The translations under genes and the position numbers were made by a program. From positions 46,349-110,348 of the forward strand of contig PFDP01000012.1 in NCBI GenBank assembly GCA_002772535.1: a DNA stretch of 64,000 nt. The letters are read 5' to 3'. Below are positions 1-64,000 of this stretch, in pieces; within the stretch, counting starts at the first letter, position 1, and the number at the start of each line of letters is the position of its first letter. The DNA comes from Candidatus Peregrinibacteria bacterium CG10_big_fil_rev_8_21_14_0_10_36_19. Lineage in GTDB: Bacteria; Patescibacteriota; Gracilibacteria; UBA1369; LOWO2-01-FULL-3. The notes below the pieces were generated by a model. The model worked only from the letters and a program-made list of their open reading frames with translations. It made no database searches and was not told the DNA's origin.

Positions 1-1
1 C

Positions 2-163
2 CCCTTCGTAAAAGTTAGACCTCTTCAGACTCCTGGGGAAAGTGGATTTAAGCGAGCTAAAAGAGCTTTTCAAACGAGTTCAAGGAGTTTTTATGGCATT
101 GTGTCGAACCTATATGACACAGTGAGCGGCAGAAGAGTGTTGAGGGATGAGGATTTTGAGTAA
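2..163 (+). CDS. C-terminal end of an unrecognised protein (partial)
   Basis: An open frame enters from the left edge and stops at TAA after 53 codons. The tail is rich in Arg and Ser and ends in an acidic tip (RDEDFE). No motif is recognisable in so short a piece. Codons are AT-leaning like the bulk of the window and unlike the GC-rich gene that follows, so it belongs to the host side of the island boundary. It could be a chance open frame, but the absence of stops over the whole stretch and the fall-off of coding character after the TAA make a gene end the likelier reading. Confidence 0.5.
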   Translation, partial: PFVKVRPLQTPGESGFKRAKRAFQTSSRSFYGIVSNLYDTVSGRRVLRDEDFE

Positions 164-327
164 AGTGATATTTTTAACAAATTTGGGCACCCTTGATTTT
201 TTTCTCTATCTATGTTAATAGTTTCCTCTCTTTTCTGGCTTTAGGGAAAGGTTTTTCTTTCACCGATATGCTGAAAAGAGATGATCTTTAACAGTTAGGA
301 AACGGATTTTAAAAATTTTAATTCTTT
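164..327. other. AT-rich intergenic stretch, no gene seen
   Basis: Between the partial gene and the nhaB leader there is AT-rich sequence with runs of T. I see no convincing ORF, tRNA or perfect terminator hairpin. The promoter for the nhaB leader probably lies here, but I could not pick a -35/-10 pair with confidence. Confidence 0.4.
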
Positions 328-439
328 GAGTAGGTAGGATTTGTGGAGCTCACGAAAGTCGTGATTTCCTTGATTCTACCTACTCTATCCCAATTCGCCC
401 GCCTTCCGTAAGGGGGGCGGCTTTGGACAGAGTAGGAGG
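328..439 (+). promoter_or_regulatory. structured nhaB leader with two mutually exclusive stems (riboswitch-like)
   Basis: Positions 328-341 pair with 372-385 (stem A, about 14 bp including G-U pairs) around an inner hairpin 351-355/359-363. The 3' arm of stem A (379-386) can instead pair with 429-436 (stem B, 8 bp CCTACTCT/AGAGTAGG), enclosing a hairpin at 396-400/415-419. Stem B covers part of a perfect AGGAGG at 434-439. The two folds share 379-385 and cannot coexist, which is the layout of a translational switch. The AGGAGG lies 16 nt before an ATG at 456 and 51 nt before the preferred nhaB start, so its exact target is unclear. I do not recognise a known riboswitch class. Confidence 0.5.
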
Positions 440-490
440 ATTATTTCCTTCTACCATGTGCGGCGGAAGTCGCATAATGGAGAGTGCCAC

Positions 491-2179
491 ATGTCGCAAG
501 ACGAATGGCAGCCTGACGCCCAAAGTCAGGAACCCGGTGCAGGGGGTCGTCCTGCACGGAAGAAGAAGGCAGAGTTCAGCAAGACCGTCGCCAGCCTGGT
601 GACGGGCGAAGCTGATGCTCATGAAGTGATGGCCCGTGACGAAGAGAAGGTTGAGGCTTCGCAGCCGAAACCTGTATTCGCTACCGCAGTCGATGCGTTC
701 CTGACGAACTTCTTGGGGGACGCCCCCCAGTGGTTCACTGGGGCAGTCATTGCCTGTCTCATCATCAACCCCATCCTGCTCGCGCAGGCTGGCCCGTTCG
801 TGGCTGGCTGGGCGATCATCGTCGAGTTCATCGCATGCCTCGCGATGGCGCTGAAGTGCTATCCGCTCCAGAGCGGTGGCCTCATCGCCTTTGAGGCTGT
901 GCTGCTCGGTCTCACCAACCCCAACACCGTGTACCACGAGGTGCACTCCAACTTTCCGGTGATCATGCTCCTCATGTTCATGGTTGCCGCGATCCACTTT
1001 GAGCGGGAGTTCTTGATGTTTGCCTTCACCAAGATCATGGTGAAAATCAAGCACAAAGGGCGCCTTTCACTCACCTTCTGCTTCATGGGCGCTGTTCTCT
1101 CGGCGTTCCTTGACGCTCTCACCGTGACGGCTGTTGTCATCACTGTGGCTACTGGTTTCTACGCGATCTTCCATCGTGTGGCCAACGGCCTTAGTCATGA
1201 CAACACTGATCACGATCACGAGGAAGATGGTAGCCTTTCGGAGAAGGCCGCCTTGGATCTCAACAACTTCAGGGGTTTTCTCCGGAACCTCATGATGCAT
1301 ACCTCCGTTGGCACCGCACTGGGCGGTGTCATGACACTGGTCGGTGAGCCTCAAAACCTCATCGTCGGTGAAACCATGGGCTGGCACTTCGGTGAGTTCT
1401 TCATGCGAATGCTGCCGGTGACGGCGCCAGTGTTCGTCTGTGGGCTCGCCACTTGCCTGTTCGTCGAGTGGAAGGGGGTTATGGGCTACGGTGTGAAAAT
1501 GCCGGAGTCCGTGCGTGAAGTTCTGGAGCGTGCCGAACGCTTTCAGGGCAAATCGCGAACCCCTACCGTCTACTCTCGGCTGGTCGTTCAGGGCATTGGA
1601 GCAATCCTGCTCATCTGTGCTCTGGCATTCCATGTCGCGGAAGTCGGCCTCATCGGGCTGGGGCTTTTGGTCATCCTCACTGCCGTCAATGGCGTGATCA
1701 AGGAGGGGCAAATCGGCCACGCCTTCGAGGAAGCACTCCCCTTCACTGCTCTGCTGTGCGTGTTTTTCACCGTCATTGGTGTGATTCACGATCAGCACCT
1801 CTTCGCCCCCATCATTCACTTGGTGCTGGGTTTTGAGGGTAAAGGCCAACTCGAGGCCTTCTACTGGGCAAATGGTAGCTTGTCTGCCATTTCGGACAAT
1901 GTCTTTGTCGCGGGGACGTACATCTCCGAGGCGAAGAAGGCGTTCGATGAGGGGCTCATCACTCGCGATCAATTCGAGAAGATCGCAGTTGCCATCAATG
2001 TGGGGACGAACATTCCCTCGGTGGCAACTCCCAATGGACAGGCCGCGTTTCTGTTCCTTCTGACGAGCGGCCTGGCGCCACTGATCAAACTGGGTTACGG
2101 CCAAATGGTGAAGCTCGCGCTTCCCTATACGGTCGTGCTCAGCGTGGTTGGCTGGCTGGGAGTGAAATTCCTGCTCTAG
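491..2179 (+). CDS. nhaB: NhaB-type Na+/H+ antiporter, probably horizontally acquired
   Basis: This is an inner-membrane sodium/proton antiporter of the NhaB family, exporting Na+ in exchange for protons. The protein aligns by eye with E. coli NhaB over nearly its whole length: AMALKCYPL, LSAFLDALTV, GTALGGVM, VGEPQNLI, and near the end NVGTNIPSVATPNGQAAF. It has about a dozen hydrophobic segments and a charged N-terminal extension of roughly 70 residues that E. coli NhaB lacks, plus a His/Asp-rich loop. I chose ATG 491 because GGAGAG sits 6 nt upstream; an in-frame GTG at 458 would add 11 residues. Codons are strongly GC-rich (CTC, GTC, GGC), unlike every neighbour, and a real Shine-Dalgarno is present in a window where they are scarce. 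Both point to transfer from a GC-rich proteobacterium, or to a chimeric contig. Confidence 0.95.
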   Translation: MSQDEWQPDAQSQEPGAGGRPARKKKAEFSKTVASLVTGEADAHEVMARDEEKVEASQPKPVFATAVDAFLTNFLGDAPQWFTGAVIACLIINPILLAQAGPFVAGWAIIVEFIACLAMALKCYPLQSGGLIAFEAVLLGLTNPNTVYHEVHSNFPVIMLLMFMVAAIHFEREFLMFAFTKIMVKIKHKGRLSLTFCFMGAVLSAFLDALTVTAVVITVATGFYAIFHRVANGLSHDNTDHDHEEDGSLSEKAALDLNNFRGFLRNLMMHTSVGTALGGVMTLVGEPQNLIVGETMGWHFGEFFMRMLPVTAPVFVCGLATCLFVEWKGVMGYGVKMPESVREVLERAERFQGKSRTPTVYSRLVVQGIGAILLICALAFHVAEVGLIGLGLLVILTAVNGVIKEGQIGHAFEEALPFTALLCVFFTVIGVIHDQHLFAPIIHLVLGFEGKGQLEAFYWANGSLSAISDNVFVAGTYISEAKKAFDEGLITRDQFEKIAVAINVGTNIPSVATPNGQAAFLFLLTSGLAPLIKLGYGQMVKLALPYTVVLSVVGWLGVKFLL

Positions 2180-2324
2180 TCGCAATTGGGCGACGACAGC
2201 TCTGTCCGACTCAACATACCGAGTCATCCAAAAGTCCGTTTCCTCGCTGCTTCTCGTGCTTCCGGTTCAATCCGGTAGGCTCGAGGGAACGTAACTGAGC
2301 CATTGAAAGATGTGCTCAAAACCC

Positions 2325-2356
2325 GGCCGGTGTCGTCACGACGACACCGGCCTTTT
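2325..2356 (+). terminator. strong intrinsic terminator after nhaB
   Basis: A perfect 12-bp GC-rich stem (2325-2336 with 2341-2352, loop CACG) is followed by TTTT. It closes the GC-rich island: sequence beyond it is AT-rich host-like DNA. The A-run on the left is short, so it mainly serves the rightward nhaB transcript, although leftward hflX transcription converges on it. Confidence 0.9.
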
Positions 2357-2367
2357 CCAAAATCCTC

Positions 2368-3651
2368 TTATATCTCCTTCAAAATCTCAATTAAATCTTC
2401 AATTCGCTCCTTTTTGTGGGCGGATAGGAATACGGGGTTGAACTTTTTGTATTTTTTGGAAAGTTTTTTTGGGTGGTCTTTGATTGACATGAATTTGCGG
2501 TTTTCTATGTCTGAATTGTGCCAGCCAAGCATTTTTGCGGCTTTTTCTCCTGCGGGTAAAATCCCTCCTGGTCTTTCTAAATAGGCTTTGTGTTCTTCAT
2601 CTAAATCTTCTTCGCGGGGTTCAAAGTGGTATGGGCTGATTAGATCAGTTTTGTTGAAAATGTAGATTTTTGGCTTATCAGAAAGCCCAAGCTGCTCTAG
2701 CACTTCCTCTACTATGTCTATTTTTTGGTGGATGTCTGGGTCGGTTATGTCTATTACATGGAGGAGGAGGTCGGCATCAACGGTTTCGGCAAGGGTTGAT
2801 TTGAAGGCTTTAATAAGGCCTGGGGGTAGGTCGCGGATAAAACCGATGGTGTCGGCAATAAGGATTTCTTGGCTTTTTGCGTGATCAAAGTCTGGTGATG
2901 GAATGTATAGTTTTCCAACTCTGGTTGAGAGGGTGGCGAAAAGTTCGTCGGCAATATAAACCTTTTTCCCTGTGAGTGAATTAAGAAGCGAGCTTTTGCC
3001 AGCATTGGTGTAGCCTACGAGTGCGGCTGTTTTGTAGTTTTGACGCTTTCTTCGTTGGCGATGACCTTTATTTATAGTGTCATAATGCTCGAGCTTTTTT
3101 ACAATATTTAATTCTTGCTGGCTCAAATGGCGTTTCATAAGCTCAGTATTACTTTCTCCCTGTCCAGCACGAACACCCATAGCACCTGCCTGCCTGGAAA
3201 GTTCAATACCCATTCCAAAAATGCGCGGCCCCATGTGTCTAATAGATGCAAGCTCAATTTGAAGCTTGGCCTCAGTTGATTTGGCGTGTTTGGAGAAAAT
3301 TTTGAGAATCATATCCACTCTGTCCCAAACTTTAACCTCCATTTTTTGGAATGCTTCGTTAAGCGCATAAATTTGGCGGGGCTTGATAATGTTATTCAAT
3401 ACAACAACATCGGCACCAAATTCCTCTACATATTCTTTAATTTCTGTAAGTTTACCTTTACCAACATAGGTTTCATAGTCTGGCACTACTCTTTGCTGGA
3501 TTGTTTTAAGAACCACAATCCCACCAAAGGTTTGAACTAGACTTTCCAGCTCTTCTAGGCGCTTTTGGGCTTCTTCTTTGGTTGTTTTTGGATCTATTAC
3601 ATCTACCAGTACTGCTTTGAGTTTTTTGTTGTTTTGGTTCATTGCTCGCAT
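2368..3651 (-). CDS. hflX: ribosome-associated GTPase HflX
   Basis: HflX is a translational GTPase that splits stalled or stressed ribosomes. The 427-residue protein has the N-terminal HflX domain (about 1-205, including GMGIELSR and a basic linker) followed by the G domain: P-loop GYTNAGKSSLLN near residue 213, G3 DTIGF, and G4 NKTD. The motif RDLPPGLIKAFKSTL is typical of the family. A second ATG three codons downstream (3642) is an equally possible start. Convergent with nhaB; only the terminator separates them. No oddities. Confidence 0.95.
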   Translation of the reverse strand: MRAMNQNNKKLKAVLVDVIDPKTTKEEAQKRLEELESLVQTFGGIVVLKTIQQRVVPDYETYVGKGKLTEIKEYVEEFGADVVVLNNIIKPRQIYALNEAFQKMEVKVWDRVDMILKIFSKHAKSTEAKLQIELASIRHMGPRIFGMGIELSRQAGAMGVRAGQGESNTELMKRHLSQQELNIVKKLEHYDTINKGHRQRRKRQNYKTAALVGYTNAGKSSLLNSLTGKKVYIADELFATLSTRVGKLYIPSPDFDHAKSQEILIADTIGFIRDLPPGLIKAFKSTLAETVDADLLLHVIDITDPDIHQKIDIVEEVLEQLGLSDKPKIYIFNKTDLISPYHFEPREEDLDEEHKAYLERPGGILPAGEKAAKMLGWHNSDIENRKFMSIKDHPKKLSKKYKKFNPVFLSAHKKERIEDLIEILKEI

Positions 3652-3684
3652 GATAGGAGCAAATGATTAAAAAGGGAAGGTTTT

Positions 3685-4641
3685 CTATTCCTCTATTCCG
3701 TGTGATTCTAAAAGAGTTTCAATAGTATTACCATATGCATCTATAGCAGCGACAGTTTCATAATCTTTTTTTTTCTCGGCAACTTCTCTGTATTGATGGT
3801 ACTTAGCTAAAGCTGGATTTTTTCGAACAATTTCGCCAATATTTGACTTAGTTTCACCATTCCTATGCATTTCCATAATTTCACCAACAAGATCCTTAAT
3901 TCCCTCATTAACTTGAGTTAATTCATAATTTTTTGCTGCAACCTCATCCAGTTTTAATTTGGTAATTTCTTCAAACTCTTCCGATGAAAACACTCCTTTC
4001 TGAAATAAATTTGCCATGTCAATATTTTCTTCACGTAAATTTGGAAAATTTCTTTTATAGGCTTCTTCTATTTTTTGGTCACCTTCCCACTCATATTCTT
4101 TCATCTTTGCTTTTTCAAGAGCAGAATCTTCTTCTACTATTTTTTCAGCAGGTCTTTTAAGACTGTCTTCAAAATCGCTATAAGTAAATCTGTATTCTGG
4201 TAGTGGCTTTTCGCCATATTTCATTGGCTCACTTTTTAGTATGAAGCCTGTTTCATTTTTGTATAAAATATATGGCTTTTTCACCTCATAACCTGAAATA
4301 ATCACAGGAACAATTTCACCTGCAATCATTGGATGTTCTAGGATTTGCTTGTCTGAAAGTTCAGGATATTTATCTTTGATTACTGGTAAAATATCTTTCT
4401 CTACCGTTTCTCTGGCTCTTTCTGAAATCTTATTTTGTTTGCGTTGTTTTTCATTTTTTTCTGTTTCGTTTTCCTGTTTTGGATTCGAAATAGACTCAGC
4501 CGTTGCCTCTCCAATTTCAAACCACTTTATCTTACTGCTTCTCAAAATACGATCTCTCTCTTTAATATAATTCTCTTGTTGTTCAACACTTTTTGACTGA
4601 GCTTCCGGTTGTAGATTTGGTTGATTTCTTTGTTGTGGCAT
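3685..4641 (-). CDS. hypothetical highly charged cytoplasmic protein
   Basis: A 318-residue protein rich in Glu and Lys, without signal peptide or membrane segment. The first ~90 residues are Gln/Asn/Glu-rich and probably disordered, followed by predicted helical stretches. I recognise no family. It lies 33 nt upstream of hflX on the same strand and could be cotranscribed with it. Its own promoter is visible upstream (TATAAT at 4668-4663). Uneven composition and length suggest a lineage-specific protein; function unknown. Confidence 0.75.
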   Translation of the reverse strand: MPQQRNQPNLQPEAQSKSVEQQENYIKERDRILRSSKIKWFEIGEATAESISNPKQENETEKNEKQRKQNKISERARETVEKDILPVIKDKYPELSDKQILEHPMIAGEIVPVIISGYEVKKPYILYKNETGFILKSEPMKYGEKPLPEYRFTYSDFEDSLKRPAEKIVEEDSALEKAKMKEYEWEGDQKIEEAYKRNFPNLREENIDMANLFQKGVFSSEEFEEITKLKLDEVAAKNYELTQVNEGIKDLVGEIMEMHRNGETKSNIGEIVRKNPALAKYHQYREVAEKKKDYETVAAIDAYGNTIETLLESHGIEE

Positions 4642-4662
4642 ATTTTGCTTTTATTTTTGTGT

Positions 4663-4692
4663 ATTATAACATAAAAATTGCCTTTATGTAAA
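4663..4692 (-). promoter_or_regulatory. sigma-70-like promoter for the charged hypothetical protein
   Basis: On the minus strand, TTTACA (4692-4687) is 18 bp from TATAAT (4668-4663), about 20 nt before the start codon at 4641. Confidence 0.6.
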
Positions 4693-4694
4693 GG

Positions 4695-4722
4695 TTGTAG
4701 GTATGTTTTTTTTCTGTATAAT
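4695..4722 (+). promoter_or_regulatory. promoter of the O-antigen ligase-like gene, leaderless arrangement
   Basis: TTGTAG (4695-4700), 16 bp, TATAAT (4717-4722), then 7 nt to ATG 4730. The start of transcription should fall on or next to the start codon. The upstream in-frame ATG at 4703 lies inside this promoter and is therefore rejected as the start. Confidence 0.6.
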
Positions 4723-4729
4723 TTGTTAC

Positions 4730-6484
4730 ATGAGAGCCTTATTCCAAAATTTTAAAAATCATTTCTCTTTTTCTCTCCTGAGCTTTGTTTTTTTGTTTGG
4801 CCTTTTTAATCCGGTTTTTAAGAAGTTTGATTATGGTGCTGGTTGGCCTGTAGTTATGCTTTTGGCTGTAGCTCTAATGTTTGCTTCGTTTTATGACTTT
4901 AAAAAGAAGAGAGAATTTCACTTACATGAAACAATTTTTTTGGGTGTTTATTTAGTTTTTGTAGGTTTATCATTTGTTTTTTCGAGTGCAAAAAATGTTG
5001 GACTTAGTGAAGTGGTGGCAACTTTTAGCGTGATAGGGCTTTATCAGCTTTATGCGTATAGCAAAATTGATTGGATGGAGAAGTTTTTAAAGGTTGTGGT
5101 TAGTGCTGCGGTTTTGAGTGTAGTGATTGGATATTTTATGTACTTTTTCGAAGTTGAAGATAGGATGTATGGCCCTTTCTTTAATATTTTGTACCACGCC
5201 AACGAATGGCCAAATGCTTTCGCGCTATTTCTTTTAATGGCGTGGCCTCTTGTACTTTTCTTTGTGGAGAAGAAAAAAGAAATGGTTAGTGCCCTACTTG
5301 TGGGGGTTTTGCTTTCTGGAATACTGTTAACATTTTCGAGAGGTGCTTTTATTGCCTTGATTGGTCAAACTGTTTTGATTTTGATTTTCTTTTTAAAGAA
5401 CATTAAGTTTAAGCAATTTTTGATGGGAATTTTGGCTGCGCTCTTTGCTGTGGTGCTTTTCTTTGGAGCAAATTTTGTGAGAAGTTTTGGTCATGAAGTT
5501 TTGGATGTTGGAAAGAGAGCTGCTTTCGAGGGAACTGCTATAACTTCAGGGCAGGAAAGAGTGGATTTTTGGCTGGGGGCAATAAAGTTGGCTAGTGAAA
5601 AACCTGCTCTTGGGTGGGGGCCATTTAGTTTTAGGCAAGCATATGCGCCGATTCAAAAACACTTTTTGGCAACTAGCGATCACCCTCATAATTTCTTTCT
5701 AAAGATTGCAGCCGAAAATGGCGTGATTGCTCTATTAACATTTTTAGCATTTCTAGCAACTTTTGTGATTGATGTTGAAAGTAGATGGAAAGAATTAACT
5801 GCTATTAAGAGAAAACAGATAATTATTTTAGGAATTTCTATTTTGGGAGGATTGGCTCACAGTTTTATCGATTACAATTTCAATTTTGTTGCTAATTTGA
5901 TGCTTTGGTTTTTGTTATTGGCATTTATAAAATCTCTTAGCATGCCAAGAATGTATAAAGAGAAAAAGGCTTTGTTTTCAATATTCATTGCTGTTTTTGT
6001 GGGGTTACTTGCAATATATGAAGGTGGTCTTCTTTTTGCCAGCACAGCATTAAAAAATGATGAGGCATTAAGCTTTTCCTTCTATCCAAGGGATTATTAC
6101 TTAACGCATGATTTAGAAAAACATCTATCTATGAATCCTCTAGATGCAAGAGCTCACATATTAAATGGCGAATATGAAAAAGCTTTAGAGATTGACCCAA
6201 TGAATCAATTTCTTTATTACCGAGAATATTTGTGGAGAATGGATAAATCCAACCTAAGTAAAGAAGATTGGGCGATAATTAACAAAACTAAACTTCTGAT
6301 CTTGGATTATTACAAAATGGTTGATCAAAATGTTCACTATACTGCTTATACAAAGAATGTTGAATATGCTGCAGAAGTAGCAGACGAGCTGGTGAGTTAT
6401 TTGCCTCAGGAAGAAGTATATGATCTAATAGAGGGCAAAAGACTGATGCTAGAAAAGGCATCAAAATTAAGAGCAGAAAAATAA
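4730..6484 (+). CDS. O-antigen ligase/polymerase-like membrane protein
   Basis: A polytopic membrane protein of about 584 residues with roughly ten or more hydrophobic helices in the first 430 residues. It carries the Wzy/WaaL (Wzy_C) signature: an Arg-containing segment (LTFSRGAFIAL) and a large loop with the HPHNFFLK...ENG motif near residue 320, where WaaL proteins have their catalytic His. Such enzymes join or polymerise lipid-linked glycans on the outer face of the membrane. The C-terminal ~130 residues are soluble and could hold a short TPR-like helical domain. In this genome it may attach glycan to surface proteins, given the SLH proteins and glycosyltransferases nearby. A HAD phosphatase gene follows after 1 nt, so they are probably cotranscribed. 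Substrate unknown. Confidence 0.8.
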   Translation: MRALFQNFKNHFSFSLLSFVFLFGLFNPVFKKFDYGAGWPVVMLLAVALMFASFYDFKKKREFHLHETIFLGVYLVFVGLSFVFSSAKNVGLSEVVATFSVIGLYQLYAYSKIDWMEKFLKVVVSAAVLSVVIGYFMYFFEVEDRMYGPFFNILYHANEWPNAFALFLLMAWPLVLFFVEKKKEMVSALLVGVLLSGILLTFSRGAFIALIGQTVLILIFFLKNIKFKQFLMGILAALFAVVLFFGANFVRSFGHEVLDVGKRAAFEGTAITSGQERVDFWLGAIKLASEKPALGWGPFSFRQAYAPIQKHFLATSDHPHNFFLKIAAENGVIALLTFLAFLATFVIDVESRWKELTAIKRKQIIILGISILGGLAHSFIDYNFNFVANLMLWFLLLAFIKSLSMPRMYKEKKALFSIFIAVFVGLLAIYEGGLLFASTALKNDEALSFSFYPRDYYLTHDLEKHLSMNPLDARAHILNGEYEKALEIDPMNQFLYYREYLWRMDKSNLSKEDWAIINKTKLLILDYYKMVDQNVHYTAYTKNVEYAAEVADELVSYLPQEEVYDLIEGKRLMLEKASKLRAEK

Positions 6485-6485
6485 T

Positions 6486-7334
6486 ATGGAATTTAAAGCG
6501 GTAATGTTTGATTTTGACGGGACTATAACTTCTCCCGGAAATTATGCACCACCACAAAATATGGTTGATGTTTTGGTTAGTGTAGCTAAAAAAGTACCGA
6601 TATCTTGCTGTACAGGAAGACAACTTGAATCATTTGAGGAGCATGCTCTAAAAGCTTTAATAGAAGAAATTCCACAGCATGAATTGGAGGGGTTTTTGGA
6701 AAATCTTTATCTAGTTGCAGAAAATGGTGCTGTTGGCTACTTCTTTAATACTGAACTTGATAGGTTTGAAGAATATTATAGTGTGAGTTGGCCAAGCCAT
6801 TTTATAGAGAGAAAAGTTTTGATGGATACACTTAATGAAGCAATTAAAGAGTATGGCGTTGTTTATTATAAAAAGCATAAAATTGTTGTGGTTATGCGTA
6901 CTAATGGCCACACATCTGGAGATATTAGGCTTATAAATGGACTTTCTGATGAAATATATGAAATTGCTAAATCTGTTTTACATTCTTTTGATCCTAATTA
7001 TGAGGAATTTTTACATATTGGTAATTCCGGTATTGGAGTTGTTATTGGTCCAGCAAATGGCGATAAAGATCGTGGAGTTGAAGAATTTGCGAAATACTTG
7101 GCTACAAAAGGTTTAAGTTTTTCTGATGATGCGCGGGAAATACTTGTGATTGGCGATCAGCCTCAAAAAGGTGGAAATGATCACTTTTTCTTAAATGGAA
7201 GACTTGGAACCCCCTACTGTGTTGGAGAAATACCAAATGGTCTTGATTTTCCAAAGCCGGTTTTGGATGAAAATGGCAAGGCCCTGAAACACACTGAGGG
7301 TACAATTTATTTGCTGGAAAAACACTTTAGTTGA
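6486..7334 (+). CDS. HAD-superfamily phosphatase
   Basis: A 282-residue HAD-type hydrolase. Motif I is DFDGT (residues ~8-12), motif II is CCTGR, and motif IV is GDQPQKGGND near residue 220, a variant of the GDxxND end typical of Cof/sugar-phosphatase-like C2-cap enzymes. It probably dephosphorylates a sugar phosphate. Its start lies 1 nt after the stop of the O-antigen ligase-like gene, suggesting a role in glycan precursor metabolism, which is inference from position only. Stop codon is TGA, evidence that TGA is not reassigned here. Confidence 0.8.
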   Translation: MEFKAVMFDFDGTITSPGNYAPPQNMVDVLVSVAKKVPISCCTGRQLESFEEHALKALIEEIPQHELEGFLENLYLVAENGAVGYFFNTELDRFEEYYSVSWPSHFIERKVLMDTLNEAIKEYGVVYYKKHKIVVVMRTNGHTSGDIRLINGLSDEIYEIAKSVLHSFDPNYEEFLHIGNSGIGVVIGPANGDKDRGVEEFAKYLATKGLSFSDDAREILVIGDQPQKGGNDHFFLNGRLGTPYCVGEIPNGLDFPKPVLDENGKALKHTEGTIYLLEKHFS

Positions 7335-7359
7335 CTTATTTATTTTTTATTGGTTAAAT
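7331..7359 (+). promoter_or_regulatory. promoter for the first SLH protein
   Basis: TTGACT (7331-7336), 17 bp, TTAAAT (7354-7359), with about 31 nt to the start codon. It overlaps the end of the HAD gene. The -10 is weak; an AAAGG about 15 nt before the ATG could be a poor ribosome binding site. Confidence 0.45.
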
Positions 7360-7390
7360 AAAGTCTAATTTAAAGGTAACCTACTTTTAT

Positions 7391-9760
7391 ATGTTTAAGA
7401 AATTTTTGGCTAAGTTGGCTCTAGTAGCCGTAATAATGACTTCAGTTGCGAATGTATCTTTTGCAGCTGATCCTTTTGAAGTAAAGGAGTTTAAAGCTGT
7501 TTCGAGCTTAGATACTGCGTCAACAATTATTGACCCATCTCCAAAAGGGAAAAATGAGGATTTGTTGATCAAAGTGCTACTTGATAAAAGCGCTGGAATT
7601 TTGAGAGTTAATATCAAAAATGATAAGAGTCGTCTGCTTCAAACTTTAAGCTTTGATGGTAAATCTGAAATTAACTATATCTGGAATCCAATTAATGATT
7701 CACAAATTTTAGAACCGGGTATCTATACAGCTGAGCTTTTGATGAGAGAAAATTCTTCATCTACTGAAATTACGAAATCTATTAATTTTGAAGTGAGGTA
7801 TCAAGATTCAAGTAAGCCTGATTTTTCTAATTTTTTGGTATCAAAAAATTCTTTTGATCCAGACACCGAAGATTTAACAATTAAGTTTAGGAATAATAAT
7901 AGTGCAAATCTGGTTGCGGAAGTTCGTCGTGAAAATGGAGATGTTGCAAAAACCTTTTCACAATTTAGCGGACAAGGTTTTGGAACTGGTGATAGAGAAA
8001 TTGTTTGGGATGGCCGCAAAAATGATGGTCACAAAGCTGAAGAAGGTAAATATCTAATTACTGTAGTTGGAAGAAATGATTATGGTTCTTCAAAGTTAGT
8101 GTCTCAAGTAACTGTTGATAATTCTGGAGGTGTTGTAACTACAAGTAACACTCATATTTCTGGCATAACAATTAAGCCAAGTGGAACCTTTAAGCCTGAA
8201 AATGATGAGGAAATTGAGATTGAATTTGATGTAGTAACAGACTTAGACGAGCTAGTAATAAATGCAAAAAGAGGATCTGTTGTTTATGAAATTCAAAATT
8301 ATGGATCTATTGATAAAGAAAATAATGTAACTGAAATGTGGAATGGAGAAATTGACGATGGATATGCATTACCTGGAACATGGACAATTGAATTCAAAAG
8401 TAAAAAAGGTACGGTATCACTTACTGCAAGCAAAACTGTTGAAATAGAATATGATAAACCAAGCATTGACGAGTTCTTACTATCAAAAAATGAATTTGAT
8501 ACTGATCTTGATGAAGTTAATACAGTTCTTTTTGTTTTGGATGATAATGCAACTGTTACAATTGAAATCATTGAAAATGGTAAAGTTGAAGATACTATTG
8601 TTGAAGAATGGGATGTAGAAAGAGGAAAATGGTACGCATTTGAATGGGATGGAAACGGGTACGACCCTGGAGATGATATAGATTTGAGACTTAAAGCTGC
8701 AAATCTTGTAAATGAAGATGTTTTTAACACTAAAACTATTAATGTTAATTTGAGAGAGGATTCAACCTCTAGTAATCGTTCAAATGTTACTAACGATTAT
8801 ATTAGCCCAGGAGCAACTGATGGATATGAAGATATGACTATTTTCTACACAATAGATCAAGATGCTGATGTTTCTGTAACTATTTTAAAAGGTGACAGAA
8901 GTTCTGGTTCTAAGATTGTTCAATTGATGGATGGAAAATCTCAAAGCGAAGGCTCACATTCAATTGTATGGAATGGTCGTGATGGGAGCGGTAATAAATT
9001 AGCGAACGGTTTTTACACATACAAAATTGAATCAAAATATAAAGGTACAGATACAGAGTACGGAATCTTTGTAGTTGGCAAAGTTGGAGAGGCTGATAAA
9101 ACTACGACATCAAGTACGAAAAACGTGAAGAAGAATGATGGAAAGGTTAATTCAAATGTTATTGTGGATGGTCAAAAAATAGATAGAAATACTGTTTCTG
9201 AGGATAAGTGCGGTGGATACGCAGACATAAATGAAACAGATAATAGCTGTGATTATATTACTTGGGTGACTGATAACGGCATATTTAAAGGATATAGTGA
9301 TAATACATTTAGACCATATCAAACAATTAATAGAGTTGAGGCTCTTAAAGTTATTATTGAGGCTGTGGGGCTAAGTTCATACGGAAGTAATAATGAAAAT
9401 CCTAATGGCTTTAAGGATATTAAACTTGGTCAATGGTATGTAAATTACATTAATACTGCTAAGAATCTTGGAATTTTTAACGGAGATGGTAATGCCAAGA
9501 CAGCTAGACCATCTGACACTGTGAGTCGTATTGAAGCCCTGAAACTTATATTTGAAACTCTAAGAGTTAAAAAAGGCATGCAGTTAAATAACTGTTCTCA
9601 ATCATATAATGATGTGGCAGCTGGAGCTTGGTATAACAAATATGCCTGCTCTGCTAAAACTTACCAATTATATAATACGAGCATTCTACAGCCAGAATCA
9701 CTAATAACTAGAGGCGAAGTTGCTGAGCTTTTGTATGAATTAAGAGACTTTGTAAAATAA
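7391..9760 (+). CDS. secreted surface protein: FlgD-like repeats plus three SLH domains
   Basis: A 789-residue exported protein. Residues 1-25 form a signal peptide ending SFA before AD. The body holds about five FlgD-like Ig modules, each recognised by a WDG/WNG turn followed by G-x-Y (IVWDGRKNDG; TEMWNGEIDDGY; FEWDGNGYDPG; IVWNGRDGSG). The C-terminus (about 610-789) has three S-layer homology domains, for example GIFKGYSDNTFRP, FKDIKLGQWY and the TRGEVAELLY ending. SLH domains bind cell-wall polysaccharide, so this is a wall-attached structural or adhesive protein. A paralogue with the same plan follows 58 nt downstream, sharing the NVTNDY-x-SP motif. Candidate S-layer component. Confidence 0.9.
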   Translation: MFKKFLAKLALVAVIMTSVANVSFAADPFEVKEFKAVSSLDTASTIIDPSPKGKNEDLLIKVLLDKSAGILRVNIKNDKSRLLQTLSFDGKSEINYIWNPINDSQILEPGIYTAELLMRENSSSTEITKSINFEVRYQDSSKPDFSNFLVSKNSFDPDTEDLTIKFRNNNSANLVAEVRRENGDVAKTFSQFSGQGFGTGDREIVWDGRKNDGHKAEEGKYLITVVGRNDYGSSKLVSQVTVDNSGGVVTTSNTHISGITIKPSGTFKPENDEEIEIEFDVVTDLDELVINAKRGSVVYEIQNYGSIDKENNVTEMWNGEIDDGYALPGTWTIEFKSKKGTVSLTASKTVEIEYDKPSIDEFLLSKNEFDTDLDEVNTVLFVLDDNATVTIEIIENGKVEDTIVEEWDVERGKWYAFEWDGNGYDPGDDIDLRLKAANLVNEDVFNTKTINVNLREDSTSSNRSNVTNDYISPGATDGYEDMTIFYTIDQDADVSVTILKGDRSSGSKIVQLMDGKSQSEGSHSIVWNGRDGSGNKLANGFYTYKIESKYKGTDTEYGIFVVGKVGEADKTTTSSTKNVKKNDGKVNSNVIVDGQKIDRNTVSEDKCGGYADINETDNSCDYITWVTDNGIFKGYSDNTFRPYQTINRVEALKVIIEAVGLSSYGSNNENPNGFKDIKLGQWYVNYINTAKNLGIFNGDGNAKTARPSDTVSRIEALKLIFETLRVKKGMQLNNCSQSYNDVAAGAWYNKYACSAKTYQLYNTSILQPESLITRGEVAELLYELRDFVK

Positions 9761-9763
9761 GTC

Positions 9764-9791
9764 TTGACAAAATTCGTTTTATAAGTACAAT
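9764..9791 (+). promoter_or_regulatory. strong promoter for the second SLH protein
   Basis: Consensus TTGACA (9764-9769), 16 bp, TACAAT (9786-9791), with 27 nt to ATG 9819. No Shine-Dalgarno is seen. A near-consensus promoter fits an abundant surface protein. Confidence 0.8.
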
Positions 9792-9818
9792 TACATCTTA
9801 ACTTATAAATCTAAGCTC

Positions 9819-11930
9819 ATGCTGAAGAAATTTATATCATTGATGGCAATTGTAATGGTGATGGCAACAACTACTGTTGCGAACGCTGCTTTTGATCCAA
9901 ATGCTCCTCATGTTGTGAGCGCAAATCTAACTAAAGAAACTTTAAATCCCCTAGCTGGAGAAAGTACAATCCTACAGTTTAGTGTTGATAAAGATGCATT
10001 TGTAATTGTGCAAGTAAGAAATTACTTAGGACAAACTGTAAAGTCTTTCTCATCATTCAACGGTAATGATTACTACCTTAAAAATACTACACAAACATTA
10101 GTATGGGATGGTACTGATGATTATGGAACTGTTGTAGAAAATGCAACATATAAGATGTTTATAATTGCAAAAAGCGGTACAAGCGAAACAATTGATAACG
10201 AATCTGTAACGATTGAATCAAAGTATGTTGGAGGCAGTACTAGCGGATCTGCAAATAGCACAACTGGTGGCACAAACAATTCAAATCCAGTTACAAACAG
10301 TATTCAAACTTCAGGACCTGGTGCAGTAAGCCTAGGTGCTATTGAAGATTTCACAATTAATCCAAGCGGAAGTTGGGACCCAACAGATGATCTATTAGAT
10401 ATCGAATTTGAGTTGAACAAAGATGTTAATTATCTATATGTAGAGGCTGTTTCTGGAAGCAAACATGTAGAAATTATTGATGACGAATATGCTGACGAGG
10501 ATAGCTATGAAGAAAGTTGGGATGGTACTGATGATGATGGTGATTACATCAAACCTGGAGTTTGGGAAATCATTGTACGTGCAGATGGAGACAAAATTTC
10601 TAAAACTATCAATGTACAATACGAAAAACCGTCAATCACAGAGGCATTCGTAACAAAAAACTCATTTGATCCAGAAGAAAATGAAAAAATGAGCCTTGTG
10701 TTCAAAGTTGATACTACATCACTTGTAACAATTGAAGTTTACAATGGTACTAAGCGTGAAGAAAGACTTTGGGATGAAGTTTCAACATCTAAAAATAAAT
10801 GGTACGTAGTTGAATGGGATGGTACTGATGATGAAGGTGATACAGTAAACGAAGGTAAAGACTGGTCATTCAAAATTTACTCACAAAACACAGTTGCGGA
10901 TAAGGTTCTTGATACTAAATCTGTAAGCTTTGAAGTAAAGGAAGATACTGTTTCAAGTAGTAAAACTGTAAATGTTACTAACGACTATATGTCTCCTGTT
11001 GTATATGAGAAAACAACTAAGAGTGTAACTTTTGGATATTGTCTAGATGATGAAGCAGATGTTTACCTAGCTGTTTATGAAGGTAAAAACGCGAGTGGAA
11101 AACCTGAAGCGGAACTACTTGATTATGTTTCACAATCTAGCGGATGTCATAAAGTTGAGTGGAATGGTGAAGACGACAAGGGTAAAACCCTTAGTAAAGG
11201 AGTGTACTCATATAAAGTAATAAGCAAAAACGGTAGCAGCAAAGATACTGAAGAAGGTGTGTTCGTTGTTGGAACTGCTGGTGATAGCAATTCAAACGAT
11301 AATGATAATGATGATGATGATTACGACTACACTTACGACTGTTCAGACTACTACTATGACACAGCATCAATTGCAAAATATGATACAGAAATGTGCCAAG
11401 CAATAACTTGGGTAACAGAGAATGGAGTGTTTAGTGGATACTCAAATGGAAACTTTGGAGCAAATGCAACAATCAACCGTGCAGAGTTCCTAAAAGTGCT
11501 ACTTGATTCATACGGATTACAAACATTTGGATTCGACGGTTCAAACGCTGGATTCAAAGATGTAAGCCCATACGAATGGTATATGCCTTACGTTATCACA
11601 GCAAAATTCTACGGAATCTTTGATGGATATCCAGATAAAACTGCAAGACTTACAAATACAATTAACAGAGCAGAATTAATGAAGATTGTTGTTGAAACTG
11701 ATTCTACGCTTGGTTATGGAAACTTAGCATCTTATGCAGGATCTTATGGTCAAACATACAAAGATGTTCCAGCCAACGCATGGTTTAAACAATATGCAGA
11801 TGTTAATTTTAATCTTTCACTTCTAAACAGTAAGAGCAACTACAATGGTTTCTCTTTCATGCCAGAAGCGAAAGTAACAAGAGGTGAAGTGGCCCTTCTA
11901 CTTTACCGTAAAGCAAGCTTCGGCTTCTAA
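9819..11930 (+). CDS. secreted surface protein paralogue: FlgD-like repeats plus three SLH domains
   Basis: A 703-residue exported protein with a signal peptide (residues 1-23, ending ANA before AF). Four FlgD-like modules carry near-identical turns (WDGTDDYG, WDGTDDDG, WDGTDDEG, WNGEDDKG); the acidic turns could bind calcium, which is inference. An Asp/Asn-rich linker near residue 490-510 precedes three C-terminal SLH domains (GVFSGYSNGNFG, FKDVSPYEWY, TRGEVALLLY). Same layout as the upstream protein but with more regular repeats and a stronger promoter, so this may be the main S-layer subunit. It ends before a clear terminator. Confidence 0.9.
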   Translation: MLKKFISLMAIVMVMATTTVANAAFDPNAPHVVSANLTKETLNPLAGESTILQFSVDKDAFVIVQVRNYLGQTVKSFSSFNGNDYYLKNTTQTLVWDGTDDYGTVVENATYKMFIIAKSGTSETIDNESVTIESKYVGGSTSGSANSTTGGTNNSNPVTNSIQTSGPGAVSLGAIEDFTINPSGSWDPTDDLLDIEFELNKDVNYLYVEAVSGSKHVEIIDDEYADEDSYEESWDGTDDDGDYIKPGVWEIIVRADGDKISKTINVQYEKPSITEAFVTKNSFDPEENEKMSLVFKVDTTSLVTIEVYNGTKREERLWDEVSTSKNKWYVVEWDGTDDEGDTVNEGKDWSFKIYSQNTVADKVLDTKSVSFEVKEDTVSSSKTVNVTNDYMSPVVYEKTTKSVTFGYCLDDEADVYLAVYEGKNASGKPEAELLDYVSQSSGCHKVEWNGEDDKGKTLSKGVYSYKVISKNGSSKDTEEGVFVVGTAGDSNSNDNDNDDDDYDYTYDCSDYYYDTASIAKYDTEMCQAITWVTENGVFSGYSNGNFGANATINRAEFLKVLLDSYGLQTFGFDGSNAGFKDVSPYEWYMPYVITAKFYGIFDGYPDKTARLTNTINRAELMKIVVETDSTLGYGNLASYAGSYGQTYKDVPANAWFKQYADVNFNLSLLNSKSNYNGFSFMPEAKVTRGEVALLLYRKASFGF

Positions 11931-11993
11931 ACTTTAGGAAGGGAATAAAATTATATACGATTAGACAATTTTTCATAGGAATGAGGGGAAAAA

Positions 11994-12018
11994 GTCACTG
12001 CGCAAGCGGTGGCTTTTT
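11994..12018 (+). terminator. intrinsic terminator after the SLH pair
   Basis: GTCACTGC (11994-12001) pairs with GCGGTGGC (12006-12013), loop GCAA, followed by TTTTT. An A-run precedes it. Confidence 0.85.
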
Positions 12019-12021
12019 CTT

Positions 12022-12051
12022 TTGTGTTTTCTTAAGTCAATTTGTTATACT
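12022..12051 (+). promoter_or_regulatory. promoter for ferredoxin-trxB
   Basis: TTGTGT (12022-12027), 18 bp, TATACT (12046-12051), with a 28-nt leader to ATG 12080. It follows directly on the terminator of the SLH gene. Confidence 0.55.
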
Positions 12052-12079
12052 GTAGGCCGTTATTGTTAACCAATATGAT

Positions 12080-12265
12080 ATGTCACAGAAATTAGTTATC
12101 GATCAAGATTCATGTATTGGATGCGAGCTTTGTGTAAATATCTGCCCGAATGTTTTTAAAATGGTTGATGGTAAATCTCATGTTGTTGACCAAAACGGAG
12201 ATACATCTGAAAACATTGAACAGGCTATAAAATCTTGTCCAGTTCAATCTATTAGATGGGAATAA
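12080..12265 (+). CDS. [4Fe-4S] ferredoxin, single cluster
   Basis: A 61-residue ferredoxin. Cluster ligands are CIGCELC (C-x2-C-x2-C) and the C-terminal SCPVQSI cysteine, the pattern of monocluster bacterial ferredoxins. An extra Cys (NICP) follows the third ligand as in ferredoxins with a disulfide or convertible cluster. It is a small cytoplasmic electron carrier. trxB begins 16 nt downstream, so the two are probably cotranscribed, and this ferredoxin may exchange electrons with that flavoprotein. The pairing is suggestive only. Confidence 0.9.
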   Translation: MSQKLVIDQDSCIGCELCVNICPNVFKMVDGKSHVVDQNGDTSENIEQAIKSCPVQSIRWE

Positions 12266-12281
12266 TTTAACAAAATAAAAT

Positions 12282-13199
12282 ATGTACGATTTTTTGATTA
12301 TTGGTGGTGGATGTAGTGGCCTTTCTGCTGCAATGTATGGAACAAGACTTGGTCTTAAAACATTAACCTTAGCGGAGCTGCCTGGTGGACTTATTACTAC
12401 AACTCATTTAGTTGAAAACTGGCCTGGAATTGTTAGCACTTCTGGCCCTGATCTAGCTTCTGCCCTACTAACTCATGCTCAAGCCACAGGTGCGGAAATG
12501 AAAAACGAAAGAGCTTTAAGTATAGAAAATTTGAGTGATGATAAATGCACAAAATTTAAGGTAAAAACAGCCTCTGGTGAATATGATGCCAAAACTCTTT
12601 TAATAGCTACAGGAACTAAACATAAAAGATTAAATGTACCTGGAGAAAGAGAATTGGAAAATCGTGGTGTTTCATACTGTGCACTTTGTGATGGCGCATT
12701 TTTTAAAAACAAAGTGGTTTGTATAGTTGGTGGTGGAGACAGTGCTGCAAAAGAATCTCTATTTTTAGCTGAACATGCTGAAAAAGTTTATATAGTTGTG
12801 AGGAAAGATATATTGAGAGCTGAGCCAATTAATGCAAAGCGTGTTGAGCAAAACCCTAAAATTGAAGTTTTATATAATACTCAAATTGAGGAAATAGTTG
12901 GAAATGATAAAGTTGAAAAAGTTAGATTTAAAGATGGAAAGGAACTTGAACTTTCTGGTGTATTTGTAGCAATTGGACATGATGCACAAACGGAATTGGC
13001 GAAAAATTTAGGTGTTGAGTTAAATAATAAAAGTGAAATTATTATCAACAGAAAAACTGAAACAAACATCCCTGGAGTATTTGCTGCAGGAGATTGTTGT
13101 GACACCGAATTTAAACAAGCCATTACTGGATCTGCTGAGGCTGTTACTGCTTCTTACTTTGCGTATCACTTGGTTACAAGCCAAGAATACTCAGCTTAA
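12282..13199 (+). CDS. trxB: thioredoxin reductase-like flavoprotein
   Basis: A 305-residue class II pyridine-nucleotide disulfide oxidoreductase. FAD site GGGCSGLSAAMYG at the N-terminus, redox-active CALCD near residue 133 (usually CATCD), NAD(P) site VGGGDSAAKES, and C-terminal GVFAAGDCCD. Length and layout match TrxB. The NAD(P)-binding loop ends VVRKD rather than an obvious HRR-type NADPH motif, and with a ferredoxin directly upstream the electron donor could be ferredoxin instead. The stop codon overlaps that of convergent pepA by 4 nt (TTAA shared). Confidence 0.9.
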   Translation: MYDFLIIGGGCSGLSAAMYGTRLGLKTLTLAELPGGLITTTHLVENWPGIVSTSGPDLASALLTHAQATGAEMKNERALSIENLSDDKCTKFKVKTASGEYDAKTLLIATGTKHKRLNVPGERELENRGVSYCALCDGAFFKNKVVCIVGGGDSAAKESLFLAEHAEKVYIVVRKDILRAEPINAKRVEQNPKIEVLYNTQIEEIVGNDKVEKVRFKDGKELELSGVFVAIGHDAQTELAKNLGVELNNKSEIIINRKTETNIPGVFAAGDCCDTEFKQAITGSAEAVTASYFAYHLVTSQEYSA

Positions 13200-14650
13200 G
13201 CATGCTTTTCCACATACTTAATTAGAAGCCTTAATCCATGAGCAGTTGCTCCTGGCGTTTGATAGTGCTTAGGATCTTCTGTAAAGGCTGTGCCCCCGAT
13301 ATCAATGTGACACCACTTATTATCACCAACAAAGTGCTGAAGGAATCCAGCGGCCTTTGGTGTGCCGGCATACATAGCACTACCTAGATCATGATTTTTA
13401 ATGTCTGCGTACCTGCTCTTCATTTTATCACAGTATTCCTTTGGTACTGGGAGTGGCCATGCTAGATCATCTGTCTCTTCGCCGGATTTTTGAATTTTGT
13501 CGCGGGTTGCGTCGTCGTTCCCCATTATTCCGCAATAAAGTGGACCTAGTGCAGCACCAACCGCACCTGTAAGAGTGGCAATAGTAACTATAGACTTAGG
13601 TTTAAATTTAAGAGAATGATGTATGGCATCGGCAAGAATTAGTCTTCCTTCCGCATCTGTGTTTGTAACTTCCACCGTATCTCCCGAAAGCATTGTAATG
13701 ATATCCGAAGGTCTGTAAGCATTTTCATTAATCATATTCTCCGCTATTGGAGTAATACCTATAACATTCTTTTTAACTCCAAGTTTCTTGATAGCAGACA
13801 TGGTTCCAATAACTGTAGCGGCACCAGCCATATCCTGCTGCATAACTTCCATACTACGAGTTTTGATACTATATCCTCCAGCATCAAAAACCATTCCTTT
13901 TCCAATAAGAACAATTGGAGCATCTCCTTTTTTACCACCATTATATTCTATAATTGCACAATAAGCTGGATTTTTTGATCCTTGATTAACCGAAAGTACT
14001 CCTCCCCAACCACCTTTTTTTAATTCTTTATCACTTAAAATTGTTACTTTATATCCATTATCTTTTGCTACTTTTTTAGCTGTATTTGCGAGCACTGTTG
14101 ATGTAATAATGTTTGCCGGCTGGTTTACAAGATCTTTCACAAGCTCAGATGCAGATGAAACAATTTCAGCTCTCTTTATGCTTTCAGAAAGATTTTTAGC
14201 ATTTGTAATAATTCCTAGCGATTTAATACTTGAGTGAGATTTTCTTTTCTTTTTTAATTTTCCTAAATCATAAACAGAGGAGGAAATAGACTCTAAAATT
14301 TCTTGTAAAATAGGTTCTAATTCTTTGGTAAGGATAACTTCTATATTTTCTCTTTTGTGGGCGTTGGCAAATTTGCCAGATTTTCCAAAGGCATTCATGG
14401 CAACTTTTGCGTTTAAGTCCTTTTTTGAACCAAGTCCAACAAACAAAACCTGACGCGGCATTTCATCAAGATCATATGTACTGAGAGTTTCTAAATAAGA
14501 TCCTGTAAAATCTTTATTTTTCTGACGCTTATCAAGAAAGTTGGCTAATACTTTTGGAAAAATATTTGTTTTCTTCAAATCTTCCTTAAAAACTGGAACA
14601 ATTAAGAGGTCTGAAGTTTTTGATATAGAATTTTTAAGTTTTATTTTCAT
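13196..14650 (-). CDS. pepA: leucyl aminopeptidase, M17 family
   Basis: A cytoplasmic two-metal aminopeptidase releasing N-terminal residues from peptides. The C-terminal catalytic domain carries the M17 signatures: VLIGKGMVFDAGGYSIK, the MQQDMAGAA segment, and NTDAEGRLILADAI. The N-terminal ~160 residues are the macro-like M17 N domain. At 484 residues the length is normal. It ends tail-to-tail with trxB and starts 23 nt after the nudix gene on the same strand, so it may be the last gene of the rnc operon. Confidence 0.93.
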   Translation of the reverse strand: MKIKLKNSISKTSDLLIVPVFKEDLKKTNIFPKVLANFLDKRQKNKDFTGSYLETLSTYDLDEMPRQVLFVGLGSKKDLNAKVAMNAFGKSGKFANAHKRENIEVILTKELEPILQEILESISSSVYDLGKLKKKRKSHSSIKSLGIITNAKNLSESIKRAEIVSSASELVKDLVNQPANIITSTVLANTAKKVAKDNGYKVTILSDKELKKGGWGGVLSVNQGSKNPAYCAIIEYNGGKKGDAPIVLIGKGMVFDAGGYSIKTRSMEVMQQDMAGAATVIGTMSAIKKLGVKKNVIGITPIAENMINENAYRPSDIITMLSGDTVEVTNTDAEGRLILADAIHHSLKFKPKSIVTIATLTGAVGAALGPLYCGIMGNDDATRDKIQKSGEETDDLAWPLPVPKEYCDKMKSRYADIKNHDLGSAMYAGTPKAAGFLQHFVGDNKWCHIDIGGTAFTEDPKHYQTPGATAHGLRLLIKYVEKHA

Positions 14651-14673
14651 AAAGAAAATATAGCAAAAAAAAA

Positions 14674-15093
14674 CTAAGCTAAAAAGTTTTCTGCTGCTTT
14701 TAGGAGGTTTTTAGCGTTGTCAAAAGTAAGTTTTTCTAGTGCAGCTTCAAAATTTAGCCAGTAAAAATCGTGATGTTCATGGGAAATTCTAACATCTTCC
14801 ATTTCTGTTTTTCCAAGAAAGAAAACCACAAGTTTATCAGACTTTTGACCTTGCCTCATGTAAGTATAAAAAACTTCATAACGAAATCCATCAACATACT
14901 GAATATCTGCAATTCCAGTTTCTTCAATTAATTCGCGTGTTGCTGTTTCGTGTTCTGTTTCACCATTTTCTACATGTCCTTTTACTAAATCAAAATGCCC
15001 ACCTGGATATTTTAATATCAAGTAAAGTCTCTCCCCCTCTAATTCACGGAATGTTACAACACCACAAGATTTTTCATCATAATTTAATTCCAT
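14674..15093 (-). CDS. Nudix hydrolase (diadenosine polyphosphate hydrolase-like)
   Basis: A 139-residue Nudix protein with an intact Nudix box: GHVENGE, then REL-x-EETGI about residues 39-61. Length and the N-terminal start (SCGVVTFRE) resemble bis(5'-nucleosyl)-tetraphosphatases, which clear Ap4A; substrate cannot be fixed by sequence alone. The start overlaps the 3' end of rnc by 10 nt, showing translational coupling. Confidence 0.85.
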   Translation of the reverse strand: MELNYDEKSCGVVTFRELEGERLYLILKYPGGHFDLVKGHVENGETEHETATRELIEETGIADIQYVDGFRYEVFYTYMRQGQKSDKLVVFFLGKTEMEDVRISHEHHDFYWLNFEAALEKLTFDNAKNLLKAAENFLA

Positions 15094-15782
15094 CCTTTTA
15101 TTTTAAGTGCATTTTCTGCAGCATTATTTTCAGCTTTTTGCTTACTGGAACCAGTACCTGTAGCAATTAACTCTGTTCCTATATATGCCCCCATTGTAAA
15201 TGTTTTATCGTGATCAGGCCCCTCTTCATTGATTGTTTCATAGTGTGGAGTTGCGTCTTCTTTTTCCTGAGCATTTTCCTGAAAGGCAGATTTTGCATCT
15301 ACATGAAGACCTAATTTAATAATGTCATCCAGTTTGTTCATAATAAATCTTTCAATGAATGCTTCTGCGGCTGCATGCCCCTGATCCAAATAAATTGCGC
15401 CAATAAGTGCCTCAAGAGTGTTTGCTAGGATGTAGTTTTTTTGTCGTCCACCAGACTTTTCTTCCCCATTACTGAGAAACAAATAATCCCCTAAATTAAG
15501 AGTAGTAGCTATTTCAGCCAAATGTTTACCTTTAACAAGCGCTGAACGAAATGATGTCATTTCCCCTTCTGTTTTGTCTGGGCAAGCGTGAAAGAGATGC
15601 TTTGTTGCAACAAGCTCAAGAACGGCATCACCTAAAAATTCTAATCTTTCGTTATCTGAAAGCCCTTCATCTCTATGCTCATTAATGTAAGACCTATGAG
15701 TAAAAGCATGTGAAAGAAGACTTTCATCTTTAAATTGTACTCCAATTGTTTTTAGTAGTGCTGAATAATCAGGCATTTTCAT
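15084..15782 (-). CDS. rnc: ribonuclease III
   Basis: Double-stranded RNA endonuclease for rRNA and mRNA processing. The RNase III signature [15 protein letters not shown] sits near residue 43, with the second acidic site [14 protein letters not shown], and a C-terminal dsRNA-binding domain ([18 protein letters not shown]). Length of 232 residues is typical. It overlaps nusB by 14 nt at its start and the nudix gene at its end, in an RNA-centred operon. Confidence 0.96.
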
Positions 15783-16188
15783 TAGTGTTAGCTTTCATGA
15801 CGCTACTTAAAACGCCATTAATGAATTTTGGACTATTTTTATCACCATAGTGTTTTGCAATTTCAACAGCTTCGTTGATAGCAACCACTGGCGGTACATC
15901 TTTTGAATATAATACCTCATAGATGCCAATATCCAAAATAGCCCTATCGATCTTGGCTATCTTTTCAATAGGCCAGTCTGGGGCGTATGTTTGAATTGTT
16001 TTAGTTATTTCCTCTTTGTGTTCTAAAACTCCAGTAAGAGTTTCTTTAGCAAATTCGACTTCTGTTAACTTAGGAGCGAATTCCTCTAAGAGATTTGAAA
16101 GTATTTCATTGGCATTTCCACCACGAAACTCAACAGCAAACAGTGTTTGCATGACACAAGTTCGTGCTAAGTGCCGGTAACTAGCCAT
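15769..16188 (-). CDS. nusB: transcription antitermination factor NusB
   Basis: An all-helical RNA-binding protein that joins the rRNA antitermination complex. The 139 residues match Nus[15 protein letters not shown] at the N-terminus, then [21 protein letters not shown] and [13 protein letters not shown]. It is placed between rpmF and rnc, each on the same strand with minimal spacing. Confidence 0.94.
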
Positions 16189-16192
16189 GATG

Positions 16193-16432
16193 TTAAGCTT
16201 TTATCTTGGTGATTTTGTCGACTTTCTTTTGTTTGTCGATTACTTGTCTACCTTTATATTTACCACAATCAGGGCAAGCTCTGTGTGCTGGGATTTTTGA
16301 CCCGCAATCAGGGCAGCTAGCCAAGTTTAGAAGGTTAGTTAGCTTTTTAAGTACTTTTGTCTTAAAGCTACCGTAACGACGCTTGGTATCTGATTTATTG
16401 GTTTTCTTCTTAGGTACTGGATGTTTTGCCAT
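16193..16432 (-). CDS. rpmF: 50S ribosomal protein L32
   Basis: Starts [19 protein letters not shown], the L32 N-terminus, then a zinc ribbon with CPDCG and CPDCG. At 79 residues it is longer than the usual ~60 owing to a basic C-terminal tail. It lies 4 nt downstream of the DUF177 gene, the classical yceD-rpmF order. Confidence 0.94.
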
Positions 16433-16436
16433 GATA

Positions 16437-16961
16437 TTACTTTAATAGATCTTTTAGTCCTGCAAATGGTTTATGGTCTGAGCTGTGTTCGTCTTCACAA
16501 TTACAGCTTTTTTCATTCCTGTTATTGCCACATATGTGACAAATACCTTTACAGCCATCAGAGCATACTTGAATTACAGGAAAATGCAAGGCTATTTCCT
16601 GTCTTAACATGTCTGTGAGGTCGATTTTTTGGCGTTTTTTATCAATGAGGAAAATGTCGGCAGGATCTTCGATATTTTCTGGAGCGGTAAAGTAAAATTG
16701 CCTTTCTGCGGCCGGCACATGAATTTCTTTTGTAAAATCTCTCAAGCATCGCTCACATTCAAAGGCAACCTTGATGTCAACATTTGAAGTAATTACATTA
16801 AATCCTTTATCTATCTTCATTACGCTCACTTTACCGGTAACATTTGAAATTGCTTTAATATCTTCAAATTCTGCTTCCGCATCGAAAGTATATGATTCTG
16901 ATGTGGCCATAGGCTTTTCCATCAGAGTGCTAACTGAGAAAGTAAGTTTGTCGTTTGTCAT
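16437..16961 (-). CDS. DUF177/YceD family protein
   Basis: A 174-residue protein with the DUF177 layout: an internal CERCL motif (about residue 74) and a C-terminal cysteine cluster (CSDGCKGICHICG, then CNC) before a terminal LKDLL helix. The family is usually encoded just before rpmF, as here, and has been linked to 23S rRNA processing. Four cysteines in pairs suggest metal binding. An internal ATG at residue 13 or 18 could also start translation. Confidence 0.85.
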   Translation of the reverse strand: MTNDKLTFSVSTLMEKPMATSESYTFDAEAEFEDIKAISNVTGKVSVMKIDKGFNVITSNVDIKVAFECERCLRDFTKEIHVPAAERQFYFTAPENIEDPADIFLIDKKRQKIDLTDMLRQEIALHFPVIQVCSDGCKGICHICGNNRNEKSCNCEDEHSSDHKPFAGLKDLLK

Positions 16962-16969
16962 GTTTGTTA

Positions 16970-17644
16970 TTAGTCTCTGCTACTTAGTGAGAGCATTAGT
17001 CTGAGAATGTATATGAATAAGTTGAAAATGTCCAAGTAAAGTGCAAGAGCGGCTTCTATTGTGCGATTTTCTGGGTAGTGTTTGATTCTTTGAAAATCGT
17101 ACATAATAAATCCGCTGAATAAAATCACTCCAAATCCTGAGAAAAACATCTCAAAGTTATTACTCCATGGTAAGAAGATGCCAATTATTGAAACGATAAT
17201 TATTCCAATAAGAGCTGTCATTAGGAAACCTCTTAGTCCTGAAAGATCCATTTTTGTTGTCCATCCAAAAATTCCTGTTGCAATAAACATAGCTGCAGTT
17301 GAGGCAAGCGCCTTTCCGATCATAGCAACCCCATTTGGCATTTGAGCAACAATTCCAATTAATGGTGCGATAGTAATCCCTGATAGAAGTGCAAATGTGG
17401 CGAATAACAAATAATTTAGAGGTCTTTTTTGACTCCACATACCTGATGTAAAAATAATTGCAATTTCTACAATGTATACAACCCACATAAGGGCTGGTGT
17501 TGCGAGAAAAAATTCAAATAAGTATGCGAATGAAACAAAAACTCCAGCTGTTGTAGTTGCAATTGCTAGGGCGAAAAGTGTCATAACCTTCCCCATAAAT
17601 GTAGGCTTAAGTCCTGATTTTGAAAATGATGAAATGTCGTGCAT
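16970..17644 (-). CDS. Bax inhibitor-1/YbhL family membrane protein
   Basis: A 224-residue inner-membrane protein with seven hydrophobic segments and the BI-1 features: FMGKVMTLFALAIATT early and a final MYDFQRIKHYP region followed by ALALYLDIFNLFIYILRLM. Bacterial homologues (YetJ, YbhL) include pH-sensitive calcium leak channels. First gene of the leftward DUF177-rpmF-nusB-rnc block, 8 nt before DUF177. Confidence 0.9.
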   Translation of the reverse strand: MHDISSFSKSGLKPTFMGKVMTLFALAIATTTAGVFVSFAYLFEFFLATPALMWVVYIVEIAIIFTSGMWSQKRPLNYLLFATFALLSGITIAPLIGIVAQMPNGVAMIGKALASTAAMFIATGIFGWTTKMDLSGLRGFLMTALIGIIIVSIIGIFLPWSNNFEMFFSGFGVILFSGFIMYDFQRIKHYPENRTIEAALALYLDIFNLFIYILRLMLSLSSRD

Positions 17645-17736
17645 TGTTTTTTGGTTACTATTAGTAATAAAATAGTACGATTAAGGTGTGATTTGGTCAA
17701 CTGGATATTGGTGTTTAGATTTGATATTGTTAGTAG

Positions 17737-18861
17737 GTGAAAGAATTAACATGGGTAGAAGTCTCGAAAGAGGCTTTAAGGCACAACATTGGAGAGTTTA
17801 GAAAAATCGTTGGAAAGGATGTGATTTTGTGTCCATGTGTAAAGGCAAATGCTTACGGACATGGACTAATTGAAACTGGGAAAGTTTTTTTGGAGAGTGG
17901 TGCGGATTGGCTGGCTGTAAATTCTTTGTATGAAGCTGTATCTTTGAGGGAGGCTAAAGTAAGCTCCCCCATTTATGTGTTGGGGTATGTTCCATTGGCA
18001 GATTTAGCTATGGTGTGTGAATTGGATTTGAGAATTGTTGTTTACGACAAGGAAACTGTCGAGGAATTAGGCAAAATAGGAAAACCTGTAAAAATACATC
18101 TTAAAATTGAGACTGGTAATAATAGACAAGGTATTTTAATGGATGATCTTTTGGATTTTGCGGGATTTGTTTCTGAATTTAGCAATATTGAGATAGAGGG
18201 AGTAGCTACCCACTTTGCAAATGTGGAGGATACAACCGACCATAGCTATGCAGAAAAGCAATTGGAGAAATTTAATACGGCAATTGAAAGACTTGAAGAT
18301 GCTGGATTTAAGATTAAACTTAAGCATTGCGCAAATTCCGCTGCAACTATCCTTTTCCGGGAAACACATTTTAATATGGTAAGGCCTGGTATTGCCGCCT
18401 ATGGAATGTGGCCATCTAAGGAAACTTACATATCATACCTAAAAGATGGTGGCGAAGGGTTTAAACTGATGCCAGCGTTTACTTGGAAAACAAGAATTGC
18501 TCAAATTAAAACTGTGGCAGCTGGTGAATATATTGGATATGGATGTACTTATAAAACAGGGAGTGAGGCGCGTTTGGCGATTTTGCCTATTGGTTACTAT
18601 GATGGCTATGATCGTTGTGTACATGGGGCATATGTATTGATTAGGGGCAAACGCGCCTATGTGCGCGGCCGAGTTTGTATGAATATTATTATGGTTGATG
18701 TGAGCGATATAGATGGTGTTGAATTAGAGGATGAGGTGGTTTTAATCGGCCGCGACGGAGAAGAATTTATTAGTGCAGAGGATTTTGGAAATTTTGCTGG
18801 CACAATAAATTATGAGGTTACTACTCGTGTAAATGACAGGATTAAAAGAATTTACAATTAA
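17737..18861 (+). CDS. alr: alanine racemase
   Basis: PLP-dependent conversion of L-Ala to D-Ala for peptidoglycan. The PLP lysine is in VKANAYGHG (about residue 35), the catalytic Tyr is in GYGCTYKT (about 268), and MVRPGIAAYG is present. Length (374) is normal. The start is GTG at 17737. It is followed within 2 nt by a D,D-dipeptidase and then ddl, forming a D-alanine operon. Confidence 0.95.
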   Translation: MKELTWVEVSKEALRHNIGEFRKIVGKDVILCPCVKANAYGHGLIETGKVFLESGADWLAVNSLYEAVSLREAKVSSPIYVLGYVPLADLAMVCELDLRIVVYDKETVEELGKIGKPVKIHLKIETGNNRQGILMDDLLDFAGFVSEFSNIEIEGVATHFANVEDTTDHSYAEKQLEKFNTAIERLEDAGFKIKLKHCANSAATILFRETHFNMVRPGIAAYGMWPSKETYISYLKDGGEGFKLMPAFTWKTRIAQIKTVAAGEYIGYGCTYKTGSEARLAILPIGYYDGYDRCVHGAYVLIRGKRAYVRGRVCMNIIMVDVSDIDGVELEDEVVLIGRDGEEFISAEDFGNFAGTINYEVTTRVNDRIKRIYN

Positions 18862-18863
18862 AT

Positions 18864-19505
18864 ATGGGAATACTTGATGGTGGAGTTAGGGACATTAAAA
18901 TAAGGGATTGCGGTGAAGAAATGGTTGTTTTAGATGATAAGATATTTGTAATTGATCCACTTTATTTTCAATGGGGTTTTTCAAAAGTTCCAGAGATCAA
19001 GTTGAGAAGTGGAGTTATGGAAAAACTTATAGAGGCACAGAAAGCTTTAAACGGAATGAAATTTAAAATTTGGGATGGTTTTAGAACTATAGAAACTCAG
19101 GGGATTTTATATGAAGATTATAGGAATCGATTAAAAAGTTTGCATCCAGAGTGGAACGATGAGGAAATAAAGAAAGCTGTGGAAATTTTCGTTTCTTTTC
19201 CAAGTCATGACAAATTAAAGCCAGCACCACACAACACAGGAGGGGCTGTGGATTTAACTATTGTAGATTCAAATGGTATGGAACTAAATATGGGCACACC
19301 GTTTGATGAATTTACCGAAAGAGCATATACGAATCATTTTTCTGATGGCGAGGTTTTTAAAAACCGAATGTTACTTAAGGAAACCATGGAAAGCGTAGGT
19401 TTTGTTAATTATGAAGAGGAATGGTGGCACTTTAGTTTTGGTGATCAAATGTGGGCACATATGACTGGAGAAAGTGAAGCAATATATGGTAGCATCGAGT
19501 TATGA
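18864..19505 (+). CDS. VanX-type D-alanyl-D-alanine dipeptidase
   Basis: A 213-residue zinc peptidase of the VanX/DdpX (M15D) family, cleaving free D-Ala-D-Ala. The zinc and catalytic residues appear intact: PHNTGGAVDLT (His and Asp ligands) near residue 122 and EEWWHF (catalytic Glu, His ligand) near residue 187. No signal peptide, so it acts in the cytoplasm. It sits between alr and ddl and overlaps ddl by 4 nt (ATGA), so the enzyme that destroys the dipeptide is translated with the one that makes it. It could instead recycle dipeptides taken up from host or dead cells. Confidence 0.88.
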   Translation: MGILDGGVRDIKIRDCGEEMVVLDDKIFVIDPLYFQWGFSKVPEIKLRSGVMEKLIEAQKALNGMKFKIWDGFRTIETQGILYEDYRNRLKSLHPEWNDEEIKKAVEIFVSFPSHDKLKPAPHNTGGAVDLTIVDSNGMELNMGTPFDEFTERAYTNHFSDGEVFKNRMLLKETMESVGFVNYEEEWWHFSFGDQMWAHMTGESEAIYGSIEL

Positions 19506-20599
19506 AAAAAATAGCAATTATATTTGGCGGCAAAAGTGGTGAACATGAAGTTTCTTTGGTTTCTGCTTCATCAATCGTAAAGGTTATAAATGAAAGAAGT
19601 TTTGAGGTAATTCAAATTGGAATTACGGAATCTGGGAGATGGTATACGGGCGAAAACTGTTTGGATAAATTTAAAAGCAAAAATCTGGAAGGCCTTACGG
19701 AAATTTTTATTTCAACAGATCCGGAGAGAATTGGCTTTATTCCTGAAAATGGAGGCTTTATTGCTGTGGATGTTTGTTTTCCAGTACTTCATGGCCCATT
19801 TGGGGAGGATGGAACAATTCAGGGATTGTTTGAAATGATGAATGTTCCCTATGTTGGTTGCGGAGTTTTGGCTTCGTCTACCGCAATGGATAAACTACAA
19901 TGCAAGGCAATATGGGAAGCAGCTGGATTACCTGTGGTTCCATATATTGGACTTGGGAGATCTGCCTGGGAAAAAGATAGCGAATTGGTTTTAAGAGAAG
20001 TTAAAGAAAAACTCAAACTCCCGCTTTTTGTGAAGCCAGCTAATATGGGATCCTCTGTGGGAATTACAAAGGTAAAAGAGTGGAATGATTTAAAGGCGGC
20101 AATAAATGAAGCAGCAAACTACGATAATAGAATTCTGATAGAAAATGGCTTAAATGTAAGAGAAATTGAATGTGCAATTTTAGGAAATGATGATCTGGTT
20201 GCCTCCCCTCTTGGAGAAATAATTGTTGGAGGAGAATTTTATGACTTTAATGATAAATATGTTAATGGAGTTTCAAGAAGCCAAATTCCAGCGGAGATTA
20301 GTGATGATTTGAGTAAAAGAATAAAAGAAATGTCTATCAAAGCTTACAGACTTTTAAACTGTTCTGGCCTTTCTAGAGTAGACAGTTTTATAGATAAAGA
20401 TACTGGTGATATATTCCTTAATGAGATCAATACCCTACCTGGTTTTACATCTATCAGTATGTATCCTAAAATGATGGAGGCCTATGGAATGAGTTACCAT
20501 TCTCTAATTGAAAGGCTCATTGAATTAGCATTTGAGAGGTATGAGGATAGGAAGAAAAATAGAGTAAATTTCAATAGTGGATCAGATTGGTTTGTTTAA
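19502..20599 (+). CDS. ddl: D-alanine--D-alanine ligase
   Basis: ATP-grasp enzyme making D-Ala-D-Ala. Signatures: GGKSGEHEVSLVSA at the N-terminus, HGPFGEDGTIQG, KPANMGSSVGI, and NEINTLPGFT at the C-terminus. The omega-loop has Tyr (FNDKY), as in true D-Ala-D-Ala ligases; VanA-type D-Ala-D-Lac ligases have His there. So the precursor should be the vancomycin-sensitive type despite the adjacent VanX homologue. Length (365) is normal. Confidence 0.94.
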   Translation: MKKIAIIFGGKSGEHEVSLVSASSIVKVINERSFEVIQIGITESGRWYTGENCLDKFKSKNLEGLTEIFISTDPERIGFIPENGGFIAVDVCFPVLHGPFGEDGTIQGLFEMMNVPYVGCGVLASSTAMDKLQCKAIWEAAGLPVVPYIGLGRSAWEKDSELVLREVKEKLKLPLFVKPANMGSSVGITKVKEWNDLKAAINEAANYDNRILIENGLNVREIECAILGNDDLVASPLGEIIVGGEFYDFNDKYVNGVSRSQIPAEISDDLSKRIKEMSIKAYRLLNCSGLSRVDSFIDKDTGDIFLNEINTLPGFTSISMYPKMMEAYGMSYHSLIERLIELAFERYEDRKKNRVNFNSGSDWFV

Positions 20600-20609
20600 G
20601 ATGATAGTC

Positions 20610-20638
20610 TTGCTTTATTTCTTTAGTTTTCGTATATT
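20610..20638 (+). promoter_or_regulatory. promoter of the FtsA-like gene, near-leaderless
   Basis: TTGCTT (20610-20615), 17 bp, TATATT (20633-20638), then 9 nt to ATG 20648. Confidence 0.55.
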
Positions 20639-20647
20639 TTTCTAGCT

Positions 20648-21901
20648 ATGAGAATTTTTCGTCGAATTAAAAAGAGGTCATCAGAAGCGCATTTTTTGGC
20701 TTTGGATATTGGAACTGACTATGTAAAAGCGCTTGTTGTTGAAGCTGAGGGTAAAAAAGGTAGAGTGCTTGGAGTTGGTTCAAGAAAACAAAAACTTGGT
20801 GATATGCAAAGTGGAGTTGTTACTGATATAGCAGCTGTTATTTCTAATTGCATGTCTGCAATTAGGGATGCTGAAAATATGGCTGGGGTCTCAACAAAGA
20901 AAATGATTTTAGGTATTGCCGGCGAATTAGTAAAAGGAGCAACTAGCACTACAACTTATGTAAGGAAAGATCCAAGCAGTAAAATTGATCTTTCTGAATT
21001 AAAGAACATTGTGCATAAGATGCAATGGAAATCTTTTGATATTGTGAGGAGTCAACTTGCTCATGAAACCGGTTATAGCGAAATTGATGTAAAACTTGTA
21101 AATGCGGCGATTGTTGATGTGCGTATAGATGGATACAAAGTTACAAACCCTATTGGGTTTCAAGGAAAGGAAGTTACTTTAGGCATTTTTAATGCCTTTG
21201 CTCCTTTGGTTCATTATGGAGCATTGCAAACTATTGCTGCGGAAATCGATAGAGAGTTACTTGCGATTGCTGCTGAGCCATACGCGCTCACAAGATGTAT
21301 GGGGTATGAAGATGGAGGTCAGTTTGGTGCGATTTTTATTGATGTTGGTGCTGGAACTACAGATATAGCTATTGTAAGAAATGGCTCGTTGGATGGTACG
21401 AGAATGTTTACGCTTGGTGGTCACACTTTTACCAAGAGACTTTCACAAAGTTTAAATATCTCATTTAAGGAAGCTGAAGATATTAAATTGGCATATATAG
21501 AAGATAAGCTTGAAAGACAATCACACCGCATAGTGCGTGAAGCTATGAAAACTGATGCAGATGTTTGGCTTTCTGGTGTAATTTTAACTTTAGAAGAATT
21601 TCAGAATGTTGATGTGCTGCCTTCAAAAATTTTACTGTCTGGTGGTGGAGCACATTTGCCAGAAGTTAAAGAGGCTTTAGAAAGTAGAGAATGGTTTCAA
21701 TCTCTACCATTTGCAAAGAAGCCTCAGATTAGTTTAATGAATCCTAAGATGGTTTCAAATTTGGCAGATGAAACAAAATTACTTAAGGATCAAAGTGATA
21801 TCGTCCCTATGGCTCTCGCCAACCTCGGGCTAGAGTTTTTGGCAGAGGAGCAACTGCTTTCAAAAGTTTTGAAAAAAGTTGTTCGCCTGATGCAAATCTA
21901 A
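20648..21901 (+). CDS. FtsA/PilM-like actin-fold ATPase
   Basis: A 417-residue actin-superfamily protein. Phosphate 1 motif LALDIGTDYVKALV at residue ~17, phosphate 2 IDVGAGTTDIAI near 235, and the adenosine motif LLSGGGAHLPEV near 325. A segment 80-160 resembles the FtsA 1C/SHS2 insert. The basic C-terminal end (LSKVLKKVVRLMQI) could be an amphipathic membrane anchor as in FtsA. The next gene, 1 nt downstream, encodes a bitopic membrane protein with a large outer domain, a layout resembling PilM with PilN. Cell-division FtsA cannot be excluded; no ftsZ is in the window. Confidence 0.8.
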   Translation: MRIFRRIKKRSSEAHFLALDIGTDYVKALVVEAEGKKGRVLGVGSRKQKLGDMQSGVVTDIAAVISNCMSAIRDAENMAGVSTKKMILGIAGELVKGATSTTTYVRKDPSSKIDLSELKNIVHKMQWKSFDIVRSQLAHETGYSEIDVKLVNAAIVDVRIDGYKVTNPIGFQGKEVTLGIFNAFAPLVHYGALQTIAAEIDRELLAIAAEPYALTRCMGYEDGGQFGAIFIDVGAGTTDIAIVRNGSLDGTRMFTLGGHTFTKRLSQSLNISFKEAEDIKLAYIEDKLERQSHRIVREAMKTDADVWLSGVILTLEEFQNVDVLPSKILLSGGGAHLPEVKEALESREWFQSLPFAKKPQISLMNPKMVSNLADETKLLKDQSDIVPMALANLGLEFLAEEQLLSKVLKKVVRLMQI

Positions 21902-21902
21902 T

Positions 21903-23720
21903 ATGAATAACAATAAACAGACAAAGCAGGAAGGTGAGGTTTCGGAAGAAGCCGTATCGAAGCTGGTTCCTAAAAAACGCGTACTTTATTGCGAAATTGA
22001 TGAAGAAGTAACCGTTATTTTTGATAAGCTTAAGCACCTAAAGGATAAAAAAATATATTTTGTTGTGCCAAAAAGAGCGATACTTTTTCAAAGTGGGGTT
22101 AATTTAAAAATACTTAAGAGAAAAGCAGAAGATGTAGGTAAAACTATTTCTTTAATTACGAATGATAAAAACGGAGTATACCTTGCTCAAAAAATTGGGA
22201 TAGAGGTTTACAACAAATCTGATACAGGAAAAAATGTACTTTTTTCAACCGATGAAGATGACGATGAATTAAGAATTACACCCCTAAGGGCAACTGTGAA
22301 TTCTGTTGATGAAAAAACGCCAACACGTCTTAAAGAGCGTAAGCTTTCTATTAGCGAGATACTCACAAAAATGAAAGGCAAAAAGCCGATGACTATATCT
22401 CAAATCGAAAAAGAGAAAAGTAAAAAAGAGGAAATTAAAAAGCCAGAGCGTCCAAGGTTTGTAATTGTAAGTCCCAATAGACACGCTCTTATTGGCCTCA
22501 GTGTAGTGAGCATTTTTATCTTTCTAGTTATAGTTTATGTAGCTCTGCCAGGTGTAACAGTTTTTATTACCCCAGCAGCAAGTGTACTAGAGAAATCTAT
22601 GAATATAACTTTGGCGGACAGTGTTAAAAATAAATCGGAGTTATCTACAAGGCCAAGAAATGTAATTGCTAGTTTTCCAATTGATACAAATATTACAAAA
22701 ACAATCACTCACTATGCGACAGGTAAAAAATTCTCCGAGAGAGGTGCAAATGCTAGTGGAGTTATTACAATAACAAATAACACTCCAACTGCGTGGCCAC
22801 TTGTTGCTCAAACAAGATTTCAAACAGAAGAAGGGTTAGTGTTTAGATTGCAAGCAGGGACTACTGTACCGGCCTCCGGAGCAAATGGTCCGGGAAAAAT
22901 TGAAGCTCTTGTTGTAGCAGACATAACCGATTCATATGGCGGAATTGTTGGTGAAAGGGGCAATATTGGCCCATCTAAATTTTTCCTTCCAGGCTTAAGG
23001 GAAGATAGTAGATCAAAAATTTATGCTGAGAATGCAGCCCCTATGACAGGAGGAGTAACTGACTTTATCAGCTTTATAACTCCAGAGGATTTAGAGGCTG
23101 CAAAAAAACGCATTAATGACGAAATAATTAAAGGTGCCATTGAAGATTTGAGGGCGGCTGTAAAAAAACAGGCTGAACTTGTTGGAGAAGACCCTGATAA
23201 ATTTGTTTTATTAGAAGGAGATGGAGCTGTAAAAGTTGGGGAAGTTAAAGCACAAATACCGTCACAACTAGAAGGTAAGGAACTAAAAGAATTTCAGGTT
23301 ACAGGTCAGGTTTATGTGACAGGAGTTTACTACGATAGAAATGAAATGCTTGAAATGTTAAAGGCAGAGCTAGCTATGAAGAAGAGTCCACAAAAAGAAT
23401 TATTACGCATAAACGAAGATTCTACTTCATATAGAATATTTGAATGGGATGAGGCTAGAGGCAAAATAAAATTGACTGCAAATATCAAAGGAATAGAACA
23501 GTTTGAGATTGATGAAAATCAAGAGAATGGTGCAAGGCTTTTGCAAAAAATTAGAGATCATATTGTTGGAAAAGACATTGAAGATGCCAAATCTTATATT
23601 CAAAATCTTCCTGAGGTAAATAAAGTTGAGATCGATAGTTGGCCGGCATGGTCTCCTACTATTCCGAACATTCCAGACAATATTGAATTTGAGGTAAGGC
23701 CAGCTATTGAAGTTCAGTAA
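21903..23720 (+). CDS. bitopic envelope protein with baseplate-J-like outer domain
   Basis: A 605-residue protein. Residues 1-195 are charged and cytoplasmic, a single membrane helix (ALIGLSVVSIFIFLVIVYVA) lies about 198-218, and the remaining ~385 residues lie outside. The outer part contains a stretch I recognise from Patescibacteria proteins often named baseplate J-like: NNTPTAWPLVAQTRFQTEEG, then TVPASG, GNIGPSKFFLPGL and AAPMTGG. It is translated right after the FtsA-like ATPase (1 nt gap). I infer an ATPase-anchor pair for an envelope machine, perhaps pilus-like; the true role is unknown and no contractile-sheath genes are nearby. Confidence 0.75.
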   Translation: MNNNKQTKQEGEVSEEAVSKLVPKKRVLYCEIDEEVTVIFDKLKHLKDKKIYFVVPKRAILFQSGVNLKILKRKAEDVGKTISLITNDKNGVYLAQKIGIEVYNKSDTGKNVLFSTDEDDDELRITPLRATVNSVDEKTPTRLKERKLSISEILTKMKGKKPMTISQIEKEKSKKEEIKKPERPRFVIVSPNRHALIGLSVVSIFIFLVIVYVALPGVTVFITPAASVLEKSMNITLADSVKNKSELSTRPRNVIASFPIDTNITKTITHYATGKKFSERGANASGVITITNNTPTAWPLVAQTRFQTEEGLVFRLQAGTTVPASGANGPGKIEALVVADITDSYGGIVGERGNIGPSKFFLPGLREDSRSKIYAENAAPMTGGVTDFISFITPEDLEAAKKRINDEIIKGAIEDLRAAVKKQAELVGEDPDKFVLLEGDGAVKVGEVKAQIPSQLEGKELKEFQVTGQVYVTGVYYDRNEMLEMLKAELAMKKSPQKELLRINEDSTSYRIFEWDEARGKIKLTANIKGIEQFEIDENQENGARLLQKIRDHIVGKDIEDAKSYIQNLPEVNKVEIDSWPAWSPTIPNIPDNIEFEVRPAIEVQ

Positions 23721-23765
23721 GCGGCTATGTTAATATTGGTGAAGAAGAACTAAACTCACCTCTCT

Positions 23766-24743
23766 ATGAAACATATTACCTTCAAACATGCTCTTTTAAC
23801 TGTATCTCTTGCCGTTATTTCCGGTGTACTACTACTTGGTGTACAAGTTGCCATTGGCGCACCTAGCGTTGCCCCTCCTGGAAATGGAGTTAGCCCTACT
23901 TTTACAGGATTAGATGTAACTGGAGACGCTAGTGTAATTAAAGATTTCATTCTCACTGGCAGTATTAAGTCTCCAAACGCACAGAAAGGCACTTTGCAAA
24001 CCATGACAGTATCTATACCTCCAGTGAAGGTTTTTGGTGATTTACAACTAAATGATACTGGTAATATCGATGTAAAGGGAAATATATATAATTCAAAAAC
24101 TGGAGAAGTTAGAGTATTTGGCAATTTTCTTGGGCTAGGAGATGTAACTGCTAATAAAAATATGTTTACACAGAACCTTACTGCAACAAATGCAATTGAA
24201 GCAAAAGGTAGTATGTGGAATTATGGCGAATTATCTGTAAAAGGATCAACGGTTTTTGGTTTCGATGGACAAGATGGGAATGTAGAGATTAATTCATCTT
24301 TAGATGCTACACCTGCTTTGGATAATGTACCATTTTATGTTCACAATACTACGACAGGGAAAGGGATTGGGATAGATTCAAATGAAATTATGAGTAAAGG
24401 AGATGATCTTTGGTTAAACTGGGATTCTGGTAAAAATGTAAATATTGGTGGAGCTTCTAATGGCGGTAAAAAGGCTAATCTTACTGTTGATGGTGATTTC
24501 AAAGTTACCGGAGAATTTACAAAAGCAATCAAACAGACTCAAAGTAAAAGTGTAATTGGTGATTATGCACTAATTGCAAACTGCCCAACTGCAACACCTC
24601 ACTTAATGTCTTGTTCTCTTTATTTTGATAAGCCACAATTTGTTTCAGGTGGGTCTTTACCAATCGGCGGAAATTGTCTTGGAAGTTACTATCAAAATAG
24701 CGCTACAGCAGTTTCGGCTACTGTAACAGCGATTTGTTATTAA
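23766..24743 (+). CDS. secreted hypothetical protein, beta-repeat type
   Basis: A 325-residue protein with a hydrophobic N-terminus (residues 8-31) after two Lys/His residues, usable as a signal peptide or a membrane anchor. The rest is rich in Gly, Asn, Thr and Val with short repeated strands (GNIDVKGNIYN, GEVRVFGNF, KGSTVFGFDG), suggestive of a beta-solenoid or phage-tail/shufflon-like stalk. Two Cys pairs lie near the C-terminus. It follows the FtsA-like/baseplate-J-like pair by 45 nt and may be a surface product exported or assembled by it. No family assigned. Confidence 0.65.
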   Translation: MKHITFKHALLTVSLAVISGVLLLGVQVAIGAPSVAPPGNGVSPTFTGLDVTGDASVIKDFILTGSIKSPNAQKGTLQTMTVSIPPVKVFGDLQLNDTGNIDVKGNIYNSKTGEVRVFGNFLGLGDVTANKNMFTQNLTATNAIEAKGSMWNYGELSVKGSTVFGFDGQDGNVEINSSLDATPALDNVPFYVHNTTTGKGIGIDSNEIMSKGDDLWLNWDSGKNVNIGGASNGGKKANLTVDGDFKVTGEFTKAIKQTQSKSVIGDYALIANCPTATPHLMSCSLYFDKPQFVSGGSLPIGGNCLGSYYQNSATAVSATVTAICY

Positions 24744-25085
24744 CTACTTGTTATTAACTATTTGTGCTTTACAGTAAGGCACAAGCTCAGAATCTAATTG
24801 ATCACATACTGTTGGATCGTTAGATTCTTTTGCGCTGTTTAAAATAATATTCGTTCTACATTGATCTGCAAAGTTTGGATCTTCTACTGAGTCACAATCT
24901 GCTATTTTCCCTGAATTTATTATCTTATCTACACTCTTAAGTTGCGCATCTATTTCAACTTGTGTCACTTGCTCAACAGCTTGAGGCTCACTATTTATAG
25001 GCTTTTCTGCAGGCTGAGAATTTCTTCCTAGACAAGCTGTAAGTGCAATTGTTGAGATGAATGATAATACAATTATTTTTTTCAT
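24744..25085 (-). CDS. small lipoprotein
   Basis: Start chosen at the ATG giving MKKIIVLSFISTIALTACLG, a classical lipoprotein signal with lipobox LTAC. The upstream in-frame extension is rejected because it has no signal and runs through the terminator of the next gene. The mature part (~95 residues) has several cysteines (DCDSVEDPNFADQC and later C residues), likely disulfide-bonded outside the cell. Function unknown. It converges with the secreted protein ending at 24743. Confidence 0.75.
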   Translation of the reverse strand: MKKIIVLSFISTIALTACLGRNSQPAEKPINSEPQAVEQVTQVEIDAQLKSVDKIINSGKIADCDSVEDPNFADQCRTNIILNSAKESNDPTVCDQLDSELVPYCKAQIVNNK

Positions 25086-25155
25086 AGTTTTTGGGTGAGG
25101 AGTTTTTGTATGTATTAAAATTAACTTAAGGTAGTTCATTTTGCAAGGTGGCAAC

Positions 25156-25181
25156 AAAAAGGCCGCCATGTAATGGCGGCC
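25156..25181 (-). terminator. intrinsic terminator of the Pro-rich protein gene
   Basis: A perfect 9-bp stem GGCCGCCAT/ATGGCGGCC (25161-25169, 25173-25181) with a 3-nt loop. On the minus strand it is followed by TTTTT. On the plus strand a T-run starts a few bases further out, so weak bidirectional action is possible. Confidence 0.85.
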
Positions 25182-25203
25182 AAGCAATTTTTTTTTAATC
25201 AAT

Positions 25204-26073
25204 TTAAAGTCCCAAATTCTTTCTAATTTCTGCGGCTTTTTGATCGTCTTCTGCCTTTTTTCCTTGTGATTCATACTCTCCTTCTAGTTCCATCCACTCT
25301 AAATAGTGCTGTTGAGCTAGTTGCTCAAGTTGTGGAACATGTTTTTGTGAAAGAGCTGCAAATTTCTCTTTTTCCTCTTCAAAAATTCTTACTAGCTCAT
25401 CAATCTGCGACTGTTTTAATTTTGGTATAGAATCTACAATTCTCTTTTTTTCATCTTTTGAAAGTGAAATTGAACCAGCTAATAATCTAATAAATTTAGG
25501 CGCATCATATTGTAATTCACTTGCAGGAGCCTTAACTTTTAACTCTACTGGCAATTTTGTTCCAAGTTGGAAATTTGCTGGAGTTGTATCTTCTGGTGGC
25601 ATCATACCGCTAGCACCCATCGCTCCTGGATCTCCCATCATCCCTGCACCTTGAGGTGGATATGCAGGATATGCCCCTGGTTGTGGTGGCATATATCCCC
25701 CTTGCGGCGGTTGTTGATATTGAGGGTATCCTTGTTGTGGATATGGTGGCTGTGGAGCGTATTGTCCTGGCTGTGGAGGCATGTATCCTTGTGGTGGCTG
25801 TTCAACTGGTGGAGTAAATGTTTGTTGTGGTTCGCCGCTAGCAGGCATTGTTGGCTCAGATGGCGCGGATGTTGGTGTTGGTACAGGTTCTACTGCTGGC
25901 TGCTCAATTGGAGCTGCTGGAGCAGCAGTACTTTGTTGTGCGTCTGTAAAATTAGAAGAATCATCTGTTGGTGGAACTGGTGGAGTCGGAGGTGTTGGGG
26001 GTGTAGGTGGAGTTGGTTGTGCTGAACTGTCCCCTGCTCCCATACCCATATTTGTATTATCTTCGTCTGGCAT
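25204..26073 (-). CDS. Pro/Gln-rich protein with C-terminal helical domain
   Basis: A 289-residue protein. Residues 1-165 are low-complexity, rich in Pro, Gln, Gly and Tyr, with TPP triplets near the N-terminus. The C-terminal ~120 residues are charged and helical and contain LSKDEKKRIVDSIPKLKQ, QIDELVRIFEEEKEKF and AALSQKH. A related segment is found in the protein at 36123-36590, so this seems a small recurrent domain of the lineage. No signal peptide. Function unknown; the disordered arm plus helical head suggests a scaffold or interaction protein. Confidence 0.75.
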   Translation of the reverse strand: MPDEDNTNMGMGAGDSSAQPTPPTPPTPPTPPVPPTDDSSNFTDAQQSTAAPAAPIEQPAVEPVPTPTSAPSEPTMPASGEPQQTFTPPVEQPPQGYMPPQPGQYAPQPPYPQQGYPQYQQPPQGGYMPPQPGAYPAYPPQGAGMMGDPGAMGASGMMPPEDTTPANFQLGTKLPVELKVKAPASELQYDAPKFIRLLAGSISLSKDEKKRIVDSIPKLKQSQIDELVRIFEEEKEKFAALSQKHVPQLEQLAQQHYLEWMELEGEYESQGKKAEDDQKAAEIRKNLGL

Positions 26074-26205
26074 GTTTTAATTGTTAGTTTTAACTCCTTG
26101 AATTCTAGCCTTCTTTAGACCTTACATCAAGAAGATTTGTAATAGAGTAAGCGCTGTTTGACTTAATAACTGTTAAAAGAGTGGCTTATTTGATATCCTT
26201 TGAAC

Positions 26206-27648
26206 ATGAAATACTTATTAGCTATTCTTGGAGTTCTACTAACTATTGGCGTTGTATTTGCTGCTCATAGTTATGGCGATGTTAATAGTGGTAAACTATA
26301 TTCTGAAGCTATTGATTTTATTACTAGTAAGGGAATTGTGCAGGGTTATCCAGATGGAACCTATCAACCAAATAGAACTTTAAATAGAGCTGAGCTTTTG
26401 AAAATTGTTGTTGAAGCGGAATATGACAATGAATTTGCAAATCATGTAGGAGAAAGTTGTTTTAAAGATGTTCCAGCAGGTGAATGGTTTTCAAAATATG
26501 TGTGTTTTGCTAAGGCTAAGAACATTGTAAAAGGTTACAGTGATGGCACTTTTAAGCCAGATCAGAAAATAAACTTTGTGGAGGCTTTAAAAATATCATT
26601 AAGCACTTTTGGTATTCAATATGATGCTCTTTATGACCCTTGGTATAAAGACATGGTTATTCAAGGTGGAAATAGAAATTTGATTCCTCTAAGTGTTAAA
26701 TATTTTGACCAGAATTTTAGTAGAGGGCAAATGGCGGAAATGATTACGAGAATTTTAAAAGAAAAAGATGGAACTTTAGCGGCTTATCTTAAAGATGATG
26801 CACATGTTAGTTATGAAAAAATGCTTGAGGCAGGAGAAAGAAAACTTGTTTTTACTAGTAACGATGGGTGTTTTGATAATCCAAATATATGTGGCGGTAG
26901 TAGTATATGTGTGCGAAATACTTGTATAGAAAAAAATGCTTTGCTCCCTAGTAATGGAGATGCTTCTGCCAAAAACTGTGCTTATGATGAAGTTTACATA
27001 AATTCTAAATGTGAAAAAGCGGCTGTAAGTGTAGCCATGGTTGCCTTTGATGATGCTGGTGGAAAAATGGATGCGTGGGTAGACAATACTGTTGGTGGAT
27101 TTGTGGCTTTGAGTGGTCTTAGTGCGTGTCCAAACAAAGTAAGAGTTTACCGTGATTATAATATGTGTTTGCCAAATGATAGTGATGTTGGAAAAGAAGT
27201 CTTTAAGAGAATTGGTGGTCCAATACAGTTTTTTATGATTGGGCAACAAGGTGATGAGTTAAAAAATTGTGAACAGGGACTTGGTTCTGAAGGAGAATAT
27301 TCTGGTTGGTTGAATATGATTAGTACTTATAGTCCTTTCACTCATGAGATGGGGCATGAGGCTGGTCTGTATGATCAATACTGTTACTTCCCTACTGATA
27401 AGAATCCAAACATTGTTAATTTTGATAGTGCTTCATGTAAAGTTCCTGATGACCAATGGCTTATTGAATATTGTGGCAGGACGGATTTGGGTGGAGATCC
27501 TGGCAATCCGTACACATGTAGTGGTGATATGAATAACTATGGTGGGCGCAGTATTATGGGTTTTGGTGATTATTCTATTTCTAGCCCGCTGACTGGATTT
27601 TCCTCTGCCGAAGAAGAATATGTAGCTGAGAAATTTCATTGTTATTAG
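26206..27648 (+). CDS. SLH-anchored secreted metalloprotease (M64/metzincin-like)
   Basis: A 480-residue exported protein. ATG 26206 gives MKYLLAILGVLLTIGVVFAA, a signal peptide; a TTG two codons upstream is less likely. Three SLH modules fill about residues 20-200 (GYPDGTYQPNRTLNRAELLK; GYSDGTFKPDQ; FSRGQMAEMI). The C-terminal half is Cys-rich and holds a zinc site HEMGHEAGLYDQYC near residue 380: HExxH with a third ligand Asp or His downstream, close to the M64 family motif (HExGH...DEY). It should be a wall-bound extracellular protease, perhaps processing surface proteins or attacking a host cell. SLH domains here are N-terminal, unlike the two structural proteins. Confidence 0.8.
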   Translation: MKYLLAILGVLLTIGVVFAAHSYGDVNSGKLYSEAIDFITSKGIVQGYPDGTYQPNRTLNRAELLKIVVEAEYDNEFANHVGESCFKDVPAGEWFSKYVCFAKAKNIVKGYSDGTFKPDQKINFVEALKISLSTFGIQYDALYDPWYKDMVIQGGNRNLIPLSVKYFDQNFSRGQMAEMITRILKEKDGTLAAYLKDDAHVSYEKMLEAGERKLVFTSNDGCFDNPNICGGSSICVRNTCIEKNALLPSNGDASAKNCAYDEVYINSKCEKAAVSVAMVAFDDAGGKMDAWVDNTVGGFVALSGLSACPNKVRVYRDYNMCLPNDSDVGKEVFKRIGGPIQFFMIGQQGDELKNCEQGLGSEGEYSGWLNMISTYSPFTHEMGHEAGLYDQYCYFPTDKNPNIVNFDSASCKVPDDQWLIEYCGRTDLGGDPGNPYTCSGDMNNYGGRSIMGFGDYSISSPLTGFSSAEEEYVAEKFHCY

Positions 27649-27692
27649 AAATTTTTAATATTTTGTTTAAGTCCATGTTTTAGTATAGCTTC

Positions 27693-28322
27693 ATGAATTG
27701 GAGTCGTTTTGTACATATTGTGGAGAGCTTAATTTTTCCTGAATTTTGTTTAGGATGTGGTGTTAAAGACAAAATTCTATGCATGAAGTGCGTGGCCAAA
27801 TTAGAATTCATTAATGGCTATGAAAAAGGGAAAGGATTCTATTTTGATGACCTTAGGTGGTGCCTTAAATACAATGCAATTTTCAAGAAATTAATTATTC
27901 ACTTTAAATATAAAAGGTGTGAAAAATTATCAGTATTTTTTGGTAATTATTTAAAAGAAATTTATGGATTTAAAAAGAACTCAATTGTTATTCCTGTGCC
28001 AATTTCAAGGAAGAGACTTTGTGAAAGAGGTTTTAATCAGGCGAAACTTTTGGCTTTATGTTTTTGCACATTTAATAGCGGACTTAAATTTTGCGACTAT
28101 CTTGTGAGAAAGTTTGATAGGCCCAAACAATCACTTTTGCGAAGATCCTTGAGGCTAAATAATTTGGAAGGTAGCATTGAGATAAACGGAAATGTAAATG
28201 GAAAAAATATTATACTAATAGATGATGTTGCAACCACCTGCAGTACTTTAAATGAATGTAGTAGAATTTTAAAAGAGGCGGGAGCAAAAAATATTTGTTG
28301 CGTTGTGTTGGCACGAGCTTAA
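27693..28322 (+). CDS. comF: ComF family phosphoribosyltransferase-like protein
   Basis: A 209-residue ComF/GntX protein. N-terminal zinc-finger cysteines (CLGCG, CMKC), then a PRTase core with the PRPP loop IILIDDVATTCSTLNE near residue 170. ComF is needed for DNA uptake in competent bacteria, acting in the cytoplasm with ComFA. The CERGFNQA motif is also typical. Natural transformation would fit a reduced genome that imports nucleic acids, but no other com gene is visible here. Confidence 0.9.
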   Translation: MNWSRFVHIVESLIFPEFCLGCGVKDKILCMKCVAKLEFINGYEKGKGFYFDDLRWCLKYNAIFKKLIIHFKYKRCEKLSVFFGNYLKEIYGFKKNSIVIPVPISRKRLCERGFNQAKLLALCFCTFNSGLKFCDYLVRKFDRPKQSLLRRSLRLNNLEGSIEINGNVNGKNIILIDDVATTCSTLNECSRILKEAGAKNICCVVLARA

Positions 28323-28331
28323 ATGTAATAT
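28303..28331 (+). promoter_or_regulatory. promoter of glycosyltransferase gene, leaderless arrangement
   Basis: TTGTGT (28303-28308), 17 bp, TAATAT (28326-28331), then 6 nt to ATG 28338. It overlaps the end of comF. Confidence 0.5.
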
Positions 28332-28337
28332 TGATGT

Positions 28338-29435
28338 ATGAAAATTGGTATAGATGCATCTAGGTATGGTCATGATCAAGCTACTGGCGTTGAGTGGTAC
28401 AGTAAGCATATTATTGATGGACTGGTTAAAATTGCTGATAAGAAAGATAAAATTGTTTTGTATTCAAAGGATAAAATTAAAATTGAAGGTGCTAGTAATA
28501 AAGTAATAAAAGGTAATAGGTTTTGGACTTTGAGACATTTTAGTAAGTCCTTGAAAAATGAAAAACTTGATGCTCTTTTTGTACCGTCACATGTTCTGCC
28601 ACTGTGGTTACCAAAAAAAAGCGTGATCACGATTCATGATGTTGCGTTTAAGAGAATTAAAAAATCATATTCAATTTTTCAATATAGATACCTTGATTGG
28701 AGTACAAAATACGCAGTAAAAAACGCCACGAAAATTATTGTTCCGAGTGAGGCAACAAAAGAAGATTTAATAGAATTTTATAATTGTAATAAAGATAAAA
28801 TTGTAGTTATCCCCCATGGTTTTGAGCCTCCGAAGATTGATACAAATATTGCATTTAATACATCTGAAATTTTTAAGTATTTTGAAATTAACAAAAGAAC
28901 AAAATATGTACTTTTTGTAGGTAGACTTGAAAGTAAAAAAAATCTAAAGAGACTTGTGCAAGCATTTGAAATTTTTTCTAGAAAATATAAAGATTATAAA
29001 CTGATTCTGGCTGGTGGTAGAGGTGTTGGTTTCCAAGAAATTCTGGATGAAGTGATGAGGTTAAAGATTGCAGACAAAGTAATTATGCCTGGATATGTTA
29101 ATGAAGAAGAAAAAGCTGCGCTGATGAAGTACTGTAAAATTTTTGCATTTCCGTCTTTATATGAAGGTTTTGGTTTGCCTATTTTAGAAGCATTCTATTA
29201 TGGAAAACCTGTTATATCTTCAAACACATCTTCCATTGTTGAGGTTGCTGAAGATGCTGCACTTTTAGTAAATCCATTAAAGGTCGAAGAAATTGCCAAA
29301 GGTATAAAAATGCTGGTTGAAAAGAAATCTTATTCTCAAAAGCTGATTAAACTTGGTAGAGAAAGGTTAAAGAATTTTTCATGGAAAAAAGCGGCAAAAA
29401 AAACGCTTCAAACAATTACCAGGTTTGACAGTTAG
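28338..29435 (+). CDS. GT4-family glycosyltransferase
   Basis: A 365-residue GT-B fold enzyme. N-terminal Gly/Arg acceptor region (GIDASRYG, ATGVEWYS), C-terminal donor site with FVGRLESKKNLKRLVQAF and the E-x7-E motif in LYEGFGLPILEAF. It transfers an activated sugar (often mannose or glucose) to a lipid-linked or protein acceptor. Together with the GT at 29952 it probably builds a surface glycan. Donor unknown. Confidence 0.9.
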   Translation: MKIGIDASRYGHDQATGVEWYSKHIIDGLVKIADKKDKIVLYSKDKIKIEGASNKVIKGNRFWTLRHFSKSLKNEKLDALFVPSHVLPLWLPKKSVITIHDVAFKRIKKSYSIFQYRYLDWSTKYAVKNATKIIVPSEATKEDLIEFYNCNKDKIVVIPHGFEPPKIDTNIAFNTSEIFKYFEINKRTKYVLFVGRLESKKNLKRLVQAFEIFSRKYKDYKLILAGGRGVGFQEILDEVMRLKIADKVIMPGYVNEEEKAALMKYCKIFAFPSLYEGFGLPILEAFYYGKPVISSNTSSIVEVAEDAALLVNPLKVEEIAKGIKMLVEKKSYSQKLIKLGRERLKNFSWKKAAKKTLQTITRFDS

Positions 29436-29492
29436 TTTTAGCAAGGTATAATGCACTTAAAATACTTATTCCTAATTTATTAATTTTTCATT

Positions 29493-29897
29493 ATGAAGAA
29501 AATACTTACTGGTGCGGTGGCTCTCTCTCTTGTTTTAACAGGATGTTCATGGTTTGGTGGCGACGAGAAACAAGCTTTTATCGATGCTACTGTTGAAGCG
29601 ACATGTTTAATTTTCCAAGCGGAAGATATTTTTGACCCTTCTCTAGAAACTGAAGCAAAAGCTGTTTATAAAAAACACGGGTTTGACGCTGATGATGACA
29701 GTGCAATGGAAGTGTTAACTACAAAATACCAAGACGATCAAGATGTTCAAGATGCTATCGCAGCTGCACTTGAAAGTTGTGCTGGTGATACTCTAAAAGG
29801 GTTACAAGACTCTCTTGGGAATCTAGGAGAAGAATCTGCTGAAACTACTGAGGAAGCTGCTACTGAAGAACCAGCTGCAGAAACTACTGAACAGTAG
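29493..29897 (+). CDS. small acidic lipoprotein
   Basis: A 134-residue protein with lipoprotein signal MKKILTGAVALSLVLTGCSW (lipobox LTGC). The mature part is acidic, mostly helical, with two Cys, and ends in a Glu/Thr/Ala-rich tail. No family recognised. It has its own upstream TATAAT (29446 region) and is followed directly by a terminator. Confidence 0.8.
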   Translation: MKKILTGAVALSLVLTGCSWFGGDEKQAFIDATVEATCLIFQAEDIFDPSLETEAKAVYKKHGFDADDDSAMEVLTTKYQDDQDVQDAIAAALESCAGDTLKGLQDSLGNLGEESAETTEEAATEEPAAETTEQ

Positions 29898-29924
29898 ACA
29901 GTTCGCTTTAACTTAAGTAAAGTA

Positions 29925-29951
29925 GAGGGTGATAATTCACCCTCTTTTTTT
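29925..29951 (+). terminator. intrinsic terminator abutting the next start codon
   Basis: GAGGGTGA (29925-29932) pairs with TCACCCTC (29937-29944), loop TAAT, followed by seven T. The T-run ends directly at ATG 29952 of the next glycosyltransferase. The loop and right part of the 5' arm spell TGATAAT, a possible extended -10 box for that gene. Confidence 0.85.
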
Positions 29952-31055
29952 ATGAAAGTAGCGATTGTGCATGATTTTTTGGTCAAACTTGGAGGAGCAG
30001 AGAGAGTTGTAAAAGTTTTAAGTGAGATGTATCCAGATGCAGATATTTTTACTCTGTTTTATGATGAATCTAAAGTTGGGGCCATGTTCCCTAAGGAAAG
30101 GGTAAAAACTTCTTGGATGCAGGGTTTGCCAAAAATTATAAGAAATAAATATAAGTTTCTAACTCATAAATTCCCATCTGCAATCGAGAGTTTAAATCTT
30201 GAAAATTATGATTTGGTAATTAGCTCTAATACTGCGCTAAGTCATGGGGTATTAACTGGACTTAACACAAAACATATTTGTTATTGTCACTCCCCTATGA
30301 GATATGGTTGGGATTGGTCTAATGAGTATGTGAAAGAAAATGAAATTAAGGGTTTTAAAAAGTTACTTTATGCACCGTTGATGAAATACTTGAGAGAATG
30401 GGATACTTTGGCAGCAGATAGACCAGATGTATATTTGGCTAATTCTGTTAATGTTCAGGGGAGAATAAAAAAGTATTTTAGGCAACCAAGTGAGGTTGTT
30501 TATCCACCAGTAGATACGAATAGATTTAAGGCTAAGGAAGATAATCAAGGATACTTTTTGATAGTTTCAACCTTAACTCCATATAAAAAAATTGGATTAG
30601 CTGTGCAACTATTTAACAAAATTGGTAGAAAGCTTATTATTATTGGTGATGGCCCTGAGAGAAAATTTCTTGAAAGTATTGCTGGCGATAACATTGAATT
30701 TTTGGGATACAAAGATGATGATGTTGTGAAAGAATATATGGAAAACTGCCGGGCTTTTATCTTCCCAGGAGAAGAAGATTTTGGAATTGCACCCGTGGAA
30801 GCTATGGCTTGTGGAAAGCCTGTGTTGGGCTATTTTAAAGGTGGACTTTGTGAAACTGTAATTGCAGGAGAAACTGGTGAATTTTTTTATGAACCTACTG
30901 TTGAATCGATGGAAGATGGACTGGCTAGGCTTATGTATAATGAAAAGTTTTATAAGGCACATAGTATTAGACGCCATGCTACTCAATTTTCAAGAGAAGA
31001 GTTTGAGAAAAAGATGAAACGAACCGTTAAACATGTTATGATGCATGCCCAATAA
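29952..31055 (+). CDS. GT4-family glycosyltransferase (mannosyltransferase-like)
   Basis: A 367-residue GT-B enzyme starting VAIVHDFLVKLGGAERV, an acceptor-domain motif common in mannosyl- and rhamnosyltransferases. The donor domain has LIVSTLTPYKK, IIGDGPERKFLE and EEDFGIAPVEAMACGKPV with the E-x7-E residues. It starts immediately after a terminator T-run, so it relies on a promoter overlapping that hairpin or on read-through. dnaX follows 11 nt downstream. Confidence 0.88.
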   Translation: MKVAIVHDFLVKLGGAERVVKVLSEMYPDADIFTLFYDESKVGAMFPKERVKTSWMQGLPKIIRNKYKFLTHKFPSAIESLNLENYDLVISSNTALSHGVLTGLNTKHICYCHSPMRYGWDWSNEYVKENEIKGFKKLLYAPLMKYLREWDTLAADRPDVYLANSVNVQGRIKKYFRQPSEVVYPPVDTNRFKAKEDNQGYFLIVSTLTPYKKIGLAVQLFNKIGRKLIIIGDGPERKFLESIAGDNIEFLGYKDDDVVKEYMENCRAFIFPGEEDFGIAPVEAMACGKPVLGYFKGGLCETVIAGETGEFFYEPTVESMEDGLARLMYNEKFYKAHSIRRHATQFSREEFEKKMKRTVKHVMMHAQ

Positions 31056-31066
31056 CATCTTCATAA

Positions 31067-34719
<3,653 letters not shown>

Positions 34720-34722
34720 TTA

Positions 34723-34751
34723 TTGATTTTTAGCGGTATTTTTGCTATAAT
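34723..34751 (+). promoter_or_regulatory. promoter of the three-gene unknown operon, leaderless
   Basis: TTGATT (34723-34728), 17 bp, TATAAT (34746-34751), then 6 nt to ATG 34758. It starts 3 bp from the divergent ligA start codon, one of the clearest leaderless promoters in the window. Confidence 0.75.
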
Positions 34752-34757
34752 TATACG

Positions 34758-35141
34758 ATGAATACAGATACAAAACAAAAAACAAATTTAATGGACGATA
34801 AAGTACAACAAGAACTAAATACTCCCCTAGTGGATCCAAGCGGATTTGATGCAGAGGATAAGGCACTTTTGAGCCTAATTTTGGAACTACTTAAAAGTGG
34901 TAAAATTGATTTTTATAAGCCTGACAGTCTTATAAATTTTAATGTCTACGATAAATTGGACGAGGAAATGAAAGGCAAAATTGATTTTGAAGCAGTAAAC
35001 CTAACAACAGCAATTAGAGAAATTAGCGATTTGCATGAGGGGGGGTTTGACGAGAGCTATCAAATGCAAAATTTGGTACATAGAGTGCGTCTTACAAAAG
35101 AGCGTATTGAAGATGCTAGTGGTGATTTATTCTTAATTTAA
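34758..35141 (+). CDS. hypothetical small acidic protein (operon gene 1)
   Basis: A 127-residue acidic cytoplasmic protein without membrane segments. Mostly helical by composition, with SLILELLKSGKIDFYKPDS and LVHRVRLTKERIEDASG. No family recognised. It leads an operon with the two genes that follow (gaps of 4 and 2 nt). Confidence 0.7.
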   Translation: MNTDTKQKTNLMDDKVQQELNTPLVDPSGFDAEDKALLSLILELLKSGKIDFYKPDSLINFNVYDKLDEEMKGKIDFEAVNLTTAIREISDLHEGGFDESYQMQNLVHRVRLTKERIEDASGDLFLI

Positions 35142-35145
35142 TTAC

Positions 35146-36120
35146 ATGGGAGCAAACGATAAAATAGAAACCAGACAGCCAGAACCAACAGTTGAAGCAC
35201 CAAAAGTAGATTCTCCAGCTGCGAGTAATACTGAAGTATCTCCACAAACAGCTGAATCCGCAGCGGAAAAAAGAGATCAAAAGAAGGAAGATGTTTCGTT
35301 GAAAGCTAGATTTGAGCGTCAAAAATTAGGATTCGAACAAATTCAAAGAGATATAAAAAACCCAGAAAAACGCAATGCTCTTGCTGATTCTTTGCCACCA
35401 AGCAAGATGAAAGATTTATATGTTTCTCTGGCCGAAGATACTAATTTGCCAGAAGGAGATCTTAAAAACACTTTACTATCTTTGTTTGCTGTTATGGCGA
35501 AGTACGGCGGAATTTTTGAGAACTTTAAACCTGGTAGTTTTATGGCAGCAATTACCGCTGTGGATAGTCCTTACAAAGATGACTCGTTTTCTGCAAGTGA
35601 GGCAAAGTTAATACTAGAAAAAAAACCTAGACCGGTAGACTTGGAAAGTTTGAAAAAATATGGAAAAGAAGCTGCATCTGTTAGTTATGTATGTTCAAAA
35701 TTGGGAGTAGATGAAATACTCACTGCAAAATCCCTAGCAGCAAGAATTTCTCATTTAAATCATTCTCCAGATCAAAAAGCATACAAAGATGTAAGGTTAA
35801 ACGCTTTAAGAGCAAAAGCAAATCCAACTCCTGGTACTATTGTATTTTTTGTTGATGAGATAACAAGCTCAGAAGTTACTGTGGCAATTGCTAATAATGA
35901 GGGGCTTTATGAGTATGTGGACAAAAATAAAAGCGGAAATCTTGAAGTGAAAACTGCAAAGCTTTCTGATATAGTTAAAAATGATTTCATGTTAAAGGCT
36001 GCGTTTATACCGAATGAGCCTGTAGTAACGGCAACACCGGCGGCAACACCGGCGGCAACACCGGCAGCAACACCGGCAGCAACTCCAGCTAAAAGTACTA
36101 CAAAAACAACTAAAAAGTAA
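35146..36120 (+). CDS. hypothetical protein with Ala/Pro/Thr repeat tail (operon gene 2)
   Basis: A 324-residue protein. An acidic, Gln/Ala-rich N-terminus (1-50) is followed by a central folded region (50-285) with helical segments (SLPPSKMKDLYVSL) and a beta-like segment around TPGTIVFFVDEITSSEV. The tail is about five copies of TPAA followed by a Lys/Thr-rich end. No signal or membrane helix. The repeat tail may be a flexible linker. Function unknown. Confidence 0.7.
   Translation: MGANDKIETRQPEPTVEAPKVDSPAASNTEVSPQTAESAAEKRDQKKEDVSLKARFERQKLGFEQIQRDIKNPEKRNALADSLPPSKMKDLYVSLAEDTNLPEGDLKNTLLSLFAVMAKYGGIFENFKPGSFMAAITAVDSPYKDDSFSASEAKLILEKKPRPVDLESLKKYGKEAASVSYVCSKLGVDEILTAKSLAARISHLNHSPDQKAYKDVRLNALRAKANPTPGTIVFFVDEITSSEVTVAIANNEGLYEYVDKNKSGNLEVKTAKLSDIVKNDFMLKAAFIPNEPVVTATPAATPAATPAATPAATPAKSTTKTTKK
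36031..36090 (+). repeat. 12-bp tandem repeat inside a coding region
   Basis: About five copies of GCAACACCGGCG with slight decay in the last copies, encoding (ATPA)n. The unit is GC-rich against an AT-rich background and a multiple of 3, so copy number can change without a frameshift. Confidence 0.85.
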
Positions 36121-36122
36121 TT

Positions 36123-36590
36123 ATGTCTGACGAAAATTCTCAAGCTCAAGGTGGTCAACAGTCTAGTATAGTAAATGATGTTGTAGTAGATAAAAATAAA
36201 ACTGCTGAGCAGTATATTTTAGATGTTGAAGATAAATATATTGTACCTCCCCTAATTAGAGAGAAATTCTCTGATTTAATTAAACTGATCTATGAAACTG
36301 AGTCTATGGACAAAGAAGAGAGAGAGTATTGGCTACAAATAATGCCAATTATGTCTGAAGACCAAATAGTTAAGTTTAGAGAAATTTTGGTAACAGAGAA
36401 GGATCAATTAGCTGCATTGGATCAAAAATATGCAACCGATATGGCGGCTATCAACAAAAAACAAAATTCAGAACTAGATGAAGAAGAAATGAAGAAAAAA
36501 TTAAAGGTTATTAAAGATCAAGAAGTTTCGAGTGAAGCCGCTGAAAAGCTTGAAGAAGAAAAACTCCTTAAAGAACTGGAAACTCTATAA
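36123..36590 (+). CDS. hypothetical helical protein (operon gene 3)
   Basis: A 155-residue, charged, helical protein with a coiled-coil-like C-terminus rich in Glu and Lys. Residues ~55-105 (MDKEEREYWLQIMPIMSEDQ, then FREILVTEKDQLAAL) match in pattern the C-terminal domain of the Pro-rich protein at 25204-26073. Start lies 2 nt after the preceding stop. Converges with the sortase gene. Function unknown. Confidence 0.7.
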   Translation: MSDENSQAQGGQQSSIVNDVVVDKNKTAEQYILDVEDKYIVPPLIREKFSDLIKLIYETESMDKEEREYWLQIMPIMSEDQIVKFREILVTEKDQLAALDQKYATDMAAINKKQNSELDEEEMKKKLKVIKDQEVSSEAAEKLEEEKLLKELETL

Positions 36591-36593
36591 AAG

Positions 36594-37457
36594 TTAACGA
36601 GATACTTTACCAGTATCATCTTCCACAGGGACTGCGGTTACTATAAGCCTCTTTGCATTAGTACCAACTGGAGTACAAGTTACCAATGTTAATTGCTCTG
36701 AATCTGTTTGTTTTAATACCTCTATATCCTTAGGTAATACAACTTTAATACCCTGTACTTGGTACACAAATTTCTTTTGATCCCAATAAACAATAATTTT
36801 ATCACCTTCTACAACTTCGTGCAGTAGGGCAAAAACATCTTTAAAGCGACCTGGATCCCATGGAAAATATGAACTGTGTCCCGTAATAGCAACGTTCCCT
36901 GATTGTCCCGGTAAACTTGTACCAGGATAGTGCACCACCCCATCTTTAAGTGCAGACTGCATTTCTTTTTCTAAAGCATTCCAATCTCTTTGTATTAAAC
37001 TTTTTGAACTTACCCTTACAATTGGAATATTTTGATTGATTCTTGGTATTATTATACGATTATCTGAAGGCGCAATCTCAAGATTTAATGCAGGAATTTG
37101 TTTTTTTTGTACTTCTGGATCATCACTAGTTTTTAAAACAGTTTTACTAATTGTTTGTTTGTTATCAAGTAATTCACTCATAGGTGTTTCTCCTGGGTGA
37201 AGATAATTTTGAATTTTGTAACTAATAATTGTTGAGTAGGCTGACCAATTTAACAGCACAAGTCCAATCATGAAAAACACAAAAAAGGCTAACACTTGCC
37301 TAAAAGCACCATGTAATATGCTTTTAACCTTTGATTCAATAGGCTTAGCTGATTCTGTTTTGTGGCTACTTACTTCCCTATGGTGATGAGTCACCTCTTC
37401 ATGATGAGAAGGAGCGTGTTGAATATGTAATTTGAAGTGATCGTGATTTTGTGTCAT
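36594..37457 (-). CDS. sortase (class E/D-like)
   Basis: A 287-residue membrane-anchored transpeptidase. N-terminal His-rich cytoplasmic stretch, a membrane helix near residues 52-75, then the sortase barrel with catalytic His in ITGHSSYFPW, Cys in LTLVTCTPVGT and Arg in KRLIVTAVP. It would join secreted proteins carrying an LPxTG-like signal to the wall or to each other. No clear LPxTG protein was seen in the window. Own promoter upstream; convergent with the unknown three-gene operon. Confidence 0.92.
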   Translation of the reverse strand: MTQNHDHFKLHIQHAPSHHEEVTHHHREVSSHKTESAKPIESKVKSILHGAFRQVLAFFVFFMIGLVLLNWSAYSTIISYKIQNYLHPGETPMSELLDNKQTISKTVLKTSDDPEVQKKQIPALNLEIAPSDNRIIIPRINQNIPIVRVSSKSLIQRDWNALEKEMQSALKDGVVHYPGTSLPGQSGNVAITGHSSYFPWDPGRFKDVFALLHEVVEGDKIIVYWDQKKFVYQVQGIKVVLPKDIEVLKQTDSEQLTLVTCTPVGTNAKRLIVTAVPVEDDTGKVSR

Positions 37458-37479
37458 GTAAAATTAAATTTATCTCATT

Positions 37480-37508
37480 ATTATACACTAAATTGATATT
37501 TTTTTCAA
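37480..37508 (-). promoter_or_regulatory. sortase promoter
   Basis: Minus strand TTGAAA (37508-37503), 17 bp, TATAAT (37485-37480), 22 nt before the sortase start. It lies back-to-back with the Rel promoter, only 1 bp apart. Confidence 0.65.
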
Positions 37509-37509
37509 T

Positions 37510-37538
37510 TTGACTTGCATATGAATGAGTGTGATAAT
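37510..37538 (+). promoter_or_regulatory. Rel/SpoT gene promoter, leaderless
   Basis: TTGACT (37510-37515), 17 bp, GATAAT (37533-37538), then 7 nt to ATG 37546. The in-frame ATG at 37525 lies between the -35 and -10 boxes and is therefore rejected. Confidence 0.7.
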
Positions 37539-37545
37539 TTGGTGT

Positions 37546-39858
37546 ATGAAAAAGCTTTCTTATAAGGATTTTTTTGACATTTCGACTATCGTGAAACAAA
37601 TTCACGAATATATGCCAAAATTCAACGAATCAAAATTTATTGAGGCTTTTGAATTTGCGGCTTCTGCTCATGATGGGCAACTAAGAAAAGATGGAAAAAC
37701 CCCCTATGTTGTACATCCTGTAATGGTAGTACAGATCTTGGCTCAGATGCATGCTGATGAAGACGTACTCATTGCCGGTTTACTGCATGATGTACCTGAA
37801 GATACTGAATATACAACAGATGATGTAGCTAAGCGATTTGGAAATAATGTCGCATTTTTAGTTGATGGCATAACAAAACTATCGAAGGTTTATTATCAAG
37901 ATAATATGCCAGCCAGAGAAGTGGAATCGCTGAAAAAAATGTTTTTGCATAGCACAAAGGACCCGCGTGTAATTTTGATTAAATTAGCAGATAGGCTTCA
38001 TAATATGCGTACATTAAAGTATGTAAGAGATGATAAGCAGCTGCGTATAGCAAGAGAGACTTTAAGTATATATGTTCCAATCGCAAATCTACTCGGCATA
38101 CAGGCCATAAAAACCGCTTTGGAAGATTTGTGTTTTACTTATCTATTCCCAGAAGAATATCAAAAATTAACTGTGAAAGTTAATGGTTTTAATAAGAGGC
38201 ATAAACGGGTTGTAGATAAAATGATTAGCGAAATTGAGAGTAAATGTAAAAAAGACGGATTGAATGTAGAAGTGCAAGAAAGAAAGAAAAATCTATATAG
38301 TATATATAAAAAAATATCTGAAAGTGGAAAAAGTATTGATGATTTAGAAGATAGAATAGCTCTTAGAATTATTGTAAACGAGGATTCAGACTGCTATACC
38401 GCATTGGGCAAAATGCATGATTTATATACTCCAAAACACAACAGGTTTAGGGATTATATTGCTAGCCCAAAGCCTAATGGGTATCAAAGTGTTCATACTG
38501 CTGTATTTGGGCCAGAGGGTTTTTTAACGGAGCTACAAATTCGATCGAGAAAAATGCAACTAGAGGCTGAGTATGGTATTGCAGCTCACTTCTTTTACAA
38601 TGAGAAAGATAAAATTTTAAACGATAAAAGATCTTCTTGGGTAAGCAAAATAATTGAAATTGATAAAAGTGAATTTGATGATAAGGATTTTTTAGATGAC
38701 CTAAAATTAGATATTTTTGAAGATAGAATTATAGTTTTTGATGCCAAAGGAACTACAGTGGATTTACCGGCTGGAGCTAGTGTGATTGATTTTGCTTATG
38801 CTATAGGCGGAAAAAGTGGGGATGAACTAAAAAAAGCGGAAATTAATACAAATAGCGTACCTATTACAGCAACTCTTAAAAGTGGAGATGTGGTAAAACT
38901 TATAACTTCTAAAGAGGTATCGCCTGAACTTTGGTGGCTGAGTTTTGTTAAAACTAATTTTGCTAAGAATAAAATAAAAAAACATTTAAAGAAAATTTCA
39001 AAACAGAAGAAAATAACATTAGGTTACAAAGCCTTACAAAAAGAATTTGATATTTCTGGATTAGGGTTGGTGGAAAAAATTAGTTTTAAGAAGCTCAAGA
39101 AAGCGATGAAAGAATATATTGGAGAGAATGTTAATAACTTAGAGGAAGTTTTGATGTTAATTGGTGAAGGACATTTTAGATCTATAGATATAGTGAAGGC
39201 AGTGCAACACAGTTTGAAATATGATGAAAATATTAAAGTGACATTAAAAATAGTGGCGGATAATAGATTTGGGCTTTTGAAAGATGTCTATGCTGTTTTA
39301 TATGAACATGTTAGTGACATTACTTTTTTAAAGGCTTGGACATCTCGTAAACAAAAAGAGGCATATTTTACTATTAAGGTTTCATTAAGTGATGTTTCTA
39401 AGGTTGCTAGGCTTTTTAGCGAACTAGAACAAATTCAAGGAATTAATCATGTTTATAGAATATCCAATAGAGCATTGATGACTATTTGGGGGTTAAGTTT
39501 TATTACGGCAACAATATGGATACTACACCCGCTTGCAACATCCTATTTCCTGAAGAGTGATTTTTTCTTGGAAAATCGAATTATCTCGGAATGGATTTTA
39601 AATTCTACTTTACTTCTATTATTTCTTTCAATTTTCTATCTTACGACATTGGTACGAAAATACTTCCCAATTATTAGAAACAAGAAAAGACTTTGGCTAA
39701 TAATCTTTAGCATCCCTTCACTAGCGATGACAGTGCTATTTATGGAAATGTTTTATTTTGAACTACAATTAAGTTGGTTCACTGTACTTGTTGAAGTAGC
39801 ACTAATATACGCATATCTAACGCGTAATTTTATGAGCTTTAGTAAGGGTACAAATTAA
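37546..39858 (+). CDS. bifunctional Rel/SpoT (p)ppGpp enzyme with C-terminal membrane domain
   Basis: Makes and degrades the alarmone (p)ppGpp. The HD hydrolase domain (about 35-180) has VVHPVMVV and LLHDVPEDT; the synthetase domain (about 240-350) has RFRDYIASPKPNGYQSVHTA and the ELQIRSRKM Gln/Arg region. A TGS domain (VDLPAGASVIDFAYAIG) and an ACT-like domain (about 560-640) follow. Then come ~127 residues with four strongly hydrophobic segments (WGLSFITATIWIL; STLLLLFLSIFYLTTLV; RLWLIIFSIPSLAMTVLF; FTVLVEVALIYAYL). Usual Rel/SpoT proteins end with ACT and are soluble. Both catalytic domains look intact, so this is predicted to be a membrane-bound bifunctional enzyme of 770 residues. Confidence 0.92.
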   Translation: MKKLSYKDFFDISTIVKQIHEYMPKFNESKFIEAFEFAASAHDGQLRKDGKTPYVVHPVMVVQILAQMHADEDVLIAGLLHDVPEDTEYTTDDVAKRFGNNVAFLVDGITKLSKVYYQDNMPAREVESLKKMFLHSTKDPRVILIKLADRLHNMRTLKYVRDDKQLRIARETLSIYVPIANLLGIQAIKTALEDLCFTYLFPEEYQKLTVKVNGFNKRHKRVVDKMISEIESKCKKDGLNVEVQERKKNLYSIYKKISESGKSIDDLEDRIALRIIVNEDSDCYTALGKMHDLYTPKHNRFRDYIASPKPNGYQSVHTAVFGPEGFLTELQIRSRKMQLEAEYGIAAHFFYNEKDKILNDKRSSWVSKIIEIDKSEFDDKDFLDDLKLDIFEDRIIVFDAKGTTVDLPAGASVIDFAYAIGGKSGDELKKAEINTNSVPITATLKSGDVVKLITSKEVSPELWWLSFVKTNFAKNKIKKHLKKISKQKKITLGYKALQKEFDISGLGLVEKISFKKLKKAMKEYIGENVNNLEEVLMLIGEGHFRSIDIVKAVQHSLKYDENIKVTLKIVADNRFGLLKDVYAVLYEHVSDITFLKAWTSRKQKEAYFTIKVSLSDVSKVARLFSELEQIQGINHVYRISNRALMTIWGLSFITATIWILHPLATSYFLKSDFFLENRIISEWILNSTLLLLFLSIFYLTTLVRKYFPIIRNKKRLWLIIFSIPSLAMTVLFMEMFYFELQLSWFTVLVEVALIYAYLTRNFMSFSKGTN

Positions 39859-40946
39859 GAGGAGAACTTAAAAACCATCACATCTCCATCCTGTACAATG
39901 TAATCCTTACCCTCTAGACGTAATTGCCCTTTTTTTTGAGCTTCTGCATGGCTTCCAGAATTAACCAGGTGATCCCAGTTTACTACTTCCGCTTTAATAA
40001 AACCTTTTTCAAAATCAGTATGAATCACTCCGGCAGCTTTTGGGGCGCTGTCACCTTTACGAATTGTCCAAGCACGGCTTTCTTTTGGGCCAGAAGTAAA
40101 ATATGTAATTAGTCCTAAAGTACCATATGCGCTGCGAATTAGAGAATTTAAACCTGTTTCTTCTAAGCCTAATTCGTTTAAATAATCCTTTGCCTCTTCC
40201 TCAGTAAATGAAGAAAGATCTTCCTCAACCTTAGCACAAATAGGTATAACTTTTTCTTTAGTAGTTCCAAGTTGTTCAGCTAATTTTTCAGTATCAACTT
40301 TACCAATTTCGTCTTCATGCACATTAACAATATAAATGTGTGGCTTCATCGTTAATAAGTGTAAATCTCTTAGTGCAAGTTTTTGCTCATCAGTAAGATC
40401 TAAATTTGAAGCAAGTACCCCCTCCTGTAATTTTTGATATACCTCTTCCAATAAATCTGCATAGGCTTTCTTTTCTTTATCACCAGACTTTGACTCAGAT
40501 TTGGCTTTACCTAAGCGGTTTTCAACAGTCTGCATGTCTGCTAAAAGTAATTCAGATTCTATAACTTCTTTATCAAATTTTGGATCAACTCCCCCATGAA
40601 CATGAATAATATTCGAATCATCAAATCCTCTAATAACATGACCAATTGCATTACATTCACGAATATTAGCTAAAAATTTATTACCTAATCCTTCCCCCTG
40701 GCTTGCACCTTTTACTAACCCCGCAATGTCAACAAACTCAATGGCTGCTGGTATAACTTTTTCTGAGCCAATTACTTTTGATAACTCTATTAATCTTTTG
40801 TCTGGGACTTCAACAATGCCAATATTTGGATCAATTGTACAAAATGGGTAGTTTTGAGCTTCAGCGGCTTTTGTACGAGTAAGCGCATTAAATAGTGTAG
40901 ATTTACCAACATTTGGTAGCCCAACGATTCCGATTTTAAGTGACAT
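39855..40946 (-). CDS. ychF: ribosome-binding ATPase YchF/Obg-like
   Basis: Conserved P-loop NTPase of the Obg family that prefers ATP. GLPNVGKSTLFNALT at residue ~8, DIAGLVKGASQGEGLGNKFL, and the NxxE-type specificity motif (IVNVHEDE) in place of NKxD, plus C-terminal TGS domain (ESRAWTIRKG...AAGVIHTDFEKGFI). Length of 363 is exactly typical. Tail overlaps the Rel gene by 4 nt. Last gene of the CDF-aroD-ychF leftward group. Confidence 0.96.
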   Translation of the reverse strand: MSLKIGIVGLPNVGKSTLFNALTRTKAAEAQNYPFCTIDPNIGIVEVPDKRLIELSKVIGSEKVIPAAIEFVDIAGLVKGASQGEGLGNKFLANIRECNAIGHVIRGFDDSNIIHVHGGVDPKFDKEVIESELLLADMQTVENRLGKAKSESKSGDKEKKAYADLLEEVYQKLQEGVLASNLDLTDEQKLALRDLHLLTMKPHIYIVNVHEDEIGKVDTEKLAEQLGTTKEKVIPICAKVEEDLSSFTEEEAKDYLNELGLEETGLNSLIRSAYGTLGLITYFTSGPKESRAWTIRKGDSAPKAAGVIHTDFEKGFIKAEVVNWDHLVNSGSHAEAQKKGQLRLEGKDYIVQDGDVMVFKFSS

Positions 40947-40947
40947 A

Positions 40948-41577
40948 TTATTTGGTTAACTTTATTACCTTTTGTAAGTCATCAATACTTACTTGCCCGC
41001 TTGCCGTTTTTTCAGCTTGAGTTAGCGGAGCAAACATTAAATAATTTCCGAGTAAATGTCCAGTAAGTCGTGTTATTTTTCCATATTTTCCCATGCAAAT
41101 ATATATGGATTTTTGACCTTCATGAGAAGCTGAATTCAGTAAGGCAAGCATCCTCAAACTATCAGAAAAACTATTAGCAAAAGTCGCTATTTTAACAATA
41201 TCCGCCCCATTGGAAACCATTTTTTTTGCTAATTTTTTGAGAACGTTGCTGGTAGGTGTTGCCCTAAAATCATGCTTGGAAAGAATGATTTTAATTTTTG
41301 GATAATTTTTTTTAATGAATTTTATGTCTTTTGCAGGAGTTTTAATATCTAAATCAATATAATCTATTGGATAATTGAGAATATCTTTATTAAAAGTACT
41401 GTTTTCGCATTTATAAATTATAGGCTTACTTTTAATTTTAAAAACTTGATCTAACTGCCTTTGATCTAAATTTGCACTATCGAACCAAATTTCAGTTAAA
41501 TTTGCTTTCTTTTGCGCTTCCTTAAACTTTAATAAAAGGCTTTTAAAACTATTCTGTTGGATGGGTACACAAATCAT
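40948..41577 (-). CDS. aroD: type I 3-dehydroquinate dehydratase
   Basis: Shikimate pathway enzyme forming 3-dehydroshikimate through a Schiff base. Catalytic His in ILSKHDFRATP (about residue 112) and Schiff-base Lys in ADIVKIATFA (about 137) are both present; the C-terminal SGQVSIDDL matches the family. At 209 residues it is slightly short. No other aro genes are visible in the window, so pathway completeness is unknown. Between CDF transporter and ychF with overlapping or 1-nt junctions. Confidence 0.88.
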   Translation of the reverse strand: MICVPIQQNSFKSLLLKFKEAQKKANLTEIWFDSANLDQRQLDQVFKIKSKPIIYKCENSTFNKDILNYPIDYIDLDIKTPAKDIKFIKKNYPKIKIILSKHDFRATPTSNVLKKLAKKMVSNGADIVKIATFANSFSDSLRMLALLNSASHEGQKSIYICMGKYGKITRLTGHLLGNYLMFAPLTQAEKTASGQVSIDDLQKVIKLTK

Positions 41578-42821
41578 TAGGTGTCAATTAAGAGCAATTG
41601 TACTGTTTGTTTTACTTTTTTTATGTCACCAAAATTTGGATAAATGAGAATGTGATTTGTCCTTCTAAGATTGTAATATATGAGGGAATTGATTTTGCAG
41701 TCAATTAGTATATTAGCCTTTTCCTTTTTTAAATATGGTCCAAAGTTTAGTGGCTGTTTATCTAGAGGAGATATTTTTTTATAATGAATTTTGTTAATTC
41801 TATTTTTAGAAACATCCACAAAAACATATCCTTCTGTTTCAGTTAATGTGTTTGCTACATCTGCTTGAAGAGATTTTCCTTTTTTTACGGGCACAGCTAT
41901 TCTTGTTTTTTTAGATTTCGGGATATGAGTATGAATAGAAAAATCTTTAATGTACGGATTTATATCTAAAACTTTCTTTTCCAATAGTTCTAATGAATCT
42001 CTTAAATCCTCCATACTGACAAAAGGATTTACATCAACAAAAGCCTCACCAAAAATAAATGTACCAGCTCTTCTAAGTCTGATTTTATTAATTTTTTTAA
42101 TTATTTCATGCTCATGTTTAAACACTCTTTTAATTTTATGAAGCAAAATAGGATTGTTCCAATAATCTAAAAGAAAAAATAGTGACTCCTTAGTACTAAA
42201 AAACCCCTCCTTAAATATAAACATTGATATCATTATGGTCACCACACCCTCCACATAAGGAATATTTTTATAATTAGCAAAAATAGAGACTAGTACTATA
42301 AAACCAGAAAACATATCTATTTTCTTATCTTTTGAGCTTGCCAATAAAGACAAAGAGTTTACCTTTTCTGCCGCTAATTTAAGTTCTTTGGCAAGTTTAT
42401 ATGAAAGAATAATAGAGATTACTGTAGTGGTAATGGCTAGTGGTCTGTATGCTCCCTCTTCTAAACTGGTTAGCGATTTTATTCCTTCAAGACAAATCAC
42501 ATACGCGAGGTAAATAATGCTAATAGAAATTATCAGTGCGGCAAAAGTTTCAAATTTGTAATAACCATAAGCAAAATTTTTGTCAGCTGATTTTCTTGAT
42601 AGCTTTAAACCTATGTAAGCTGCAAAAAGTCCTAAAGTATCTGTGAGAGTACTAATGGCATCCGCTAAAATCACAGGCATACCAGTAATAAAACCGGCTA
42701 CACCTTTAATAAAAGCCAAAAAAAGCAAATTGGAAATAGAACTCTTGGCGGTATCTTCGCCCTCTTTTAAAATGAGGTTATTCATATGTTTTATTGTATT
42801 GTACTCTTTTTGTTTTGACAA
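41577..42821 (-). CDS. cation diffusion facilitator with C-terminal NifX-like domain
   Basis: A 414-residue inner-membrane metal/proton antiporter of the CDF family. Six hydrophobic segments in the first ~215 residues; ADAISTLTD carries metal-site Asp residues and FAYGYYKFE corresponds to the family HPYGHGKxE signature with some His lost. The cytoplasmic CDF domain (to ~300) is followed by ~105 residues starting RIAVPVKKGKSLQADVA and containing YVFVDV, which look like a NifX/NifB-type FeMo-cofactor-binding fold. The fusion suggests sensing or chaperoning of the exported metal. Metal identity is not readable; Zn, Fe or Mn are possible. Confidence 0.82.
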   Translation of the reverse strand: MSKQKEYNTIKHMNNLILKEGEDTAKSSISNLLFLAFIKGVAGFITGMPVILADAISTLTDTLGLFAAYIGLKLSRKSADKNFAYGYYKFETFAALIISISIIYLAYVICLEGIKSLTSLEEGAYRPLAITTTVISIILSYKLAKELKLAAEKVNSLSLLASSKDKKIDMFSGFIVLVSIFANYKNIPYVEGVVTIMISMFIFKEGFFSTKESLFFLLDYWNNPILLHKIKRVFKHEHEIIKKINKIRLRRAGTFIFGEAFVDVNPFVSMEDLRDSLELLEKKVLDINPYIKDFSIHTHIPKSKKTRIAVPVKKGKSLQADVANTLTETEGYVFVDVSKNRINKIHYKKISPLDKQPLNFGPYLKKEKANILIDCKINSLIYYNLRRTNHILIYPNFGDIKKVKQTVQLLLIDT

Positions 42822-42842
42822 GGAACCACAACCCTCTATAAT
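42815..42842 (+). promoter_or_regulatory. consensus promoter for the Ala/Glu-rich lipoprotein
   Basis: TTGACA (42815-42820), 16 bp, TATAAT (42837-42842), with 47 nt to ATG 42890. The -10 box sits in the loop of a small CCCTC/GAGGG inverted repeat. Both hexamers are perfect consensus, predicting high expression. Confidence 0.85.
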
Positions 42843-42889
42843 GAGGGAAATGTGGATTTATCTACGTATTATATTTTAACCTTGTTCAT

Positions 42890-43084
42890 ATGAAGAAGTT
42901 TTTATTAAGTCTTATGGCTGTAAGCATGCTAGCTTTCGTTGGATGCTCACACCAAGAAGAAGAAGTTGCAGAAGATGCAATGGTTGTAGAAGACGAAGCT
43001 ATGGAACCAGCTGCTGACGCTGTAGTTGAAGACGCTGCAGTTGAGGAAGAAGCTATGGAAGAAACAGCTGAAGTTGCTAAGTAA
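42890..43084 (+). CDS. tiny acidic Ala/Glu/Val-rich lipoprotein
   Basis: A 64-residue protein: lipoprotein signal MKKFLLSLMAVSMLAFVGCS (lipobox FVGC) then a ~46-residue mature chain made almost only of Glu, Ala, Val, Asp and Met. Its consensus promoter and terminator make it a stand-alone, probably abundant product. It resembles abundant small lipoproteins that coat or space envelope layers; function unknown. Confidence 0.8.
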   Translation: MKKFLLSLMAVSMLAFVGCSHQEEEVAEDAMVVEDEAMEPAADAVVEDAAVEEEAMEETAEVAK

Positions 43085-43101
43085 TTAGCCAACTAAAAAA
43101 A

Positions 43102-43134
43102 AGCAGTCACTCTATCTTAGATGACTGCTTTTTT
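43102..43134. terminator. bidirectional intrinsic terminator
   Basis: AGCAGTCA (43102-43109) pairs with TGACTGCT (43122-43129), with a smaller TCTA/TAGA pairing inside. An A-run on the left and a T-run on the right let it serve both the lipoprotein and the convergent hibernation factor gene. Confidence 0.88.
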
Positions 43135-43147
43135 GTTGTTTATGTTT

Positions 43148-43516
43148 CTATTGAGTTATTTCAACTGGTGCTTCAATTTCTGTTTTTCGTAAACTTTTAT
43201 GGCTTCTATCTTTTCTTAAGTGGGCCATATATTTTTTAACTTGTGAAAGCAATCTATCTCTTGAAAGATCTACCGCTTTATTGATTGAGTGACTTGCTTC
43301 CTTACTTAGTAAGGTTTTTGCTGGAAGTTTAAGCAAAAATTCCACCTCAAAGGCATCATGCTTTTCGAACTTCTCAGCTGAAATTGTGAGCAAAACGGCG
43401 TCCGAAGCAAATTTAGTAAGCAAACTCGTTATTGAGTCTGTCTTTTGGTTAACATATTCATCGAAAAAAGCTCCTTCCGCTTCACTTAAGTTCTTATGAA
43501 AGAATTGGATTTCCAT
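43148..43516 (-). CDS. HPF/RaiA-family ribosome hibernation factor (short form)
   Basis: A 122-residue protein with the YfiA/HPF fold pattern: beta-helix-beta (LSEAEGAFFDEYVNQK), then VLLTISAEKF, FEVEFLLKLPAKTLL, and a final helix AVDLSRDRLLSQVKKYMAH, followed by a basic tail. Such proteins bind the 30S decoding region and silence ribosomes. Similarity is moderate by eye. A small RNA gene lies divergently upstream. Confidence 0.75.
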   Translation of the reverse strand: MEIQFFHKNLSEAEGAFFDEYVNQKTDSITSLLTKFASDAVLLTISAEKFEKHDAFEVEFLLKLPAKTLLSKEASHSINKAVDLSRDRLLSQVKKYMAHLRKDRSHKSLRKTEIEAPVEITQ

Positions 43517-43570
43517 AGAAGTGGGTTAATGAATTGATTAAATATTAGCACTTTTTATTGCTTTTAGGTA

Positions 43571-43599
43571 TTGTTTTTTATATGAAAAAGTGGTATAAT
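43571..43599 (+). promoter_or_regulatory. promoter of a small structured RNA
   Basis: TTGTTT (43571-43576), 17 bp, TATAAT (43594-43599) preceded by TGG, an extended -10. Start of transcription expected near 43606. Confidence 0.75.
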
Positions 43600-43605
43600 A
43601 TTATT

Positions 43606-43733
43606 GCAATTAGATATAGAAAGTTTTTCTTTCCAATAACTATATTGCACCTCTCCGGTATTCATTTGATGGCTTGACCATTGAAAGATGCCAACAGAAG
43701 AGTCGCCCTGTAATAATTTGGGCGGCTCTTTTT
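43606..43733 (+). ncRNA. candidate small RNA or attenuated leader, about 128 nt
   Basis: Begins just after an extended -10 promoter and ends in a 9-bp intrinsic terminator (43700-43708 with 43720-43728, then TTTTT). No ORF of note inside. The 5' part folds into a hairpin in which TGCAAT...ATAG pairs with CTATATTGCA around an AAAG/CTTT tip. The middle can pair CTCT (43651 region) with AGAG and TGGC with GCCA around a conserved-looking loop. I tested by eye for SRP RNA, 6S RNA, tmRNA, c-di-GMP, TPP, FMN, cobalamin and fluoride motifs and found none. It is either a free sRNA or a terminator-controlled leader of the small membrane protein gene downstream. Confidence 0.6.
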
Positions 43734-43775
43734 CTTTATGCTACAATGCCACTATACATTTAAACACCTCTACCT

Positions 43776-44012
43776 ATGGAAATTGAAGAAATACCTGTTG
43801 TTGGAAAAATTAGCCATTCAATTAATATGATAATTGCTAATTTTATCCTTCTTGGCTTTGTGGCTTTGATTTTGGGAGTAATAATTCCATTCTTTCCACA
43901 AGTTTTAGATGTGCTTGTTGCAGCATTATTAGTTGTGGCGGCAGTGATATTCTTTAATATCGCCTTTATCATACGAAAATATAAGAATAGATATTTAGAT
44001 TTTTTCAAATAA
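43776..44012 (+). CDS. small membrane protein
   Basis: A 78-residue protein with two hydrophobic helices (about 22-45 and 48-68) and a basic C-terminus. No family recognised. It lies 42 nt after the terminator of the candidate RNA and 40 nt before the permease gene, so it may be controlled by read-through at that terminator. Confidence 0.65.
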   Translation: MEIEEIPVVGKISHSINMIIANFILLGFVALILGVIIPFFPQVLDVLVAALLVVAAVIFFNIAFIIRKYKNRYLDFFK

Positions 44013-44018
44013 ATTCTC

Positions 44019-44046
44019 TGGACATTTAGATATTCGAGAGTAGAAT
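44019..44046 (+). promoter_or_regulatory. promoter of the ArsB/NhaD-like permease, leaderless
   Basis: TGGACA (44019-44024), 16 bp, TAGAAT (44041-44046), then 6 nt to ATG 44053. Confidence 0.55.
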
Positions 44047-44052
44047 TTCGAC

Positions 44053-45351
44053 ATGTTGATTTATGCAGCACTTGGAACATTTAGTTTAGCCTTCTTACTT
44101 ATCGTTTTTGATGTTTTTGATAAGGCATTGATTGCAATGCTTGGAGCGCTTGTGATGATTATTTTGAGAATAATAACTCCGGAGGAAGCGATAGCAGCAA
44201 TTTCGTTTGAAACTATCCTTCTATTACTAGCAATGATGACCCTTGTAAATATCGCTTCAAAGAGCGGTATTTTTAATTGGATTAGTGTTAAGATAGCCTC
44301 ACTTACTAAGGGAAATCCTCTTGCTATATTCCTGCTGTTTTCTTTTTTAACAGCAGTTAGTTCAGCTTTTTTAGATAATGTAACTACCGTTATTCTGATA
44401 GTTCCACTAACTATTGAGCTTGTGAAAGGAATGGGTAAAGATCCAAAACCTTACATATTTGCCGAAATGATGTTTTCTGACATGGGAGGAGCGCTCACAC
44501 TTATTGGTGATCCATCTAATATTTTAATTGGTGGAGCTTCTGGGCTAAGTTTTATGCAATTTATACAGAACCTTTGGATTCCAATTTTATTTTCCAGCAT
44601 TCTGACAGCTGTAGCTTTTGTTGTGGTGTTCTGGAAAAAGCTTAAACCTATATCAAAAGATTTAGGCGAACTTTTTGTTGCTAATGTGATAATTGAAAGA
44701 ATTAAACATAGATATTTAAGAAAAACTCTTCACAAGGATTTTGTTATTAAAGTAGTGATTGCCTTGCTAATTACTATGCTAGGATTCTTCTTCCAAGAAT
44801 ATATTGGGTTACCAAACTATGTGATTGCCTTTACTGCTGCTGTTATTCTAGGAATTGTTACTTCTAAAAGAGTTAATATTGTACATACACTTGAATCTGT
44901 TGAGTGGACAACTCTACTATTTTTTTCGGGGCTATTTATCATGGTTGCAGGTGTAGAAAAAACTGGAATTTTGTTTAAACTAAGTGAGTGGATAAGCAAC
45001 TCTACAACTGATATTACTTACCTATCTTTGATGATTTTGTGGATATCTGGAGGAGTTTCTATGGTACTTAATAATGTGCCTTTTATCACAGTAATGCTAC
45101 CTGTAATCGCAAGTATACAATTAAGCTTTGGTGAACAGGATTCTACAATGCTTTGGTGGGCACTTTCTATGGGAACATGCCTTGGTGGAAATGCCACTAT
45201 TGTTGGGTCGTCGGCTAATGTTGTGTCTGTTGATTTAGCTCACAAAGAAGGAGTTCATATTTCTTTCCTTGAATATCTAAAGTTTAGTTTACCTCTTACA
45301 ATAGGAGTTCTTTCAATATGTAGTGCATACATTATACTTAAGTTAAATTAG
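44053..45351 (+). CDS. ion-transporter-superfamily permease (ArsB/NhaD/CitT-like)
   Basis: A 432-residue membrane protein with about 11 hydrophobic helices. Two inverted half-repeats carry the superfamily motifs: AFLDNVTTVILIVPLT and GDPSNILIG in the first half, LNNVPFITVMLPV and GGNATIVGSSANVV in the second. Members export arsenite, exchange Na+/H+ (NhaD) or carry dicarboxylates; these cannot be told apart here. No arsR or arsC is nearby, so an ion/proton antiporter is more likely than arsenite resistance. The next gene starts 1 nt after its stop. Confidence 0.88.
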   Translation: MLIYAALGTFSLAFLLIVFDVFDKALIAMLGALVMIILRIITPEEAIAAISFETILLLLAMMTLVNIASKSGIFNWISVKIASLTKGNPLAIFLLFSFLTAVSSAFLDNVTTVILIVPLTIELVKGMGKDPKPYIFAEMMFSDMGGALTLIGDPSNILIGGASGLSFMQFIQNLWIPILFSSILTAVAFVVVFWKKLKPISKDLGELFVANVIIERIKHRYLRKTLHKDFVIKVVIALLITMLGFFFQEYIGLPNYVIAFTAAVILGIVTSKRVNIVHTLESVEWTTLLFFSGLFIMVAGVEKTGILFKLSEWISNSTTDITYLSLMILWISGGVSMVLNNVPFITVMLPVIASIQLSFGEQDSTMLWWALSMGTCLGGNATIVGSSANVVSVDLAHKEGVHISFLEYLKFSLPLTIGVLSICSAYIILKLN

Positions 45352-45352
45352 C

Positions 45353-46297
45353 ATGAGTACAAAAAGTAACGTTTTATCATCACTGTTTAGAGACATAGAA
45401 TCTGATATTGGAACTAGAGAAATGTCTTTGCTAATACTTAGAGCTCTTAAGGATTCTTTAAAGGCTCTTTCTGTAGAGAATATTGATGAATTTCTTTCTC
45501 AGATGAAGGAGCTAGCTGAAGATGTATCTAACACAGAGCCAAAGTTTGGAGTTTTAAACTATAACCTTTCTATACTTTTAGGAGTGATGGAAGACTGCAT
45601 GAAGTCAAAAAAATGTGATAGACATAAAATTGTAAAATGCTTGATAAATAAAATAGATGAAATTGTGAAATCTTGTCATGAAGAGAAAAATAATTTAATA
45701 GCAAATTCTGGACAAATAGACGTAGAAGGTAAAACAATTTTAATGCATGATCATAGTCATACCGTTTGGGATGTATTATGTAATTTAAAGAGGAGTGGGA
45801 AGCATTTTAAAGTTGTAATTGCTGAACAAGATTTTGACAAAACTCACAGCAATATTGAAAAAATGCATGCGGCTAATATCCCCTTCCAAGTTGTGCCATC
45901 TTATATGTTATCGCATATACATGAATCAATTGATATGGCGTTTTTTGGAGCAGTAACTTTAAAAGACACTATGCACTTTGTTATGGATCCAGGTTCATTT
46001 AGCGTTATATCTGAATTCCATGTTGATCAAGTTCCGGCATATGTATTTATTGAAACGAAAAAATTTAGTTTTTGGAAATCCAAAAAAAGAAGTGAAATTT
46101 TTATTCATCATCACAAGAGATCTCATCATAGCCAACCAATTGAGTATGACAGAATAAAATATTCTCATGATAGAGTGCCTGCACACTTCTTTACAAAGAT
46201 TGTTACTGACCAAGGAATTTATACTCCAAAAACACTCAAAGACTTCTTTGATAAGCGTTTAAGTAAGTTGGAAAGTGGTGCCGGGAGAGAGAATTGA
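45353..46297 (+). CDS. IF-2B-like protein with altered active-site motif
   Basis: A 314-residue protein. The N-terminal ~115 residues are helical; from ~125 it follows the eIF-2B alpha/ribose-1,5-bisphosphate isomerase fold: ILMHDHSHTVWDVLCNL, VVIAEQDFDKTH, the IPFQVVPSYMLSHIHESID segment, then FFGAVTLKDTMHFVMDPGS. Active enzymes have a G-A-D motif where this has GAV, so the usual catalytic Asp appears to be lost; the C-terminus is His/Lys-rich. It is cotranscribed with the permease upstream (1 nt gap) and could be a sensor or binding partner. The last 22 nt overlap the tRNA-Phe gene on the opposite strand. Confidence 0.7.
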   Translation: MSTKSNVLSSLFRDIESDIGTREMSLLILRALKDSLKALSVENIDEFLSQMKELAEDVSNTEPKFGVLNYNLSILLGVMEDCMKSKKCDRHKIVKCLINKIDEIVKSCHEEKNNLIANSGQIDVEGKTILMHDHSHTVWDVLCNLKRSGKHFKVVIAEQDFDKTHSNIEKMHAANIPFQVVPSYMLSHIHESIDMAFFGAVTLKDTMHFVMDPGSFSVISEFHVDQVPAYVFIETKKFSFWKSKKRSEIFIHHHKRSHHSQPIEYDRIKYSHDRVPAHFFTKIVTDQGIYTPKTLKDFFDKRLSKLESGAGREN

Positions 46298-46350
46298 ACT
46301 CTCGACACAAGGATTTTCAATCCTTTGCTCTACCACTGAGCTACCCCGGC
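46276..46350 (-). tRNA. tRNA-Phe (GAA), CCA encoded
   Basis: On the minus strand the gene reads from acceptor GCCGGGG through D-arm (TAGCTCAGTGGTAGAGC), anticodon stem AAGGA/TCCTT with loop TTGAAAA (anticodon GAA), T-arm GAGAG-TTCAATT-CTCTC, and 3' TCCCGGC-A followed by an encoded CCA. All stems close, with one G-U in the acceptor. Its 3' end overlaps the end of the convergent IF-2B-like gene by 22 nt. Confidence 0.97.
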
Positions 46351-46450
46351 CGAATGATTTTTACTTACGAGATTTTAAAGCTAATTACATTAAAAGGCAA
46401 ATGTTTCTTTTTACTGGAAATGAGTCTTTAGTATGAGTTATATTTAACTT

Positions 46451-47542
46451 ATGGTTGATAAAAAGAAACTTCAAAATTTGGCGAAAGTAATTGTTGGGTA
46501 TTCCATTGAAGCAAAGAAGGGCGAAAAAATTTTGATAAGGGGTTATGGGTTTGAGAGCTATCCTTTAGTGAGAGAAATTTATAGAGAGTGCATTAATGCT
46601 GGTGCACATGCTGATGCAAGATTCTCTGTAGAAGAAATGGGGAGAATTTTTTACGAAAATGCTAGTGATGAGCAACTCACGCATCTTACAGCTCTAGATA
46701 AAAAAATTGCTGAAAGTTATGATTCAATGATTCAGATAGTAGCTAAAGAAAATCCTTACGAAACAATAGATGTAGACCCTAAGAAAAAGCAGATTTCATA
46801 TAAAGCATCTAAACCATTATCAGATATATTGCACCAAAAGAAATGGTGTCTATTCTACTACCCTACTCAGGCATCAGCGATGTTTGCAAAAAGGCCACTT
46901 GAAGAATGGGAAGATTTTGTTTTTGATAGTTGTTTACTTGATTGGAAAAAAGTTGAAAAGATGGAAATGAAATTCATAGAAATAATGAAAAAAATTAAGG
47001 AGGTAAGAATTACAGGTGAAGAAACAGATTTAAAAGTTAAGATTGCAGGACAAAAATGGAGAGCATGTTGCGGAAAAAGAAACTTACCGGATGGAGAAAT
47101 TTTTACTGCTCCTATTAGGGATGGTGTTGATGGTTATATAAAATACAACGTTCCAACACATTATAGATCTCATGATTTTAATTATGTAAAACTTTGGATT
47201 GAAAAAGGAAAGGTAGTAAAAGAAGAATCGGATAATCAAAAAGCTCTTACAGAAACTCTAGATATGGACATGGGTTCTAGATATTTTGGTGAATTTGCAT
47301 TTGGTTTAAATAACAATATCAAGAAAGGTACAAGACAAATTATTTTTGATGAAAAGATGGGAAAAAGTTTACACATGGCACTGGGTCAATGTTACAAGGA
47401 GTGTCCAAACGGAAATGATTCTGTGAATCATTGGGATTTGATTTTTAAATTTAAGGAAGCTGGTGCAAAATTGTATTTTGATGAAAAATTAGTTTTCTCT
47501 GCTGGAAAGTGGGTAGATAAAAGATTCACCTTTTTGAATTAG
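46451..47542 (+). CDS. M29-family aminopeptidase
   Basis: A 363-residue metallopeptidase of the thermophilic aminopeptidase family (AmpS/AmpT). Metal ligands of the family are visible: Glu in NLPDGEIFTAP, Glu in FGEFAFGLN, His in LHMALGQCY and His/Asp in NHWDLIF. It removes N-terminal residues in the cytoplasm. A TATATT ending 6 nt before ATG suggests a leaderless message. No partner gene is evident. Confidence 0.9.
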   Translation: MVDKKKLQNLAKVIVGYSIEAKKGEKILIRGYGFESYPLVREIYRECINAGAHADARFSVEEMGRIFYENASDEQLTHLTALDKKIAESYDSMIQIVAKENPYETIDVDPKKKQISYKASKPLSDILHQKKWCLFYYPTQASAMFAKRPLEEWEDFVFDSCLLDWKKVEKMEMKFIEIMKKIKEVRITGEETDLKVKIAGQKWRACCGKRNLPDGEIFTAPIRDGVDGYIKYNVPTHYRSHDFNYVKLWIEKGKVVKEESDNQKALTETLDMDMGSRYFGEFAFGLNNNIKKGTRQIIFDEKMGKSLHMALGQCYKECPNGNDSVNHWDLIFKFKEAGAKLYFDEKLVFSAGKWVDKRFTFLN

Positions 47543-47588
47543 GAAAATGTGAGTATACTTCACTAGACTTATTCCTAAATAATAAATT

Positions 47589-48332
47589 ATGTCCAAACTA
47601 AAAAAAGATCAGGGTCTTATTGCTGCTATAATTTTTGCATCAGTGGTTGTATCTGCTTCACTAACATTCTTTGGAATGCAGCTTTATGGAGGCGGAGGTA
47701 ATTTGGAAGAAAAAATTCAAGATGGTATTGAGGCTTACGTACAAAAACAAGCACAACCTCAACAAAGACCTTCTGTAAATGCAGAAGATTTTGTAGATGA
47801 TGATGCCTTTATGGGTGATGCAAATGCACCTGTTACTATTGTAGAATTTTCTGATTTTCAGTGTCCATTCTGCAAAAGATTTGCAGATGGTGCTTTTGCT
47901 CAATTAAAGTCTGAATACATTGATACTGGAAAAGTTAAACTTGTATTTAGAGATTTTCCATTAAGTTTTCACCCTGCTGCCCTACCTGCTTCGTTAGCTG
48001 CAGAATGTGCGCGTGAACAAGGAGGAGATGAAGCATATTTCAAACTCCATGATTATATTTTTGCTAATCAAGATAGTATCCCTGGTAATTTAACAGAAGC
48101 CTCAGAATATTACGCTTCTGCCGTGAAGGGAATGGGAGTTAAAGACACTGCTACTTTCAAGGCCTGTGTGATTGATCAAAAATACCAAGCTGAAGTTGAA
48201 AAAGATCTACAAGATGGTCAAGAGGCTGGGATTTCTGGAACACCAGGATTCTTAATTGGTGAACAAATGGTAGAAGGTGCACAACCTTTTGAAGCATTTG
48301 CACAAGCAATAGAACAAGAATTAGCAAAATAG
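47589..48332 (+). CDS. membrane-anchored DsbA-like thiol oxidoreductase
   Basis: A 247-residue protein with an N-terminal membrane anchor (about 10-35) and a thioredoxin fold of the DsbA/BdbD type (Thioredoxin_4). Active site FSDFQCPFCKRF with CPFC near residue 95; cis-Pro region ISGTPGFLIG. It should act outside the membrane, forming or isomerising disulfides in exported proteins such as the Cys-containing lipoproteins and protease of this window. The next gene encodes a membrane protein with two CxxC motifs that could be its redox partner. Confidence 0.92.
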   Translation: MSKLKKDQGLIAAIIFASVVVSASLTFFGMQLYGGGGNLEEKIQDGIEAYVQKQAQPQQRPSVNAEDFVDDDAFMGDANAPVTIVEFSDFQCPFCKRFADGAFAQLKSEYIDTGKVKLVFRDFPLSFHPAALPASLAAECAREQGGDEAYFKLHDYIFANQDSIPGNLTEASEYYASAVKGMGVKDTATFKACVIDQKYQAEVEKDLQDGQEAGISGTPGFLIGEQMVEGAQPFEAFAQAIEQELAK

Positions 48333-48411
48333 TTGATTGACTAAAAAAATAGTTTAAATTGAGTCTCGTTGAGGCTGGATTTTTGGAGGAATAAAGTGAT
48401 AAACTTTTTTC

Positions 48412-48873
48412 ATGAACCTAGCAATTTTTTCGTTATTAAAGAAAACTTCATATTTGTTTGTAGCACTTGGCGTGACATTTTTAATGTTTGATTTGGCATA
48501 CTATGTAATGACAACGCTTCCTGGAAGTAGGAACGAAATGTGCGTAATTGGTGCTGGATTTACTACTCTAAATATAGTTTTTAGTGTGGTGATGAGTTTT
48601 TTAAGTGCCCTTCTCACAGTAGGTATTTTGGAAGTCGGCATGAGTAAGAGAAGCGTTTCTACATCGGGACTTGGTGTTTTACTTGGAAGCTTAACTGTTT
48701 TTTGTACGGCTTGTACTCTACCAGTAATTTCACTGTTTGGATTTTCCTTAAGCCTACTTTTTTTTACAACTTATGCAGATATACTAAAAGTTGTAAGTAT
48801 GGTTTTGATTTTCATCGCCCTTTATATTGTAAATGGGCAAGTTCAAAATAAATGTAATATTTGTGTAAACTAA
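48412..48873 (+). CDS. four-helix membrane protein with two CxxC motifs
   Basis: A 153-residue membrane protein with four hydrophobic segments. It has CTAC in FCTACTLPVISLFG at the start of the third or fourth helix, CNIC at the very C-terminus, and one more Cys (EMCVIGAG) in a loop. Pairs of cysteines in this arrangement recall membrane thiol oxidoreductases (VKOR or DsbB), but the sequence matches neither well. It lies between a DsbA-like gene and a peroxiredoxin gene. Role as a DsbA re-oxidant is inference. Confidence 0.7.
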   Translation: MNLAIFSLLKKTSYLFVALGVTFLMFDLAYYVMTTLPGSRNEMCVIGAGFTTLNIVFSVVMSFLSALLTVGILEVGMSKRSVSTSGLGVLLGSLTVFCTACTLPVISLFGFSLSLLFFTTYADILKVVSMVLIFIALYIVNGQVQNKCNICVN

Positions 48874-48878
48874 ACTTT

Positions 48879-49319
48879 ATGAAAGCTCCAAATTTTAATC
48901 TTCTAGATCAAGATGGCAAAATGCACAACTTAAGCGATTATAAAGGTAAAAAGGTTTTACTTTATTTTTACCCTAAAGATATGACATCTGGTTGTACGGT
49001 TGAGGCACAGAGTTTTAGAGATAATTTGGATGAGTTAAAGAGCCGTGGAGTAGTTGTATTTGGTGTGAGTAAGGATGATGTAAAATCACACAAAAAATTT
49101 TGTGAGAAGGAGAGTTTGAACTTTGATCTACTTTCTGATGAAAGTACCGAAGTTTGTATGGCTTATGGGGTTTGGGTGGAAAAATCTATGTATGGGAAAA
49201 AGTATATGGGTATACAGAGAGAATCATTTTTAATCGATGAAAATGGGGAGATAATTAAGCATTACGAAAAAGTTAAGCCGGAAGAGCATGTTGCCGAAAT
49301 ATTAGCCGACTTAAATTAA
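48879..49319 (+). CDS. bcp: thioredoxin-dependent peroxiredoxin, Bcp/PrxQ type
   Basis: Reduces peroxides using a peroxidatic Cys in DMTSGCTVEAQSFRD (about residue 39). KAPNFNLLDQDG and LLYFYPKDMTSGC are family signatures. The usual PrxQ resolving Cys five residues after the first is replaced (CTVEAQ instead of CTxEAC), so it may be a one-Cys type or use another Cys such as FCEKE. Start set at ATG 48879; an upstream in-frame ATG at 48861 overlaps the previous gene and adds a poor N-terminus. Length 146 is typical. Confidence 0.9.
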   Translation: MKAPNFNLLDQDGKMHNLSDYKGKKVLLYFYPKDMTSGCTVEAQSFRDNLDELKSRGVVVFGVSKDDVKSHKKFCEKESLNFDLLSDESTEVCMAYGVWVEKSMYGKKYMGIQRESFLIDENGEIIKHYEKVKPEEHVAEILADLN

Positions 49320-49855
49320 AAAGTTTCTCTTTCTCTTGAGTAAAAATGGAAGCTAAATTCTGTTCCGTTTTCCTCTTTTGTACCAAGATTTTCTGGTGGG
49401 TTTGTGTAGTATTCGGAAAAGTCTGGAAAAACTGTATCGCAATCATAAGAATTGTGAATTTTTGTAAGGTAAAGTCCGTTCGAAATTGGCAGTGCTAGCT
49501 CGTAGATTTGGGCGCCGCCGATTATGAAGATGTCGCCTATTTTTTCGTCGAGGTCGGCTTTGCGTAGGGCTTCGCCGAGGGAATAGCAAACGGCGGCGCC
49601 TTCGGCATTGTAATCTGGATTGTGTGTTAGAACTACATTCTCGCGGTCTTGAAGAGGGCGGAATTTTGGATCTATGGATTCCCATGTAGTACGACCCATA
49701 ATAACCATGTTTTTAGTGTCGAACTCCATTGTTTCTGAAGTTGTGTCACGGAAAAACTCCATCTCTTTTTTGAAGTGCCATGGCATTTTGCCTTCCTTTC
49801 CAATACCGTTATTTTCGTCAACGGCTACTATGAGGTAAACATTTTTTTCTGTCAT
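49316..49855 (-). CDS. folA: dihydrofolate reductase
   Basis: NADPH-dependent reduction of dihydrofolate, regenerating the cofactor used by the adjacent thymidylate synthase. [21 protein letters not shown] at the start, MGRTTWESI, and [13 protein letters not shown] are diagnostic. 179 residues, normal. Overlaps thyA by 4 nt, giving a dcd-thyA-folA order. Confidence 0.95.
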
Positions 49856-50664
49856 ACTGCGACTGGGAATTTAATAAATTTATCGTGTTCGTATCCTATC
49901 AGGTTAAAGTCCTCAAATTCAAGATCCCAAAATGATTTATTGGCAATTTGTAGTTGCGGTAATTTTTTTGGAGTGCGCTCTAGCTGATCTTTTAAACCTT
50001 CTATGTGATTTGAGTAAATGTGGGCGTCCCCCATTGTGTGAACAAAATATCTAGGAGTTAGTCCGCATTCTTGGGCAACCATCATTAGGAGAGTTGCGTA
50101 GCTGGCAATGTTGTATGGAACTCCGAGGGCGATGTCTGCGCTGCGTTGGTAAAGCTGAAGGTCTAGGTGGCCGTTAATGACGTAGAATTGAAAAAATGCA
50201 TGACAAGGTGGCAGAGCCATATCATCTATGTCTGCGACGTTCCAAGCGTTTACTATGATGCGACGAGAGTCGGGATTTTTCTTGATAGTATCGATAGCAT
50301 TTTGAATTTGATCGATATGACTTTGTTCAATTGAACCATCAGACTTTGGTGTGATTTTGCGCCACTTGCGCCATTGGAAACCGTAGATTGGGCCAAGCTC
50401 ACCTTTTTCATCAGCCCAGGCGTCCCAGATTGGAGTGTGCTGTGTGAGGTTGTCGTTAATATTTGTAGAACCTTTGAGAAACCAAAGTAGCTCACGCAAG
50501 ATAGCGTCGAAACTTACTTTTTTTGTTGTAACCATTGGAAAACCTTCTCGGAGGTCGTAGCGTTTTTGCATGCCAAAAACTGAAATAGTACCTGTTCCTG
50601 TACGATCAGTTTTTGTTTCTCCGTTTTCTAAAACATACTTAACAAGCTCAAGATACTGCTTCAT
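49852..50664 (-). CDS. thyA: thymidylate synthase ThyA
   Basis: Methylates dUMP to dTMP with methylene-tetrahydrofolate. Catalytic Cys in [13 protein letters not shown] (about residue 152), with [21 protein letters not shown] near the N-terminus and [15 protein letters not shown]. 270 residues. The start overlaps dcd by 17 nt, showing one transcription and translation unit for dTMP supply. Confidence 0.97.
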
Positions 50665-51232
50665 TTTCTTTTGATGTTACGGAATCAATACCAACATGCA
50701 CACGGTCTGTATCTTGGTGAACACGGCTTCCAACTGTAACAGATTGTCCTTGATATTTACCTGCGTAAGGAGTTTCCGCTTTTTGATCCATTTTACAGAA
50801 AACTAATTGGCAAATACGCTTTCCAGCCTCTAATTTAATTGGCAATGAACTAGCATTATAAAGCTCAAGAGTGATTCTTCCTTTAAATCCTGGATCAACC
50901 CATCCAGCATTTTGAATGAAAAGACCAATTCTTCCAATTGAACTGCGACCTTCAACAAAGGCTGTAAGATCATCCGGAAGTTCTACATATTCTTGAGTTG
51001 TTGCCAACAAAAAAGAGTGCGGTGGAATTACGATGCTTTCATTTATAATTTCACGATATTGAATTTCCTCCCCAAGAGTAATTACATGCATATGATTCTC
51101 CTCAACTACTAGGAAATGATTTCCTAAACGGCAGTCTATTGAAGCGGGTTGTATAGATTTTTCGTCTATTGGCTCACATACAAGTGAACCTTCTTTGATC
51201 ATGTTTTTTAGCGTTGTGTCTGAAAGAATCAT
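50648..51232 (-). CDS. dcd: dCTP deaminase
   Basis: Produces dUTP (or dUMP if bifunctional) from dCTP, feeding ThyA. Signatures: [36 protein letters not shown] and [10 protein letters not shown]. Length 194 matches Dcd. No separate dut gene is next to it, so a bifunctional dCTP deaminase/dUTPase is possible but not provable from motif reading. Confidence 0.94.
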
Positions 51233-51291
51233 AGGTAGTTGTTTTAAAATTGCTATATTATTTGTAGACTATTGACGAAATAAAATCAATT

Positions 51292-51319
51292 GTTAAGATA
51301 GGGGTCAATATTTTATAAA
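51292..51319 (+). promoter_or_regulatory. promoter of the 68-residue hypothetical protein
   Basis: TTGTTA (51292-51297), 16 bp, TATAAA (51314-51319), 11 nt before ATG 51331. No Shine-Dalgarno. Confidence 0.55.
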
Positions 51320-51330
51320 CACATATTTTT

Positions 51331-51537
51331 ATGTCGAAAGATAAAGAAACAGGATGGTCCACTGGTGGTGATTTAGAAATGGACACTTATGGTGGTCGTG
51401 ACTTAAGTCAAGTACCACTGGAAGCTAGATTTGATTATCCTAGAGAATGGAATTCAGACGATATATTTGTACCTCCTGCTAGAATTACAGATGTAAAAGA
51501 TCAAGTTGCAGATGTATTAGAAGGTGAAAATCAATAA
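51331..51537 (+). CDS. small hypothetical protein
   Basis: A 68-residue acidic, soluble protein rich in Asp and Gly with no Cys and no hydrophobic segment. Has its own promoter and ends overlapping convergent ispG by 7 nt. No family recognised. Confidence 0.6.
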   Translation: MSKDKETGWSTGGDLEMDTYGGRDLSQVPLEARFDYPREWNSDDIFVPPARITDVKDQVADVLEGENQ

Positions 51538-52748
51538 TTTTCCTTTATAAAGTCTTCAAGAATTTCAATAAACTCATTTGAGATGTTTGAACCTTGGAGG
51601 CTTTTTAGGTATTCCCCTTTTATGTAAACTGGGGCTACTGGTTTTTCCATTTTGCCAGGGAGAGATATTGCGATGTCTGAATGTTTAGACTCACCAGGCC
51701 CATTTACCACACAACCCATAACGGCAATTTTGAGATCTTCTACTCCTGGGTATTTTGTTTTCCAATCTTTCATTTTTTCGGTGATATGGAAATTTACTTC
51801 TTGAGCAAGTTCTTGAAAGAAATGGCTACCGGTGCGTCCACAACCGGGGCAAGATGTAACTTTTGGTTGGAAATTTTTGTAGCCTAGAGCTTGTAATAAA
51901 GTTTTGCAGGCTTCTACTTCTTTTGTGCGGGGTTCTTCAGGTGTTGGCGTAAGTGAGATGCGAATGGTATCTCCGATGCCTTGGTTTAGGAGTATTGAGA
52001 GGGCGGCGGATGATGAGATTAAGCCTTGCATACCAGAACCGGCCTCAGTGAGGCCAAGGTGTAGAGCGTAGAAGTGTTTAGATTTGCTCATGCGAGCCGC
52101 TAATTTTTCGTATGCTTCAATTACATCTGGAACTACAGACATTTTAACGCTTAACACTATTTGATTTTGTGGTAGTCCTAACTCTTCCGCCAGTTCTGCT
52201 GACTTTAGGGCGCTTTCTACTACAGCATCAATAATAACTTCACGGTCTTCGCGGGGCGAAACGAGCGAGGCGTTTTTTTCCATGAAATGGGTGAGGAGAT
52301 CTTGATCGAGTGAGCCCCAATTTACTCCTATGCGGACCGGTTTGTTGTTTGCTACTGCTACCTTTATAAAGGCTTCAAAATTTTTGTCGCGTTTGTCTCC
52401 CTTGCCAACGTTTCCTGGGTTGATGCGGTATTTGTCTAGAGCTTTTGCCATTTCTGGAAATTCTGTGAGGAGCTCATGTCCGTTGAAATGAAAATCTCCT
52501 ACGAGTGGTAGATGTTTGTAGCCGCTGCGGTCTAGAAGTTCTCTGATTTTTGGGACTTGGGCGGCTGCCAGATTTGTATTTACTGTAATGCGAACAAGCT
52601 GAGATCCCGCTTCTGCTAATTCTATGCATTGTTTGGCTGTGGCTTTTGGATCTGAAGTGTCGGTGTTTGTCATTGATTGGATAACAATTGGATTATTGTT
52701 ACCCATCTTGAGATCACGGATTTGTACTTCTGGTGTTTTGATCCTCAT
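51531..52748 (-). CDS. ispG: 4-hydroxy-3-methylbut-2-enyl diphosphate synthase
   Basis: [4Fe-4S] enzyme of the MEP isoprenoid pathway (GcpE). N-terminal TIM barrel with IQSMTNTDTSDPKAT and GVNWGSLD; cluster ligands in TSCPGCGRTG and GCVVNGPGESK. 405 residues, bacterial short form. It closes the leftward glutathione/glutaredoxin/Fe-S operon, 1 nt after the IscA-like gene, consistent with being a cluster client of that machinery. Confidence 0.95.
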   Translation of the reverse strand: MRIKTPEVQIRDLKMGNNNPIVIQSMTNTDTSDPKATAKQCIELAEAGSQLVRITVNTNLAAAQVPKIRELLDRSGYKHLPLVGDFHFNGHELLTEFPEMAKALDKYRINPGNVGKGDKRDKNFEAFIKVAVANNKPVRIGVNWGSLDQDLLTHFMEKNASLVSPREDREVIIDAVVESALKSAELAEELGLPQNQIVLSVKMSVVPDVIEAYEKLAARMSKSKHFYALHLGLTEAGSGMQGLISSSAALSILLNQGIGDTIRISLTPTPEEPRTKEVEACKTLLQALGYKNFQPKVTSCPGCGRTGSHFFQELAQEVNFHITEKMKDWKTKYPGVEDLKIAVMGCVVNGPGESKHSDIAISLPGKMEKPVAPVYIKGEYLKSLQGSNISNEFIEILEDFIKENY

Positions 52749-52749
52749 G

Positions 52750-53352
52750 TTAAAAAGCTATTGATGTACCACAACTACAGGCGCGCTTTTTGTTGGGATT
52801 GATAATAGTAAGACCGCTTTCATGGAGACCAAGCTTGAATTCTACAACTGAGCCATAGCTGCGGGAGAATGTAAAATCGTTCATGAATATGCTTAGCTTT
52901 TCTGTGAGTTTATATACTTTTTCGTCTGCTTGTGGGGAGGGAGTGAAATCATAATCGTACTTGAATCCTGAGCATCCACCGGCAGAAAGGCGGATTTGAA
53001 GACCAGAATTTTCTGATAAAGATTCGAGGTTTTTAACAGCTGTTTCCGTAAACATTAATCCAGCTACTTTGTAATAGATTTTATTACCTTCAGTAATTTT
53101 TTGAGGGCTTTGGTCTTTTTTGCTAGGTATGTGTGCTTCAACTTCAATTTGTTTTAGCTTGTTTAGGTGAGTAAGGATTTTTTGGGTTTTTTGAGACTCT
53201 AATTTGTGGTGAGCGAAGAGCTCCTTTAGAGTTCTTTCTGTTCTGGCGTCGCAGCCTGTTACTTTTAGTCCGGAGTTTTCTAAAATAACCACACTGTCTG
53301 GTGTGAGTTCAAAAAGCTGAGATATTTTAAAATCCTCCGTTATTTGTTGCAT
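52750..53352 (-). CDS. DUF1858-like domain fused to A-type Fe-S carrier (IscA/ErpA-like)
   Basis: A 200-residue two-domain protein. Residues ~1-65 resemble DUF1858/ScdA-N (ISQLFELTPDSVVILENSGL, GCDARTERTLKEL). Residues ~95-200 are an A-type carrier with the first Cys in SAGGCSGFKYDYDF and the terminal pair ACSCGTS, giving the three ligand cysteines. A-type carriers hand Fe-S clusters to apo-enzymes. It overlaps the CGFS glutaredoxin gene by 13 nt and precedes ispG by 1 nt. Confidence 0.88.
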   Translation of the reverse strand: MQQITEDFKISQLFELTPDSVVILENSGLKVTGCDARTERTLKELFAHHKLESQKTQKILTHLNKLKQIEVEAHIPSKKDQSPQKITEGNKIYYKVAGLMFTETAVKNLESLSENSGLQIRLSAGGCSGFKYDYDFTPSPQADEKVYKLTEKLSIFMNDFTFSRSYGSVVEFKLGLHESGLTIINPNKKRACSCGTSIAF

Positions 53353-53654
53353 AGCAATTCCTTTAATTCTCCGCTTTGGAACATTTCAGTAACTATGTCG
53401 CACCCACCTACTAACTCTCCATTGTGGTAAAGTTGTGGGAAGGTTGGCCAATTTGAATATTCTTTTAAACCTTGGCGAACTTCTTCATCTTCAAGAATGT
53501 CGAATGTAGTGAATTTCACGCCTAAGTGATTAAGTACATCTACCACTTGTGCCGAGAATCCGCATTTTGCGAGATATTTATCTCCTTTCATAAAAAGTAC
53601 GGTTTCGCTTTGATTAATCAAAGATTCTAAATGTTTTTTAAATTCTTCTGTCAT
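53340..53654 (-). CDS. grxD: monothiol glutaredoxin, CGFS type
   Basis: A 104-residue Grx4-type protein with KCGFSAQVV active site near residue 31, WPTFPQLY (cis-Pro) and GGCDIVTEM for glutathione binding. CGFS glutaredoxins bind a [2Fe-2S] cluster with glutathione and pair with BolA; here bolA overlaps by 4 nt and an A-type carrier by 13 nt. Confidence 0.95.
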   Translation of the reverse strand: MTEEFKKHLESLINQSETVLFMKGDKYLAKCGFSAQVVDVLNHLGVKFTTFDILEDEEVRQGLKEYSNWPTFPQLYHNGELVGGCDIVTEMFQSGELKELLCNK

Positions 53655-53884
53655 AGTGTTTTAAGTTCAAGTCTTACTGCGTGCATATGGTCTTTTTTCA
53701 TAAGATCACTTAAGGCTCCATATACTAAACGGCTTTGCTCCAAGCGATTTTTTCCTTTAAAGATACTTGAGGCAACTGTAACCAAATAATGACGACCATC
53801 ACCTCTTTCATCTATCACCTCTATTAAGGCTTCATTTCCGAAAACCTCTTTAAGAGCTTTATTGGCTTGTTCTTGCACGTTCAT
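53651..53884 (-). CDS. bolA: BolA family protein
   Basis: A 77-residue BolA protein: DGRHYLVTVASSIFKGKNRLEQSRLVY is cut here to its key parts, HYLVTVAS and the KNRLEQSRLVY helix, plus HAVRLEL near the end. BolA forms [2Fe-2S]-bridged complexes with CGFS glutaredoxins, and the grxD gene overlaps its stop. Start set at ATG 53884 (MNVQEQANKAL); a TATATT lies 8 nt upstream, so it may also have its own leaderless start inside the operon. Confidence 0.92.
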   Translation of the reverse strand: MNVQEQANKALKEVFGNEALIEVIDERGDGRHYLVTVASSIFKGKNRLEQSRLVYGALSDLMKKDHMHAVRLELKTL

Positions 53885-53910
53885 GGTAATTGAATATAGC
53901 ACTTGTGACC

Positions 53911-56364
53911 TTAAAAGCCAAGTGCATCTAAAACTGGCACCGCTAAATTTTGCCCCTCACCTTGAGATGGGAACACATGCATTCCTAGAGCTGGATTAAA
54001 ATTGATTTCTATAATGGAATAGTCTTTACCGTTTGTGATCATATCTACACCACAAAAAGTAGCGTCAACTGATTTTGCAGCCTTAACCGCGGCTTCTTTT
54101 AAGTGAGATGGAAAAGTTTTTGTATGATCTATGGCATCTCCACCTGTAGAAACATTTGTATTATCTCTCAAATAAACAACTTTGTTTTTCTTTGGAACAG
54201 AAGTTAGTGTTAAATTTTGAGATTTTAATTTTGCTTTCTCAATGGCGGTAACTTTAATAGGATATTCCCACTTGTTTTTGCACTGTTTGAAATCGGTATT
54301 TTTACTTTCAATGAGTTCTGAGATGGTAGATTTGCCATCGCCAGTAACATTTGCAGGGCGCCTCTCTACTACTGCTAATGCCTTACCATCAATAACTAAA
54401 ACTCTATACTCAGTACCCTCAATAAATTCTTCAATGATTACAGAAGAATCTTTTTCGAAGGCAAATTTAACAGCGTCGGTGTAAGATTTTTTGTCTTTTG
54501 GCAGCACCATTGAAACACCTATGCCAAAATTTGTGGTGTTTGGTTTGATGATTATTTTTTTGTCTTCAAATTTTTCATAATCTTCAAGCGCTGATTCTAT
54601 AGTGTTATAAAGTCCACCGGCCGGTACGCTAATTTTATTTTCATTCAGAATTATTTTTGAGATTTGTTTATCTTCCATTAAGAGATATGAAATATAAGAA
54701 TCTTTTGAAGTTTTTGTGGCTTGTTTTACATACTCAACTTTGCGTCCTTTTCTGAGTCTAATAAAGCTCGCTTTTTCATTAAGGACTTCTACCTTAATCC
54801 CCCTCTTAAGAGCCTCCTTAATAAGAATTTGTGTTGATCTTTCAAGGTTTTCATAGCCTTCTGTGGTTTGCTCACTAATCGCCTCCATTCTCTCCTTTAC
54901 CTTCAATGATGTTTGGGCTTCGATTTCAAATCGCTTAACTTGGTCGGTAGAAATTTTTAGATCTTTAAGATGCTTGTAATGTTCTTTTGAAAGATCGAGC
55001 CCAAATTGCAGGTAGCTTTTTTTGCTTTGCAAGATGGAGTTTAGAATTTGGGCGGATGGAGTTTTGTTTGGATCTTCAACTTTTTCGTACTGCTTGGTTA
55101 GAGTTTTTGTATACCGGTTGTCAGTGTTATTTTTATCTAAAATTTCTGCCGCTACTTTCATTTCATCAAGAATTTGAGTTGCCCAACTTTTGAGAGTTGT
55201 TTTTTGAGTGTCTTTGGTAAGTTGCAGATTTGGCTTTCTACCATAAAGTGCGACTTTTTCTTGGTTCATAGAATAGTCGTGTTGTCTTTTTTTACTGATT
55301 TCTCTATCGCTCTTCATTAAACAATAAAGCATGAAAGTGTGTAGGAATCTTAAATGTTCTAAGGAAACACCATTTGGAGAATTTGGATCTATATCAACAG
55401 TCCTAACTTCAATATACTGAACCCCTTTTTCTTCTAGGATGTTTAATAATTCTGATTCGGCGTCATGATTTCTTTTTGGTCGAATTACAGCGTAATACTC
55501 ATTTGGAATTTGGAGAATATGATCGTTCAAACCTTCTAGTTTGAAATATTTGCGTTTTGGAGTTGAGGTTAGGTGCCTTAAATCGCGAATGTATTCGCTA
55601 ATGTTTGAAAATGAAACAGGCCTATCTTGGCAGCAATAACCGTATTTACTCATACGAAGTGACGTTGCATATTTGCCGTAGTAAGTATCTTTCCCATGCC
55701 TGTTAAAATAAAGCAAACCTCTGTGTTCATAAGATGTATCTACAGCAGGTGAAGCCCCAAAAAGATAAATATCTAACCAGCTAATCTCAAGAAAATTTCG
55801 TATGATTTTGAAGTAGGAAGCTGTCTTAAAATCTTGTAATGACTGACCTTCTTGTGCAAATTTTTTGTACATCTTTTCCCAGAAATCATTGTTGAAAGAA
55901 AAATTATAATGAACCCCAGAAATTGTTTGCATTATGGCTCCATATCTAGCTCTTAATCCAATTCTATATTGTTCTTTTTTGTGAGCTAAATTGGAACTTC
56001 CATATTTGGCTAAAGGAATATCTTTTTCTTTAGGGAGTTTTGCTGGAGGTGAAAATGGCCAAATATTTTCGTCCTGAAGTTTTGTTATTGTGTAGTGATG
56101 TATGTCGTTCAAAAATTTCAAAGTACCTTCTTCACTTGTATAGACTGGCGTAATAAATTCTAACTGTGACTCAGAGAAATCGGTTGAAATGTGAGGATTT
56201 GTGAGTGGTGATCCTAAGACTTCAGGATGCCTAGTTTTAGCAATCCCCCCATTTTTATCTATACGAAAACACTCACGCTCAAGTGCGTGTTCGTTTTTAG
56301 CTAGTAGCTTGAAGTTGCTATTTTTAAGCAACCATTCCTCTATTTGTTTATTTGAGTAGATCAA
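53911..56364 (-). CDS. gshF: bifunctional glutamate-cysteine ligase/glutathione synthetase
   Basis: An 817-residue fusion making glutathione from Glu, Cys and Gly. Residues ~1-520 are an E. coli GshA-type ligase (ERECFRIDKNGG, HPEVLGSPLTNPHISTDFSE, LEFITPV). Residues ~545-817 are an ATP-grasp domain (IIIKPNTTNFGIGVS, EEFIEGTEYRVLVIDG, VNVTGDGKSTI-like ANVTGDGKSTISEL, EINFNPALG). This is the GshF architecture of Pasteurella and streptococci. Glutathione synthesis is unusual for a reduced Patescibacteria-type genome. Overlaps grxC by 17 nt and is 26 nt before bolA. Confidence 0.95.
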   Translation of the reverse strand: MIYSNKQIEEWLLKNSNFKLLAKNEHALERECFRIDKNGGIAKTRHPEVLGSPLTNPHISTDFSESQLEFITPVYTSEEGTLKFLNDIHHYTITKLQDENIWPFSPPAKLPKEKDIPLAKYGSSNLAHKKEQYRIGLRARYGAIMQTISGVHYNFSFNNDFWEKMYKKFAQEGQSLQDFKTASYFKIIRNFLEISWLDIYLFGASPAVDTSYEHRGLLYFNRHGKDTYYGKYATSLRMSKYGYCCQDRPVSFSNISEYIRDLRHLTSTPKRKYFKLEGLNDHILQIPNEYYAVIRPKRNHDAESELLNILEEKGVQYIEVRTVDIDPNSPNGVSLEHLRFLHTFMLYCLMKSDREISKKRQHDYSMNQEKVALYGRKPNLQLTKDTQKTTLKSWATQILDEMKVAAEILDKNNTDNRYTKTLTKQYEKVEDPNKTPSAQILNSILQSKKSYLQFGLDLSKEHYKHLKDLKISTDQVKRFEIEAQTSLKVKERMEAISEQTTEGYENLERSTQILIKEALKRGIKVEVLNEKASFIRLRKGRKVEYVKQATKTSKDSYISYLLMEDKQISKIILNENKISVPAGGLYNTIESALEDYEKFEDKKIIIKPNTTNFGIGVSMVLPKDKKSYTDAVKFAFEKDSSVIIEEFIEGTEYRVLVIDGKALAVVERRPANVTGDGKSTISELIESKNTDFKQCKNKWEYPIKVTAIEKAKLKSQNLTLTSVPKKNKVVYLRDNTNVSTGGDAIDHTKTFPSHLKEAAVKAAKSVDATFCGVDMITNGKDYSIIEINFNPALGMHVFPSQGEGQNLAVPVLDALGF

Positions 56365-56593
56365 GGAGTTTACCTTCGTTATTTAAAGCGTCAATGTCTG
56401 AAAAACCACCTAGGCATTTTTCACCAACAAAGATCTGAGGTACAGTTTGAAAACCAGATTTTGCACTTATTTCCATTAGTTTATCCATATCGTTTGTTAC
56501 ATCAATCTCTTCATATTTAACATTAAGAGAATCTAAAAGAGCTTTTGCTCTCACGCAGTATGGACAGTAGTCTTTTGAATAAATTGTAACCAT
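56348..56593 (-). CDS. grxC: dithiol glutaredoxin, CPYC type
   Basis: An 81-residue glutaredoxin: YSKDYCPYCVRAKALL active site near residue 9, QTVPQIFVG (cis-Pro) and GGFSDIDAL. ATG 56593 is preferred to an upstream in-frame start because it gives the normal Grx N-terminus. First gene of the glutathione/Fe-S operon. Confidence 0.93.
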   Translation of the reverse strand: MVTIYSKDYCPYCVRAKALLDSLNVKYEEIDVTNDMDKLMEISAKSGFQTVPQIFVGEKCLGGFSDIDALNNEGKLLDLLK

Positions 56594-56635
56594 GAATTTG
56601 AAGTTATTTCTTGGCTTCATTATATATGAAAAGTT

Positions 56636-56664
56636 TTGACAATTGTATAGCAAGTATGGATAAT
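56636..56664 (+). promoter_or_regulatory. promoter of the [2Fe-2S] ferredoxin, near-leaderless
   Basis: TTGACA (56636-56641), 17 bp, GATAAT (56659-56664), 9 nt to ATG 56674. It places the real start downstream of several earlier in-frame ATG codons. Confidence 0.7.
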
Positions 56665-56673
56665 TGCGGCGCT

Positions 56674-56955
56674 ATGCCAAAAGTTAAATTTCAAAATACA
56701 GGAGAGGAAGAAGAAATTGAGTTAGGTGCTGAACTCAAAGAAGTTACCAAAGATGCGGGGTGGCCAATTGCATATGGATGTGAAGATGGTGTTTGTGGTA
56801 CTTGCATTGTGAAAGTGGTAGATGGAGAAGAAAATTTGAACCCAATGGAGGAAACGGAAAAACAAACTTTGGGAATAATGGGACTTGATGAAGGTGGATA
56901 TAGACTAGCTTGCCAATGTAAATGTAATGGTAGCTGTACAATAGAAGGAATGTAA
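56674..56955 (+). CDS. plant-type [2Fe-2S] ferredoxin
   Basis: A 93-residue ferredoxin with ligands in the CEDGVCGTC loop (three Cys of C-x4-C-x2-C, counting the preceding GCEDG) and the distal ACQCKC. It starts PKVKFQNTGEEEE, like the ferredoxins that serve Fe-S assembly or oxygenases. Divergent from the glutathione operon and 2 nt before mutM. Redox partner unknown. Confidence 0.92.
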   Translation: MPKVKFQNTGEEEEIELGAELKEVTKDAGWPIAYGCEDGVCGTCIVKVVDGEENLNPMEETEKQTLGIMGLDEGGYRLACQCKCNGSCTIEGM

Positions 56956-56957
56956 TT

Positions 56958-57776
56958 ATGCCGGAATTACCTGAAGTAGAAACGGTGGTTCGCTCACTTG
57001 AGCCCGCTTTAAAGGGTTTGAAGTTTTTGGAAGTACATACTAATTGGAAGAATCATGTTGTTTGGGGAGAAGGGCCTTTTGATGAACTTGAAGGATCGAA
57101 AGTTTTAGAGGTAAAAAGAAGAGGAAAATTTATAGTAATTTTTTTGGAAAACAATTATGTGATCGTTGTTCATTTAAGAATGAGTGGAAGAATTTTGATT
57201 AGAGAAGTTAATGAGGAGGCTTTGAAGTTTGAAAGAACAAAATTGGAGTTTGAGGGAGTTTCGGTGAGATTTTGTGATGTAAGAAAGTTTGGAAAAGTTT
57301 GGGTAAGTACTATTGATGAATATGAAAAACTGAGTGGGATTTCGAGGCTTGGGATTGAGCCGTTTGGTGATGATATGAGCGCAGAGATATTTAAAAATAT
57401 TTTTGCTGGCAGAAGTGGTGTTGTTAAAAAATCATTACTGGATCAAAGCCTTATTACTGGTATTGGTAACATTTATGCAGATGAAGCTTGCTTTTACGCT
57501 GGCATTAGACCAAATGCTGATTTAAAAAGTTTGAGTAAAAAGGAATTAGATGTGTTGTTTGATTCTGTAATGAAAGCTCTGAATCAGGGAATTGAAAATA
57601 GAGGTACAAGTATATCGGACTTTCAAGATGCTTATGGGAAAAATGGGAGTAATCAAGAAAAACTGTTTGTTTATGGAAGAGGCGGAGAACCTTGTTTTAA
57701 ATGTGGAACAACTCTTGTAAAATGCAAAGTTGCAAGCAGGGGCACTGTTTATTGCGAAAAGTGTCAAAGGGCCTAG
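56958..57776 (+). CDS. mutM: formamidopyrimidine-DNA glycosylase
   Basis: Removes oxidised guanine from DNA. PELPEVETVVRSL provides the catalytic Pro2 and Glu3, KRRGKF the conserved Lys, LLDQSLITGIGNIYADE the H2TH region, and a C-terminal zinc finger (CFKCG...CEKC). 272 residues, normal. Cotranscribed with the ferredoxin. Confidence 0.97.
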   Translation: MPELPEVETVVRSLEPALKGLKFLEVHTNWKNHVVWGEGPFDELEGSKVLEVKRRGKFIVIFLENNYVIVVHLRMSGRILIREVNEEALKFERTKLEFEGVSVRFCDVRKFGKVWVSTIDEYEKLSGISRLGIEPFGDDMSAEIFKNIFAGRSGVVKKSLLDQSLITGIGNIYADEACFYAGIRPNADLKSLSKKELDVLFDSVMKALNQGIENRGTSISDFQDAYGKNGSNQEKLFVYGRGGEPCFKCGTTLVKCKVASRGTVYCEKCQRA

Positions 57777-57781
57777 AAAAA

Positions 57782-57810
57782 TTGACAATATATGAGTGAT
57801 GTATGATAAA
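57782..57810 (+). promoter_or_regulatory. aquaporin promoter
   Basis: Consensus TTGACA (57782-57787), 17 bp, GATAAA (57805-57810), 26 nt before ATG 57837. Confidence 0.75.
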
Positions 57811-57836
57811 TTGTAATTATCATAACCTCTTTCCTT

Positions 57837-58436
57837 ATGAATTTTCAAAAATACTTAGCAGAAATGCTTGGAGCATTCGCGCTAACTTTGGGAGTATATC
57901 TCTCTCTTTCTTTAGGTATGCCTTTGGCTACCCCTTTTGTTGCGGCTCTTATTCTTGGTCTTGGAGTTTACACTCTTGGCCCAATTAGTGGAGCACACTT
58001 CAACCCTGCAATTAGTATTGCAATGGCCGGAGTGAAAAAACTCAAATGGGAAGTTGCATTTTTTTATGTAATTTCACAATTTGTTGGAGCTCTTTTGGCA
58101 ATGTATTTTGCCGACTTTATGATGAGCGGCGGTGGTGTAGATCTAACTGCTGGCAATGATCTTAAAATTGGTATCGCGGAAGCACTTGGAGCTGGAGTAC
58201 TAGCTTTTGGTGTGGCTGCCGCTACTTACAAAAAAGTTCATGAAGCTGCTTCTGGTATTACTGTTGCTTGGTCTTTACTACTTGGAATACTACTTTCTTC
58301 TGGATTTTCAAATGGAATTGTTAATCCTGCGGTTGCTTTAGGACTTGGATCACTTTCATATATGTATGTTCTAGGCCCTATCGTTGGAGCTTTCTTGGCG
58401 GCTAGACTTTACAAATATCTTGCTGGAGCTAAATAA
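57837..58436 (+). CDS. aquaporin/glycerol facilitator (MIP family)
   Basis: A 199-residue, six-helix channel with both NPA boxes: HFNPAISIAMAG (about residue 60) and GIVNPAVALGLG (about 163). Shorter than E. coli AqpZ (231) but complete. The residue after the second NPA region is not the Asp typical of glycerol facilitators, so a water channel is likelier. Together with nhaB and the NhaD-like permease it suggests salt or osmotic stress. Confidence 0.9.
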   Translation: MNFQKYLAEMLGAFALTLGVYLSLSLGMPLATPFVAALILGLGVYTLGPISGAHFNPAISIAMAGVKKLKWEVAFFYVISQFVGALLAMYFADFMMSGGGVDLTAGNDLKIGIAEALGAGVLAFGVAAATYKKVHEAASGITVAWSLLLGILLSSGFSNGIVNPAVALGLGSLSYMYVLGPIVGAFLAARLYKYLAGAK

Positions 58437-59481
58437 TCATAGCTGAACCAAGACAAATATCTTGGTTATAGAAAACTGCAAACTGGCCGGGCGCGATCCC
58501 TTGATCATCCGTATCAAGAACTATCGTTGCTCGGTCTTTTGTTAATTCTGTGAAGGTTGCATTATGAAAATTTTCACCATGCCTTAATTTAACCTTTAAA
58601 GTTTTTTCCTGTGGTGGGTGTCCTGAAAACCAATTAAAGTCTGTGAGATTTACTGTGTCTCTTTTTTTATCTTCGTCATGGTAGGATTTGGAAACATAAA
58701 CTATATTCTGCTTCGTGTCTTTTTTAACCACAAACCAAGGCCCGTCTGGTAAATGAATCCCTTTGCGTTGACCAATTGTGTAGTAATAAAAGCCATCATG
58801 AGTAGCGAGCTTTTTTCCTGTTTCAAACTCCAACATATCCCCTTCCATCTTGCCTAAATAGTGACTTAAAAAATCAGAGTATTTAAACTTTCCAAGAAAA
58901 CAAATCCCCTGAGAATCTTTGCGGTTTTTGTTTGGAAGATTGTACTTTTCTGCAAGTTCTCGTACTTCATCTTTTGAGAGATGGCCAATTGGAAAAATAA
59001 TGCGACTAAGCTGAGATTGAGATAGTCGAGACAGAAAATATGTTTGATCTTTTATAGGGTCTGGGGCTTGTTTTAGATAATAAATACCATCTTCTTCGTG
59101 AATTTGAGCGTAATGACCAGTGGCAATTTTGTCGAATGAAGAGTCAATTTTGTCTACAAAAAGCCCAAACTTAACATGACTATTGCACATAACATCTGGG
59201 TTTGGTGTGCGCCCCTCTTTAACTTCTTTAATAGTATATGCCACCACAGTTTCAAAATATTCCTTTTGCATAGGAACAACCTCTAATGGGATTTGGAGCT
59301 CATCACAAATTTGACGCACATAAGAAAGATCCTCTTCCCATGGACAATCTGAGAGATGTTGAAGTTCATCTTCTAGCCATATTTTTAGATAGAAAGCTGT
59401 AACGTCATGCCCCTGTTCCTTTAGCAATCTTAGTGCTACTGAACTATCTACCCCGCCTGATGCAAGTAATGCTATTTTCAT
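58429..59481 (-). CDS. mnmA: tRNA 2-thiouridylase MnmA
   Basis: Thiolates U34 of Lys, Glu and Gln tRNAs. PP-loop ASGGVDSSVAL at residue 8, catalytic Cys in NPDVMCNSHVKFG and second Cys in QGICFLGKFKY. 350 residues. A TATAAT (59494-59489) lies 7 nt before the start, suggesting a leaderless message. Overlaps the aquaporin gene tail by 8 nt. Confidence 0.95.
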   Translation of the reverse strand: MKIALLASGGVDSSVALRLLKEQGHDVTAFYLKIWLEDELQHLSDCPWEEDLSYVRQICDELQIPLEVVPMQKEYFETVVAYTIKEVKEGRTPNPDVMCNSHVKFGLFVDKIDSSFDKIATGHYAQIHEEDGIYYLKQAPDPIKDQTYFLSRLSQSQLSRIIFPIGHLSKDEVRELAEKYNLPNKNRKDSQGICFLGKFKYSDFLSHYLGKMEGDMLEFETGKKLATHDGFYYYTIGQRKGIHLPDGPWFVVKKDTKQNIVYVSKSYHDEDKKRDTVNLTDFNWFSGHPPQEKTLKVKLRHGENFHNATFTELTKDRATIVLDTDDQGIAPGQFAVFYNQDICLGSAMII

Positions 59482-59519
59482 GGGTGGGATTATAATGGAA
59501 GTTTGGCTTAAAGAAAACC

Positions 59520-61226
59520 TTAATCTTCTTTATATGGATAGAGTTTTCTTGGGGCGGTTATGTATTTGGACATGAGGAGGTTGTCTTTTACTGTGCCGTC
59601 GTTTTCGGTGATTTTTTGAATCCAGGCTATTTCATTCCAATTTGGGTTGGCGATTGATTTGAGATTCTCCGGAACGCGTCCAGCATAAAGTGGGCCTATC
59701 AGTTCTACAGATTTGTAAATTGGCTGGCCGTAGAGCTCTACGTAGGCATCGTCACCATCATTGTATGCCTGAATGAAGAGATAATTTTCAGTATTGTTGC
59801 GAAATCTTAGATCTTTTGATCCAGGATAAATTGCAGCATCTAGTCCGTTACCAAACTCTTCGTAATAAAGAATGTAAAGGGTGTGATTGGATTTTTCCAA
59901 TATTTCTAAGCCCGCTCCAACTAGGGCGCGGTAGAGAGTTGTAGAGACTTGGCAAAGACCACCGCCGGGTACTGGAATTAAATCTTGGCCACCAAAAATT
60001 GCTAAAGATTGCTCCCAACCATTAGCACGGTTGATTTCACCTAATGTTGAATTAAAGGAATATTCTTGATCTGGTTTTAATAAAATATTGTGTACTTTTT
60101 CACTAACTCCTTTACGTATGTTGTATTTTCGACCAAATCCCGATTTTGCAAAACTGGAGCGTCCTTGAGAAAGTTTTTGTAGTGGGCCTAAATCCACACC
60201 TGTTTCATTAATTACTTTCGAAGGAGAGGTTGTTATTACTATCTCTGTGGTGTCGAGCCCGTTCTTGATGTTTTTAATAAATGCCTCGGCTGTGGATTTG
60301 TAATCTATGTGGCGGCCATCGACAGCATGGCCTTCTGTTTGAGCGTATAGTTCTCCTTCTTTTGGTAGAGCTTTTATTGTGAGGTTTGTGGCTTCCCTTT
60401 CGATGGCCGCCGAAACATCTTGCTCAAGATGTTTTTTTAGCTCGTTTTCATTAACAGTAAATTCACCGTTTTTTACTTTTACGGCATATGGAGGAATGAA
60501 AAATTTGTATGTGTATTGGTTCTCAATGGTTTCCGTATATGTGAGAGTGTGTTTATGTTTTAGAAGTGACTTTAACTTCTCTGCATCACTTTCTGCTGAT
60601 TCTGTATTATAAAATGCTTTTGTTTCGGTGGTGGAAATTTGTATGTCCTGATTTCCGTATATTAGAGCCTTAGTAATTTGGGATTTGAGATCTGCTAGGT
60701 TTGGCTCTTTTCCATCAATATGCGTTTGAAGTGAAATGTTGCCATTGGTATCAACCTGTACTTGAGCATCCTTTGAAACAACTATATTTGGAAAATATTG
60801 TTCTAATTTTGTATTGAGAATGGCTGAGTCTACCTCAATGATTGGGGGTAATTTTTGAGTGATGAATAAACTAGTAAGTCTTTGACCCCAGTGCTTTATG
60901 AGTGAATTTGTGGCTGAAATAGTTTTGATGTCGGAAATGGTTTTTTGTGAATTGAAGGTGAAGCCGAGCTCTGAAGGAGCGAGGCTTATTGTTATATCTT
61001 TGTAGGTGAAGTTTAGAGGTTGGGATAGGGCTTTGGAATAATAATTTACTAGTTCTTTTTCTGCATCGTCGTAAGTGGAGCTTTGGATTTCTAAATCACC
61101 TATCATTACATCTGTTGTGATAGTGTTTGCGGCGGATTGTTTAAAAGAAAAAAGGAGTACAAAGAAAAGAACCACTAAAGCAATGGTCATTTTTTGATTC
61201 CAACTATTATCCTTATTTTTTGACAT
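59520..61226 (-). CDS. VanW-family exported protein
   Basis: A 568-residue protein with an N-terminal membrane anchor (about 12-32). Residues ~40-330 contain two YoaR-like putative peptidoglycan-binding (PG_binding_4) stretches, and ~340-510 the VanW domain (GFGRKYNIRKGVSEKVHNIL, PGGGLCQVSTTLYRALVGAG, SNHTLY). VanW proteins are associated with glycopeptide resistance operons and sporulating bacteria but their activity is unknown. Occurrence with a VanX homologue and ddl in the same window is notable. The gene directly adjoins xth. Confidence 0.9.
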   Translation of the reverse strand: MSKNKDNSWNQKMTIALVVLFFVLLFSFKQSAANTITTDVMIGDLEIQSSTYDDAEKELVNYYSKALSQPLNFTYKDITISLAPSELGFTFNSQKTISDIKTISATNSLIKHWGQRLTSLFITQKLPPIIEVDSAILNTKLEQYFPNIVVSKDAQVQVDTNGNISLQTHIDGKEPNLADLKSQITKALIYGNQDIQISTTETKAFYNTESAESDAEKLKSLLKHKHTLTYTETIENQYTYKFFIPPYAVKVKNGEFTVNENELKKHLEQDVSAAIEREATNLTIKALPKEGELYAQTEGHAVDGRHIDYKSTAEAFIKNIKNGLDTTEIVITTSPSKVINETGVDLGPLQKLSQGRSSFAKSGFGRKYNIRKGVSEKVHNILLKPDQEYSFNSTLGEINRANGWEQSLAIFGGQDLIPVPGGGLCQVSTTLYRALVGAGLEILEKSNHTLYILYYEEFGNGLDAAIYPGSKDLRFRNNTENYLFIQAYNDGDDAYVELYGQPIYKSVELIGPLYAGRVPENLKSIANPNWNEIAWIQKITENDGTVKDNLLMSKYITAPRKLYPYKED

Positions 61227-61991
61227 TTATTTTTTAAGAATGAGTCCTACAGGGCAATGATCTGAACCCATTATATCAGAAAGAATGTAGGCATCGTGAA
61301 GTTTTTTTTCTAGGGAGTCTGAAACACAGAAATAATCTATTCTCCAGCCAACATTTCTCCTTCTTGCTCCACCTCTGTAGCTCCACCATGTGTAGTTATC
61401 TGGACCTTTGTGAAAATGGCGAAAAGTATCTATGAATCCGGCTGTTAATAATTTTTGAAAGCCTTCGCGTTCTTCGTCCGTGAATCCTGCCTCTCCCCTG
61501 TTGGCATCTGGACGGGCAAGATCTATATCTTTGTGGGCTACATTAAGATCTCCACAAGTGATAACTGGCTTTTTCTTTTCGAGGTATTTTAGGTAGGTTC
61601 TAAATTCATCATCCCAAACTTGGCGATATTGAAGTCTGGAAAGATCGTGTTTTACATTTGGGGTGTAGACATTAACCAAAAAATAATCGTCGTATTCGGC
61701 TGTCAGAACTCTTCCTTCGTCGTCGTGCTCTTCTTTTCCTATACCAAGATGAATTGCATTAGGCTTAACACGACTATAAATTGCTGTTCCAGAATATCCT
61801 GGACGCTTTGCTGAATTAAAATAGCAATGATAGCCCTCAAGTGGATTTACCTCTTCCGGTAATTGATGGTCAAACGCTTTGATTTCTTGAAGACACAGGA
61901 TATCGGGCTGATGAGTTGCTAGGAATTCCATAAATCCTTTTTTGTGCACTGCACGCAGCCCGTTAACGTTCCAAGAAATGAGGTTTATCAT
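61227..61991 (-). CDS. xth: exodeoxyribonuclease III (AP endonuclease)
   Basis: Base-excision repair nuclease. [10 protein letters not shown] at the N-terminus, ILCLQEIKA (catalytic Glu), [31 protein letters not shown] and the terminal [10 protein letters not shown] (catalytic Asp-His) are all present. 254 residues, normal. Stop is directly followed by the VanW start on the same strand. Confidence 0.97.
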
Positions 61992-62056
61992 TAGATTTTG
62001 TTTAAAACTTGTGGGTTCATTGTATTAGCTTGAACAGCTGCTAACAAGTTCAAATT

Positions 62057-62770
62057 TTAAAGACCATATGCTTTATCTCTTTCAAATAGTTGCAACATTT
62101 TTCTTCTCAACGGGTTAATACAATCCTTAAATGGTGCTGACTCTAAAACTTCATCAACAGTTCTGCCACATGTTAATGCAAGTAGATATGCAAGCCTTAA
62201 AACTGCTGCATCTGCTGCTGGATAGCCATCTTCACTCAAATAATCTGGATGAAATAATTTTTCTGGATTCTTATTACCCACAACTACGTTTTGCAAACCA
62301 TGCTCAACCGCACGAGCGAGACCTAAAGCACTTAGTTCAGAGCGTGTAGTCCCATCTGGATTTCCAGTAGGATCTGCAGTTCTTAAACTAGTATCAAAAT
62401 GAGCGTCTCTCATTGCTCTAGTTTTCCCCTCTTCCATTGCCTTAAGGGTAGTTGACCCCTCCAACCAATTTGCATTATTAACCACATTTAGAAGTGCTGC
62501 ATTAACTGCAACAGTATATCCATCAAGATTTACTGCCCCTTCTCTTGCAATATCTTTTACACGACCTCCTCTCAAAGAATTTCTTTGATCCTCGGCAAAA
62601 TTTGATAGTGCATTCTGCTGATCGGAATCTAATCCCCTATAAACACTTGGGAAAAGTGTAATTTCACTTAAAGGCAATACCTGCCTTGGTGTTAAAGGTT
62701 GTGCTGAAACTAGATGTAATTTTGGAGTCTCTCCTTGAGACTCTCCTGGTGCTAAATTTTTTAAACTCAT
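62057..62770 (-). CDS. hypothetical soluble protein behind an attenuator-like leader
   Basis: A 237-residue protein without signal or membrane segment, mostly helical. The first ~35 residues look disordered; the rest contains LDSDQQNALSNFAEDQR, AVNAALLNVVNNANW and RLAYLLALTCGRTVDEVL. Ala, Leu, Asn and Arg are frequent. I recognise no family. It is preceded by a terminator-like hairpin and a short leader ORF, which imply controlled expression. Diverges from the P-loop kinase gene. Confidence 0.7.
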   Translation of the reverse strand: MSLKNLAPGESQGETPKLHLVSAQPLTPRQVLPLSEITLFPSVYRGLDSDQQNALSNFAEDQRNSLRGGRVKDIAREGAVNLDGYTVAVNAALLNVVNNANWLEGSTTLKAMEEGKTRAMRDAHFDTSLRTADPTGNPDGTTRSELSALGLARAVEHGLQNVVVGNKNPEKLFHPDYLSEDGYPAADAAVLRLAYLLALTCGRTVDEVLESAPFKDCINPLRRKMLQLFERDKAYGL

Positions 62771-62789
62771 ATTTTTTTGGTTATGAAAT

Positions 62790-62813
62790 AAAAAACTCCG
62801 CTTTATGCGGAGT
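62790..62813 (-). terminator. attenuator-like terminator hairpin before a coding region
   Basis: On the minus strand ACTCCGC (62813-62807) pairs with GCGGAGT (62801-62795) over a 5-nt loop, followed by a T-run, ending about 20 nt before the start of the hypothetical gene. An upstream GCGGAG (62863-62858) can pair with the same CTCCGC and would act as an antiterminator arm. The two copies form a 9-bp direct repeat CTCCGCTTT (plus strand) at 62796-62804 and 62858-62866. Confidence 0.7.
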
Positions 62814-62839
62814 ATGAGTTTTCTTAGTTTTGAACTTTT

Positions 62840-62917
62840 TTAACTTATGAAAATCACCTCCGCTTTGGCGTAGTTTGTAATAATGCTTACAATAATTTGG
62901 CGTGATTGATTATTCAT
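62840..62917 (-). CDS. putative 25-residue leader peptide
   Basis: A short ORF reading MNNQSRQIIVSI, then ending AKAEVIFIS and TAA. Its ATG lies 7 nt after a TAAGAT box, the spacing of the leaderless genes in this window. A longer form from ATG 62926 would start upstream of the expected transcript start. The ORF covers the first GCGGAG arm, so a ribosome translating it could decide between antiterminator and terminator. No run of a single regulatory amino acid is seen, apart from Ile (7 of 25 residues). Could be a chance ORF. Confidence 0.4.
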   Translation of the reverse strand: MNNQSRQIIVSIITNYAKAEVIFIS

Positions 62918-62924
62918 TATTTGC

Positions 62925-62953
62925 ATCTTAAGCATTATTTTTTGACTAGTCAA
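62925..62953 (-). promoter_or_regulatory. promoter with overlapping palindrome
   Basis: Minus strand TTGACT (62953-62948), 17 bp, TAAGAT (62930-62925). The -35 is half of a perfect 12-bp palindrome TTGACTAGTCAA (62942-62953), which could be an operator. A second TTGACG (62965-62970, plus strand) may be the -35 for the divergent kinase gene. Confidence 0.5.
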
Positions 62954-63018
62954 GTTAAGTTAATTTGACGCTAAATTGTTCATGATAGTATGTGTTCTTG
63001 TATTTTTAATTTATCAAT

Positions 63019-63726
63019 GTGGAAGTTCAAAGGTCTCAAGGGAATAGTGGTAATGAAATTATAGATAGAATTTGTGAAAAAATTGATAGTGGTGAAATTA
63101 ATTTAGTTGCTATAGATGGCCCTCCAGGAATTGGCAAAACAACATTGATTGCACAGGTAATACACTATCTGGCGATGCGTAATATGCCATATTGTGTTGT
63201 TGGTACGGATGATGACTGTATAGAAAGAGATCAAAGGGATGGACTTGAACTACTTTCTTTCCATACTGGAGAAATTGTGCGAAGGGTAATTAATGCTCAT
63301 GTGGATCCGAGATTTCCAAATGGAGCATCCTTAGACTTTAAAAGGTATAGTTCAAAAACCGGCAAGAGAGATGAACCTCATAGCTATAATGTTCCTGGAA
63401 GCAAAGGGGTTTTAATTGTGGAGGGTGTGAGATCTTCTGAACACACTTTAGATGTAATGGCGGATTATAGAAGTGAAGTTTTAAGAAGATGTTTATTTGT
63501 TTTGTTAGAAAAATCTGGAGAGCTTGTGGAAATGCAAAGACTGGAAAGAGACATGAATGCCAAAGGGCTTGCAGAAAGTGTTGTTATGGAAAGAATTGCC
63601 TCACAAAGAGATCATTTGTCATACTATTTTGGACTTTTACGAAAAAGGCTTCATAATGCCGGAGATTTTGAAGTTGGAAGATACAATAGAGATGCTAGAA
63701 TACATGTAGGAACTATTACGAAATAA
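63019..63726 (+). CDS. P-loop kinase, uridine kinase-like
   Basis: A 235-residue NTPase/kinase with Walker A DGPPGIGKTTLIAQ near residue 40 and the Walker B-like VLIVEGVRSSEH near 135, the layout of uridine kinase/phosphoribulokinase (P-loop, then VEG motif). Later helices (MQRLERDMNAKGLAESVV) resemble the lid region (R-D-x-x-x-R-G). The start is GTG at 63019. The exact substrate is uncertain: uridine or another small metabolite. The next gene starts 1 nt after its stop. Confidence 0.75.
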   Translation: MEVQRSQGNSGNEIIDRICEKIDSGEINLVAIDGPPGIGKTTLIAQVIHYLAMRNMPYCVVGTDDDCIERDQRDGLELLSFHTGEIVRRVINAHVDPRFPNGASLDFKRYSSKTGKRDEPHSYNVPGSKGVLIVEGVRSSEHTLDVMADYRSEVLRRCLFVLLEKSGELVEMQRLERDMNAKGLAESVVMERIASQRDHLSYYFGLLRKRLHNAGDFEVGRYNRDARIHVGTITK

Positions 63727-63727
63727 A

Positions 63728-64000
63728 ATGATTAAAGTAGCAATTGTTGGTGGTGGGGCGGCCGGCATGATGGCGGCCGCCACTGTAGTTGAAGCGGACA
63801 CGGATGCTGAAGTTTTTTTGATAGAGAAAAACACTATTTTAGGAAGGAAGGTTATTATTTCTGGTGGAGGAAGATGCAATGTAACTACCGGTATAGATGA
63901 TCTAAAAGTTGTTTTGAAAAAATATCCACGAGGTGAAAAGTTTTTGAGAACTGCAATGTATAACTTTAAGCCCGAAGATGTACGCAAATGGGTGGAGGAT
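63728..64000 (+). CDS. HI0933/BaiN-like flavoprotein (partial, runs off the window)
   Basis: The first 91 codons of a flavoprotein: FAD site VAIVGGGAAGMMAAATV, then LIEKNTILGRKVIISGGGRCNVT, the HI0933/YhiN signature. These are FAD/NAD(P)-binding proteins of poorly defined oxidoreductase activity. The reading frame is open to the right edge. Likely cotranscribed with the kinase upstream. Confidence 0.9.
   Translation, partial: MIKVAIVGGGAAGMMAAATVVEADTDAEVFLIEKNTILGRKVIISGGGRCNVTTGIDDLKVVLKKYPRGEKFLRTAMYNFKPEDVRKWVED

Follow-up and report, generated by a model that had tools for sequence, protein, structure and literature searches.

A second FtsA-type ATPase and its bitopic partner form a widespread gene pair in Patescibacteria and are a candidate module for peptidoglycan growth

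An actin-like ATPase of the FtsA family, named FtsA2 here, and a single-pass membrane protein encoded directly behind it form a gene pair that is kept together across the Patescibacteria. FtsA2 is a non-divisome FtsA paralogue, split from both FtsA and PilM, and we hold with moderate confidence that the phylum-wide module formed with its bitopic partner serves peptidoglycan growth. Patescibacteria account for a large share of bacterial diversity, many of them have no MreB, and how they build and shape their walls is almost unstudied; a second FtsA that is nearly universal in the phylum and has its own membrane-spanning partner is a concrete candidate for these tasks. Next to FtsA-FtsN and PilM-PilN, it would be a third pairing of an FtsA/PilM-type ATPase with a bitopic protein. 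Our literature search returned no description of it, and the module is apparently undescribed in the searched literature, many subscription papers lying outside the search.

Results

Organization of the locus

The pair was found in a 64,000-nucleotide stretch of DNA from a Candidatus Peregrinibacteria bacterium (the window). The three open reading frames that a first-pass annotation of the sequence had described, for an ATPase, an envelope protein and a secreted protein, were all recovered on the plus strand (Table 1). FtsA2 and its partner are separated by 1 nt, and alr, vanX, ddl and the FtsA2 gene follow one another on the same strand with successive gaps of 2, -4 and 48 nt. The gene downstream of the secreted-protein gene is convergent, and a promoter and terminator scan gave a signal not clearly above that of shuffled sequences. 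SLH proteins are also encoded nearby in the window.

Table 1. Genes and protein features of the FtsA2 locus, in window coordinates
Feature	Position	Strand	Basis
Alanine racemase (alr), co-directional, upstream	17737..18861	+	named from sequence, clusters with relatives
D-Ala-D-Ala dipeptidase, VanX-type (Peptidase_M15)	18864..19505	+	Pfam
D-Ala-D-Ala ligase (ddl), 48 nt upstream of FtsA2	19502..20599	+	named from sequence
FtsA2, FtsA-family actin-like ATPase, 417 aa	20648..21901	+	Pfam/NCBIfam, structure, tree
FtsA2 IC subdomain, residues about 85-175	20900..21172	+	model aligned along whole length to FtsA
FtsA2 C-terminal amphipathic helix SKVLKKVVRLMQ, residues 403-416	21854..21895	+	conserved family-wide
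Bitopic partner, single TM, 605 aa	21903..23720	+	ORF and predicted structure
Partner N-terminal cytoplasmic alpha/beta domain, STAS-like, residues 22-105	21966..22217	+	1vc1, Z 7.5, 83 residues
Partner disordered cytoplasmic linker (predicted), KKLSISE-type short motif kept in Peregrinibacteria	22218..22478	+	
Partner transmembrane helix, residues 193-214	22479..22544	+	predicted structure
Partner baseplate-J / GlxA-like beta domain, residues 281-384	22743..23054	+	structure comparison
Secreted protein, 325 aa, lineage-specific optional neighbour	23766..24743	+	signal-peptide-like start

FtsA2 is distinct from the divisome FtsA

The earlier reading of the first gene as an actin-fold, FtsA-like ATPase was confirmed by the Pfam FtsA model (E 5e-18; PilM_2 matched weakly, at 29.8 bits against a cut-off of 27) and by a predicted structure closest to FtsA. 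This model (mean pLDDT 88) aligned with FtsA 7q6f over 354 residues at 2.8 Å (Z 36.9), higher than with PilM (Z 31.1) or with MreB (Z about 23), and the nucleotide-binding motifs were recognized as phosphate-1 (LDIGTDYVKAL), phosphate-2 (IDVGAGTTDIAIV) and adenosine (ILLSGGGAHLP). In FtsA and PilM, the IC subdomain contributes to the cleft in which the bitopic protein is bound (PMC7613929); its conservation is raised in FtsA2 and equally in canonical FtsA, so that this measure is uninformative on FtsA2 itself. At the C-terminus, the mean best hydrophobic moment of the family was 0.76, compared to 0.49 in shuffled sequences, and the helix is a putative membrane-targeting element of the FtsA type.

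In spite of this overall likeness, FtsA2 scored below the cut-off (175.85) of the FtsA equivalog model TIGR01174, with 114.2 bits for the window protein and 105-108 for distant members, whereas canonical FtsA proteins of the same phylum, encoded directly upstream of ftsZ, reached 379-387 bits. Matches to NCBIfam pilM (42.9 bits, cut-off 133) and MreB_Mbl (26.9 bits, gathering cut-off 27, residues 224-273 only) were likewise below threshold. In a maximum-likelihood tree, FtsA2 fell outside both the FtsA clade that includes E. coli (support 100/100) and the PilM clade (97/90); the divergent homologues L051 and L052 sit on very long branches and their placement is unsure. Moreover, the single-contig genome G005 carries both loci, with FtsA and FtsZ encoded at about 231-233 kb and the FtsA2 pair at about 512-515 kb. 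The possibility that FtsA2 is simply the divisome FtsA of these organisms was therefore rejected, as relatives carry ftsA and ftsZ side by side elsewhere and both scores and tree separate the two proteins. FtsZ and canonical FtsA were near-universal in the Patescibacteria sampled. The window's own assembly showed only one FtsA-like gene, ftsA and ftsZ both being absent, which is probably an assembly gap because ftsZ is missing as well and relatives keep ftsA-ftsZ.

Architecture of the partner

The partner had been described as a one-helix membrane protein with a large outer domain, and its predicted structure (pLDDT 81) agrees, with one transmembrane helix between the cytoplasmic and external parts. 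No Pfam or NCBIfam family covers the protein, Pfam gave no baseplate-J match, and a sequence search of solved structures returned nothing credible. By structure comparison, residues 281-384 matched residues 148-257 of Streptomyces GlxA (Z 13.2, 22% identity, ~100 residues), and the ectodomain matched the baseplate-J proteins of Mu, P1, phiCD508 and diffocin at Z about 10, with a whole-chain rmsd of about 25 Å and a different domain arrangement. The term baseplate-J-like thus holds only as a statement on fold. Neither a SPOR nor a POTRA domain was found by Pfam or structure comparison.

Distribution and pairing

Among 380 Patescibacteria genomes, the partner profile matched 356 and the ATPase profile 371, the latter figure including cross-hits to FtsA, MreB and PilM. 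Among the matches listed, 77 genomes held both genes, which were directly adjacent on the same strand in 70; in the other seven they lay about 3 kb apart (three genomes) or on different contigs (four). A scan of genome contigs gave nearly exclusively Peregrinibacteria among its best 80 loci. In the order of the window, each of the 20 neighbourhoods inspected had the pair adjacent, with gaps from -23 to +88 nt, one of them (L052) with a very divergent ATPase. The pairing is far above chance, and it bears out the proposed co-occurrence across the CPR as well as the idea of a cytoplasmic ATPase coupled to a bitopic protein, a system that, within the scope of the tests, is confined to these bacteria.

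Several lineages keep the partner but have no FtsA2. One family lacks both proteins yet retains FtsZ, MltG and SEDS, a pattern that shows that presence/absence profiles do not settle the function; the notion that loss of the pair tracks loss of the wall was discarded on the same family.

The N-terminal domain of the partner was present in 58 of 58 proteins with an adjacent recognized FtsA2 and in 4 of 20 without one. At the alaS-rpsM site, ATPase and N-terminal domain were both kept in three loci and both lost in five. On the tree, their joint loss showed a consistent direction in two independent supported pairs and was not significant, so that the coupling of N-domain and FtsA2 is only suggestive, with just these two pairs resting on supported branches. 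Short partner paralogues consisting of the ectodomain only also exist, and paralogy contributes to the N-domain pattern.

Independence from PilM and MreB

G005 and four other genomes contain the pair and no PilM above weak cross-hits of the FtsA type. Of the 150 genomes that matched FtsA2 most strongly, 62 had no MreB, and it was likewise missing from the whole class of the window, including all Peregrinibacteria sampled, absence corresponding to best MreB-model E-values of about 1e-5 to 1e-19 compared to 1e-50 to 1e-148 for true MreB. As the pair is kept in genomes lacking each of them, it depends on neither PilM nor MreB. Tentatively, FtsA2 and its partner might even constitute a separate actin-like machine guiding wall growth that replaces MreB in lineages without it, a possibility about which we are doubtful.

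Gene neighbourhood

Neighbours were surveyed in 40 distant ATPase loci that represent roughly the same number of families. Downstream of the partner, ruvX was found in 30 of these loci and mltG in 29, and alaS lay just upstream of the pair in most of them; six contained mreB, with mreC in the same stretch and PBP2 where the contig reached that far. The operon order of distant lineages is thus alaS-ATPase-partner-ruvX-mltG(-mreB-mreC-PBP2). Elsewhere the pair is placed before rpsM-rpsK-rpsD-rpoA or proS, in the lineage of the window it comes after alr-vanX-ddl, and in one genome the sole FtsW/RodA (SEDS) gene overlaps the end of the partner gene. In relatives within the class that lack FtsA2, the partner stands by pgk and a DUF218 gene (ElyC/SanA family). 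The cell wall is the common thread of these neighbours. The combination alaS-ruvX-mltG is, however, an ancient cluster of housekeeping genes that other bacteria have as well, for which reason the gene context may overstate the link to the wall. In the loci read, ftsZ never adjoined FtsA2, and no pil genes (PilN/O/B/C) were recognized around the pair in scanned loci, whose neighbours were partly annotated.

In 13 of the 21 loci from the window's order, genes for related secreted proteins lay near the pair, on either strand. Outside the order, the family was not found beside the pair, its place being taken by proS or ruvX, and the genome of the window holds no second copy of the gene. The secreted gene is therefore an optional, lineage-specific neighbour and not a core part. 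Of the three genes that the first-pass annotation had joined into one system, FtsA2 and the partner remain neighbours in relatives; the third is no obligate member, its linkage being limited to the window's own order.

Discussion

FtsA2 and its partner may work in the manner of FtsA-FtsN or PilM-PilN, in which the IC-domain actin-like ATPase binds the cytoplasmic end of the bitopic protein in the cleft between IA and IC (PMC7613929). From the shared layout we infer that FtsA2 binds its partner. The ATPase would lie on the inner membrane face by its C-terminal amphipathic helix, would probably polymerize, and would contact the N-terminal STAS-like domain of the partner, which in turn would cross the membrane and present baseplate-J-like beta domains outside. 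There, the ectodomain could position or regulate peptidoglycan synthesis or trimming by FtsW/RodA, PBP2 or MltG. 

With FtsA-FtsN, the pair shares the FtsA fold over the whole length, including the IC subdomain, the amphipathic C-terminus, and a bitopic protein with cytoplasmic N-terminus (PMC7613929); it differs in that FtsA2 is below the equivalog cut-off, lies outside the FtsA clade and occurs alongside a canonical FtsA encoded next to FtsZ, and in that the partner has a folded STAS-like domain and a baseplate-J-like ectodomain, with no SPOR domain found. With PilM-PilN it has in common the gene for an IC-domain actin-like ATPase directly before that of a bitopic protein and the weak PilM_2 match, but FtsA2 is outside the PilM clade, has no recognized pil genes alongside and occurs without detectable PilM. 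The MreB-RodZ/MreBCD elongasome likewise combines an actin-like cytoskeleton with a bitopic protein in a setting of wall growth, and mreB-mreC-PBP2 sometimes share an operon with the pair; in contrast to MreB, FtsA2 has an IC domain of the FtsA type, and it is retained in those 62 of 150 genomes without MreB.

A role at the septum, where FtsA2 would join FtsA and FtsZ and the partner would be a functional counterpart of FtsN or FtsQ, seems rather unlikely to us. It would agree with the FtsA fold and membrane helix of FtsA2, the near-universal FtsZ and canonical FtsA, the retention of the pair in genomes lacking MreB and the order ddl-FtsA2, which recalls ddlB-ftsQ-ftsA of E. coli; however, FtsA2 never adjoins ftsZ in the loci read, its morphogenesis neighbours are mltG, mreB, mreC and PBP2, and the partner shows neither SPOR nor POTRA. 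The surface appendage of the first-pass annotation, perhaps pilus-like or for host attachment, is not supported, and we consider it improbable. Cultivated Patescibacteria live attached to hosts, and a secreted protein follows the pair in part of the window's order. PilM-PilN, moreover, likewise joins such an ATPase to a bitopic protein (PMC7613929). Against an appendage base stand the alaS/ruvX-mltG(-mreBC-PBP2) context, the separate PilM genes where pili occur, the five genomes that have the pair and no PilM above weak cross-hits, the lack of recognized PilN/O/B/C among the neighbours, and a secreted gene that is optional and unlinked outside the order.

That secreted family and the SLH proteins nearby in the window would also fit an ectodomain that organizes S-layer or secreted proteins, for instance the product of the third gene, and not peptidoglycan. 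We regard this as very improbable, as the linkage belongs to one order, with proS or housekeeping genes in that place elsewhere, and the pair is phylum-wide. Finally, the baseplate-J-like fold could be taken as the remnant of a phage tail or contractile-injection system that was domesticated. This is hardly credible given the housekeeping neighbours, the absence of other tail genes beside the pair, the one-TM architecture, and a pairing that is vertical and phylum-wide. The likeness to phage baseplate J (Mu gp47, T4 gp6 class) is confined to the beta-domain fold of the ectodomain; the partner is membrane-anchored and has no phage context. With Streptomyces GlxA, of which the partner matches this one domain and not the whole oxidase, it shares both the ~100-residue beta domain and membrane anchoring, and GlxA acts in tip glycan deposition (PMC4736821).

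A phosphoglucose-isomerase-like gene at the FtsA2 position and distribution of MreB and SEDS proteins

In two loci, L136 and L137, the position expected for FtsA2, the FtsA-family actin-like ATPase, between alaS and the gene of its bitopic membrane partner, is occupied by a phosphoglucose-isomerase-like gene (5338-6567 in L136, with a matching gene in L137), and the N-terminal domain of the partner is retained. In the phylum sample, MreB is missing from entire Patescibacteria lineages, including all 37 genomes of the Peregrinibacteria class, the families f29, f32, f44 and f54, and others. The Peregrinibacteria-class genomes tested carried one SEDS (FtsW/RodA) gene or none.

Other genes of the window

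The D-Ala-D-Ala synthesis and cleavage genes lie side by side, an odd combination, and the VanX-type gene is retained between alr and ddl in some relatives (loci L033 and L036). FlgD-like Ig domains were detected in two of the three S-layer homology proteins, and a metalloprotease-like HEMGH motif in the third of the three. The GshF-like fusion is uncommon for a reduced genome. Finally, GC content is 0.55-0.60 in the island holding the NhaB gene versus 0.31-0.37 further along the window, which suggests either recent transfer or a chimeric stretch of the contig.

Additional features of the window
Feature	Position	Remark
NhaB Na+/H+ antiporter	458-2179	E 4e-208
Surface proteins with S-layer homology domains (three)	7391-9760, 9819-11930, 26200-27648	
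VanX-type D-Ala-D-Ala dipeptidase	18864-19505	between alr and ddl
Glutamate-cysteine ligase/ATP-grasp fusion protein (GshF-like)	53911-56364	
VanW protein with putative peptidoglycan-binding domain	59520-61226
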